Shown: positions 1 to 33,043 of the stretch, piece by piece
Position numbering within the stretch: the stretch's first letter is position 1
Layout: the number at the start of each line of letters is the position of its first letter
Notes under the pieces: generated by a model
Seen by the model: the letters and a program-made list of their open reading frames with translations, nothing else
Databases searched by the model: none
What the model was told of the DNA's origin: nothing
Virus record (IMG/VR): IMGVR_UViG_3300044621_000501
Span: 1 to 33,043 of that record
Reading direction: 5' to 3' (one strand)
DNA length: 33,043 nucleotides
From: a virus
Position numbers and translations under genes: made by a program

Positions 1-543
1 AGCGATAGGATAACCAAAGTACCACTCACCCTCATATTCCCATCCCATTTGGTTATAGTATGGACCAGGGCCTACGTATAATTGATTCTGTTGACGTAGT
101 ATGTCTAACTTAGCTTCACCTACAACAACCTCACCATTTGAGTCAAACACAATGTCACCATTGTTATCTTGTAAGTACGCTGTAGCTGTAATGCTCTGAC
201 GAGCCTCTGTAAGCGGATATAAGACACCATTTCGGAGCATTGATATCCTTGCATAGTTTACATAGTCAGGAGGCAATACCATCTTTAATTGATCGCCTAG
301 CTCAAACTCAAGAACTTTAATATTTCTAAGTGCGTCGTAGTTAAGCTCTTGTATCGCCCTCTTTGCGTGAAATAGAACAGTATATCTGTCGACATTATTA
401 ACCAACTTGTCATTACCAACATACATCAATATAAAGTTATTGACGATGTCAGCTAAACTGACGTACTGATAAGACCCCCAATTAGCGTCCTCAGGAATGT
501 TACCATTATTGGTATAGTACTGATAGTTAGTAATATATGCCAT
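1..543 (-). CDS. Virion structural protein, probable head-tail connector (3' end outside the window)
   Basis: This is an open frame from ATG at 543 that runs off the left edge with about 181 residues visible. It begins MAYITNYQYYTNNG and is rich in Asn, Tyr and Leu, with no membrane segment. Its ATG overlaps the stop of the preceding gene (TAATG), so the two are probably translated together. It lies downstream of the capsid genes in a podovirus-like order, where connector, adaptor or tail-tube proteins are usual. I recognise no diagnostic motif. The structural role is inferred from position and from resemblance to conserved proteins of environmental Bacteroidota phages. Confidence 0.7.
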   Translation of the reverse strand, partial: MAYITNYQYYTNNGNIPEDANWGSYQYVSLADIVNNFILMYVGNDKLVNNVDRYTVLFHAKRAIQELNYDALRNIKVLEFELGDQLKMVLPPDYVNYARISMLRNGVLYPLTEARQSITATAYLQDNNGDIVFDSNGEVVVGEAKLDILRQQNQLYVGPGPYYNQMGWEYEGEWYFGYPIA

Positions 544-1241
544 TATTGTTTTTGTTGAATGTCTTGTACTTCTTCAGCTTTAGCTGCCGATACGATATCT
601 TTATCTCCAATTGATATACCAGAGTATTCGAGGATCTTTATAACCAGGTTAGCAAAGTCATCGAGTGGTAGCTCAAAGTCTACGTAGTTAGAGTCGTTTG
701 GATTAAAGAACGGATCTCCAAGTCCGTTTACAGTGTAAGTCCACTGTGGATCTCTTGGGTATCTTAAGTACTGACTAGTTACGTTTGTAGTTATTGTAGT
801 AGGGTAAACCAATATACCATTCTCATCCATTGTGTATACCGGATAAGCGGTACTTGGAGCGGTTAGGTTTGAGTTTACTAGGTTTAATATCTTACGATGA
901 CTAACCTTTTCTACCTCTTTACTGTTGTTGTATATTACCTTTTCTAAGAAAAAGTAATCGACAGGTAAATTGAATTTGTTTGTACCGTTATTATAGGTTA
1001 GACCTGTGAATACAGAAAATGAATCTATAACTTCGGCCATATTTTTAGGAATATCGGTATATCCCTCTCCATGCATTCTAGCGTTCTGCTTATTGATTGC
1101 ATTGCTGTAATTAAACATGTACTGCCCAAAAATCTCAAGCTGTGCCTGCTTAGCAAATTGGTTGAATTCCAATGGCGTAATAAAGCCACGGTTATCCTTA
1201 CTGATTATAGAAAGTACTGTATTTCGAACGTCATTGATCAT
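543..1241 (-). CDS. Virion structural protein, probable head-tail adaptor
   Basis: This is a 232-residue soluble protein starting MINDVRNTVLSII. An upstream in-frame TTG at 1259 would add six residues. I prefer ATG 1241 because a TATCTTTG -7 box occupies 1257-1264 on this strand and would put the transcript start between the two candidates. The N-terminal half is helical (for example EFNQFAKQAQLEIFGQYMF). The C-terminal half is mixed and ends in an acidic/Gln helix. It follows the capsid genes and is coupled by TAATG to the next structural gene. Connector or tail-tube adaptor is the best guess, from position alone. Confidence 0.65.
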   Translation of the reverse strand: MINDVRNTVLSIISKDNRGFITPLEFNQFAKQAQLEIFGQYMFNYSNAINKQNARMHGEGYTDIPKNMAEVIDSFSVFTGLTYNNGTNKFNLPVDYFFLEKVIYNNSKEVEKVSHRKILNLVNSNLTAPSTAYPVYTMDENGILVYPTTITTNVTSQYLRYPRDPQWTYTVNGLGDPFFNPNDSNYVDFELPLDDFANLVIKILEYSGISIGDKDIVSAAKAEEVQDIQQKQ

Positions 1242-1256
1242 CTGACTGCTTTTGTA

Positions 1257-1264
1257 CAAAGATA
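1257..1264 (-). promoter_or_regulatory. Bacteroidota-type -7 box (TATCTTTG)
   Basis: TATCTTTG on the minus strand fits TAnnTTTG and lies 15 nt upstream of the ATG at 1241, directly after a terminator hairpin. No TTG -33 element stands about 20 bp upstream. It would restart transcription of the connector genes. Confidence 0.5.
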
Positions 1265-1265
1265 A

Positions 1266-1296
1266 ATAAAAAAAGGCACTCCATTAGAAGTGCCCT
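1266..1296 (-). terminator. Rho-independent terminator
   Basis: On the minus strand, stem GGCACT/AGTGCC (1289-1294 with 1275-1280) has an 8-nt loop and is followed by a T run at 1274-1267. It sits right after the stop of the 94-residue gene. The plus-strand side has only a short T run, so it should act mainly leftward. Confidence 0.8.
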
Positions 1297-1318
1297 TTTA
1301 GTAGTAGTTAGCTTTAGA

Positions 1319-1603
1319 TTAAGCTACATCAATGTCACTAACAGCTTGAGGAACAGTTACGTCATAAACAGTATTTGTCCAAGATGTTTGTAAAGCAGCA
1401 GCAATTGCAGATTGGATTGCATTGCGCATGCTAAGAGCAACTTGAGCAGCATGAGTAAGAGTAACAACTTTACCACCTGCATAAGTAATTAATGTAGTAG
1501 TAGCAGTTGCAGAATCAGATCCTGCTTCAACTAAGATTACATTGTTAGCAGATACTAACTGATTTCCAGCGTCTGTAACTGGGATAGATAAAAACTTTTC
1601 CAT
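1319..1603 (-). CDS. Small virion-associated protein of the capsid region
   Basis: This 94-residue protein begins MEKFLSIPVTDAGNQLVSA. It is rich in Thr, Val and Ala and reads as mostly beta strands with one Ala-rich helix around residues 52-72. It has its own terminator behind it and a TAACTTTG -7 box in front, so it may be made as a separate abundant transcript. Similar short proteins lie near the capsid gene in environmental Bacteroidota phages. Decoration, head-fibre or other minor virion roles are possible, and nothing in the sequence decides between them. Confidence 0.65.
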   Translation of the reverse strand: MEKFLSIPVTDAGNQLVSANNVILVEAGSDSATATTTLITYAGGKVVTLTHAAQVALSMRNAIQSAIAAALQTSWTNTVYDVTVPQAVSDIDVA

Positions 1604-1634
1604 TTTCTAAAAATTTAATGGGTTAAACAATGCT

Positions 1635-1642
1635 CAAAGTTA
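1635..1642 (-). promoter_or_regulatory. Bacteroidota-type -7 box (TAACTTTG)
   Basis: TAACTTTG on the minus strand lies 31 nt before the ATG at 1603, in a 153-bp intergenic gap. The same octamer precedes two other late genes (5162-5169, 13228-13235). No -33 TTG is seen at the expected distance. Confidence 0.5.
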
Positions 1643-1647
1643 ATCAA

Positions 1648-1683
1648 AAAAAATAAAGGGATATCGATCTTACCTGATACCCC
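1648..1683 (-). terminator. Probable rho-independent terminator
   Basis: On the minus strand, GGGTATC (1682-1676) pairs with GATATCCC (1665-1658) with one bulged base, and a T-rich run follows at 1657-1644. It lies in the gap after the 254-residue gene. Confidence 0.55.
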
Positions 1684-1756
1684 ATTACTTCTGTTTCCAA
1701 TGACTAAATTAGAAGTAACAAATATATAATATTATTTGTTACTATCATATAAAAAA

Positions 1757-2521
1757 TTAATCATTTCCTGAAAACTTTTCTTCAAGGAATTTGAATAGCT
1801 CTATACCTTCATCTGATTGTAAGTGAGACGCTAGCGCGTGGATATGATCATGCCCAAATGGAACGGTCATTAAACGCTTCTTATTGTCTTTTAGGTTAAA
1901 GTGGATGTCTTTGTTTCCACGGAATGTAAAGTAACCTGTAGAGAATGCACGAGCAGCCATGTTATTCACTTTTAAAAGTGGATCAGATGCGGCTTCCATG
2001 AAATCTTGAGGATATCTCTTAGCAAACAACATCATGTCACGCTTAATCTCAGCAGAGCTCATTAGATCAACGTTACCGTTTAATACCAATCTAGCAATTG
2101 CTTCGAGGGTACTTAAGTCTTTGTCAGCTAAATCACGCGCAAGTAATAACGCATCAATCTCAGAGAATAACTCTTGTACGTCTTCTTGTGCATCACGCTC
2201 AGCATCAAACTCATAAAATTCAGTACCGTTACCTGGATGGTAATGTAAGAATTCTTGTAATACTGGGTTGCTTTTTGGAACTGTAAGAACACCATCCTCA
2301 AATACAATTGGCTCAACAATTACGTTGGCGTCTTGATCATCTTGAAATGGGCTTCTTGAATTTCTCGCATATCTTAACGGATGATTAGCGTTGGTTTCTT
2401 CATCGTAATAAAGCAAACGCTTGCGAGGAGTGTCTTTGTGTGCAATGTAGTAGCTCAGTGGAGCTTCTTGCAACTTTAATAAATATGTCCTATCCTTAGG
2501 CTCTAGTTTTACTCTGTTCAT
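1757..2521 (-). CDS. Conserved phage protein next to the capsid gene
   Basis: This is a 254-residue soluble protein. The N-terminus (MNRVKLEPKDRTYLLKLQEA) is basic. The middle (about residues 85-150) is acidic and helical, and the C-terminus ends in a helix (HLQSDEGIELFKFLEEKF). It lies between the major capsid gene and a small structural gene, with a strong terminator before it and a weaker one after it, so its level may differ from that of the capsid protein. I do not recognise a family. A virion or head-completion role is inferred only from location. Confidence 0.65.
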   Translation of the reverse strand: MNRVKLEPKDRTYLLKLQEAPLSYYIAHKDTPRKRLLYYDEETNANHPLRYARNSRSPFQDDQDANVIVEPIVFEDGVLTVPKSNPVLQEFLHYHPGNGTEFYEFDAERDAQEDVQELFSEIDALLLARDLADKDLSTLEAIARLVLNGNVDLMSSAEIKRDMMLFAKRYPQDFMEAASDPLLKVNNMAARAFSTGYFTFRGNKDIHFNLKDNKKRLMTVPFGHDHIHALASHLQSDEGIELFKFLEEKFSGND

Positions 2522-2540
2522 TTGATATAATTTAAATTAT

Positions 2541-2574
2541 TAAAAAAAATAGAGAGGGGTCGTAACCCCTCTCG
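2541..2574 (-). terminator. Strong rho-independent terminator after the capsid gene
   Basis: On the minus strand a perfect 9-bp stem (2573-2565 with 2560-2552, GAGAGGGGT/ACCCCTCTC) has a 4-nt loop and is followed by a run of eight T at 2549-2542. It directly follows the major capsid gene and would cap its transcript. Confidence 0.9.
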
Positions 2575-2588
2575 TATTATTGGTCTTC

Positions 2589-4022
2589 TTATCCTTTGAA
2601 GATGAAGAAGTTGTTAGCACCCATTGTACAAAGCGCACGCTCTGACAAGAAGTTGACCTCCATAGCATCCAAGTCGCTAGTCTGTGCACCACCGGCAGAA
2701 CCAGTCATCCAAGTTTTGTAACGACGATTTTCAGCTTCAGAAGCACGGTAACGAACGTGAAGGAATGGACGTTTTGCATTCTTACCAAGTACTTGATCGT
2801 AAACGCTCATTGTACCAGCAGGAACCAAGACACCGTTGATAGCACCACCAACAAGACCACCACGAAGGGTTGCATCGTTAAGGTATTTCCAATCAGTCTT
2901 GTAAAACTCATAACCACGACGGAATCCAGAGAAACCAAGGTTAAGGGCCATTTCTTCGCTGTTGTCAAACAAACCGTAAGAAGTACCACCAGCACCGTAA
3001 GAGTTCTGAGCAGCCAACATATCGTCGATGTCAAAAGAGAACTGACGGTTTAAGAACAATACGTTCTCAGCGATAGCACCTTGCTTGTCAAGACGTTGTA
3101 CGATTGTATCGAAGTCACCTAAAGAAGATGGGTTACCACCTGCCCAAACGTTACCACGAGATTCAATAGCAGCAAACATACCTTGAGTACCAGCAGCAGT
3201 TGTACCAGCAGTAGATCCAGGAGCAGCAGCTGTAGATGGAGAAAGGTAAGCTAATGCATCAGAACCAGTTTCAGCTTTAACACCTTCTACCATTGACATC
3301 TCAAGATAATCTTCGTAACGTAGACGAGTCTCATGCTCGGATTTTAAATACCAGTAGTAACCAGTAGCGCCGTTCTCAGTAGTTACTTCAACCCAACCAA
3401 CTTGAGCCATGTCAGAACCAGAGACAGTGTACTTGTCTTTAATGATGATTGGCTTGTTGTCGAAGAAAAGGTCTTGTGCTTCCAAAGAACCACTCATACC
3501 GCTAGTTCCTTTACCGAATTCAGATCCGTAAACAAATGCAGTTACAAGCTCAGTTGTAATTGTAAATGGTGAACCAGAAGCGTTGTAGAACTTAACTGTA
3601 AATGTAGATCCGTCAGCAGCAACAGCACTAATAACAGCTTTAGCTGAGTTAGCAGCAATTGTCTGTGAAGACAAGAATACAGTTTGGTTTACACGGAAGT
3701 TACATACAGTAGCCGCTGGCATGTTGAATGTAGCTGTGTCAGATGCTGCTGCAGATGCAGGAACAACGTTAGTGTATTTTGTGTGAAGACGACCTTGTTC
3801 TGCCCATTTGATAAGGTCAGAGTTAGTAGGAAGTTCTGCACCTACCATACGCAAGAAAGATGCGATTGAACGGTTACCGTAACGCTCAAATTCTTGCTCG
3901 TAAGTGTCAGGCAAATATTGATTCAAGAAATCAAAATTTGTGATGTAGTTTGTAGGCAATGCTGCCTTTACAGAGCTCGGGGTCAATAATGGGCCCGGAG
4001 ATGCATTTAATGTACCAGCCAT
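2589..4022 (-). CDS. Major capsid protein
   Basis: This 477-residue protein would form the phage head shell. It follows the scaffold candidate by 5 bp and is itself followed by a strong terminator, as expected for a very highly expressed capsid gene. Residues about 40-90 (YEQEFERYGNRSIASFLRMV, then IKWAEQGRLHTKY) resemble the N-terminal region of capsid proteins from crAss-like and related Bacteroidota phages. Residues about 88-170 are Ala/Thr/Val-rich and look like an inserted beta domain. Another low-complexity Ala/Gly/Thr stretch lies near 260-285. The HK97 fold is assumed for tailed phages and is not visible from sequence. Confidence comes from gene order, length and these segments. Confidence 0.87.
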   Translation of the reverse strand: MAGTLNASPGPLLTPSSVKAALPTNYITNFDFLNQYLPDTYEQEFERYGNRSIASFLRMVGAELPTNSDLIKWAEQGRLHTKYTNVVPASAAASDTATFNMPAATVCNFRVNQTVFLSSQTIAANSAKAVISAVAADGSTFTVKFYNASGSPFTITTELVTAFVYGSEFGKGTSGMSGSLEAQDLFFDNKPIIIKDKYTVSGSDMAQVGWVEVTTENGATGYYWYLKSEHETRLRYEDYLEMSMVEGVKAETGSDALAYLSPSTAAAPGSTAGTTAAGTQGMFAAIESRGNVWAGGNPSSLGDFDTIVQRLDKQGAIAENVLFLNRQFSFDIDDMLAAQNSYGAGGTSYGLFDNSEEMALNLGFSGFRRGYEFYKTDWKYLNDATLRGGLVGGAINGVLVPAGTMSVYDQVLGKNAKRPFLHVRYRASEAENRRYKTWMTGSAGGAQTSDLDAMEVNFLSERALCTMGANNFFIFKG

Positions 4023-4027
4023 TTTTT

Positions 4028-5146
4028 CTAGTTTTTAGGTTTTTGTTTAATAACTAATCTGTTACCGTAACTAGGCTCTACAGCTCTTACTTTGAAACCA
4101 CCGTCGGTTTTCTTAGTCATCTGAGTAGATTGGCGCACCATGTCGATATTTTTTGACTCCTTAGAGACTGTATCAACTGTGTCTGCCATTCCCTTCTCAT
4201 AAAAGAACTTTGCAAACTTATCAGGGTTCGAAGCAATCGCTATTGCTCGATGGAATAACTCAGCATCCTTTAGGTAACCATCTTCGTTTAAGAACTTATT
4301 TACAAAGTTCTTTAGTGAAGACTGCTCCTCAAGAAGTGACTTAGCTTCTGCTGGTTTATAGGTTAGCGCTTTGTCTTCGTCAATTGTAAATTTGAAACCT
4401 TCAAACTTATCAGAAAACAACTCACTAGTCTTGTCAGCAAAAAACTGAGACCGCTTTGTTTGCTCCTCTTGCTCGCTAGTTGCGGCTTGTTTATATTGCT
4501 TGTAAGATTCGTAAGCTTCTTTTTCTTCTGCCGGAACAAAAGCATCCCTTGACTCAAGCGGCGCTTTGTACTGTTCTTTTAGTTTATTAAAGTAGTCACG
4601 AGCCTTAGTCAGCTCTTTTTTACGTTCTAGCTTTACCTTTTTAATGTGCTTCTCATCATCAAAGTCTTCATCATATGAATACTTAGACTCAAGCTCGAAC
4701 TTAACCTCATCAGCATCAAGCTCAGGGTTCTGTTCTTTGTGGTATTGGTAAAGCAAAGAATCTTCATCCATGGCGCTGTAGTCGACATTCAACTTCATGA
4801 AGTCTTCAATACCACGCCCGGTATCTTTCTTATACTTTAGAAACGCAGAGACATCTTCAGGTAGTTCTTCAGCTTGTGATCGCTGCTCAACTAACTCATC
4901 TAAAGATGTGATCTCTTTGTTCCATCTTTTTCCTAGATATGAAAGAACTTTATTATCATCTAAATCCACCTCTTGTGGTGGATTATCATCTACTACTGTC
5001 TCAACTGGTGGTTCGTCTGCTAAGTCAATCTTTACAGTATCATTATCACCAGAGTGATCCTCTAATCCTTCAAGAAGCGCTGCTTCTTTTTCGGCTACAG
5101 ATTTCTCTTCGAAATCTACAGACCTTACTTTGAATTCATTTTCCAT
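4028..5146 (-). CDS. Putative capsid scaffold protein
   Basis: This is a 372-residue, highly charged, Cys-poor protein. An acidic N-terminal third (many D/E, with a PPVETVVDDNPPQEVDLDD segment) is followed by a long helical, coiled-coil-like middle (about residues 150-260). The C-terminus is basic. Length, charge and position immediately upstream of the capsid gene are typical of phage scaffold proteins, which guide shell assembly and then leave. Scaffolds diverge fast, so the call rests on these features and not on a motif. A TAACTTTG -7 box lies 15 nt before its ATG and may drive the scaffold-capsid transcript. Confidence 0.72.
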   Translation of the reverse strand: MENEFKVRSVDFEEKSVAEKEAALLEGLEDHSGDNDTVKIDLADEPPVETVVDDNPPQEVDLDDNKVLSYLGKRWNKEITSLDELVEQRSQAEELPEDVSAFLKYKKDTGRGIEDFMKLNVDYSAMDEDSLLYQYHKEQNPELDADEVKFELESKYSYDEDFDDEKHIKKVKLERKKELTKARDYFNKLKEQYKAPLESRDAFVPAEEKEAYESYKQYKQAATSEQEEQTKRSQFFADKTSELFSDKFEGFKFTIDEDKALTYKPAEAKSLLEEQSSLKNFVNKFLNEDGYLKDAELFHRAIAIASNPDKFAKFFYEKGMADTVDTVSKESKNIDMVRQSTQMTKKTDGGFKVRAVEPSYGNRLVIKQKPKN

Positions 5147-5161
5147 TTAATTTAATTTTGA

Positions 5162-5169
5162 CAAAGTTA
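5162..5169 (-). promoter_or_regulatory. Bacteroidota-type -7 box (TAACTTTG) before the scaffold-capsid genes
   Basis: TAACTTTG on the minus strand lies in a 36-bp A/T-rich gap, 15 nt before the scaffold ATG at 5146. No TTG lies about 20 bp upstream. It is the best candidate for a dedicated scaffold and capsid promoter. Confidence 0.55.
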
Positions 5170-5182
5170 ATAATTATTTTAT

Positions 5183-5815
5183 TTATTCATTATCGTAGAA
5201 CATACGATCAGAGTCTTCTGTGTGCCACTTATCAAAGCCTTCGCAATTGTAGTAGTCTGTATTAACTAAATAATCAGGACGCTCTGGAAAAGGCTTCGTG
5301 ACAAATGATGGCTCAGACCACTTAATACGATTGTTTGGCTGAAGGGCTATTTGACCATTGTCAAGTAGAATAATGTGATGACTCTTGTGCTCTAAGGCAT
5401 CCTCTGCTAACGATAGGTCAGTATTTAAGTCATTAGCTCCCCAGTTAATGGTGGCATAATAACTACCTGGGTAGAACTCGTGGTCTTTCATATACACCTC
5501 TACCTTTGTATCGTATACATAAGACAAATGTAATAAGGTGAAGTTATAAGAAAAACAGTTCCATATCTGTAAGAAGTGAAAAGGTAGATCTGGATCTGGT
5601 GTCTTTGGTTCAGTAAGTAAGGCATGACTTGGTAACTTATCACGCATTACTCCGTTATCTAGTAGAACTTGGAATAACGCCGCCTGCCCAGGCATACATC
5701 TTACCGACATTATAACGCCAGGTGTAAAATCTCCTTGCCCTTTTTGGTGTTGATACATGTACTCATTTCTAACGAATACTTTTAAAGGGAAAAAGTTATG
5801 CTCTATATATGCCAT
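5183..5815 (-). CDS. Conserved phage protein between portal and scaffold genes
   Basis: This 210-residue protein begins MAYIEHNFFPLKVFVRNEYM. It is rich in aromatic residues (for example the LQIWNCFSYNFTLLHLSYVY segment), with no signal peptide or obvious membrane span. Its ATG overlaps the portal stop (TAATG). The place between portal and scaffold is fixed in many phages of this kind and suggests a head-assembly or virion role. I know no enzymatic motif in it. Confidence 0.65.
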   Translation of the reverse strand: MAYIEHNFFPLKVFVRNEYMYQHQKGQGDFTPGVIMSVRCMPGQAALFQVLLDNGVMRDKLPSHALLTEPKTPDPDLPFHFLQIWNCFSYNFTLLHLSYVYDTKVEVYMKDHEFYPGSYYATINWGANDLNTDLSLAEDALEHKSHHIILLDNGQIALQPNNRIKWSEPSFVTKPFPERPDYLVNTDYYNCEGFDKWHTEDSDRMFYDNE

Positions 5816-8238
5816 TATTTAGGCCCAAATGATTCTAAATCAAATCCAGATAAATCATCTTCTGTGCTCTCAAAATTCTGAGGCGGTAGGTTATTCTGTC
5901 GTTGGTTAATTAGCTCAGACTGACGAGTGGCCTGTAGGTCTACTCGCTTATCTTTCGCCTTTTCTTTTTGGTCTTCACGATCTTTCAATGTCTGCATCTG
6001 CATTCCGTTCAATTGCATGTTGTATTGGAACTCAATAGCCATCAACTCTTTCTTGAGTTCGGCTTCTGCCTGCATCTTCTGAATGTCGCCTTGAACTTCC
6101 ATCTGCTTGATCTGAGCTTTCGTTTGGCCTTCCAATTGGATGACCTGTGCTTTTGCCTCAGCAGCTGCTTGAGAGGATTGGATGTTTGTCTGCATTTGCA
6201 TTTGGAACTCCATCTCTTTCTCTTTCTGCTTTTGCTCCATACGCTTACGACGTTTCATCTTAAGCATCTCGTTGGCAAGCTTGATATTGTTAATCATACG
6301 GATGTCAATTGCATCCTCTAGGTCAATTGTCTGCTGCTGTAGAGCGACTTGAATGTTTTGCTCAAGCTGAGCTTTTTGCTCTTCGTCTGGTGCAATCTCA
6401 ATGAAGATACCAAAATCGTGTAGGTAAAGATCCTTAACGTCCTCAAGTATTGCCATGTTGTACTTGCCAATCTGCATAGCAAACTCCTCAGCGAAGTCAG
6501 CATATTCAAGTATGTCAGCAACGCGGATAGATAAGCACTCAGCAACTCTCTTGGTGGTATTAAGACCAGCGTCTAAGATGTGGCGAGTAGCTGTGTTTGA
6601 GTTTAGCGCTGCAAGCTTCTGAACACCAACCAAAGCATCCGGGTGTGGTGTTGATGCGTCACGCACCTCGTTTACACCCGTCACGTCGCGGATCATATTC
6701 AAGTAGTGGTTGTAGTTGCCGATAAGGGCAGCCATCTTAGCTTGACCACTGTTTGAGTTGAGTTCTTGAATTGGAATACGCGCGTTGTTGAAATCACCGT
6801 CTTGTGTGTAGCTACGTCCAATCACACTACCCGTTTGGAAGTATAGATTGAGTGCATCCTCAGGGTTGTATGCGGCACCTGTTCCAAGGTCTACTTCATT
6901 AATACCATCAGCATCAATGAACACACCATCAGGAACTACGCGAGCCATAACTTGCTGTAGCTTCAAGTGAGTCAATTGGATCTGATCGGCAAATGGAATC
7001 ATTCGACGAACAAGTGACTCAATATTTCCTTTATAGTAACGTGGAGCGTAAGCAATGTAGTTTGGAAGTGCTTTCTGTGATGCAGACTTAGGACGTACCA
7101 TATTCTTCATCATCTCCCACTTAATGATGATGTTTGATCCACCGACCAATACACCTTCATACCAAACGTCACGAACGGCTTCAACTACCTCAAACATTTC
7201 GTTTGGTGGTGGGTTAAAGTTGTCATCCTTACGGATCACTCGCTCTCCTCCGTTCTCAAGTAATTTCTTTTTCCAAACAAACTTCTTGTGAGTCTTATAG
7301 TTAAAATATAAAAGCGTCACGACCTCATTTAAGAATGCGTCGTCTTGATAGTTACGAACCACAGGGAAGTAGTCATACCAAGCTGAACCTGCGTTCTTAA
7401 TCTCAGTCAACTCTTCGTCAGTAAGGTTTGGATTCATTTTAAGCAGCTCAGTGTAGTGAACCTGCTTAACCTCCCCGAAGTAGAAACAATCAGAGAAGTC
7501 GCTCTTTTCAGTATAGCTGTGAATCCAGTTAGCTGGATCTACATACTCAACCTTAACACCATCATTAATAAGGAACTCATGCTTTACAACACCGAGTCCT
7601 ATCGTGGCTACGTCGTAGTAATAATCTCTCAACACATCTTCATAGTCATTCATCTTAAGAAGTGTGTTGATGGCAATCTCTTCAGCGATCTCAATAGATG
7701 GCTTGTAGTTCATTTGCATATACAGAGAAAGCTCCTGATCATTTGCAGGAAGCTCATCTGGATTTACGTTGAACGCGTCGATACCAAGTGTTTCCTTGGT
7801 CATCATTAAGAAGTCCTTAGCCACCATGTCAGCCTCGATCATGTCCTGGAACACGTTCTTTTTCTCAGCCGATAAAACATCCTGAGCCTCTGCCTTAATG
7901 GTGTATGGTCTGTCTAACATTCCGTTGACAACCACGTCAACAAATTTAGGAATGATTGGAACCGGAGTCCAATCTAAGTTAAGCATTGATATGTCGCCAT
8001 TAACAGCGATTTCATCCTTGTACTTCTGTACAGGCTGTTCTCCACGGGCATATAGTCTCAAGCGGTGGAATTCACCCCACTGCTGATAAAATCTGCTTGA
8101 ATTAGACTTCCTCTTAAACCACTCCCCTTCGATAGCTTTTCCTACCTTTAATCCGTAATCAAAAGTCGCCTTGATTTCATCTGGCGCCATTTGGTCCGGA
8201 AAGGGTAATGAGGAGATAACAACTGATGTTTTATCCAT
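5815..8238 (-). CDS. Portal protein
   Basis: This 807-residue protein is the expected DNA-entry ring at one head vertex, where terminase docks. It lies directly downstream of the terminase large subunit, with TAATG overlaps at both ends. The body includes tryptophan-rich and Tyr-rich segments typical of the portal wing and stem (for example VDPANWIHSYTEKSDFSD). The region around residues 480-560 fits a helical crown or stem zone. The last 150 residues form a Gln/Glu/Lys/Met-rich coiled coil, which continues as an acidic tail. The size is large for a portal but usual for podovirus-like and crAss-like phages. The call is from order, length and architecture. Confidence 0.85.
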   Translation of the reverse strand: MDKTSVVISSLPFPDQMAPDEIKATFDYGLKVGKAIEGEWFKRKSNSSRFYQQWGEFHRLRLYARGEQPVQKYKDEIAVNGDISMLNLDWTPVPIIPKFVDVVVNGMLDRPYTIKAEAQDVLSAEKKNVFQDMIEADMVAKDFLMMTKETLGIDAFNVNPDELPANDQELSLYMQMNYKPSIEIAEEIAINTLLKMNDYEDVLRDYYYDVATIGLGVVKHEFLINDGVKVEYVDPANWIHSYTEKSDFSDCFYFGEVKQVHYTELLKMNPNLTDEELTEIKNAGSAWYDYFPVVRNYQDDAFLNEVVTLLYFNYKTHKKFVWKKKLLENGGERVIRKDDNFNPPPNEMFEVVEAVRDVWYEGVLVGGSNIIIKWEMMKNMVRPKSASQKALPNYIAYAPRYYKGNIESLVRRMIPFADQIQLTHLKLQQVMARVVPDGVFIDADGINEVDLGTGAAYNPEDALNLYFQTGSVIGRSYTQDGDFNNARIPIQELNSNSGQAKMAALIGNYNHYLNMIRDVTGVNEVRDASTPHPDALVGVQKLAALNSNTATRHILDAGLNTTKRVAECLSIRVADILEYADFAEEFAMQIGKYNMAILEDVKDLYLHDFGIFIEIAPDEEQKAQLEQNIQVALQQQTIDLEDAIDIRMINNIKLANEMLKMKRRKRMEQKQKEKEMEFQMQMQTNIQSSQAAAEAKAQVIQLEGQTKAQIKQMEVQGDIQKMQAEAELKKELMAIEFQYNMQLNGMQMQTLKDREDQKEKAKDKRVDLQATRQSELINQRQNNLPPQNFESTEDDLSGFDLESFGPK

Positions 8239-11200
8239 TATTCGATAATTTCGCTTCTTATGCCAGTATTCTTATATCTTACAAATTTAACACTTATTTT
8301 AGATTCCTGCTTAACAGGTATAAATAGGTGTCTTCTAGATGCCATTAATGCCAATCCTGAGCTAATAGAGGCATCGTGTTTTGTTCGGTTGTTAATGTCA
8401 AATCTTGCCCAGTCATTTAACGTTCTCGTAAAGTACATGTCACCCATACTATCTTTTTCTCGATAATTACCTTCTGCGTCGATTCCTACGTACTCTTCAA
8501 TGTAAGTGTTGATGCTATTGGCATGAGCGTGCTTTATATCTTCTGAAGAGTTAGGAATACCACCTAGCTCAAGCTCTGTCTTTGATAGTTTAGACGTATG
8601 CTTGTCAGGTCTGTTCATTGAGAATGGACGGTACCCTCTGTTCTTAAAGTGATACAATAGTCGCTGCTTGTTATTCTCTACAAGTATAGGCATTCCATAG
8701 AAAAAACAGGCCATCAATACATCCTCAAAGAATATCTCAGCAGTCTGAGGACGAGCAATATATTCCAAAAAGAAGTGATTGGTTGGCGCGTTCTCCATGT
8801 GAAAGTTGGTTATGCCGTGGAGTGCACCTGCAGACCCACCACCCCCAACTACACCTGATATGTCATAAGGGTCACAACCAAACACACCGATATCTTTATT
8901 ACCAGGGTGAAATTTGCCGTCCTTCTTAATTACGTTATTACGCATCTTAGCGTCAGGAATCCATGATACCACAAAACGCCCCTTTGGATCAGGAGTCCAA
9001 ATAACCTCGCTATCTTTCTCGCCGTTCTTCCAATGAAAGTAACCAGTTGTTAGGACGCGATCTTTAATCATCGCATCGTTGTAGTCAATCTGTTGGTATA
9101 TCTTCGTTAAGTTAAATAAAGATGACTTACTCTCATCTCTAAATGCATGCGATTCTGTTCTAGGGAACTGACGGTAGTATTCGTTGAGTGCGTCTGAGTC
9201 TGACTTCATTGCAGCTACCTCATTATTCCAATAGGTGATAACACCCATAGTAATCTGCTCACCATCGATACCCATCACAGGTTTCTTTGGATCATCAAAT
9301 ACTGGCCATCCATACTCGTCAATAAAGCCCTCCATGTTCCATTCCATTGGAATAAACAAAGAGTAAAGCCCCGACTTGGTCTGACCATTGGCAGATCGCT
9401 TGGTTGGATCACTATCGTAGAACAACTTCTTAAAGTTCTCACCACCTTTACTAAGCGCGTTTGATGTTGATCCCATCATACACTTACCAATGATACGGCT
9501 ACCAAGACGCAAACAAGTCTTAGTGACTCGCCAGTTATTTAAGATGTTCTCTGGCTTTTCCCACTTACCGCTATTCATACTGACGGTAAAGTCTCCTAGT
9601 ATTAATTTTCTTTCATTGTCATTATCTGCATCTACCTGTATGCCGATATACTCACCTTTATCTAAATACTCTACAGACACTTTATTTCGTCTGCCTCTAG
9701 TTTTAGGTACATAACCTTCAAATGATTTCTTTTTTGTGATTAAAGGTATAATTGATAAATCGCCTGATATGCTTATGTTGTATGATTTTGTATTGAAATT
9801 TGTATCCTTTTCTTTAACATTGCTACAACTAAGTCCGCATGATAGAGCTAAGAACCTTATTTGTTCTATAAGGTCTTTCCTGCTCATGCCTAATGATATG
9901 ATGTTTTTATTCTTGTCAGAATATCCATCTGTTTCTATTATACCTGCTAATAACTGAAGTCTAGTCTCTATAGACGACTGCATGTATTGCATTGGTATGT
10001 GCTTATTTTTATAAACACCTATTTTTTTTAATTCAGAATTAATGCCTTTAAACCTAAATTCAATGATTTTATTAGAAGTACTTTTTATTAGTTCAAATTG
10101 AATATTCATTACGGTAGAAAGCTTTCCTAAATAATCAAGAAGTTCAGGCTCTTCATATTTATTTACTAAAATAGTCATAGAATTACTCCTTCCATCACCA
10201 AGCCAAAGCCCTAATAGAAATGGAGGAATACCTTCAAATATATCTTGTGATTCAATACCAGTAGATGCAATTCTAGTTAGATGTTGCTTTCTAAATTTAG
10301 AGCTATTAATATACTCTTCTGGATTCATTATAACCTCACCTTTTTTATACTCGTTAAGCACAAGTCTATGGTTTTTTGTTACAACATAATCCTCTCCATA
10401 TGGCTGTTTGACTAAATATCTATCTGTTACTCCTTGCGTTCTTTTTACAACTGTTTTTATAATTCCACCATCTACTATTACATTATCTCCAATATTTATA
10501 TCCTTTATCTCTTTAAAGGTGAAATCAGACATTAATATTTTTGTGTTTGGTGCGTAGCACTCATCATGTACAAGCAGAAGTAGTTTCTCACCGTCATAGC
10601 TGTTGTCTGCTGTGTTTTTCCAGTCAATGGTAGTATCTAACCCATCTATATCATCATCGCGCTCCTCATCCATATTCTTACGAGTAATCTTACTCGCAGG
10701 GACACGGAAGGCCAACTCCGTCTTCGGGTTGTCCATACCGTCCTGGATCGGCTTGAAAAAGAATGGGTAATTTCTTACGATAGGTACAACCTTGTCGGTA
10801 AACATCTTCTTGGCATCAGATCCTGTTTTGGATAGAATACCAAGCCTGGCATCTCTGACAATTGTACCTGTGTTTGAAGTCTCTGCAGACGACATGAATG
10901 AGAATCCTGAACGACGGTTCTTTAGGTAGCACATACCAAACGCCCGACTGTCTGCTTTACACGCCTCCCAAAATATGTAGAATATTCGGTTGGACTCACG
11001 GAAGTCAGGAAGACCAATATCAATCTTGGTCCACTGAAGATACATGTAGTGCGTTCCGGTGATGTATGTCGGTGTTCCATTGTTAATGAACCAAAAGCCT
11101 TGCTCTCGTCTCTCAAATTCATCTTCAATCATATCCACATACTTAGACTTGAACGCGTTATCTCTTCGGTTCCAGTCAAATATTGACTTAATTTTCTGTA

Positions 11201-11444
11201 GTTCAGATGGATACTCTACTGGCTGCCATCTGTTACCTCTGTTCTCTACTCCTTTAGGAGTAGAAGGCAAAGCAACCTTCAATCCATTTATCTCATAGAT
11301 CTCGCCAATGGTTCCATCCTTAGATATGACGATGAGGTCGTACTCTTTGTTGTACCCATAATCCCACGACTTCTTATTGTTCTTAGTATTAAGAGCAGTC
11401 TTATTAATGTAGTCGTTTACTATGGAGTACAGCTTATTTTCCAT
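8238..11444 (-). CDS. terL: Terminase large subunit (packaging ATPase and nuclease) with an intein
   Basis: The product is 1068 residues before splicing and about 739 after removal of an intein at residues 296-624. It pumps DNA into the head and cuts concatemers. A variant Walker A lies at about 175-182 (KNRRSGFS) and Walker B at 288-295 (LLLLVHDE). A coupling motif GSTSN lies at 658-662. The C-terminal RuvC-like nuclease shows D858 in GCDPYD, E923 in LVENNK and D1024 in KHDAS. The intein starts directly after the Walker B glutamate, and joining the flanks restores HDE-SGKWEKPENI. The start overlaps the upstream 91-residue gene by 11 bp, and the stop overlaps the portal start. Confidence 0.95.
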   Translation of the reverse strand: MENKLYSIVNDYINKTALNTKNNKKSWDYGYNKEYDLIVISKDGTIGEIYEINGLKVALPSTPKGVENRGNRWQPVEYPSELQKIKSIFDWNRRDNAFKSKYVDMIEDEFERREQGFWFINNGTPTYITGTHYMYLQWTKIDIGLPDFRESNRIFYIFWEACKADSRAFGMCYLKNRRSGFSFMSSAETSNTGTIVRDARLGILSKTGSDAKKMFTDKVVPIVRNYPFFFKPIQDGMDNPKTELAFRVPASKITRKNMDEERDDDIDGLDTTIDWKNTADNSYDGEKLLLLVHDECYAPNTKILMSDFTFKEIKDINIGDNVIVDGGIIKTVVKRTQGVTDRYLVKQPYGEDYVVTKNHRLVLNEYKKGEVIMNPEEYINSSKFRKQHLTRIASTGIESQDIFEGIPPFLLGLWLGDGRSNSMTILVNKYEEPELLDYLGKLSTVMNIQFELIKSTSNKIIEFRFKGINSELKKIGVYKNKHIPMQYMQSSIETRLQLLAGIIETDGYSDKNKNIISLGMSRKDLIEQIRFLALSCGLSCSNVKEKDTNFNTKSYNISISGDLSIIPLITKKKSFEGYVPKTRGRRNKVSVEYLDKGEYIGIQVDADNDNERKLILGDFTVSMNSGKWEKPENILNNWRVTKTCLRLGSRIIGKCMMGSTSNALSKGGENFKKLFYDSDPTKRSANGQTKSGLYSLFIPMEWNMEGFIDEYGWPVFDDPKKPVMGIDGEQITMGVITYWNNEVAAMKSDSDALNEYYRQFPRTESHAFRDESKSSLFNLTKIYQQIDYNDAMIKDRVLTTGYFHWKNGEKDSEVIWTPDPKGRFVVSWIPDAKMRNNVIKKDGKFHPGNKDIGVFGCDPYDISGVVGGGGSAGALHGITNFHMENAPTNHFFLEYIARPQTAEIFFEDVLMACFFYGMPILVENNKQRLLYHFKNRGYRPFSMNRPDKHTSKLSKTELELGGIPNSSEDIKHAHANSINTYIEEYVGIDAEGNYREKDSMGDMYFTRTLNDWARFDINNRTKHDASISSGLALMASRRHLFIPVKQESKISVKFVRYKNTGIRSEIIE
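9573..10559 (-). mobile_element. Intein with LAGLIDADG homing endonuclease inside the terminase gene
   Basis: This is an in-frame 329-codon element. It starts with Cys (CYAPNTKILMSDFTF), has a TxxH block (VTKNHRL, residues 356-359 of the precursor) and ends GDFTVSMN before Ser +1. Two dodecapeptide motifs are present, LLGLWLGDG (D417) and LLAGIIETDG (D506), both with their acidic residue. A homing nuclease is therefore predicted to be intact. The penultimate residue is Met where His is usual. By eye the DNA is more A/T-rich than the flanking terminase exteins, which fits separate ancestry. It interrupts the ATPase active site just after Walker B, a typical choice of conserved site. Confidence 0.93.
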
Positions 11445-11709
11445 GTCTTGCTCTTCCTTCAGCGAATCCTGATTTGCCGAGTGTAACCTCTACAATTGGA
11501 CCCTCTGCTGCCTTGTTTTCCTCCTCCTCAATCTTATTGAGCATATACATTGCATCCTCAAATGCCAAACGCTTAGCTGACGCTGCGTTCTTCATCTTGT
11601 CGGCCGATATATCGTCCTCAGCGTGAGTGATGATAGGTGACTTTAGCACCTTGATCAACTCATCGATTGCTTGCTTAGCCGCCTCTACTATTTCTCCCTT
11701 TTTAGACAT
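11434..11709 (-). CDS. Small helical protein before the terminase; possible small terminase subunit
   Basis: This 91-residue protein is almost all helical (MSKKGEIVEAAKQAIDELIK, then a charged helix through AMYMLNKIEEEEN) with a short basic tail. It overlaps the start of the terminase large subunit gene by 11 bp. Small terminase subunits are often helical and sit just before the large one. It is shorter than usual and shows no clear helix-turn-helix, so this function is a guess. Confidence 0.6.
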   Translation of the reverse strand: MSKKGEIVEAAKQAIDELIKVLKSPIITHAEDDISADKMKNAASAKRLAFEDAMYMLNKIEEEENKAAEGPIVEVTLGKSGFAEGRARHGK

Positions 11710-12251
11710 ATGTTCTTGTTGTACATTCTGTAGATGGTCTCGCCATCTATTATAAACTCATACTCGCTGTCTGGTGTGAATGAGACTGTGTCTCCAACGT
11801 TTACGTTAGAGATAGTGTTCGTCTTATACACAACCTCACCCCATAGCGACTCATGCGCACCGGTAGAGCTAATTAACTTATCCTCAGTAGGTATTGGCCT
11901 GATAAATATAAACGGATCAACGGCCTGCCAATTGATATCTCTTTTATAAAGATACACCTGATCTAACTCAGCTAAAAACAGATCGTCCATGATATAGTTC
12001 CAACTACTTTTCTGACGACCTTTCATGTCGTTGTAGTACTTGAACACATTGTGGTGAACTACAACGGTATCTCCAGGTTGAACCGGGCCGTTATAGTAAA
12101 TAGGGACACTAATCACTTCAGCAAAGCGGTTAGATGTTTTGTGGTCTTCTTGGGAGGAGCTGATATAAAAGTCGGTATCACCGAACTTCCTTATGTTATC
12201 GTACCGCCTCAGACCAACTGGTTTAATGATGAAGCAGTATGGTGATTTCAT
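11688..12251 (-). CDS. Tandem GroES-like (Cpn10-fold) protein
   Basis: The protein has 187 residues from ATG 12251, chosen because it gives a TAATG overlap with the previous stop. It reads as two GroES-like units. Unit 1 (about 5-104) has CFIIKPV, AEVISVP and VQPGDTVVVHHN (GDTV at 60-63). Unit 2 (about 113-187) has PFIFIRPI, WGEVVYK and VNVGDTVSF (GDTV at 153-156), then DGETIYRMYNKNICLK. This pattern of strand, GDTV turn and C-terminal strands is that of GroES. No clear mobile-loop motif is seen. It could be a co-chaperonin for the phage GroEL, or a structural protein that reuses the barrel. It precedes the terminase genes, far from groES at 21.6 kb. Confidence 0.68.
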   Translation of the reverse strand: MKSPYCFIIKPVGLRRYDNIRKFGDTDFYISSSQEDHKTSNRFAEVISVPIYYNGPVQPGDTVVVHHNVFKYYNDMKGRQKSSWNYIMDDLFLAELDQVYLYKRDINWQAVDPFIFIRPIPTEDKLISSTGAHESLWGEVVYKTNTISNVNVGDTVSFTPDSEYEFIIDGETIYRMYNKNICLKREK

Positions 12252-12472
12252 TAGTAATCTATTTTGTACTCTATAGCTACAGGAACTGTTGCTGAGAAAG
12301 ACTTCCATTTAATAATCTCACCGTCCTTTATAATCCAAACGCAGATAGACCCATCATCCTCTTTACGGATGGTGTTGATCTCCCAAGTTCTATCTAGGAC
12401 AGTCTGACCAACCATGTAGTGCATGGACTTCATGTAATCAGGACCAATGGAAATTTTTCTAATTATACTCAC
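12251..12472 (-). CDS. Conserved small phage protein
   Basis: This 73-residue protein begins MSIIRKISIGPDYMKSMHYM. It is predicted to be beta-rich (WEINTIRKEDDGSICVWII) and without a membrane span. It overlaps the previous gene by 14 bp and is coupled by TAATG to the tandem GroES-like gene. Function unknown. Confidence 0.6.
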   Translation of the reverse strand: MSIIRKISIGPDYMKSMHYMVGQTVLDRTWEINTIRKEDDGSICVWIIKDGEIIKWKSFSATVPVAIEYKIDY

Positions 12473-12695
12473 CTGTTTGTAGATTTACACTGACATCGCC
12501 ATACTTATCAAAGATGGATTGCTGCTCTTGAGTGAGCGTTGCTGCTGCAATTTCAAGTTGCTGCATTGTGAGCTCTTTCTGCTCGCCTAAACGACGAACG
12601 CTCATCTCGATGTCTGCTAGATTAAATTTTAGATCTCTGTAAACTCGATTAGCGTTAACCAACGCTTCGAGCTCTTCTTTTTTGATTTTTGACAT
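12459..12695 (-). CDS. Small coiled-coil phage protein
   Basis: The protein has 78 residues from ATG 12695 (MSKIKKEELEALVNANRVYR). This start lies 4 bp after the previous stop, whereas the ATG at 12731 would lie inside the preceding gene. It is one long Glu/Gln/Lys helix likely to form a coiled coil, with a short polar tail. Function unknown; it belongs to the packaging-gene operon. Confidence 0.62.
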   Translation of the reverse strand: MSKIKKEELEALVNANRVYRDLKFNLADIEMSVRRLGEQKELTMQQLEIAAATLTQEQQSIFDKYGDVSVNLQTGEYN

Positions 12696-12699
12696 ATGA

Positions 12700-13101
12700 T
12701 TAGATTGAAATATACCAGGTTGTATTGGCATGACTATACTGAAGACATACCGGTGTGTTTGATGTTAATGTAGCAGGAGCGCCAACAATAGCAGCACCAG
12801 ATGATGACCATGTTGTTGTAGCTCTAGTTGCTATTGACATAACTACATACTTAACACCATCAAGATTTGAGTTTGATGCTGGAAGAGTAACTGCAAAAGA
12901 TGCACCTGGTGTTCCTGTGAAGTATGTGTTTACGTTTGTTAGGGTTGCTGCAGTTAGCACATTTGTTGTGACAACTGTAGGGGTCTGATTTAAAGCCAAT
13001 AAGGCAGTTACGTCGAAGTTAACTGTGTTTCCAGCAGCATTAGTACCAAAGACTTTTGATGTTGTGCTTGGTGTGGCTGTAATATAATCTTGTACTTTCA
13101 T
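12700..13101 (-). CDS. Putative small structural (fibre or decoration-like) protein
   Basis: This 133-residue protein is rich in Thr, Ala, Val and Asn and almost free of charge, from MKVQDYITATPSTTSKVFGT to YSHANTTWYISI. Alternating small and beta-branched residues suggest an all-beta virion protein such as a head fibre or tail spike part. The ATG overlaps the stop of the small basic gene before it (ATGA). The role is inferred from composition. Confidence 0.6.
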   Translation of the reverse strand: MKVQDYITATPSTTSKVFGTNAAGNTVNFDVTALLALNQTPTVVTTNVLTAATLTNVNTYFTGTPGASFAVTLPASNSNLDGVKYVVMSIATRATTTWSSSGAAIVGAPATLTSNTPVCLQYSHANTTWYISI

Positions 13102-13223
13102 TGACCTCTGTTTTTCTTTTTGTAGTTCTTAGAAGACTTTAGCTTAGACGTTTTACTCTTTGCATGAACGCCTGGTCGCTTGACCTTAATCTTTACAATT
13201 GATTTAGACTCAACCTTCTTCAT
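13098..13223 (-). CDS. Very basic 41-residue peptide
   Basis: The peptide starts MKKVESKSIVKIKVKRPGVH and ends in a Lys/Ser-rich tail with KKKNRGQ. About 40% of residues are Lys or Arg, so it probably binds nucleic acid or packs with DNA. A TAACTTTG -7 box ends only 4 nt before the ATG, so its transcript could be nearly leaderless. Its stop overlaps the next start (ATGA). The gene is short but well placed and has a clean frame. Confidence 0.6.
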   Translation of the reverse strand: MKKVESKSIVKIKVKRPGVHAKSKTSKLKSSKNYKKKNRGQ

Positions 13224-13227
13224 ATAA

Positions 13228-13235
13228 CAAAGTTA
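13228..13235 (-). promoter_or_regulatory. Bacteroidota-type -7 box (TAACTTTG)
   Basis: TAACTTTG on the minus strand overlaps the end of the M15 peptidase gene and lies 4 nt before ATG 13223. It would begin a transcript covering the packaging and head genes. No -33 TTG is seen. Confidence 0.4.
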
Positions 13236-13697
13236 GTGATTTATTTGAAAGTGCATCCAGTCATAATTTTTTTCACGTCCAAGCGAAACAAAACCATGCT
13301 TGTAAAATATATCAATCATATCTTTATATTCAGGTCTTGCAAAGCGGGCTGTTCTGCTTGTTTCCTTTAATTTGTTTCTAGCCGGATCCAAATCAATAGC
13401 AATACCCCAAGCGTGAGTAGACCATGACGCCCCACCTCTCATTTTACGAAAGTTGAAACAACCGCCATAGAGATCTATACCAAGCTCAACAATGCGTTCA
13501 TAGCCGTAAACCTCTAAAAGTTCATTAAAAACAGCTAAAAAGTTATCTGCTACGTCCTTGTGGCAACGCATCTTTGTAACCTTTGTCTTTAAATCCCAAG
13601 CAATGCGCATCGGGTAGGGTAGGTTGATGGTTTTTAGATACGTTCCTTTTTCGTTTGGTTGGCCGTATTTTGCTATAATTTGTGTTGTACTCAACAT
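13233..13697 (-). CDS. M15-family D-Ala-D-Ala carboxypeptidase-type endolysin
   Basis: This 154-residue protein is predicted to be a zinc peptidase that cuts the peptide stems of cell-wall peptidoglycan at lysis. The family motif is plain: [13 protein letters not shown] gives H95 and D102, and DWMHFQI gives H149, the three zinc ligands of VanY/M15 enzymes. The length matches compact phage M15 endolysins. No signal peptide is seen, so release would need the holin. It lies one base after the holin-like gene and next to the spanin-like gene, forming a lysis cassette. Confidence 0.9.
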
Positions 13698-13698
13698 A

Positions 13699-14142
13699 TT
13701 ACTTCCACTTATCGCTTTCTGATTTAAGACCTGTGATGAACTTCTTAAATGACACTAGTATGTCTTTACCTGTGACATCTTTGTAGCTCTCATTCATGCT
13801 CTTGACTTCAATAAAAACAAAAAATAGAGCCACTGCTTTAGTCAGTAATAACTCTATTGATATAAAATGTGCGATGATATCACCTGCAATGTACTTCTCT
13901 ACTAAAAAGAAGAATGTGATTGCTGCTGCGTAAATAGCAGACTTAACTGCTGTAGCGTATAAACGCTGGCTTTGGACTACATCCCAAAATTTTGCCTCTT
14001 GATCTGCACGTTTCTTGTATGAGCGCCATACTCCAAAACCAACGTCTAATAGAATGGAAATTAAAGCTATGGTTAGCAACGGTCCCACCGGTGCGAGGAT
14101 GGTAATGATTCCAGACAAAATAATTAGTGCGTTAGTTTTCAT
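13699..14142 (-). CDS. Putative holin
   Basis: This 147-residue membrane protein has hydrophobic segments at about residues 5-35 and 67-82, and again at 90-112. The loop between the first segments is charged ([15 protein letters not shown]) and the C-terminal tail is basic. Holins form holes in the inner membrane that release the endolysin. The call rests on these segments and on its place between the spanin-like and M15 endolysin genes. It overlaps the spanin-like gene by 4 bp (ATGA). Confidence 0.75.
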
Positions 14143-14570
14143 GGTAGTTTTTTGATTGCTCTATGCAATGCATAGAGTAAAGCAAAGATAATAAAAATAG
14201 CTAATAGGTTGTTTAATAGCTTCTTCCACCATGGGTACTTTTCATAATACTTGACAGGCACCTTGCGCTCTACAATCTTTGTGACGTATATAGGATCGCA
14301 CTTGCCTTGGATATAAACCTTCTTTTCTTTTGGGACGTACCATGTCTTAACAGTGACTCTGTCTTTAGTCAGAGTTACTGTATCGATAAGTTGCTGGATA
14401 GTAACAACTGTATCAGTTTTCACTTCAGGGACGTAGAGGGTGATGGTGTCTTTTATTACTACAGTGTCTGTAGTAATTAAATACGGGTACTTAGTAATAA
14501 GGCGTGTAAACCTTTTAGTCGGTGAACAAGCCGTTATAACTATGAGTAGGGGTAATAGTAACTTATACAT
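14139..14570 (-). CDS. Lipoprotein with C-terminal membrane anchor; unimolecular spanin candidate
   Basis: This 143-residue protein begins MYKLLLPLLIVITACSPT, a lipoprotein signal with lipobox ITAC. The middle is long, charged and beta-like, with repeated DTV segments. It ends in one strong membrane span (about 118-137) followed by HRAIKKLP. A lipid anchor at one end and an inner-membrane span at the other is the layout of u-spanins, which disrupt or fuse the outer membrane in lysis. It directly precedes the holin and endolysin genes. The family cannot be confirmed from sequence, but layout and context agree. Confidence 0.72.
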   Translation of the reverse strand: MYKLLLPLLIVITACSPTKRFTRLITKYPYLITTDTVVIKDTITLYVPEVKTDTVVTIQQLIDTVTLTKDRVTVKTWYVPKEKKVYIQGKCDPIYVTKIVERKVPVKYYEKYPWWKKLLNNLLAIFIIFALLYALHRAIKKLP

Positions 14571-14697
14571 CTTCTTCAGGCTTTAATGCTTGAAGTGCTG
14601 TGATGATTGCAGACACATCTTGCAGGTTAAATGCTCCTTTTGTAGTTGCTAAGTTTACTGCATCTACTAATACTTGGTAAGCTTGTTCTTTTGTCAT
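14563..14697 (-). CDS. Small helical protein (44 residues)
   Basis: This short gene encodes MTKEQAYQVLVDAVNLATTK and then an acidic C-terminus (KPEEDV). It starts 2 bp after the fibre gene stop and overlaps the spanin-like start by 8 bp. It is predicted to be two amphipathic helices. The pattern of a short helical gene between fibre and lysis genes is common in Bacteroidota phages. Function unknown. Confidence 0.6.
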   Translation of the reverse strand: MTKEQAYQVLVDAVNLATTKGAFNLQDVSAIITALQALKPEEDV

Positions 14698-14699
14698 GG

Positions 14700-16601
14700 T
14701 TAATATATTTTTTGAAGTGTAAAAATCTCACTGTGTATGCTATTTGACGTGCTTGCATTTTCCCACTGAGCTGTTATATCTAAAGTGTTGTAAATTGTTG
14801 TGTCAAATGTATCCTCGTTGATGTATATAAAATCAGTTCCCTCAAACGCATTTGATGCGTCCTTTGAGTAGGTAAACTGCCCGGAAGTTGCAATCTTTGC
14901 AACACCGGCAGAGCCTATTGCTCTGATTGTAAATGTAATCACTAAATCAAAAAACTTATTTGTTGCTGTAGCCAGTGTGGTTGATGCTAAAGCTAACACA
15001 GTCGCTCCTCCATTTGCCATGACTCTTATTTCGATATCTTGGTTGTTTTGAGAGCTAATATATCCACTTAAGTTGACATGAAAAGAATCACCAACTCTAA
15101 ATGAATTGGCAGGTACAGATAATGATCCAACGCTGCCATAATTCCTCAACTCAGACTCCATGCAGTCTAAAGACTCAGTGACACCTCCATCGTTGTCAAC
15201 TCTTCTCTCAAAGTTTACATATATTAACGACTGTGCCTCAGTGGTATTTGTTACAGGAACACTCTTTGCTGTCTGCGCAAAGTTACCTCTTGGTGCAGAT
15301 GAGTAGTCAGGTATGTTTAACGAATCTGACGTAAATGTAGCAGGGCCGCTCGTGCCTGTAGTTGTTAATGTAATCTCTTCCTGCTTGTCATTAAATGTAT
15401 TCCAGTCTGTTGAACTTAGATAGCCATCTGTAGACGTAGTAGCTTGTGTGATGCCTATCGTCCCACTACCAGTAATAGTACCGCCTGTAATTGGACCTGT
15501 AGTAGCAACACTTGTAACTGTACCAACACTCCAAGATCTGTCAGTAGATAGGTCGTATGACGTGCCGTTTATTGTTAACTGACGGCTTGTCGGAACATAT
15601 CCGCTTAATGCCGATGAGTAGTTTGGTATATTTAAAGTACTGCCAATAAGCGTAGCCGCTCCACTTGATCCTGTAGTGGTGAGTGTAATTGCGTTCTGCT
15701 TGTTGTTGAATGTATTCCAATCAGTTGAACTTAAGAACCCGTTTGTAGATGTATTTGCCTGACTGATTGAAAACGTAAAGTTATTAGGATCAAGACTCAA
15801 AGGTGCTGAAGCATTCAATGAGGTATATGCCAAATTACTTCCGTTGAAGAATACAATTTTCCCCTGCGCTGCAGCGCCTGCAATTAAGCTTAAACTTAGT
15901 GTGCTTAAGTCTTGTTCTGTTAATATAAGGTTAGTGCTAAATGTACCATAATTAATACTAAATGCAGTTAAAGATCGGTTATATGCTGTTGTCCAATTTG
16001 ATTGATTGGCTGTTGTTGGTATTGAATAACCTGATTGAAGACCTAACGCAAATGTACCTGATCCTGTTATTGGAGAACCTGCAACTGTCAACCCTGTAGG
16101 TACAGTCATCGCAACGCTCGTTACGGTACCTACCGACCATGAACGATTGGCACTTAAATCATATGTAGTGCCATTAATGGTAAGCGTTCTACTTGTAGTA
16201 ATATAGTTGCCTGCCGGTTGTTTGTTATTGAAAGTATTCCAGTCAATAGCACTTAAGTAGCCATCAGTTGTTGTGTTGGCTCTAAGTATTGATATGTTAG
16301 GTGTAGTTCCACCTGATGAGCTTAACGGAGATGATGCGGTGACTGCTGTGACATAGCCTGTTAATGACGGAAAAGTTCTTAATGCGCCAGTGCCGTCAAT
16401 ATATTCAGATGATGTGCCTGCGCCCGTAACGCCTATAGTACCATTTGATGTTAAAGGACTGTTGGATACAGAGAACGCAGATGGCATTGAAAGGCCGACT
16501 GATGTCAGTCCGCTGTCTAATGTTTTTGGCCTACCATCCGCACCTATAATCTCTAGGTGGTCGTAACCAAACATATTGCCATTTACATCTACTACTTGCA
16601 T
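14700..16601 (-). CDS. Repeat-rich tail fibre protein
   Basis: This 633-residue protein is rich in Thr, Ser, Gly and Asn. The module DGYLSxxDWNTFNxKQ occurs at about residues 113-128, 287-302 and 392-407 (the second reads NGFLSSTDWNTFNNKQ). A second module, LTINGTxYDLSxxRSWSVGT, occurs at about 140-159 and 342-361. These modules recur in fibres of Bacteroidota phages. The C-terminal 180 residues are different and form a likely beta-sandwich tip. It should trimerise on the tail and help recognise the host surface. It overlaps the preceding small gene by 10 bp. Confidence 0.8.
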   Translation of the reverse strand: MQVVDVNGNMFGYDHLEIIGADGRPKTLDSGLTSVGLSMPSAFSVSNSPLTSNGTIGVTGAGTSSEYIDGTGALRTFPSLTGYVTAVTASSPLSSSGGTTPNISILRANTTTDGYLSAIDWNTFNNKQPAGNYITTSRTLTINGTTYDLSANRSWSVGTVTSVAMTVPTGLTVAGSPITGSGTFALGLQSGYSIPTTANQSNWTTAYNRSLTAFSINYGTFSTNLILTEQDLSTLSLSLIAGAAAQGKIVFFNGSNLAYTSLNASAPLSLDPNNFTFSISQANTSTNGFLSSTDWNTFNNKQNAITLTTTGSSGAATLIGSTLNIPNYSSALSGYVPTSRQLTINGTSYDLSTDRSWSVGTVTSVATTGPITGGTITGSGTIGITQATTSTDGYLSSTDWNTFNDKQEEITLTTTGTSGPATFTSDSLNIPDYSSAPRGNFAQTAKSVPVTNTTEAQSLIYVNFERRVDNDGGVTESLDCMESELRNYGSVGSLSVPANSFRVGDSFHVNLSGYISSQNNQDIEIRVMANGGATVLALASTTLATATNKFFDLVITFTIRAIGSAGVAKIATSGQFTYSKDASNAFEGTDFIYINEDTFDTTIYNTLDITAQWENASTSNSIHSEIFTLQKIY

Positions 16602-16921
16602 CTTATCACATTAACATTAGGTAAGTCAGATCCTTCTACTATAAAAGTTGTCCCTGCTACGCTAGATGTCGCTGTGATATAGTCTCCCTCATCTAAATGA
16701 TACTTAAATGTATCTGTCACCGTATCACCTGCTGAAAGGTTTATTGAATATACTTGAGTAGTGACAGTCGTGGAGGCTGTATATTTAGAAACAGTTAAGG
16801 TATAGGCAGCAGGATTATTAAATCTCATTGAGTATAACTCAGATATATTGTTTTCAGGGCCTGTATGTAATACAGTCCCGGACGTTGATAAAGTACCTTG
16901 GTTACTAAACGATTGGCTCAT
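16592..16921 (-). CDS. Small beta-rich virion protein in the fibre cluster
   Basis: This 109-residue protein begins MSQSFSNQGTLSTSGTVLHT and is rich in Thr, Ser and Val, with alternating strands and no membrane span. It overlaps its neighbours by 17 and 10 bp. The composition suggests a small fibre, spike or attachment protein. I do not recognise the family. Confidence 0.62.
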   Translation of the reverse strand: MSQSFSNQGTLSTSGTVLHTGPENNISELYSMRFNNPAAYTLTVSKYTASTTVTTQVYSINLSAGDTVTDTFKYHLDEGDYITATSSVAGTTFIVEGSDLPNVNVIRCK

Positions 16922-17249
16922 AAGGGAACTCCTCTGTTATTGCGTGTCCAGCAAATGCGTGTTTTGGGTTCTTAGGTTCTACAAGGTTAGCCCCGAAGTC
17001 GTAAAGCTCGGAACTCATTACGTCGTAGTGGTAGCCATCAGCGTAAACGGGTGGGGTTACGATATCCATTCCATCCATTACTGGTGGAGTCACGAGGATG
17101 AGCCCAAGTTCGACAACTGCTTGCACTCCGTTTCCGTAGGCTTCGTGTTTTTCTCCGTCAATGCCGTCAACTTCTACAAGAATGTTTTTGGCTTTTAAGT
17201 CAGCAACTGCTGCTTCTTTGTTTGGGTAAGTGAGTTTAAAAATATTCAT
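16905..17249 (-). CDS. Small conserved protein of the fibre cluster
   Basis: This 114-residue protein has an alpha/beta N-terminus (MNIFKLTYPNKEAAVADLKA) followed by a Pro-rich middle with the repeated unit VTPPV. The C-terminus is acidic and Pro-containing. It lies 1 bp after the adhesin gene and overlaps the next gene by 17 bp. It may be a fibre chaperone or assembly protein, but there is no motif to prove it. Confidence 0.6.
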   Translation of the reverse strand: MNIFKLTYPNKEAAVADLKAKNILVEVDGIDGEKHEAYGNGVQAVVELGLILVTPPVMDGMDIVTPPVYADGYHYDVMSSELYDFGANLVEPKNPKHAFAGHAITEEFPYEPIV

Positions 17250-17250
17250 T

Positions 17251-19059
17251 TTATATAGTTGTTAAGGTTGCTAATTGTGCGTTGGTTAAGCGAGTTTTCC
17301 AAAGGGCTGCTGCGTTGATATTATTTGCATCGTATGCGGCTACAAATCCACCTCCTAAAGCGTTTAAATATAATTCTGAACAAGTAGGCATTGCTGCTGT
17401 TGTTGTGTCGCTACCAGCATTTGTCCCGTTAATATACATTTGACAATCATTTTGCTTGTATGCAACTGCAATTTTATAACGAGTGTTTTGCTGAACAGTT
17501 GTAAAAAATTCAATTTTACCCATACTTGAACCAGCATTAACAAAATCAGCGGTAAATTTATTAGATTCAGCTTCTATTCTAATAGAACCGCCAACATTCC
17601 AAACTGTCTCTGTAATTGAAAATAATCTGTTTATTGATGTAAATGGATTTTTTAAAACAACATCCAAAAACAAAGTCCCCTCCGTTTGACCGATAAGCGA
17701 ACTAATACCCGTCTTTGATATTACGTCAGCGTTTCGTGTTACACTTGCTGAGGTTGTAGGTATGTATGAAGTGGCGTAGCTGCCGAGTTCAAGTTGAGCT
17801 CCGTAAACGTATACACCAGAAGTGCCATCGCCTTGATAGTTTCCAGTAGTTCCATTTGAAAGATTAATATAAGACTTTCCAGTTCCGTTTACAGTTGTTG
17901 CAGTAAATGAGCAGCGATACCATCCGTTGCCTACGCTTTGAATCGTACCGTTTCCGCTTACCGTTCCATTTGAAAGATTAAATGTCCCGCTCGTCAAGAA
18001 CGAAGAACCATCAAAATGCTGCAAAAATATATGGTTTCTTCCAGCAGCTTTTGCGTAAACTGAAATTGTATTTGCGCCCGCTGAATATACTTCTACTTGG
18101 TCAATATCGTGAAAAGAAGAACTACTATCTTCTACAATCTTTGAAGCACCATAGTTTCCAGATGGGTCAAGAGTTGCTGTTACATTTGCGCTAATACTTG
18201 CGTTAAATTTAATCCACGCAGCGTTATCAAAAGACGAACTATAAGTCAAGAGGTTTGTCCTTTGCGGTTCTACTAACAAACTTGGACAAGTACCGTTTGA
18301 GTAGTCAAGACGTGGTATGTTAAGTCTTGTTTCCGTCTTTTGGTAGGGGAGTATTGTACCCTCGTTAAGTTGTGCACCCCAAATGTAAAGGCTTTGTCCG
18401 CTGCCAGCATATATTGGTAAATTGTTATTTGATAATGAACCAGTAAAACCAGCTCTATCGCTTGTCGCAATAACTGGGTAAATTGTTTCGAATCCACTTC
18501 CTAAAGCACCCGATATTGCACATCGATACCAACCATTACCCGTGTTTTCAATAGATGCACTAATTGTTGCCGAACCATTATTTTTAGTTGCGGTTATTGT
18601 TCCAGTTTGTAAATCAAAAATTGCAGAGTAACAAGCAGTAGAATCACTTGTAATTGTAACGCTTAACACTAAATATCTTAATGTTCCTTGTTTAGCATAA
18701 ATTGACAAGGTTCTTGTTAAAGACCTTTCAGAATCTAAAGACTGATAAGTTATGTGTCTGTCTAAAGTTGAATTATCCGTAATTGTATCAGCAGTTAAAG
18801 TTCCATTTGGCGCATCAATACTATTTGCAGTTATTGTTGCATCTTGTTTTAACCACGCAGCATTATTAAACTGCTCGCTATACTGCACAAGGTTATAAGG
18901 CACTAACTCAACCAACCCCGCACTATTGACTCTTGTTGCAGTTGTTGCTCTTACTACGGACATATCGCCCGAACCATCGGACGGGATGACGGAATAAAGT
19001 TTGCCCTCTTTTACTCCATTCGGAGTCACAACCAAAGATGCCTGTGTTAATAGACTCAT
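17251..19059 (-). CDS. Tail adhesin with two carbohydrate-binding-like repeats and a LamG-like end
   Basis: This 602-residue protein has two related domains at about residues 59-240 and 270-440. Shared marks in order are FxNAAWxK, SxYAK, NGWYRCxxxA and YxxGAQLExG. The C-terminal part (about 450-602) has MYINGTNAGS and a Leu/Ala end, as in laminin-G/concanavalin-like sheets. This design is common in phage receptor-binding fibres and head-spike fibres that bind sugars. The start at 19059 overlaps the stop of the 51-residue gene (ATGA). Confidence 0.8.
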   Translation of the reverse strand: MSLLTQASLVVTPNGVKEGKLYSVIPSDGSGDMSVVRATTATRVNSAGLVELVPYNLVQYSEQFNNAAWLKQDATITANSIDAPNGTLTADTITDNSTLDRHITYQSLDSERSLTRTLSIYAKQGTLRYLVLSVTITSDSTACYSAIFDLQTGTITATKNNGSATISASIENTGNGWYRCAISGALGSGFETIYPVIATSDRAGFTGSLSNNNLPIYAGSGQSLYIWGAQLNEGTILPYQKTETRLNIPRLDYSNGTCPSLLVEPQRTNLLTYSSSFDNAAWIKFNASISANVTATLDPSGNYGASKIVEDSSSSFHDIDQVEVYSAGANTISVYAKAAGRNHIFLQHFDGSSFLTSGTFNLSNGTVSGNGTIQSVGNGWYRCSFTATTVNGTGKSYINLSNGTTGNYQGDGTSGVYVYGAQLELGSYATSYIPTTSASVTRNADVISKTGISSLIGQTEGTLFLDVVLKNPFTSINRLFSITETVWNVGGSIRIEAESNKFTADFVNAGSSMGKIEFFTTVQQNTRYKIAVAYKQNDCQMYINGTNAGSDTTTAAMPTCSELYLNALGGGFVAAYDANNINAAALWKTRLTNAQLATLTTI

Positions 19060-19211
19060 GATAAGCTATTTAGAAATGATATTAAACAGTTTTGTGCCTC
19101 AAATGTACCGCCATCCGCTTGAACTCTGTTACGAAATGATACAGCTATATAGTTAGGATCACCTATGTAGTTGGCTCCTACGGCATTTGCTATGGCGCTA
19201 AATATCCACAT
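19056..19211 (-). CDS. 51-residue protein between fibre-cluster genes
   Basis: The protein starts MWIFSAIANAVGANYIGDPN and has no clear motif. Its ATG follows the stop of the 88-residue gene by one base, and its TGA overlaps the adhesin ATG. The tight coupling on both sides makes it likely to be translated. It could be a small tail-fibre attachment part; function unknown. Confidence 0.6.
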   Translation of the reverse strand: MWIFSAIANAVGANYIGDPNYIAVSFRNRVQADGGTFEAQNCLISFLNSLS

Positions 19212-19212
19212 A

Positions 19213-19479
19213 TTACCACATTGCTACGATATTGCTAGCCGTTGTGTTGGTAGCAAATACTCTTACAACATTCACAGGAAGCGTTGTGCCGCCTAATACG
19301 TTTGTGAATACCACGTCATCGCCTCCTTCGGTTAGAACGCGAAGATTTCCGCCAGTGCCGATATAAAGGACACAAGGCCAGCTTGGAGTTGTTCCGTCAC
19401 CACCTACGTATGGGATGTTAACTGTATCACTTGGGGTTACAGCGGCTGCGCGTTGTACTTGTAGTTTTTGATATGCCAT
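19213..19479 (-). CDS. Small conserved beta-rich phage protein
   Basis: This 88-residue protein begins MAYQKLQVQRAAAVTPSDTV and contains GGDGTTPSWPCVLYIGTGG and a Val/Thr-rich end. The start MAYQKLQ followed by PSDTVNIP is familiar from many tailed phages, where it is a small virion or spike-base protein of unknown function. It heads the fibre cluster. I place it by memory and context only. Confidence 0.65.
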   Translation of the reverse strand: MAYQKLQVQRAAAVTPSDTVNIPYVGGDGTTPSWPCVLYIGTGGNLRVLTEGGDDVVFTNVLGGTTLPVNVVRVFATNTTASNIVAMW

Positions 19480-19482
19480 GTC

Positions 19483-19743
19483 TTATTTTTTAGTAGACTT
19501 GCCGTTCGCTCCATTGCGAGCTCGGTTTGTCTTTGGGTTTTCTTTTACAAATTTACCACTTTTTGTGGAACTCATGTCAGGCCCTCCCTTGCCGTCGATG
19601 CCATTGGCACGACGAGCTTTTGTGTGATCGGCCCGGTACTTCTTACGTTCTTCTGATCGGTTAATTTTCCGTTGACTCTCCCTCCTGCGCTCTGCTGCGT
19701 CCGGATGAGTCGCGTAATACTTCGATGTCTTGCTTTGTCCCAT
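19483..19743 (-). CDS. Small basic conserved phage protein
   Basis: This 86-residue protein is rich in Lys and Arg and begins MGQSKTSKYYATHPDAAERR, with RINRSEERKKYRAD-like charge and a KGGPDMSSTKSGK segment. It overlaps the preceding gene by 83 bp in another frame. A similar short basic protein, with a Q-S-K-T-S-K-Y-Y start, occurs widely in environmental phages. DNA or virion binding is likely, but the function is unknown. Confidence 0.62.
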   Translation of the reverse strand: MGQSKTSKYYATHPDAAERRRESQRKINRSEERKKYRADHTKARRANGIDGKGGPDMSSTKSGKFVKENPKTNRARNGANGKSTKK

Positions 19744-19906
19744 AGAATAGTTTGTTTATTAATAGGTCTGGGTTGTTAAGAGAGGCTTGCCTCTCTTGGC
19801 ATCCGCAGTCCTCAGTTATACTCTCGACTAGTGCCTTGATGCCTGTAGCTGCTGTTACAGCAGCCACTGTATCACCTAGACCTTTGTGTTTTTTAAGGAT
19901 GATCAT
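19661..19906 (-). CDS. Small protein with a CGC motif
   Basis: This 81-residue protein begins MIILKKHKGLGDTVAAVTAA and has the segment ITEDCGCQERQASLN at about residues 30-44. The pattern of GLGDT, a helix and a close Cys pair recurs in many phage and bacterial small proteins and may bind metal. Its 3' end overlaps the next gene by 83 bp. Function unknown. Confidence 0.6.
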   Translation of the reverse strand: MIILKKHKGLGDTVAAVTAATGIKALVESITEDCGCQERQASLNNPDLLINKLFYGTKQDIEVLRDSSGRSRAQEGESTEN

Positions 19907-20673
19907 TTAGGTACACTGTATAATTGGCCGTCAATCTTTTTGATCTTGTTACCTAAATAACCCTCAACCTTTTTTGTCTTAATCATTGAAGGATGCTTAG
20001 GTCCCTTTAATATCATACCATCGTTGCCAATTGAACCCCAATGACCTGTCTCATCTGGACCAATACCAGCTGCTTTAGCTGCTTCGTAATTGTATCCGTA
20101 TTTCTTATCAAGCTTGGCAGTCTTTTGAGTGTTACCTGCAGCTCGATCATACTTCTTATCCATTCGATCATATCGACGATCAACAACACGATTAATACGC
20201 TTGTTCTCATCAACAGCTGCAATCTTTTGATCTACCTTCTTTTTCTGAGTGTAAAGATTACCTGCTTTCTTTTCAGAACGATATTCTTGCATAGCCTCTC
20301 GGCCTGCCTGACCTTTCTTCCAAGATCCCATACCAAACTTCTCAGCACGACGCTCAGACTTAAAGCCAATTAGCTCACCTCTTTTAGATGCCTCGTCATA
20401 TGCCCCCCATGGATCTTCTCTTAGATCGGTCCATGTCTTACCTCCATTGTTAGGGAATACAGTTGGGTTTACTGTATACTTGTACTTACCGGATCCACCC
20501 TCGCCACCTGCCATGACATGTGTAGAAGTAGTACCGTCAGCATTTTGCATTGGAGTAATACCCTCGCGCATACTGCGCGCTTCTTTAGCCCTTCCTTTAG
20601 TAATTAAAGGTGGATTGGTTGTCATGCCTGTCAAGCGAGTAATCGCTGAGTTCTTGAATGGTATATTGTTCAT
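19903..20673 (-). CDS. Basic, Lys/Arg-rich conserved phage protein
   Basis: The protein has 256 residues from ATG 20673, chosen for its ATGA overlap with the previous stop; an ATG at 20685 would add four. The N-terminus (MNNIPFKNSAITRLTGMTTN) resembles that of the 72-residue protein at 24618-24836. The middle is a long basic helix rich in K/R/D. The C-terminal part has ETGHWGSIGNDGMILKGPKH, a segment I have seen in other phage proteins without assigned function. A virion or head-interior role is possible. Confidence 0.65.
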   Translation of the reverse strand: MNNIPFKNSAITRLTGMTTNPPLITKGRAKEARSMREGITPMQNADGTTSTHVMAGGEGGSGKYKYTVNPTVFPNNGGKTWTDLREDPWGAYDEASKRGELIGFKSERRAEKFGMGSWKKGQAGREAMQEYRSEKKAGNLYTQKKKVDQKIAAVDENKRINRVVDRRYDRMDKKYDRAAGNTQKTAKLDKKYGYNYEAAKAAGIGPDETGHWGSIGNDGMILKGPKHPSMIKTKKVEGYLGNKIKKIDGQLYSVPK

Positions 20674-20969
20674 CCTTTCTTCCATTTAGTGCTAGGTGAT
20701 GCAGTCTTGCTTGGAGACCACTTAGTTTTGTCAGCCCACCATGCCGCGCTCATCTTACCTTTTGCAATATTCTTGGCGTGACGGCTCTTGAAAGCCTCAC
20801 GTTGACCTGCTGTCTGATTGGTCTTGACGCCTTGCTGGCCAAAACGAATTAATTTTACCTCGTCACCAGACTTGGCGACCACGACATGACTCTTAGTCGG
20901 GTGACTAGGAGTGCGTTTAGGCTTATTGTAGCCACTAACGCCCGCTTTTTCTAGTCTTGGGTCTTTCAT
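20670..20969 (-). CDS. DUF6321-like small basic protein
   Basis: This 99-residue protein begins MKDPRLEKAGVSGYNKPKRT and contains SHVVVAKSGDEVKLIRFGQQ, then SRHAKNIAKGKMSAAWWADK. From memory these three blocks match a widespread phage and viral family of unknown function called DUF6321. It is basic and lacks membrane spans. It overlaps genes on both sides. The family name should be checked by profile search. Confidence 0.72.
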   Translation of the reverse strand: MKDPRLEKAGVSGYNKPKRTPSHPTKSHVVVAKSGDEVKLIRFGQQGVKTNQTAGQREAFKSRHAKNIAKGKMSAAWWADKTKWSPSKTASPSTKWKKG

Positions 20970-21105
20970 CTTTTTTTGCTGTTTTAGCGGCCTTTTTGAA
21001 GTTACTTGCTGTTGGGGCTCCTTTCTCTCCAGGCTTACGCATCTTCTCGCCTGATCCAGCTTTAATTCGCTCTCTTTTTGCGTGAATGTTGCTATATAGT
21101 CCCAT
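20935..21105 (-). CDS. Small basic phage protein (56 residues)
   Basis: I place the start at ATG 21105 (MGLYSNIHAKRERIKAGSGE). The longer frame upstream is Cys- and Phe-rich, crosses the divergent promoter and is unlikely. The protein is Lys/Arg-rich with a GEKMRKPGEKGAPT segment. It overlaps the DUF6321-like gene by 35 bp. A TATATTTG -7 box lies 16 nt before the ATG. Function unknown. Confidence 0.65.
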   Translation of the reverse strand: MGLYSNIHAKRERIKAGSGEKMRKPGEKGAPTASNFKKAAKTAKKDERPKTRKSGR

Positions 21106-21111
21106 TATTAA

Positions 21112-21129
21112 TATATTTGTACAAATATA
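21112..21129. promoter_or_regulatory. 18-bp palindrome carrying divergent -7 boxes
   Basis: TATATTTGTACAAATATA is a perfect palindrome in which each strand reads TATATTTG, a full TAnnTTTG box. On the plus strand a TTG lies 20 bp upstream (21089-21091) and the ATG of the rightward gene is 10 nt after the box. On the minus strand the nearest TTG is only 16 bp upstream. It could serve both directions or bind a dimeric regulator. Confidence 0.6.
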
Positions 21130-21615
21130 ATGAAAGTTAGAAAAACAATCATCTACGAAAAGATAGTACAACGCGAACCGCTGAAGTATGACTTTCTTAC
21201 AGAGTGGGCAATCGTAAGACGATGGGCTCAAGTGAATTATAGCATCAGACTCTCAGATCTTGAGATGCTATTCTTTTTACATGGCAATAGGCTATTCAGA
21301 AAGTCAGACTTTGACGAATACAAGAACTTCATGACTTGGGACAGCCGGCGCTTTAACAGATTGTTGAAAGATGGCTGGATCAGTGAATGGCGACAGAAAA
21401 ATTACAACGAAGGCCAACTGTATGAGGTGTCTTTTAAGGCCAAGAAAATGATTACGTCAATTTATAAGAAGTTAATCGGAGAAGAACCGATTCCGACGTC
21501 ATCAAGACGCAATAAGGCCTTCCGAAAAAACGCACCGTTTCATCAAAAGACCTTAGCTATTGCGATAACAGATTTTAATCGAAGACGCAAACAACGTCCC
21601 TCTCCTGAATTATAG
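21130..21615 (+). CDS. Possible winged-helix DNA-binding regulator
   Basis: This 161-residue protein begins MKVRKTIIYEKIVQREPLKY. The part from about residue 41 (RLSDLEMLFFLHGNRLFRKS) through WDSRRFNRLLKDGWISEWRQ and a beta wing (EGQLYEVSFKAKKMI) fits a MarR-like winged helix. The C-terminus is basic. It is the only rightward gene in the left arm, is divergent from the late genes and has its own promoter. This suggests control of late genes, but that is inference. Its last 41 bp overlap the 3' end of groES on the other strand. Confidence 0.65.
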   Translation: MKVRKTIIYEKIVQREPLKYDFLTEWAIVRRWAQVNYSIRLSDLEMLFFLHGNRLFRKSDFDEYKNFMTWDSRRFNRLLKDGWISEWRQKNYNEGQLYEVSFKAKKMITSIYKKLIGEEPIPTSSRRNKAFRKNAPFHQKTLAIAITDFNRRRKQRPSPEL

Positions 21616-21835
21616 TCATCCTTTCATTATCAAGGATGATCTCATGGCTTTGCACTTTATCGTATAGGATAGTATCACCGGCTTTTATGCCGAAGATGCT
21701 GTCACCCACAGAGTGGGTAACCGCCTTGTGGTACCGCATGTCGTTGGAATCCTCACCGGTTAAGAGTAGACCACTCTTGGTCTGCTTTTGCTCAGCTACT
21801 TTCTTTACGAGTAAGAACTTATTTAATACTTTCAT
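21575..21835 (-). CDS. groES: Phage GroES-like co-chaperonin
   Basis: This 86-residue protein is slightly shorter than bacterial GroES (about 97). It shows the mobile-loop segment TKSGLLLTGED (compare GGIVLTG in host GroES), then AGDTILYDK and a C-terminal VVCVFD. It should cap the GroEL ring and close the folding chamber. It overlaps groEL by 17 bp and follows it, the reverse of the usual bacterial groES-groEL order. Its 3' end also overlaps the rightward regulator gene by 41 bp. Confidence 0.9.
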   Translation of the reverse strand: MKVLNKFLLVKKVAEQKQTKSGLLLTGEDSNDMRYHKAVTHSVGDSIFGIKAGDTILYDKVQSHEIILDNERMTIIQERDVVCVFD

Positions 21836-23387
21836 CTGCTCTGATATTTGTAATGATTGCGTTTGTGCTCATGATCGTCGTAGCTACCGACACAGCGTTC
21901 AATAAAGCGTTCTTAGTGACTTTAGCCGGGTCAATGATGCCAAGCTTGATCATGTCACCGTACTGCTCTCCTTTGACGTCGTAGCCCTCGTTAGGGAACG
22001 GTAGGATGCCGTCCATGATCTCTTGAGCGTCTTTGCCAGCGTTCACAAGTATTTGCCACATTGGAGATGTTATGGCTCTGAACATAATTTGCTCAGCAGC
22101 GCCAATCTTACCGCGTAGGTGTGTAATCGCATACTCATACAAAGCAACACCACCACCAGGAAGGATTCCCTCCTCTAATGCAGCCTCAACAGCGCATACA
22201 GCGTCGTCGATGCGGTCGCGCTTCTCCTTCTGCTCAATGTCACTGAGCGCTCCAACGTGTATCACAGCAACACCACCCGATAGGTTGGCCGCTCGCTCTT
22301 TACGGTTGTCAAGCTCTTCTTTTGTTATGCCTTCGAATATGGTCTCGTTGATGTCGGCAATTCGGGCGTCTATGCTATCTTGAGAGCTAGCATAGGGCAT
22401 AAAGATCGTATTGTCCTTACCAACGATCACCTTAGAGCAACGACCAAGATGTGCCACGTCAATAAGAGATAGGTCATCACCAGTGTCCTCACTAAAGTAT
22501 GTGCCGTCCAATACGATCGCTAGGTCTTCAAGCAGGTCTTTCTGACGGTAGCCAAAGCTTGGCGGCATGATATGGCAAGCCTTGATCTTGCCTTGAGCGA
22601 CGTTTATATTAAGGGTGTTAAGTGCAGCAGGTGTCATCTCACCAATGATGAGTAGTGACTTATTTTGCGCTACAACATGCTGTAGGACCTTCTCAATGTT
22701 GAGTAGGTTGTTAATCTCTTGGTCAGTGATTAAGACGTATGGGTTCTCTAGGATGGCCTCCTGACGCTTGTAGTCAGTGATGAAGTGGCGACTAGTCCAA
22801 CCTCGGTCAGCCTTAATCCCCTTGATCACCTCAACATATGTGTTGTGGTCCTTACTGTTCTCAACAGATACCATCTTGACCTCACTGAACGCGTCAGCGA
22901 TCATACCACCAATAGTGGTGTCATTGTTGGCACTTATTGACGCAACGTCTTTTAGCTTCTTGCCTGAGAGTTTTTTGGCTCGTTTGGTCAAGTGCGTTAC
23001 AACATTTGTTGTAATGCTATTGATCTCACGGATGACCTCGGTTACGTTTTTATCCTCAGACAGTATGTCTGTGGCTGCATCCACAATAGCCTCAGCGATG
23101 ACAATACTGGTCGTTGTCCCATCACCAGCAACAGTAGCCGTCTTCTCAGCAGCCTGTCGCATCATCATGACGGCTAAGTTCTCAACCGGGTCATAGAGGT
23201 TGATCGACTTAGCGACCGTCACACCGTCCTTTGTTACTGTAATGCCACCAACGTGATGCTCTGATTCAATTAGGACTGTCCGTCCTCGCGCACCGAGTGT
23301 GCTTTTTACTGCTCCAGCGATCGTTTTAATGCCTTTAATGAGCTTTTGGCGACCTTCATCGCCTAAATGTACATGTTTTACTACCAT
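21819..23387 (-). CDS. groEL: Phage GroEL chaperonin
   Basis: This 522-residue protein is the ATP-driven folding ring subunit. Conserved points are TKDG (D54, as host D52), GDGTTT at 88-93 (D89, as host D87), RIDDA (D395, as host D398) and LPGGGVALYEYA after it. All catalytic acids are present, so it should hydrolyse ATP. It lacks the GGM-rich tail of most bacterial GroEL and ends IRADESIK. A TAAATTTG -7 box lies 18 nt before the ATG and overlaps a perfect inverted repeat. It probably folds abundant virion proteins and may replace host GroEL. Confidence 0.95.
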   Translation of the reverse strand: MVVKHVHLGDEGRQKLIKGIKTIAGAVKSTLGARGRTVLIESEHHVGGITVTKDGVTVAKSINLYDPVENLAVMMMRQAAEKTATVAGDGTTTSIVIAEAIVDAATDILSEDKNVTEVIREINSITTNVVTHLTKRAKKLSGKKLKDVASISANNDTTIGGMIADAFSEVKMVSVENSKDHNTYVEVIKGIKADRGWTSRHFITDYKRQEAILENPYVLITDQEINNLLNIEKVLQHVVAQNKSLLIIGEMTPAALNTLNINVAQGKIKACHIMPPSFGYRQKDLLEDLAIVLDGTYFSEDTGDDLSLIDVAHLGRCSKVIVGKDNTIFMPYASSQDSIDARIADINETIFEGITKEELDNRKERAANLSGGVAVIHVGALSDIEQKEKRDRIDDAVCAVEAALEEGILPGGGVALYEYAITHLRGKIGAAEQIMFRAITSPMWQILVNAGKDAQEIMDGILPFPNEGYDVKGEQYGDMIKLGIIDPAKVTKNALLNAVSVATTIMSTNAIITNIRADESIK

Positions 23388-23400
23388 TTTATTAGATTTA

Positions 23401-23429
23401 TGTCACAAATTTAAGTCAAATTTGTGACA
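23401..23429. promoter_or_regulatory. groEL promoter overlapped by a 12-bp inverted repeat
   Basis: Perfect arms TGTCACAAATTT (23401-23412) and AAATTTGTGACA (23418-23429) are separated by 5 bp. The minus-strand -7 box TAAATTTG lies at 23413-23406, inside the repeat. The repeat is therefore a candidate operator. It has no T run after it and does not match the CIRCE heat-shock element. Confidence 0.65.
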
Positions 23430-23435
23430 TTATAA

Positions 23436-23461
23436 TGAAAAAGCCCTCACTTGGAGGGCTT
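23436..23461 (-). terminator. Rho-independent terminator after the 341-residue gene
   Basis: On the minus strand, AAGCCCTC/GAGGGCTT (23461-23454 with 23448-23441) forms a perfect 8-bp stem with a 5-nt loop, followed by TTTTT-C. It separates the upstream gene from the groEL promoter. Confidence 0.87.
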
Positions 23462-23466
23462 ATCTT

Positions 23467-24492
23467 TTATTTTCTGCTATTGATGAGCTTTTGCTGCCTC
23501 TCAATAGTGTTCTGATTGGCTGGATTGGCGCTTGATGACCTGTATTCTTGGATCATATCTCTTGTGAAGTAGTCACCTCTACCTCTATCATACATTTTAT
23601 CTGAAAACTTAGCCGCTTTACCTAACTGCTTAGCTTCAGCGCGCATCATCTTGACACCCTCACGGTTGCCCTCTTTACGATATTCTTTGGCTAAGCCCTT
23701 GGCATCAGCTTTCATTCGGCCAATCTCAGGGCTGAACTGACTATCTGACAATCGGCCTCCTGTTGGAAGTTGGTTAGCGAATGCCTCGAACTGTTTTTTC
23801 TCTTTATTATATGCTCTAGATCCAACAGTCTTCTCACCTACAACACGTTTAGCAGCCTTTAAAGATCCACCTGTGTTTTTAGCTCTTACAAGACCACTAT
23901 CGCCGCCGCCTGTTAACGCTCTTTTGGTTTTAACTTTAGTGCCCATAGACGGGGCATTAAATTCACCAAACTCTTCTACAGCCATGTCGCGAAGTTTACC
24001 CTTGGCTGGAGTAATGGTCGCCTGCTTGGTTGGCATTTTGTTTAGCTCAACTTTAGACCAGTCGGCTTTTTGTGCTGTTGGCTTGACTGGCTCCTTATAA
24101 GTTACGTGGCCGACGTATCCACCTTTTGTTCCAACTCTCTTTAAAAAATCAGCTTCACTGCCACCTGCTTTTGGACGCTCAATACGAGTTACCTCTGGCT
24201 CGGAAGATGGACGGCTCTTGTTGTACTGAGCTAAACCAGCAGCGCTAAGCTCTGCAACACCGCCACCGAAATTGGCATATGACTTAGATCCTTTAGGAGC
24301 ATTTTTATATGTGGACATCTGAGCCTCATAGTTACTATTCGCTGATTTAAAAGCAGCGTCTTGAGCCTCTAGCTCAGTTGCTGGGATTATTCTCCTTTCT
24401 TTTTTATTGCTTACAGTTACACCCTTAGTAGTTTGGGTTTTCTTTGTAGGTTCGATATTCGACGTTAGTCGGTTTGTGCGCATTATTGCCAT
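23467..24492 (-). CDS. Basic, low-complexity phage protein of unknown function
   Basis: This 341-residue protein is rich in Lys, Ala, Gly and Ser. Many short charged segments and an Ala-rich stretch are present, with no membrane span or known motif. The C-terminal third (KGLAKEYRKEGNREGVKMMR) looks helical and basic. An in-frame ATG at 24483 (MRTNRL) would give a TAATG overlap with the small gene before it and may be the real start. A TACATTTG -7 box lies just upstream. It could be a DNA-binding or head-interior protein. Confidence 0.68.
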   Translation of the reverse strand: MAIMRTNRLTSNIEPTKKTQTTKGVTVSNKKERRIIPATELEAQDAAFKSANSNYEAQMSTYKNAPKGSKSYANFGGGVAELSAAGLAQYNKSRPSSEPEVTRIERPKAGGSEADFLKRVGTKGGYVGHVTYKEPVKPTAQKADWSKVELNKMPTKQATITPAKGKLRDMAVEEFGEFNAPSMGTKVKTKRALTGGGDSGLVRAKNTGGSLKAAKRVVGEKTVGSRAYNKEKKQFEAFANQLPTGGRLSDSQFSPEIGRMKADAKGLAKEYRKEGNREGVKMMRAEAKQLGKAAKFSDKMYDRGRGDYFTRDMIQEYRSSSANPANQNTIERQQKLINSRK

Positions 24493-24611
24493 GATATAGA
24501 TAATTTAAAAATAAACAAATGTAACATCAACTCTGCCGGTAGACCGTCCTCTGCTGGCATGTAGTCAAGACCGACTGATAGGCCGATGTTTGGGAAGAAT
24601 ATGATTGTCAT
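24483..24611 (-). CDS. Possible small hydrophobic protein (42 residues)
   Basis: This short frame encodes MTIIFFPNIGLSVGLDYMPA, then an acidic turn and a hydrophobic end (LMLHLFIFKLSISWQ). Its TAA overlaps the ATG at 24483 of the next gene, which argues for translation. It follows the 72-residue gene by 6 bp. A promoter-like -7 box lies within it. Function unknown. Confidence 0.45.
   Translation of the reverse strand: MTIIFFPNIGLSVGLDYMPAEDGLPAELMLHLFIFKLSISWQ
24516..24523 (-). promoter_or_regulatory. Bacteroidota-type -7 box (TACATTTG)
   Basis: TACATTTG on the minus strand lies 23 nt before ATG 24492 (32 nt before ATG 24483). It fits TAnnTTTG, with no TTG at the -33 distance. It may drive the 341-residue gene. 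Confidence 0.4.
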
Positions 24612-24617
24612 ACTTTA

Positions 24618-24836
24618 CTAGTTCTTTTTTTTGGCCTTAGCATCCTTCATAGCTTTTTTGGCTGCTTCATTGGCTTTAAGTTCGTTGAGACGCTGCTCAC
24701 TAGTACTTCCATTTCTAGATCTTATAGCTTCAGCAGCTGACTGACCGATCATCTGGTTAGGGCTTTTAGTTGTGGTTCCAGAAAGTCTATCAATATCTTT
24801 GTTTCTGAAAGAAATGCTGTTGTAGTCTGTTTTCAT
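24618..24836 (-). CDS. Small helical protein with a shared N-terminal signature
   Basis: The protein has 72 residues from ATG 24836 (MKTDYNSISFRNKDIDRLSG). The longer frame to 25028 reads through promoter and GC-rich palindromes and is not credible. The N-terminus matches that of the 256-residue protein at 19903-20673 (I-x-F-[KR]-N, RL-x-G-x-TT, then an Ala/Arg helix). The C-terminus is a Lys/Ala helix. It is the first gene of the leftward arm. Function unknown. Confidence 0.65.
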   Translation of the reverse strand: MKTDYNSISFRNKDIDRLSGTTTKSPNQMIGQSAAEAIRSRNGSTSEQRLNELKANEAAKKAMKDAKAKKKN

Positions 24837-24850
24837 GATCTTTTTTTCTA

Positions 24851-24858
24851 CAAATATA
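24851..24858 (-). promoter_or_regulatory. Bacteroidota-type -7 box starting the left arm
   Basis: TATATTTG on the minus strand lies 14 nt before ATG 24836 and is the first box of the leftward genes. No TTG -33 is seen. Confidence 0.55.
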
Positions 24859-24911
24859 CTAATTTTTAGATGTATGGAATTGTTGGGTAATATGGGGGAT
24901 TGACGCGAAGC

Positions 24912-24974
24912 CGGCCGAAAGGGAAACCGATCTGATTTCACCCCCGGGGGTCTACTTTTCAGACTTTTCGGCCG
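24912..24974. repeat. Nested GC-rich inverted repeats
   Basis: CGGCCGAAA (24912-24920) and TTTCGGCCG (24966-24974) are a perfect 9-bp inverted pair. Between them ACCCCCGGGGGT (24940-24951) is a perfect 12-bp palindrome. The flanking sequence is A/T-rich, so this stands out. It could be a transcription barrier between the arms, a protein site or part of a replication element. Confidence 0.55.
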
Positions 24975-25026
24975 AACTTTTTGGCTTTTCCAGTCGGGCT
25001 GTCGTTTGACGTCAATACCAATACGC

Positions 25027-25368
25027 ACGGCCTACAGACCGCGCTGCCGTTTGTCATGTCGTTCGCTAGGTATGTCTTATAATTTGCATTATGTTAAATA
25101 GAATGTACTTAAAACCAGTCGGCGCATCGGCCGTTCGGTCGGTCAATCGGTCGGCCGTTCGTTACGTTTGTCGGGTTGGTTGCAGGCCTGAAGAGAGGAG
25201 GTTATGCCTACCTACCAAAATAAATACCAAACCCATTTAACGTGCGTCCTGGAAACACACATTTAATAACTACCTATAAATCAACACTTTACATTCAATA
25301 GCAAACATGTCCTTATTTAGAATGAATATAAATTAGCATAAAAAGTGAAAAAAGTTGTCAAAGTATAG
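25027..25368. other. Intergenic stretch with a TCGG-rich repeat cluster
   Basis: I see no credible gene here. TCGGCCGTTCG occurs twice in direct orientation (25127-25137, 25151-25161), within about 60 bp rich in TCGG and CGGT (25117-25176). The rest is A/T-rich and leads into the early promoter. It may hold protein sites; nothing more can be supported. Confidence 0.45.
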
Positions 25369-25398
25369 TTGACAATCGAAATACTTGTCTTATATTTG
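25355..25398 (+). promoter_or_regulatory. Main early rightward promoter with operator-like repeat
   Basis: TTG (start of TTGACA, 25369-25374), a 19-bp spacer and TATATTTG (25391-25398) form a near-ideal Bacteroidota promoter. TTGTCAA (25355-25361) and TTGACAA (25369-25375) are inverted around a 7-bp gap and cover the -33 box, so a dimeric regulator could act here. The transcript start is expected near 25405. Confidence 0.82.
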
Positions 25399-25404
25399 TA
25401 TCAA

Positions 25405-25910
25405 GCAAACGAGCTAATAACAATTGAAATAAGACACTATATATCGGTGACCACTGACCAATGCTTAGTCCTCTGCAATGTGACAAGGTGAAAGTAATAA
25501 GTAGGGTGAGGCGGTGGTAATAAATTCCAAGCTAGTGTCTTTATAATAATAGCAAGCCTTTAGACGTACAAGCGACGAGCCATGTTGCTAAAGGTGACCG
25601 AAACGATAAAGCCTTACTAAGCCCCTTTCGAGGACACGGCCGCGGTAAGTCGGTTTAAAGTAGGTCTGCTAAATTGACATATTGGTAAGACTATAAACTA
25701 ACTAGGTGAGTCACACTAGGCCGATGCGGTAAGTATAAAGACTCCGCTACGTCGGGGCGATTGATACACTACTCAGGTGGTCAACGTCAACCTATCAGGC
25801 CAAAAGGCGGTACCTGATAGATTAAAAGAGGGCATGCAGTTTAACGTGGCATGCAAACACTAGGTGCAGTTAGAATGACTAATTAATGAGAGCGATACTC
25901 ACTGCACCAC
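25405..25910 (+). ncRNA. Large structured RNA or long structured 5' leader (new class candidate)
   Basis: About 500 nt between the early promoter and the first gene hold no credible frame but many strong complementary segments. They are 25431-25439 with 25533-25541 (9 bp), 25450-25456 with 25512-25518, and 25557-25563 with 25588-25594 (7 bp). Further pairs are 25596-25600 with 25651-25655, 25613-25617 with 25645-25649, and 25702-25708 with 25712-25719 (one bulge). The last are 25721-25729 with 25744-25755 (internal loop), 25792-25799 with 25813-25820 (8 bp), 25832-25837 with 25849-25854, and 25863-25870 with 25901-25908 (8 bp). GGTAAG recurs three times. No terminator follows, so it may be a leader of the early operon. 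It shows no tmRNA or RNase P marks that I know. Confidence 0.62.
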
Positions 25911-25932
25911 AAACCAATAACACAAAAACAAC

Positions 25933-26043
25933 ATGGAAACTAGAGTAATCAGAATCGAAGGCCGTTACGAAATCATCGGTTTCTTCCAAGAAGGCGTGCT
26001 AATCAAGACACGCAAATTATTAATCCCTTTTAGATACAGATAA
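25933..26043 (+). CDS. First early gene, 36-residue basic peptide
   Basis: The peptide begins METRVIRIEGRYEIIGFFQE and ends in a basic tail. It starts 22 nt after the last helix of the structured leader. Its TAA overlaps the next ATG (TAATG). Small first genes of phage early operons often act on the host, but nothing in this sequence shows a function. Confidence 0.55.
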   Translation: METRVIRIEGRYEIIGFFQEGVLIKTRKLLIPFRYR

Positions 26044-26186
26044 TGAACGAGAGAATCAACATGAAGCAATCATTGATAGATGCAATGGTTTCTTACGAAA
26101 TAATGAAAGGTAGAACCAATATTTCAAAACAAACAATGGCCAACTTCGGCTTATTTGCTAACCAATTAACACACCCAAAACAATGA
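26043..26186 (+). CDS. Early small protein (47 residues)
   Basis: The peptide begins MNERINMKQSLIDAMVSYEI and is polar and probably helical. It is coupled on both sides (TAATG before, ATGA after). Function unknown. Confidence 0.55.
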   Translation: MNERINMKQSLIDAMVSYEIMKGRTNISKQTMANFGLFANQLTHPKQ

Positions 26187-26383
26187 CAACACTACAAACA
26201 TTCAAAGCTATCATCAACGGGACGTTGGTGGTAGTTGACCAATTGAAAGGCGACAACGGACGCCAAGACATCCGCTACAAATTACACCGAACCGAGTACA
26301 CCAACAATGGTTGGGTGATTGTTTACGAAGAGACAACGTTGCATTCAGATGACTATTGGAAATTAAACCCTCAAACAATATGA
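26183..26383 (+). CDS. Early small protein (66 residues)
   Basis: The protein begins MTTLQTFKAIINGTLVVVDQ and is beta-rich with a WVIVYEETTLH segment. It overlaps its neighbours by 4 bp on each side (ATGA). Function unknown. Confidence 0.6.
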   Translation: MTTLQTFKAIINGTLVVVDQLKGDNGRQDIRYKLHRTEYTNNGWVIVYEETTLHSDDYWKLNPQTI

Positions 26384-26502
26384 AAGCTTTATTAATCATC
26401 GCAAAGGCCATCCAAATATGTATGGCAAGTTCAGTAGGCATTGCAATCGCATTCGCCTTGTACAAAGTAGTAACAAACCAAGTAGGAGGCATGTCGATAT
26501 GA
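26380..26502 (+). CDS. Early single-span membrane peptide (40 residues)
   Basis: The peptide begins MKALLIIAKAIQICMASSVG and has one hydrophobic span covering residues 3-28. It overlaps the genes on both sides by 4 bp. It could sit in the inner membrane; function unknown. Confidence 0.55.
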   Translation: MKALLIIAKAIQICMASSVGIAIAFALYKVVTNQVGGMSI

Positions 26503-26648
26503 AAGTCAAAATCAAATTCCTAAACAGATGGTGTCAAGTCATCTATGTTGACAAAACGTTTGTTGACAAAAATCATTTTAATAACTACCTAAACTTCATG
26601 TTCATCGAGTATGGTTACTCGATGGATGAGGTTTGGAATAACAACTAG
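26499..26648 (+). CDS. Early small protein (49 residues)
   Basis: I use ATG 26499 (MKVKIKFLNRWCQVIYVDKT) because of its ATGA overlap; the frame is open further upstream but overlaps the membrane peptide. It is rich in Asn, Phe and Tyr. Function unknown. Confidence 0.55.
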   Translation: MKVKIKFLNRWCQVIYVDKTFVDKNHFNNYLNFMFIEYGYSMDEVWNNN

Positions 26649-26653
26649 AAACC

Positions 26654-26869
26654 ATGATAAAATTTGCAGTCCACCACGTGTTCGATTGTTTAGACTACAA
26701 CGAGCATTTTTATTTCCAGTCATTCGGAGAGGCGTTTGACCTATTCACTGAAATCAAAGAAGCCATCCAAACGCACAGAACAATAGTAGAGACGTACACC
26801 GACTCAACTGATGAGTTCTACGTGCACTTAGACGACGGCCTAGAAAAAGTATACATCCAAACAATTTAA
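26654..26869 (+). CDS. Early acidic protein (71 residues)
   Basis: The protein begins MIKFAVHHVFDCLDYNEHFY and is acidic with Phe and Tyr and an alpha/beta pattern. It starts 5 bp after the previous gene. Small acidic early proteins can mimic DNA or inhibit host enzymes, but there is no motif here to say so. Confidence 0.57.
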   Translation: MIKFAVHHVFDCLDYNEHFYFQSFGEAFDLFTEIKEAIQTHRTIVETYTDSTDEFYVHLDDGLEKVYIQTI

Positions 26870-26871
26870 CT

Positions 26872-27024
26872 ATGAAAGAGAGATTAGAATATTTAAGACA
26901 AGAGCTTAGAGCAGAGACAATAAGCCTGGGTGAATTAATTGAACTACAAAGCTTGGCTGAGTTCATCGAAAAAGATGACGTAGAATTATTAGAAGCGGCC
27001 GGAGTCGAAGAATTTAAAAAATAG
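26872..27024 (+). CDS. Early acidic helical protein (50 residues)
   Basis: The protein begins MKERLEYLRQELRAETISLG and is one or two Glu/Leu helices that could pair as a coiled coil. It begins 2 bp after the previous stop. Function unknown. Confidence 0.57.
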   Translation: MKERLEYLRQELRAETISLGELIELQSLAEFIEKDDVELLEAAGVEEFKK

Positions 27025-27029
27025 AAATC

Positions 27030-27131
27030 ATGAACATACCACAAGGCCACGAACTAGTTGGCCACCTGACAGCAAACATGTATCTCATTCGATGCATAAG
27101 TACTAACGCAATTTTTATTATACAGCTATGA
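27030..27131 (+). CDS. Possible early peptide (33 residues)
   Basis: The peptide begins MNIPQGHELVGHLTANMYLI. It is very short, but its stop overlaps the next start (ATGA) and it fills the gap between two genes. Function unknown. Confidence 0.4.
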   Translation: MNIPQGHELVGHLTANMYLIRCISTNAIFIIQL

Positions 27132-27277
27132 TAAAGCTATCCAACCGAGAAACCCTCATTGTGAGCGGTCGTCAGTTCGTCCTAACGGGAGAATACAAAG
27201 TAATCGGCAATGTAACTGAAACCACAATTGCAGTTCAGTGCCCAATGTCTAACCAAGTATTTATAATTAAGTCATGA
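27128..27277 (+). CDS. Early small protein (49 residues)
   Basis: The protein begins MIKLSNRETLIVSGRQFVLT and is all beta by pattern. It has ATGA overlaps at both ends. Function unknown. Confidence 0.52.
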   Translation: MIKLSNRETLIVSGRQFVLTGEYKVIGNVTETTIAVQCPMSNQVFIIKS

Positions 27278-27543
27278 GAATTGAAATAACCAACCAATAC
27301 GGATTTGCGCACTATTGGACGCTAGTCTATCGAAACAAGTCATACTACCTAGGCCAAGACGTAAAGTTTTGCAATCGCGTTCTCAATATGCTACCACGAG
27401 AGGTCGTCCAAGCAATCGGAGACAACGACCTATCAAAAGAAAAGACCAACAAAGCGCTCGCTAGGTTTATTGTTCAGACCTTAAAGTCTGAATACTCGAT
27501 CAACTTTAAAAATTTACAGCCATGGGAACTTTGTGCCGAATGA
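27274..27543 (+). CDS. Early protein (89 residues)
   Basis: The protein begins MRIEITNQYGFAHYWTLVYR, with a beta N-terminus and a helical middle (EKTNKALARFIVQTLKSEY). It overlaps the neighbours by 4 bp on each side. Function unknown. Confidence 0.6.
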   Translation: MRIEITNQYGFAHYWTLVYRNKSYYLGQDVKFCNRVLNMLPREVVQAIGDNDLSKEKTNKALARFIVQTLKSEYSINFKNLQPWELCAE

Positions 27544-27668
27544 AAGATTGGATTGCCGATGTCACAATCATCAATGGCTTCTACGCCACGCAATGCAGTC
27601 AATACACTAATCGTTTAACGCTACGAGAGCTCGTAGCATATTACTTTAAAGAATATGTACACAATTGA
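27540..27668 (+). CDS. Early small protein (42 residues)
   Basis: The protein begins MKDWIADVTIINGFYATQCS and ends in a helix (TLRELVAYYFKEYVHN). It overlaps the previous gene by 4 bp and the iteron-bearing frame by 14 bp. Function unknown. Confidence 0.5.
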   Translation: MKDWIADVTIINGFYATQCSQYTNRLTLRELVAYYFKEYVHN

Positions 27669-27813
27669 CCAACTTTCAATCTTAGCAGGCTTACAGCCAG
27701 CCAATATGACGAAATCGTCTTCCAATATGACGAAAAACACCCCAAATATGACGAAAAAACGTCCTAATATGACGAAAAAAAAAGCTAAATGCTTGACTAT
27801 CAAGCATGAATGA
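27655..27813 (+). CDS. Possible peptide encoded across the iterons (52 residues)
   Basis: The peptide begins MYTIDQLSILAGLQPA and then repeats NMTK four times with 7-residue spacing, which is the direct translation of 21-bp-spaced ATGACGAAA iterons. It ends in a basic tail (KKKAKCLTIKHE). It has a plausible start overlapping the previous gene. It may be real, with DNA repeats dictating the protein repeats, or the frame may be only a by-product of the iterons. Confidence 0.35.
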   Translation: MYTIDQLSILAGLQPANMTKSSSNMTKNTPNMTKKRPNMTKKKAKCLTIKHE

Positions 27814-28046
27814 CAATATGACGACTTTTTACCCCTATAGGGGAAAAATACTTATATGTATTTTATCATATTATTATATATATAATATATATACTCTTTT
27901 TTTTATTTTTTATATAAGAGACTAAAAGTCGTCATTTCGTCATAAAACAAAGCCCATTAAAGGATACAGAAAATAATTTCGTCATAATCAACAGAAATTT
28001 CGTCATATTGTTAATAAAGTCGTCATAAAAAACTTCATTTCGTCAT
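27706..28046. repeat. Inverted iteron arrays around an AT core: replication-origin candidate
   Basis: Forward copies of ATGACGA(AA) start at 27706, 27727, 27748, 27769 and 27818, mostly 21 bp apart. Reverse copies of (TT)TCGTCAT end at 27935, 27943, 27985, 28006, 28026 and 28046, mostly 20-21 or 42 bp apart. Between them lies an almost pure A/T stretch (27844-27918). The palindrome CCCCTATAGGGG stands at its left edge (27832-27843). Face-to-face helically phased binding sites flanking an easily melted core is the layout of an iteron origin. A partition or regulatory site is the alternative. Confidence 0.75.
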
Positions 28047-28109
28047 GCTTTTCGGGTAATTTTACAAAAAACACAAAAAGTGTTTGTATATAAAATAACC
28101 CCTTTAAAT

Positions 28110-28433
28110 ATGACAAAGACAAAGTACAGACAACTGCTCAACCAATCAATCAGAGCAAAACGATGGAACGAAAACTCGACTGTCCGACAACTAGTCTGCA
28201 TGCCTCGAGAGAAATTCCGCATGTATCTCGAATCCCAGTTCACCGACGAAATGACATGGGACAACTTCGGCACCTATTGGTACCTTAAATTCCGCACACC
28301 GCTCAAGACGGCAAAGGATGAATACCAACTCATCACATTGTTTCACTATTCTAATATCTATCCACATGAAATTATTCGAGCTAAAGAAAATCCAGTCAGA
28401 CTTCCCAACCGAGAAGATAACAACATCAAATGA
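28110..28433 (+). CDS. HNH-like protein lacking the catalytic motif
   Basis: The protein has 107 residues from ATG 28110; a GTG at 28080 would add ten. The segment MYLESQFTDEMTWDNFGTYW and then LITLFHYSNIYP and AKENPVR follow the layout of phage HNH nucleases of the W-x-IDH-x-x-P type, in which such blocks flank the active site. Here the expected HIDH is replaced by YLKF (about 58-61). Cutting activity is therefore unlikely, while DNA binding may remain. It is the first gene after the iteron array, so an origin-linked role is possible. It overlaps radC by 68 bp. Confidence 0.6.
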   Translation: MTKTKYRQLLNQSIRAKRWNENSTVRQLVCMPREKFRMYLESQFTDEMTWDNFGTYWYLKFRTPLKTAKDEYQLITLFHYSNIYPHEIIRAKENPVRLPNREDNNIK

Positions 28434-28794
28434 AGCACAACAATTCATCCGTCAATTTTACGGAGATGACATCGAGGTATTCGAGAGCGCGTTCATTTTA
28501 TTACTCAATCGGCAAAACAAAACAATCGGCTATGCCAAGATAAGCCAAGGCGGTGTTGCAGGAACATATGTTGACTCAAAGATAGTCGCGAAGTATGCTG
28601 TTGACAGCCTATCGAGCGGTGTAATCTTTTGTCACAATCATCCTTCTGGAAACCCTGACCCATCCCCTGAGGACATTGCCCTCAGTAAAAAACTAAAGAA
28701 AGGTCTTAAATTGCTAGACATCAATTTATTAGACAGCATTATATTAACCCCAACTTCAGCTTACACATCATTAGCTGACCTAGGACAAATCTAA
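28366..28794 (+). CDS. radC: RadC-like JAB/MPN domain protein
   Basis: The protein has 142 residues from ATG 28366; an ATG at 28318 would add 16 but deepen the overlap. The metal motif HNHPSGNPDPSPED gives H90, H92, S100 and D103, the JAMM pattern of the RadC family. The N-terminal helix-hairpin-helix of long bacterial RadC is absent, as in plasmid and phage versions. The biochemical role of RadC is unsettled; this family travels with mobile elements and replication or restriction genes. It overlaps the HNH-like gene. Confidence 0.88.
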   Translation: MKLFELKKIQSDFPTEKITTSNEAQQFIRQFYGDDIEVFESAFILLLNRQNKTIGYAKISQGGVAGTYVDSKIVAKYAVDSLSSGVIFCHNHPSGNPDPSPEDIALSKKLKKGLKLLDINLLDSIILTPTSAYTSLADLGQI

Positions 28795-28799
28795 ACATC

Positions 28800-29363
28800 A
28801 TGAACGCAGTAATCCAATCCTTCCTTGAAGGCAAAAAGAAAAAACAAGGTAACGGCCAAACGGACGGCCGCTCGCTTTACCTATTCGGAAACCTCATCGC
28901 CGAACACAAACCAGACGGCCTCTATGTCACCAATGCCGGATGGCCGACTAGGACAACCAACAAATGGTTGAATACACTTCCGAACGTAAGTGTATACATG
29001 CACAAGAAAAAACCAATCCTAAACGGCAACCAATGGGACGGCGAAATGACAAGAGTCAACGAAAACCCACAGCCGGATGCCCCGCATGTCGGCATGTGCT
29101 TCGACGAGACCCAAGAGTACGTCCGCTTAGATGGTTGGAGGGGCTATGCCAAACCAAAGTATTCAGTTCACTGCGAGCCTGACACCGGTGGATGGGACGA
29201 CAGCCCATACCCGAATGCTGAGCGCAACATCAAGGCCAAAGTTGCTGAGCTCAAGGCCAAAAAGATACCATGCAAGGTTGTCACTTTAGAAACGAGTAAC
29301 GTTTTCTGCGTCAACCATTATATTATTGTACCACCTAAATTTTACGACCAACATGATAACTAA
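28800..29363 (+). CDS. Conserved phage protein of unknown function
   Basis: This 187-residue protein begins MNAVIQSFLEGKKKKQGNGQ and has the segments LYLFGNLIAEHKPDGLYVTN and AGWPTRTTNKWLNTLPNV. These look like a conserved small domain, perhaps beta, seen in other phage genomes. There is an acidic middle and a basic C-terminal helix. It begins 5 bp after radC and overlaps the next gene by 11 bp. I know no activity for it. Confidence 0.67.
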   Translation: MNAVIQSFLEGKKKKQGNGQTDGRSLYLFGNLIAEHKPDGLYVTNAGWPTRTTNKWLNTLPNVSVYMHKKKPILNGNQWDGEMTRVNENPQPDAPHVGMCFDETQEYVRLDGWRGYAKPKYSVHCEPDTGGWDDSPYPNAERNIKAKVAELKAKKIPCKVVTLETSNVFCVNHYIIVPPKFYDQHDN

Positions 29364-29556
29364 GCACGACCTAGAGTACGTCGGCCATGAGTCCATGGCT
29401 GACTACTATGAAGCAATCGCTCAACACATCGAGCAGAACAATTTATCAACCGCCAACGACATGAAGTCCAAGCTAAGCCGCCAACAACTACGCGACTTCG
29501 AGGACTTCATCTTAGAGGCATATTACTATGAAAGCTATGACAATACGTTTCACTGA
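29353..29556 (+). CDS. Small acidic helical protein (67 residues)
   Basis: I take ATG 29353 (MITKHDLEYVGHESMADYYE); a start at 29326 would overlap the previous gene further. It is acidic and helical (SRQQLRDFEDFILEAYYYES). It overlaps both neighbours. Function unknown. Confidence 0.6.
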   Translation: MITKHDLEYVGHESMADYYEAIAQHIEQNNLSTANDMKSKLSRQQLRDFEDFILEAYYYESYDNTFH

Positions 29557-29662
29557 AAGTTGGCCGGCCGGTAGGACTATCGGCCTATCAATATCCCTGA
29601 GTTTGGATGACAGGGAGATACTCATCCATTTTTTATTACACGGAATAAGTATAAAGTTATGA
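29528..29662 (+). CDS. Small protein (44 residues)
   Basis: The peptide begins MKAMTIRFTESWPAGRTIGL and ends in a hydrophobic helix (REILIHFLLHGISIKL). It is coupled by ATGA to the next gene and overlaps the previous one by 29 bp. Function unknown. Confidence 0.45.
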   Translation: MKAMTIRFTESWPAGRTIGLSISLSLDDREILIHFLLHGISIKL

Positions 29663-29991
29663 TGAACAAAAGAATGCAGACCAAGTACATGACGGTCTTA
29701 GAGGACATGTATGTAAGAGACAGCTATACCTTAGCTGAGATCAGAGAAAAGCACCGAATCAGCCAATACTTTTTAATAGTGGTAAAGAAACTAGGCTATG
29801 TTAAGAAGATTGATGGCAAGAGGCAATACACTTGGAATAGCGGATCCCCAACCAGGCGACACCTCAATCGAATCAAGACTGAGTTGATGACCATTCAGTT
29901 GAAGAAGGTATCCAAGCGCCAGCCAAAGGCAGAGCCGCCAAGGAAGACTATTGTTAAACTATTTTGGGGTCTTATCACCTATGAAAAGTAA
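29659..29991 (+). CDS. Putative helix-turn-helix DNA-binding protein
   Basis: This 110-residue protein begins MMNKRMQTKYMTVLEDMYVR. Residues about 23-50 (TLAEIREKHRISQYFLIVVK) fit a helix-turn-helix with a following wing (YVKKIDGKRQYTW). The C-terminus is very basic (KKVSKRQPKAEPPRK). It may bind DNA at the origin or regulate early genes. The evidence is pattern only. Confidence 0.55.
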   Translation: MMNKRMQTKYMTVLEDMYVRDSYTLAEIREKHRISQYFLIVVKKLGYVKKIDGKRQYTWNSGSPTRRHLNRIKTELMTIQLKKVSKRQPKAEPPRKTIVKLFWGLITYEK

Positions 29992-30142
29992 ATTCCACAT
30001 ATGCTATCACCTGAGTCCAATCCTCTGCTCAGGTGTAACCATCGAGGCATATAACGTTAAAGAGGCAATTAATAAATCTAAAATCCCTGAACATGAAATC
30101 ATCTATGTCGCCAACCTTAAAGCGGTACATCGTGACCTATGA
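29981..30142 (+). CDS. Small protein (53 residues)
   Basis: The protein has 53 residues from ATG 29981 (MKSKFHICYHLSPILCSGVT), which overlaps the preceding stop by 11 bp. Its C-terminal half (EAINKSKIPEHEIIYVANLK) suggests a small alpha/beta fold. Function unknown. Confidence 0.5.
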   Translation: MKSKFHICYHLSPILCSGVTIEAYNVKEAINKSKIPEHEIIYVANLKAVHRDL

Positions 30143-30281
30143 CAACGGCAAGTCACTAAAGCTATTCGCTACCAATCCAATGACAGCCCTATCACTTGGT
30201 CTAATTGTCAGTGATCAGATCGTCACCGACATCACCAAGGCTGTTGTACAGATCAAAATCGAGAAGCCATGCTTAAACTAG
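30093..30281 (+). CDS. Small protein (62 residues)
   Basis: The protein begins MKSSMSPTLKRYIVTYDNGK; the ATG at 30105 is an alternative start. It shares a 50-bp overlap with the previous gene. The RYIVTYDNGKSLKL then ATNPMTALSLG pattern fits a small alpha/beta protein, seen here right after a similar gene. Function unknown. Confidence 0.5.
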   Translation: MKSSMSPTLKRYIVTYDNGKSLKLFATNPMTALSLGLIVSDQIVTDITKAVVQIKIEKPCLN

Positions 30282-30400
30282 CCCTAACATTTGGTCTGAT
30301 GTATTTATTCAGTCAGTCAAAGTACTTAGCAATTAGATTGCTAAGCATCGCATCATTTTTCACCTTAATGTATTTAACACTATGTATGCTAAAATTTTAA
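30269..30400 (+). CDS. Small membrane protein (43 residues)
   Basis: The peptide begins MLKLALTFGLMYLFSQSKYL and is hydrophobic in two stretches joined by a short basic turn. It overlaps the genes on both sides. Function unknown. Confidence 0.5.
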   Translation: MLKLALTFGLMYLFSQSKYLAIRLLSIASFFTLMYLTLCMLKF

Positions 30401-30846
30401 TTGCGTCGATGGTCGGGATGGCCATCGTTACGCGCATCAAGAACGAGTACGTAAGGGCTTCCTTTGGGATCCCTATCGTTGCATTTATTATGTTCATGCT
30501 GTTGTCCATGTCGGTCAGCGCCCAATGGAAGCCAGACCGACCAGACTATGAGGTCTTGAGTGACGGCAACTTCTACACCACTGCCCACGACATGCAGACA
30601 GCTCTGTCAATTGCTCTCAACACCCTTGAGTACAACGGTGCTAAGATGCATAGCTTAAATGTCAACCGCAAGGACATCGACACACCACTGTTCAATTACT
30701 TCCACCGGTCAGGCGATGCTGACCGAGTATACATCGTCTACATAGCCAGAACAAAGACCGGATATGTGATTTGGTTCAGGTATATAATTGACGTAACAAC
30801 TGAATTTGAGGAGGAATATGCCATCCTTGAGTATAAAAAAAGTTGA
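30382..30846 (+). CDS. Membrane-anchored or secreted early protein
   Basis: This 154-residue protein has hydrophobic stretches at about residues 4-16 and 28-46. The second ends SMSVSAQW, which could be a membrane span or a signal cleavage site. The rest is soluble alpha/beta (AHDMQTALSIALNTLEYNG). It overlaps the previous gene by 19 bp. It could act at the envelope, for example in exclusion of other phages, but there is no motif to prove that. Confidence 0.57.
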   Translation: MYAKILIASMVGMAIVTRIKNEYVRASFGIPIVAFIMFMLLSMSVSAQWKPDRPDYEVLSDGNFYTTAHDMQTALSIALNTLEYNGAKMHSLNVNRKDIDTPLFNYFHRSGDADRVYIVYIARTKTGYVIWFRYIIDVTTEFEEEYAILEYKKS

Positions 30847-30885
30847 CAATTTATTTGCAAGAAAGAAAGAAATATATTAATTTTG
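30841..30885 (+). promoter_or_regulatory. Second early promoter (recombination module)
   Basis: TTTG (30854-30857), a 20-bp spacer and TAATTTTG (30878-30885) make a good Bacteroidota promoter 16 nt before ATG 30902. AGTTGACAAT (30841-30850) is identical to 25367-25376 at the main early promoter. Confidence 0.72.
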
Positions 30886-30901
30886 TTAAAATTTAATTTA
30901 C

Positions 30902-31381
30902 ATGTCACACTGGAGAAATTTAATGAAGGACAATAAGTACCTAGGGAGTTGGGACTTAGAGGTCAACGGCAAGTATGAGCCGAGAGTAGTAACAATCGAG
31001 AAGGTCTTTCAGGACGTAATGGTCGGAGAGATGGGTAAAGAAGACAAGGTGTTCATCAAGCTCAAAGAATTTCAGAAGAGCATGGTGGCCAACCGGACGA
31101 ACTTCAAGAGACTCGAGACGTTCTTCCAATCGTTTGACTTTAACGACTACGTTGGCAAAGAGATTGTCCTTGGTGTTGAGAAGGTCAAGAGTCCACAAGG
31201 AATGACTGATGCGCTGCGTTTCAGCACACGTCCGTTACCTAAGAAGGAGAAGCCAAGCATCACACCTGAGCGATTTGCTAAGGCATTGCAGGCCATTGCT
31301 GATGGCAAAACCACGGCTGAGAAGTTAATTAGTGATTTCAATCTAACACCAGAGCAACATGCTGAAGTTACGGGCAAGTAA
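30902..31381 (+). CDS. OB-like DNA metabolism protein of unknown function
   Basis: This 159-residue protein begins MSHWRNLMKDNKYLGSWDLE. The segment MVANRTNFKRLETFF, then DYVGKEIVLGVEKVKSPQGM and DALRFSTR, matches a common phage pattern in which a small beta-barrel domain precedes recombination genes. The C-terminal 50 residues are helical. It has its own promoter and overlaps the exonuclease start by 23 bp. It may bind single-stranded DNA or act with the exonuclease; neither is proven. Confidence 0.65.
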   Translation: MSHWRNLMKDNKYLGSWDLEVNGKYEPRVVTIEKVFQDVMVGEMGKEDKVFIKLKEFQKSMVANRTNFKRLETFFQSFDFNDYVGKEIVLGVEKVKSPQGMTDALRFSTRPLPKKEKPSITPERFAKALQAIADGKTTAEKLISDFNLTPEQHAEVTGK

Positions 31382-32144
31382 GTGCGCACCGCTATTCAAC
31401 AGCGGCACACCAGGGCTTACGCCTAATCAACAAGCAACTCTTGATGGTCTACTATCCAAGATTAAATTGACTGAATTACAGGCAGCCAAGCGAGACGAGT
31501 TGGTTACAAAACGTGACCAACAGCCTGAGCTAAGTCAAGGTGCCAAGACATTGATCGAGGAGATCATTGACGAGAAGGTATACCAGTACAAAGATCATTT
31601 CTGGAGCAAGGAGACTGACAAGGGTACAGCTGTTGAGGACGAGGCAATTGAGCTGTATAACCGCATCTTCTTCACGTCATACAGCAAGACTGTTGACGGT
31701 GACAAATATGCATACTTAGATACACCGCTCATGCATGGCCACCCTGACATTGTTGATGCTGACAGGCTAAAGGTGCTTGACATAAAGTCATCATACACCA
31801 AGAAGACGTTCCCAAAGACTGAGGAGAAGGCTGCTAAGAAGGTCAAAGAGTCAGGGTATGACTGGCAGGTGAAGGCATACTTATGGATGCTACGTCAGAC
31901 GACCGGCCTTGATTGGCGTGATGGCGAGGTGGCATACATGCTATGCAACACACCTGAGGAGTTGTTAGGTGAATGGGACGAGCCAAGCTTGCACTACATG
32001 GATGACATTGACGACAACATGCGTGCGACGATTGTGAGAGTGACTCTCACAGACGACGACATCTCAACGATCGAGCGTTGGTTGAAGGTAGCTAATGATT
32101 ATGCTGAGAAATATATTGGCGTATTAAAAACCAAGAACCTATGA
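31359..32144 (+). CDS. YqaJ/lambda-exonuclease-type PD-(D/E)XK nuclease
   Basis: This 261-residue protein is predicted to be a 5'-3' exonuclease that exposes single strands for recombination. The N-terminus has the LRASK motif usual before the YqaJ core. Active-site residues are E93 in GTAVEDEA, D130 in MHGHPDI and D141-I-K143 in VLDIKSS, with Q170 in DWQVKAYLWM. The size fits the family. It lies between an OB-like gene and an SSB-like gene, so together they form a recombination and repair module. It overlaps the genes on both sides. Confidence 0.88.
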   Translation: MLKLRASKCAPLFNSGTPGLTPNQQATLDGLLSKIKLTELQAAKRDELVTKRDQQPELSQGAKTLIEEIIDEKVYQYKDHFWSKETDKGTAVEDEAIELYNRIFFTSYSKTVDGDKYAYLDTPLMHGHPDIVDADRLKVLDIKSSYTKKTFPKTEEKAAKKVKESGYDWQVKAYLWMLRQTTGLDWRDGEVAYMLCNTPEELLGEWDEPSLHYMDDIDDNMRATIVRVTLTDDDISTIERWLKVANDYAEKYIGVLKTKNL

Positions 32145-32401
32145 GAGTCCGGTTGTTAACAGATGGAGGCTATGGCTTACGTCATGATGAGGTCGGTAAG
32201 ATCTATGAGGCCAAGCGACATAACTACGGTTACCTAGTTAATGTAGGTACTGATGAGTTATACTTCTATGCAGATGAGGTTGAGGTAATCCAGGACCATG
32301 TCTATTTTTTAGAGGCGGTAGAAGACAATGCTGAAAACTATGTCTTAGGTATTGCAGTGGCAATAATATGTATTGTCACAATTATTTTAGTAATCTTTTA
32401 A
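32141..32401 (+). CDS. Small protein with C-terminal membrane span
   Basis: This 86-residue protein begins MRVRLLTDGGYGLRHDEVGK, an SH3-like beta region to about residue 50. It ends in one strong span (VLGIAVAIICIVTIILVIF). It overlaps the exonuclease by 4 bp (ATGA). The span could tie a DNA-module protein to the membrane; function unknown. Confidence 0.58.
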   Translation: MRVRLLTDGGYGLRHDEVGKIYEAKRHNYGYLVNVGTDELYFYADEVEVIQDHVYFLEAVEDNAENYVLGIAVAIICIVTIILVIF

Positions 32402-32410
32402 TTAATATAT

Positions 32411-32758
32411 ATGTTTAAATTCAAAGGGATTGCCTACAAGGTGGGCAATGTGGAGACCATCTCCGACAAATTTCGTAAGCGTGAGCTAGTATTAACCGAT
32501 GGTGCTGACCAGTACCCACAGTACATTCCATTCACATTTGTTAACGACAAGTGTGACTTATTGGAGAGCATTGCTGAGGGCCAAGAGGTCGAGGTATCGT
32601 TCAGTTTGAAGGGTCGTGAGTGGACTAGTCCACAGGGTCAGGTGAAGTTCTTCTCAACCATTGAGGGCTTTGCTGTTGCTGCTGAGAAACCGGCATTCGT
32701 TCCAGCGCCTAGCACTCCAGGATCAGGTCACACTGACGACTCGGATCTCCCATTTTAA
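32411..32758 (+). CDS. DUF3127-type single-strand DNA-binding protein
   Basis: This 115-residue protein begins MFKFKGIAYKVGNVETISDK, followed by KRELVLTDGADQYPQYIPFT and VEVSFSLKGREWTSPQGQVK. These match DUF3127, an OB-fold family related to SSB in Bacteroidota and their phages. A flexible Pro-rich linker leads to the acidic end DDSDLPF, the kind of tail by which SSB proteins recruit partners. It is the last gene of the recombination module and is followed by a terminator. Confidence 0.85.
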   Translation: MFKFKGIAYKVGNVETISDKFRKRELVLTDGADQYPQYIPFTFVNDKCDLLESIAEGQEVEVSFSLKGREWTSPQGQVKFFSTIEGFAVAAEKPAFVPAPSTPGSGHTDDSDLPF

Positions 32759-32798
32759 GTTCATAGCACCTGCTAGGACAGGTTTGTTGTTTTGGTTT

Positions 32799-32826
32799 AA
32801 TGGGTGTATCCTAGTGCACCCATTTT
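32799..32826 (+). terminator. Rho-independent terminator after the SSB-like gene
   Basis: AATGGGTG (32799-32806) pairs with CACCCATT (32817-32824) over 8 bp with a 10-nt loop, followed by T-rich sequence. A second hairpin (ACCTG/CAGGT, near 32768-32783) with a T-rich tail lies just before it. Confidence 0.7.
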
Positions 32827-32840
32827 AATCTAATTTAATT

Positions 32841-33043
32841 ATGTACACATCCACATCAACGGCCGACCGGTCGCTAAGTGACTCTATTGTTGAGTCAGTA
32901 ATCAATAAGTATAAGCAGAGGTCTAAGCTAGGGATTGAGAAGTATGGCGTCACGATGGACCGAAAGGACTTGTCTGACGTTGACTGGCTCACGCATGCTC
33001 AGGAGGAAGCTCTTGATCTTAGCCTATATCTTGAAAAGATGAT
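32841..33043 (+). CDS. MazG/DUF550-like helical protein (3' end outside the window)
   Basis: This is an open frame from ATG 32841 to the right edge (67 complete codons visible). It begins MYTSTSTADRSLSDSIVESV and has EKYGVTMDRKDLSDVDWLTH, then AQEEALDLSLYLEKM. The pattern of a YG-x-x helix, a DWLxHAQEE-like helix and LYLE fits the small MazG-like nucleotide pyrophosphohydrolase relatives in phages. Catalytic residues cannot be judged because the gene is cut. Confidence 0.62.
   Translation, partial: MYTSTSTADRSLSDSIVESVINKYKQRSKLGIEKYGVTMDRKDLSDVDWLTHAQEEALDLSLYLEKM

Follow-up and report, generated by a model that had tools for sequence, protein, structure and literature searches.

The window, which is the whole stretch of DNA analysed here, was a 33,043-nt virus record (IMG/VR IMGVR_UViG_3300044621_000501) that encoded a GroEL, a PD-(D/E)XK exonuclease, a DUF3127 single-strand-binding protein and a terminase. 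The best relatives of the terminase came from phages of Flavobacterium and Maribacter and from a phage of a spring-water sample, and we assigned the host of the virus to the phylum Bacteroidota. The structural genes ran leftward from ~24.5 kb, and the small early genes ran rightward from 25.93 kb. The divergent gap between them was occupied by a leader region located immediately 3' of a Bacteroidota-type promoter, which was the best promoter-like match of the region. A previous sequence-only reading had described positions 25405-25910 as a gene-free stretch behind the main early promoter. Both claims held: the only ORFs of the stretch, 40 and 42 aa long and close to its 5' end, were attributable to chance, and the promoter was present in form, its transcription being inferred. 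The first early gene downstream of the leader had no Pfam match. Elsewhere in the window, a 21-bp unit (AATATGACGAAAAA...) was present in three tandem copies at 27724-27788. Additionally, an intein carrying a Hint domain and a LAGLIDADG homing endonuclease domain interrupted the large terminase subunit at residues 296-624 (window 9573-10559, minus strand); relatives had no such insert, and residues 1-295 and 625 onward matched adjoining stretches there.

Comparison with related phages showed that positions 25404-25908 corresponded to a non-coding structured leader of ~505 nt, whose transcription was inferred. Its parts are listed in Table 1.

Table 1. Parts of the leader region and its flanks (window coordinates)
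Feature	Position	Strand	Details
Early promoter	25369-25398	+	TTGACA 25369-25374, TATATTTG 25391-25398; Bacteroidota type TAnnTTTG; kept upstream in relatives
5' terminal hairpin	25404-25415	+	AGC-AAACGA-GCU; transcription is inferred to start here or at an adjoining base
Domain D1, type A (optional)	25431-25541	+	closing 9-bp helix 25431-25439/25533-25541
Domain M2-M3	25551-25668	+	branched, AGC/GCU closing; CCUUUCGAGG hairpin at 25624-25633
Degenerate Bacteroidota rRNA boxA	25669-25684	+	CUAAAUUGACAUAUUG; 3 mismatches to consensus GUUCWUUGACAUAUUG
Domain M5, type A	25685-25755	+	type B in some relatives
Hairpins M6 (CACUACUCAGGUGG) and 25792/25813	25756-25821	+	covariation
Hairpin M7	25832-25854	+	covarying stem GCAUGC/GCAUGC around conserved AGUUUMACGUG
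3' three-way junction, P1	25863-25869/25902-25908	+	whole junction 25863-25908
3' three-way junction, P2	25870-25873/25879-25882	+	
3' three-way junction, P3	25887-25890/25898-25901	+	loop AGCGAUA
Gene-start element	25911-25935	+	3' of the junction; AAACCAAUAAC...AUG in the window, YUAACCAAUAAA...AUG in relatives
First early gene	25933-26043	+	36 aa, METRVIRIEGRYEIIGFFQEG...

Protein scans with the exonuclease and GroEL returned 121 loci. When the window's own locus was added, similarity to the leader was found in 68 loci representing 43 distinct versions, and further pattern scans enlarged the set to 50 leaders. The total length of the leader across this family was 242-691 nt, and wherever the genes could be placed, the RNA followed the promoter and preceded the first small early gene. 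Most relatives had a TAnnTTTG-like promoter element 6 nt ahead of GCAAACGAGC. The edges of the leader were constant. Namely, the 5' hairpin was present in nearly all members with a covarying stem (GGC/GCC, GGCC/GGCC), and the 3' end was formed by the three-way junction followed by CUAACCAAUAAA...AUG. The junction was compact, had strongly conserved loops and occurred in one copy per genome.

Two-sided changes were observed at 14 of the 15 pairs of the 3' junction, where 98.6% of the alignment cells were paired; this value dropped to 22-55% in slid controls. Such changes also affected 24 of 48 pairs in M5A-M7 (22 sequences), 16 of 48 in the alternative M5B-M7 (8 sequences) and 25 of 40 in M2-M3 (23 sequences). 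The pairing of D1 type A was only weakly tested, with few changes among 6 sequences. As these sequences had also served to derive the structures, the latter were favoured in the pair counts and slid controls. In a phylogeny-aware null, each alignment was re-evolved along its own tree, and against this null 10 structure pairs were significant in M5A, 12 in M2-M3, 8 in the junction and 11 in M5B. The top-scoring column pairs fell within the structure in 17 of 50 cases for M5A, 8 of 40 for M2-M3, 11 of 15 for the junction and 13 of 48 for M5B, with ~0.2 expected. These significance figures belonged to the less strict structure-set test, which might also be somewhat favoured by the same-sequence derivation. 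A stricter and structure-independent test over all column pairs left 2-3 significant pairs per domain, all of them with standard pairing. Thus, sequence comparison showed that the RNA was structured, with significant pairs in every domain set against the phylogeny-aware null.

The folding energy of the region was unremarkable (z -1.07, with 14 of 100 shuffles folding equally well), and minimum free energy was dropped as evidence of structure. It was the covariation among homologues that led us to take the observation as real, the folding energy being no better than chance. All five helices listed in the sequence-only reading were present, namely 25431-25439/25533-25541, CCTTTAG/CTAAAGG near 25557/25588, TATCAGG/CCTGATA at 25792/25813, GGTGCAG/CTGCACC at 25863-25869/25902-25908 and CCT-TTCG-AGG at 25624-25633. 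Covariation supported four of them; the long-range helix 25431/25533 showed one-sided changes only, in 6 similar sequences, and so remained without such support. That reading would have been refuted by variation without compensation, and the opposite was seen, with helices kept by compensating changes. It had also pointed out three GGTAAG copies. Two were within 25686-25735 in conserved parts of M5A, and the third (25644) was in a covarying stem whose sequence differed in relatives. Its proposal, either a new class of structured RNA or a long early-operon leader, was supported, although the transcription and the regulatory role were inferred. The mosaic build, the boxA and the hammerhead exchange described below were beyond what that reader could see.

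In covariance searches, including those suggested earlier for GOLLD, ROOL, tmRNA, RNase P and group I introns, no Rfam family reached its gathering score in any part of the window. The earlier failure to match GOLLD or ROOL was confirmed. Group II introns had no Rfam covariance match either. Within the leader region, hits with E up to 10 were limited to frnS (0.93) and CRISPR-DR8 (6.8), both on the minus strand and at chance level. ARAGORN detected no tRNA or tmRNA, and blastn with three different leaders found no match among named phages. We concluded that the RNA family was new, as it was absent from Rfam and undescribed in the open-licence literature searched; nor did these sources contain any structured leader RNA of the mosaic build described here.

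The comparison showed that the constant 5' hairpin and the usual 3' junction bracketed domains that were swapped, lost or gained. D1 was of type A, of type B or missing, whereas M2 and M5 each existed in two types (A and B for M5). An extra T-arm-like module, in which a GGUUCGAUUCC hairpin was enclosed by a covarying ACUUG/CAAGU helix, was present in one half of the family. In the most reduced arrangement noted (L120), only the 5' hairpin, one domain and the junction were left. Domain combinations cut across close relatives: one leader (L004) was 96% identical to the window over M5A-M7 and the junction and yet had no D1 and carried the other M2. Moreover, two phages of 65-68 kb had the unit boxA-M5A-M6-M7, placed in non-coding DNA that separated other genes and without a recognised promoter directly ahead of it. 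There the unit again began with boxA, 134 of 211 aligned columns were identical to the window, and the helices examined by eye were kept with different letters. Neither the GroEL nor the terminase of the present lineage was found in these two phages, so it was likely that the unit had moved between lineages. This suggested that phage non-coding RNAs are put together from exchangeable domains in a similar way to phage genes. The T-arm-like module of the relatives was also considered as a pistol ribozyme; Rfam gave no pistol match. The pistol ribozyme is known to have a similar end, GGUGCAA.

The 3' junction itself was replaced in some relatives. Namely, a type I hammerhead ribozyme took its place in L083/L084 and L085, a tRNA-like acceptor/T-arm minihelix in L364 and L367, and a plain hairpin in L105, and every replacement was located directly before the YUAACC gene-start element. 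The hammerheads had the CUGANGA, GAAA and NUH core with three stems, their cleavage being inferred, and the same gene-start element followed their cleavage site. In L364 (near 13504-13600) and L367, a minimal acceptor and T-arm hairpin ended the leader just before ACUAACC, and could possibly be a processing site for RNase Z or RNase P.

Type I hammerheads (stem I GGUUAA/UUAACC) also preceded many early genes further downstream in the operons of the relatives, for example in L083 (7475-7426, 7299-7243 and 6717-6666, minus strand), L071, L073, L085 and L394. For 45 of the 46 distinct main-form hammerheads, a start codon lay at most 40 nt from the cleavage site, and this distance was 22-24 nt in the copies inspected. 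In the loci of L083/L084 and L085, the other hammerheads scored below the Rfam gathering threshold. It has previously been reported that phage hammerheads flank single genes (PMC3088659). A type I hammerhead descriptor found none in the window, and a hammerhead variant was ruled out for the 3' junction since the core was absent. We also rejected the idea of a dispersed element, because a single junction copy per genome set it apart from dispersed ribozymes. The exchange between junction and hammerhead gave a direct lead to a possible new processing element in a 46-nt RNA.

Many leaders carried GTTCWTTGACATATTG, a boxA, just before M5. Of the first 43 relatives, 12 had an exact copy, and it was present at up to 3 mismatches in 33 of 48 leaders; the remaining 15, some of them ~430 nt long, had no recognisable boxA. 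In the window, the 3 mismatches were in the GTTC part, and sites at this level (<=3 mismatches) were expected about once per window by chance. When bacterial genomes were scanned with the phage-derived boxA, 50 of 81 exact sites (first 80 loci) were located in rRNA operons, either in the 16S-23S spacer (41 of the 50), before the 23S gene or in the 16S leader, and nearly all genome sites were from Bacteroidota. In viral contigs, 76 of 122 exact sites were followed on their own strand by a tRNA gene that started no more than 200 nt away, against a background of 7% and none on the opposite strand. Both scans were incomplete, so the counts were samples; intergenic counts that mixed genome and viral loci were not used. 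In the contigs L242-L361, GTTCWTTGACATATTG was commonly located ahead of tRNA genes, often by 8-15 nt. Based on its location in rRNA operons and before tRNA genes, we identified the motif as the boxA of Bacteroidota stable RNAs, in the absence of binding data. Thus, a Bacteroidota rRNA boxA was placed in early leaders and before tRNAs of phages, which predicts the use of Nus factors. A single literature search returned no dedicated study of Nus-factor use in Bacteroidota.

A near-exact boxA (GTTCTTTGACATATGG) was also present in the ~370-nt early leader of a distant named phage, ctfjg026 (MW202828.1). This leader had no other similarity by eye and no match to the 3' junction. The early operon of ctfjg026 (L123 749-7744) additionally contained a 16-bp palindrome, GTGTCGTTAACGACAC, in 12 copies, about half of them shortly before start codons. 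As some of the genome matches resembled promoters, we considered whether the boxA-like motif was a -33 promoter element inside the leader. It was unlikely in the window because, by eye, no TAnnTTTG followed at promoter spacing.

We propose that the leader is a boxA-assisted antitermination leader similar to those of rRNA operons, a reading we regard as the best explanation, at slightly less than even odds. In this model, a ~505-nt RNA would start at the main early promoter and form a chain of independent domains from the 5' hairpin to the three-way junction, most likely working as an rRNA-operon leader and a phage antitermination site combined. The nascent boxA of most members would recruit NusB-S10 of the host to RNA polymerase, and the loaded polymerase would cross hundreds of untranslated, Rho-sensitive bases into the early operon. 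The boxA complex might also help the leader to fold, and the adjoining domains M5-M7 might stabilise or tune it. The 3' module would mark the end of the leader, right ahead of the short unstructured stretch in which the first gene starts, and would let the leader and this gene act independently; a hammerhead would serve in the same place in a few relatives. It was by inference that we assumed a single transcript, the loading of NusB-S10 and antitermination, and that we assigned roles to the individual domains.

The antitermination reading was supported by covariation in every domain tested against the phylogeny-aware null and by the constant place of this single-copy RNA, behind the early promoter and ahead of the first early gene. 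It was also supported by the presence of boxA in the 33 leaders, in ctfjg026 and at the start of the other-lineage unit, and by the identity of the relatives' boxA consensus with the motif of rRNA operons and phage tRNA genes. In Escherichia coli, boxA with NusB/NusE and SuhB was shown to counter Rho on a reporter whose untranslated leader measured 567 nt, and the main role of the complex was to aid rRNA maturation (PMC4807359). The put RNA of phage HK022 acts at the starts of early operons and does not need to be tethered (PMC9378689), so that cleavage of the leader by a hammerhead would be compatible with antitermination. On the other hand, the reading rested on sequence comparison without experiment. 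The window boxA had 3 mismatches, a level expected about once per window by chance, and 15 of 48 leaders had no recognisable one. The elaborateness of the RNA went well beyond the needs of any known antitermination site, the unit of the two larger phages did not follow a recognised promoter, and intrinsic-terminator-like sites were not clearly enriched in the early region (10 on both strands versus 6.7 expected).

As a kind, the leader joined the large structured phage RNAs and the phage antitermination leaders. It resembled the HK022 put elements (putL and putR), which are structured, non-coding, untranslated RNAs at or soon after early phage promoters and suppress termination of early transcription (PMC9378689). 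Put-type RNAs are known to consist of two adjacent stem-loops contacting the zinc-binding domain of the RNA polymerase beta' subunit. The leader met the put criterion of being a structured untranslated RNA at the head of an early operon, the promoter and early timing being inferred from its sequence. However, put has ~70 nt, only two stem-loops and no need for a protein factor, whereas the present family was multidomain and mostly boxA-bearing; no comparable consensus of two adjacent stem-loops was recognised in the leaders. With the boxA antitermination system of rRNA operon leaders and spacers (NusB-S10, SuhB), it shared the boxA sequence and a long untranslated structured RNA, but it preceded protein genes and none of its domains matched rRNA in Rfam. 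Lambda nut likewise combines boxA with structured RNA where an early operon of a phage begins, although the present leader was far larger. GOLLD and ROOL are also elaborate phage-encoded RNAs of hundreds of nucleotides, and GOLLD has a conserved 3' part and a variable 5' part (PMC12286853). In contrast to them, the leader started at the early promoter and headed an operon rather than lying by tRNA islands. Finally, phage hammerheads replaced the 3' module in some relatives and preceded other early genes, but the window contained none.

The main rival to antitermination was a trans-acting non-coding RNA. In this case, the leader would be cut from the operon mRNA at the 3' module, by a hammerhead in some phages and by nucleases or an unrecognised activity in others. 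The resulting stable RNA would act as a scaffold, decoy or counter-defence, with domains exchanged under host selection, and boxA would merely ensure completion of a long untranslated RNA, as for rRNA and tRNA. Several observations agreed with this view: the mosaic exchange of compact domains, one unit of which was common to phages of another lineage; the replacement of the junction by a hammerhead, a tRNA-like minihelix or a hairpin, always just before the gene-start element; the marking of stable RNA genes by boxA in viral contigs; and a constant 5' hairpin that could protect the end. However, there was no terminator 3' of the leader, which preceded the early operon in this lineage, most members had no recognised known processing site, and no target was known. 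We would lean against this explanation, even though antitermination gave no better account of the domain exchange or of the 3' processing elements. Since boxA would be useful in either case, the data did not separate the two. A bolder version, in which an array of interchangeable trans-acting cassettes is freed by a junction of a new self-cleaving class, seemed highly improbable. The domains would act on the host (e.g., as decoys or in counter-defence) and pass between unrelated phages, and the junction ribozyme would serve where sister phages use the hammerhead.

Taken alone, the idea that the junction is a new self-cleaving ribozyme, leaving the first gene a ~23-nt 5' end as the hammerheads of sister phages do, was also improbable. 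It was favoured by the exchange with hammerheads at the same place in L083/L084 and L085, by the distance from YUAACC to the start codon, which equalled that following hammerhead cleavage (22-24 nt), and by the compact, conserved junction. Against it, the junction was found once per genome and only here, unlike hammerheads, could also be replaced by a plain hairpin or a tRNA-like minihelix, and had no match to known ribozyme families in Rfam. A regulatory 5' UTR, riboswitch-like or protein-binding, that affects only the translation or stability of the first small gene would agree with a leader ending directly at the start region of that gene. We considered it improbable: the first genes varied among relatives while the 3' module stayed, no riboswitch of Rfam matched, and whole domains came and went, unlike a single sensor. 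The unexceptional folding energy could suggest chance secondary structure in an ordinary intergenic gap. This possibility was refuted by the covariation and could practically be dismissed, as compensatory two-sided changes were far above the shuffled and slid controls and the phylogenetic null.

A further boxA-like sequence was noticed in Rfam itself. The consensus of the DUF2693 RNA family (RF02956), compared with L389 222-286, opened with GaUCUUUGACAUAcUU, and this family may therefore possibly be a boxA leader as well.

Follow-up and report, generated by a model that had tools for sequence, protein, structure and literature searches.

Iteron array and its genomic setting

The window analyzed here is a stretch of 33,043 nucleotides (virus record IMGVR_UViG_3300044621_000501) that represents about half of a phage of approximately 65 kb, and contig G001 (65,113 bp) includes this stretch at 99.95%. 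No exact terminal repeats were found in the long contigs. Genes in the left part of the window lie on the minus strand and include those for a terminase with an apparent intein, a portal protein, a capsid protein and GroEL. An early block of genes on the plus strand extends beyond the end of the window and encodes an exonuclease, a protein resembling single-strand DNA-binding protein (SSB), and then a primase-helicase of 777 residues, referred to here as Rep. In G001 the rep gene begins approximately 1 kb downstream of the window.

The terminase large subunit (8238-11444, minus strand) has an apparent intein-like insertion that spans roughly residues 295-625 and has homologues among the inserts of other terminases. 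Only about 500 residues of the terminases of G003 and G004 align, suggesting that the insertion is missing there. The phage GroEL gene (21819-23387, minus strand) adjoins a small gene (21575-21835) that appears GroES-like by eye. Beyond the window, at L126 (37364-39583 of the oriented G001), an SF2-type helicase gene looks split by an intein-like element, and an endonuclease-like frame overlaps this element.

The non-coding interval that holds the iteron array is bordered by the stop codon of a small gene (27666-27668) and the proposed ATG of the next gene at 28110 (Table 1). A sequence-only reading of this DNA had described eleven copies of ATGACGA here, five direct on the left and six inverted (TCGTCAT) on the right, and every copy is present where it was reported. 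The window contains 13 ATGACGA in total, the two outside the array being at 11326 and 20393-20399. In 1000 dinucleotide shuffles of the segment 27400-28200, where 11 copies occur, the mean was 0.13 and the maximum 3, and the best count for any four-letter 7-mer was 5.

Table 1. Coordinates of the array elements and neighboring genes in the window
Feature	Position	Strand	Basis or remark
Non-coding interval (~440 bp) around the whole array	27669..28109	.	Between two plus-strand genes
Left outer iterons, AATATGACGAAA repeated four times in direct orientation with a 21-bp period (ATGACGA starts 27706, 27727, 27748, 27769)	27703..27777	+	Exact matches, period
Short hairpin ATGCTTGA-CTA-TCAAGCAT separating the left outer sites from the inner ones	27788..27807	.	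Terminator-like on minus strand
Left inner tandem pair, ATGACAA (27810) and ATGACGA (27818)	27810..27824	+	Mirror of 27929-27943; tandem inner pair also in relatives
Proposed unwinding element, an A+T-rich core that includes a TATATA stretch and an oligo-T tract	27844..27923	.	Oligo-T and A+T core also in relatives
Right inner tandem pair, ATGACGA twice in inverted orientation (ends 27935, 27943), 8 bp apart	27929..27943	-	Sequence, inverted-repeat match
Right outer iterons, inverted ATGACGA (ends 27985, 28006, 28026, 28046)	27979..28046	-	Exact matches
RadC/JAB-domain gene downstream of the array	28318..28794	+	PF04002, E=3e-31
PD-(D/E)XK exonuclease gene, early module	31359..32144	+	phrog_5715, E=5e-45; PF12705
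Single-strand DNA-binding-like protein (DUF3127), early module	32411..32758	+	phrog_4932; PF11325

When the sixth, degenerate copy on the left (ATGACAA) is counted, the spacings become nearly mirrored, running outward from the core at 8, 41, 21, 21 and 21 bp on the left and at 8, 42, 21, 20 and 20 bp on the right. Each half of the array thus ends beside the core in a tandem pair, 8 bp apart, and the arms 27810-27829 and 27924-27943 are 90% complementary. The proposal that the sites lie on one face of the helix holds for the spacings of 20-21 and 41-42 bp and fails for the 8-bp inner pairs, which are constant in relatives. The core had been described as nearly pure A/T; at 92% A+T it is the richest 75-bp segment in this phage's 65-kb genome. 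Hairpins of other sequence occupy the place equivalent to that of the left hairpin in relatives. Searches of the array region against Rfam and, at the DNA level, against annotated phages gave no match, and sigma-70-type promoters were not in excess over chance.

Conservation of the layout and change of its letters

Relatives were gathered by searches with the RadC and Rep genes, and many of them are contig fragments. The inverted arrays, for which a search of related phages had been suggested, proved to be kept in at least 33 of the 108 loci with the same Rep: left direct and right inverted copies surround an A+T core, and the letters differ. Close relatives (Rep 88-100% identical) retain arrays of ATGACGA. 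In a second group (Rep 73-75%) the layout is retained and ATGTCRA/ATGTYRA runs through the entire array; more distant phages (Rep 48-62%) have arrays of ATGTTRR, GTGTYRA, GTGTCGR or ATGTCGA. The letters change in concert along whole arrays, as seen for ATGACGA, ATGTCRA, ATGTTRR and GTGTYRA.

The tandem inner pair also recurs on both sides of the core in relatives, its copies 8-9 bp apart. Searched across the Rep loci (1.77 Mb), a strict form of this pattern, defined as RTGWYR pairs facing each other, gave 41 matches, compared with none for a reversed-letter control and four for the swapped orientation. Counted per locus, it occurs in 33 of the 108 Rep loci (block-shuffle mean 2.9, maximum 6) and in one of the 72 RadC loci from which this Rep is absent. 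Approximately two thirds of the Rep loci, many of them fragments, are without the strict pattern; degenerate arrays are visible by eye, for example in L176, L180, L213 and L226. Fourteen distant relatives have the array at most 320 bp upstream of the rep ATG, and in the circular record MW202828.1 facing sites are found directly upstream of the Rep gene, which is annotated there as 'vire al domain'.

Other arrangements were encountered in the same collection. Two RadC-bearing phages without a recognizable copy of this Rep have facing TGTAACA / TGTTACA arrays with inner tandem pairs (L042:13565-13827 and L044:6998-7341), and in L044 even the flank CTAAAAGTC beside the core is shared. These may possibly be origins of the same kind that use another initiator. 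On a Bacteroidota MAG contig whose Rep is 42% identical (L231:9375-9895), facing GTGTTG repeats lie upstream of rep with the opposite polarity, CAACAC on the left and GTGTTG on the right. Direct GCGGCACGAA repeats, without a clear mirror, are located upstream of a 41%-identical Rep in L152 (994-1594).

The gene downstream of the array varies among relatives, being a DUF gene with RadC, RadC only, neither of these, or rep. Since the downstream genes differ, they are unlikely to be readers or clients of the array. The neighboring proteins had been put forward as binders of the iterons, one of them as HNH-like; this is probably wrong, as downstream genes differ or are missing where the array is kept, and the supposed HNH-like gene (28318-28794) encodes the RadC/JAB-domain protein. 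RadC itself was rejected as the binder because L136 and L149 keep the array without a RadC gene. The same variation bears on whether the array could be a cis-acting control region, with operators for a phage regulator of early genes. Its position at the front of the early plus-strand block, and abutting the start of the next gene in some relatives, would suit such a role. We nevertheless consider an operator region very improbable, because the array stays while the downstream gene varies, the genes that flank it are co-directional and not divergent, and at least ten mirrored sites with an extreme A+T core, found also beside plasmid rep genes, exceed what operators need.

The primase-helicase as candidate initiator

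Comparison of the sequences suggests that the likely initiator is the phage's own primase-helicase, encoded approximately 6 kb from the array. Rep consists of a BT4734/VirE-type primase domain, a D5/SF3-type helicase and a modelled C-terminal winged helix (domain matches PF08800 and PF19263). A model of the full protein matched the fold of the SaPI5 primase-helicase (7OLA/7OM0, E about 2e-11); a sequence search of the PDB with Rep returned nothing significant. AlphaFold models predict a winged-helix topology for the C-terminus, with a helix at residues 734-749 and a wing hairpin at 754-765. Searched alone, this domain gave insignificant winged-helix matches to Fur, TubR, ORC2 and Cdt1 among PDB folds (E at least 0.07) and only phage Rep homologues among BFVD folds.

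The letters of the arrays co-segregate with Rep residues ~311-777, comprising the helicase and C-terminal part, and they do so in recombinants as well, although the tree behind this covariation contains few independent changes. L138 combines a B-type primase segment with an A-type helicase and C-terminus and has A letters, and L141 is A-type in residues 1-75 and B-type in the remainder and has B letters. The exonuclease and phrog_21613 genes, which are tightly linked to rep, also segregate A versus B, so linkage alone does not single out Rep as the reader. Within the predicted wing, residue 757 is lysine both in the A group and in L219, a distant relative, each of which has strictly ATGACGA, and arginine in nearly all others. 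A rule that lysine 757 is always paired with ATGACGA was rejected, since L230 has ATGACGG with arginine 757; it is also broken by L152 and L154, which have lysine 757 with the repeat GCGGCACGAA and no clear mirror. The pattern at residue 757 is a lead toward specificity, short of proof.

DnaA domain IV is an origin-binding fold, and the phage encodes a stand-alone protein of 154 aa that resembles it (Bac_DnaA_C, E=4e-6, just under the curated cut-off) and is conserved in relatives. The iterons of the origin could be bound by this protein, which would then load the helicase, and some relatives have a second weak match to a DnaA-like paralogue just upstream of rep. The DNA-binding region of the DnaA-like protein is nearly identical in G002 and G004, yet their letters differ (ATGACGA and ATGTCRA, respectively). 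Moreover, no exact DnaA box TTATNCACA is found at the array, and sites with one mismatch number 25 in the window compared with 44 expected. On this evidence we regard the DnaA-like protein as an unlikely reader of the iterons; host DnaA boxes, and with them a DnaA/oriC-type origin, were likewise rejected for want of an exact box at the array. Stand-alone DnaA domain IV proteins recur in these phages. A second small gene of this kind is located just upstream of rep in L133 (9309-9503), L141 (9727-9921) and L240 (6297-6599), and in MW202828.1 one small gene is annotated as 'dnaA' and another as 'chromosomal replication initiation protein'.

Homologues of the Rep helicase and C-terminal domain (34%) are also found on two Salinibacter ruber plasmids. 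Facing arrays with inner tandem pairs lie directly 3' of the helicase gene on both pSR14 (TGGTCCA) and pSR31 (GTCACA). Unlike the phage, these plasmids have other motifs and an array 3' of rep, and their origins are likewise predicted. No clear array was seen in the stretches examined of the Persicobacter plasmid L239. Plasmid centromeres are also iteron arrays, and TubR is among the insignificant fold matches of the Rep C-terminal domain, so a partition site whose iterons are bound by a segregation adaptor deserves mention. We judge this the least probable of the explanations considered, because no recognized ParA/ParB/TubZ-like gene lies beside the phage array, mirrored arrays and a melting core are unnecessary for partition, and on pSR14 and pSR31 parA is ~8-10 kb from the array, which there adjoins rep.

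Origin interpretation and comparison with known systems

The array is very probably the site at which this Bacteroidota phage starts DNA replication, a reading that the comparison of sequences strongly supports. The sequence-only reading had also proposed an origin, and both the conservation of the array in relatives and the concerted change of its letters support it. The cumulative GC-skew plot it had suggested is compatible with an origin here, the detrended minimum lying no more than 5 kb from the array in four genomes, but the signal is confounded by the nearby switch of coding strand.

We think it quite likely that 27703-28046 is an origin at which Rep binds the iterons through its C-terminal domain, melts the core and starts bidirectional replication. 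The C-terminal winged helix would bind the ATGACGA iterons, and because the arrays face each other, two Rep assemblies are proposed to load in opposite orientation, head to head, with the inner tandem pairs next to the core as the most likely loading sites. These assemblies would melt the 80-bp A+T-rich core, and the fused primase would prime in both directions, resulting in bidirectional replication. Rep binding, hexamer loading, melting and bidirectional firing are all steps that we infer.

A layout shared by phages and by two plasmids that encode a homologous helicase would amount to a general initiation system, not one peculiar to satellites. Tentatively, Bacteroidota phages and Rhodothermota plasmids may belong to a widespread lineage whose mirrored origins are of a single class, each recognized by a fused primase-helicase. 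The iteron letters would then be a drifting code set by a handful of winged-helix residues, such as 757, and this code would give rise to phage replication incompatibility groups. The relatives would provide a natural series in which the origin letters and the DNA-binding domain of the putative initiator vary together, and recombinants separate the domains. Because the letters vary jointly with the presumed DNA-binding end of Rep, the evolution of start-site recognition becomes traceable, and the series and its recombinants together make protein-DNA recognition and phage origin incompatibility testable. The motif may also serve to mark origins in uncultured Bacteroidota phages.

Lambdoid O-protein origins and the origins of iteron plasmids have iterons next to an A+T-rich unwinding element, as does the phage array. 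Their iterons lie on a single side, however, and their initiators have no helicase activity, unlike Rep.

A closer resemblance is to the satellites, for which our statements on SaPI draw on PMC7581432 and PMC6092414. In PICI origins an A+T-rich region is always enclosed by iterons in two sets (PMC6092414), a layout that according to a 2018 paper is found in no other known bacterial replicon, and the rep-ori of EcCICFT073 sustains plasmid replication (PMC6092414). PICI/SaPI replication is initiated by an SF3/D5-type helicase that in some cases is joined to a primase, and the C-terminal domain of this initiator recognizes the origin (PMC7581432). Rep is similar in having an SF3/D5-type helicase with a putative C-terminal DNA-binding domain, as indicated by PF19263, PF08800, the SaPI5 fold and the modelled winged helix. 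The EcCICFT073 origin, read directly from its sequence, also has facing tandem pairs, 9 bp apart; its iterons are in mixed orientations, whereas the phage array is cleanly mirrored. The phage motif family, RTGWYR, is unlike that of PICI origins, and the array is located ~6 kb upstream of rep, or directly 5' of it in the 14 relatives, whereas the PICI origin is directly 3' of rep. The window also carries terminase, portal, major capsid protein, structural and packaging genes, whereas a PICI is an integrated, helper-dependent satellite island short of a complete set of virion genes. With its own virion genes and an origin not 3' of rep, the element is not a PICI.

The self-loading D5-type helicase Cch2 of SCCmec has an isolated C-terminal domain that binds the iteron region (PMC7581432). 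The putative Cch2 origin differs from the phage array in having only three iterons and no mirrored arrays. P4, compared by length and iteron layout, encodes in alpha a primase-helicase of the same length as Rep (777 aa) and has annotated GGTGAACA iterons beside the primase-helicase gene, with tandem pairs about 9-10 bp apart. In P4, unlike in the phage, ori and crr are distinct sites that each carry iterons, and they do not form one mirrored array. Our best reading of these comparisons is that the array would be the origin of a self-loading primase-helicase, borne by a phage and working like the origins of the phage satellites PICI/SaPI and P4.
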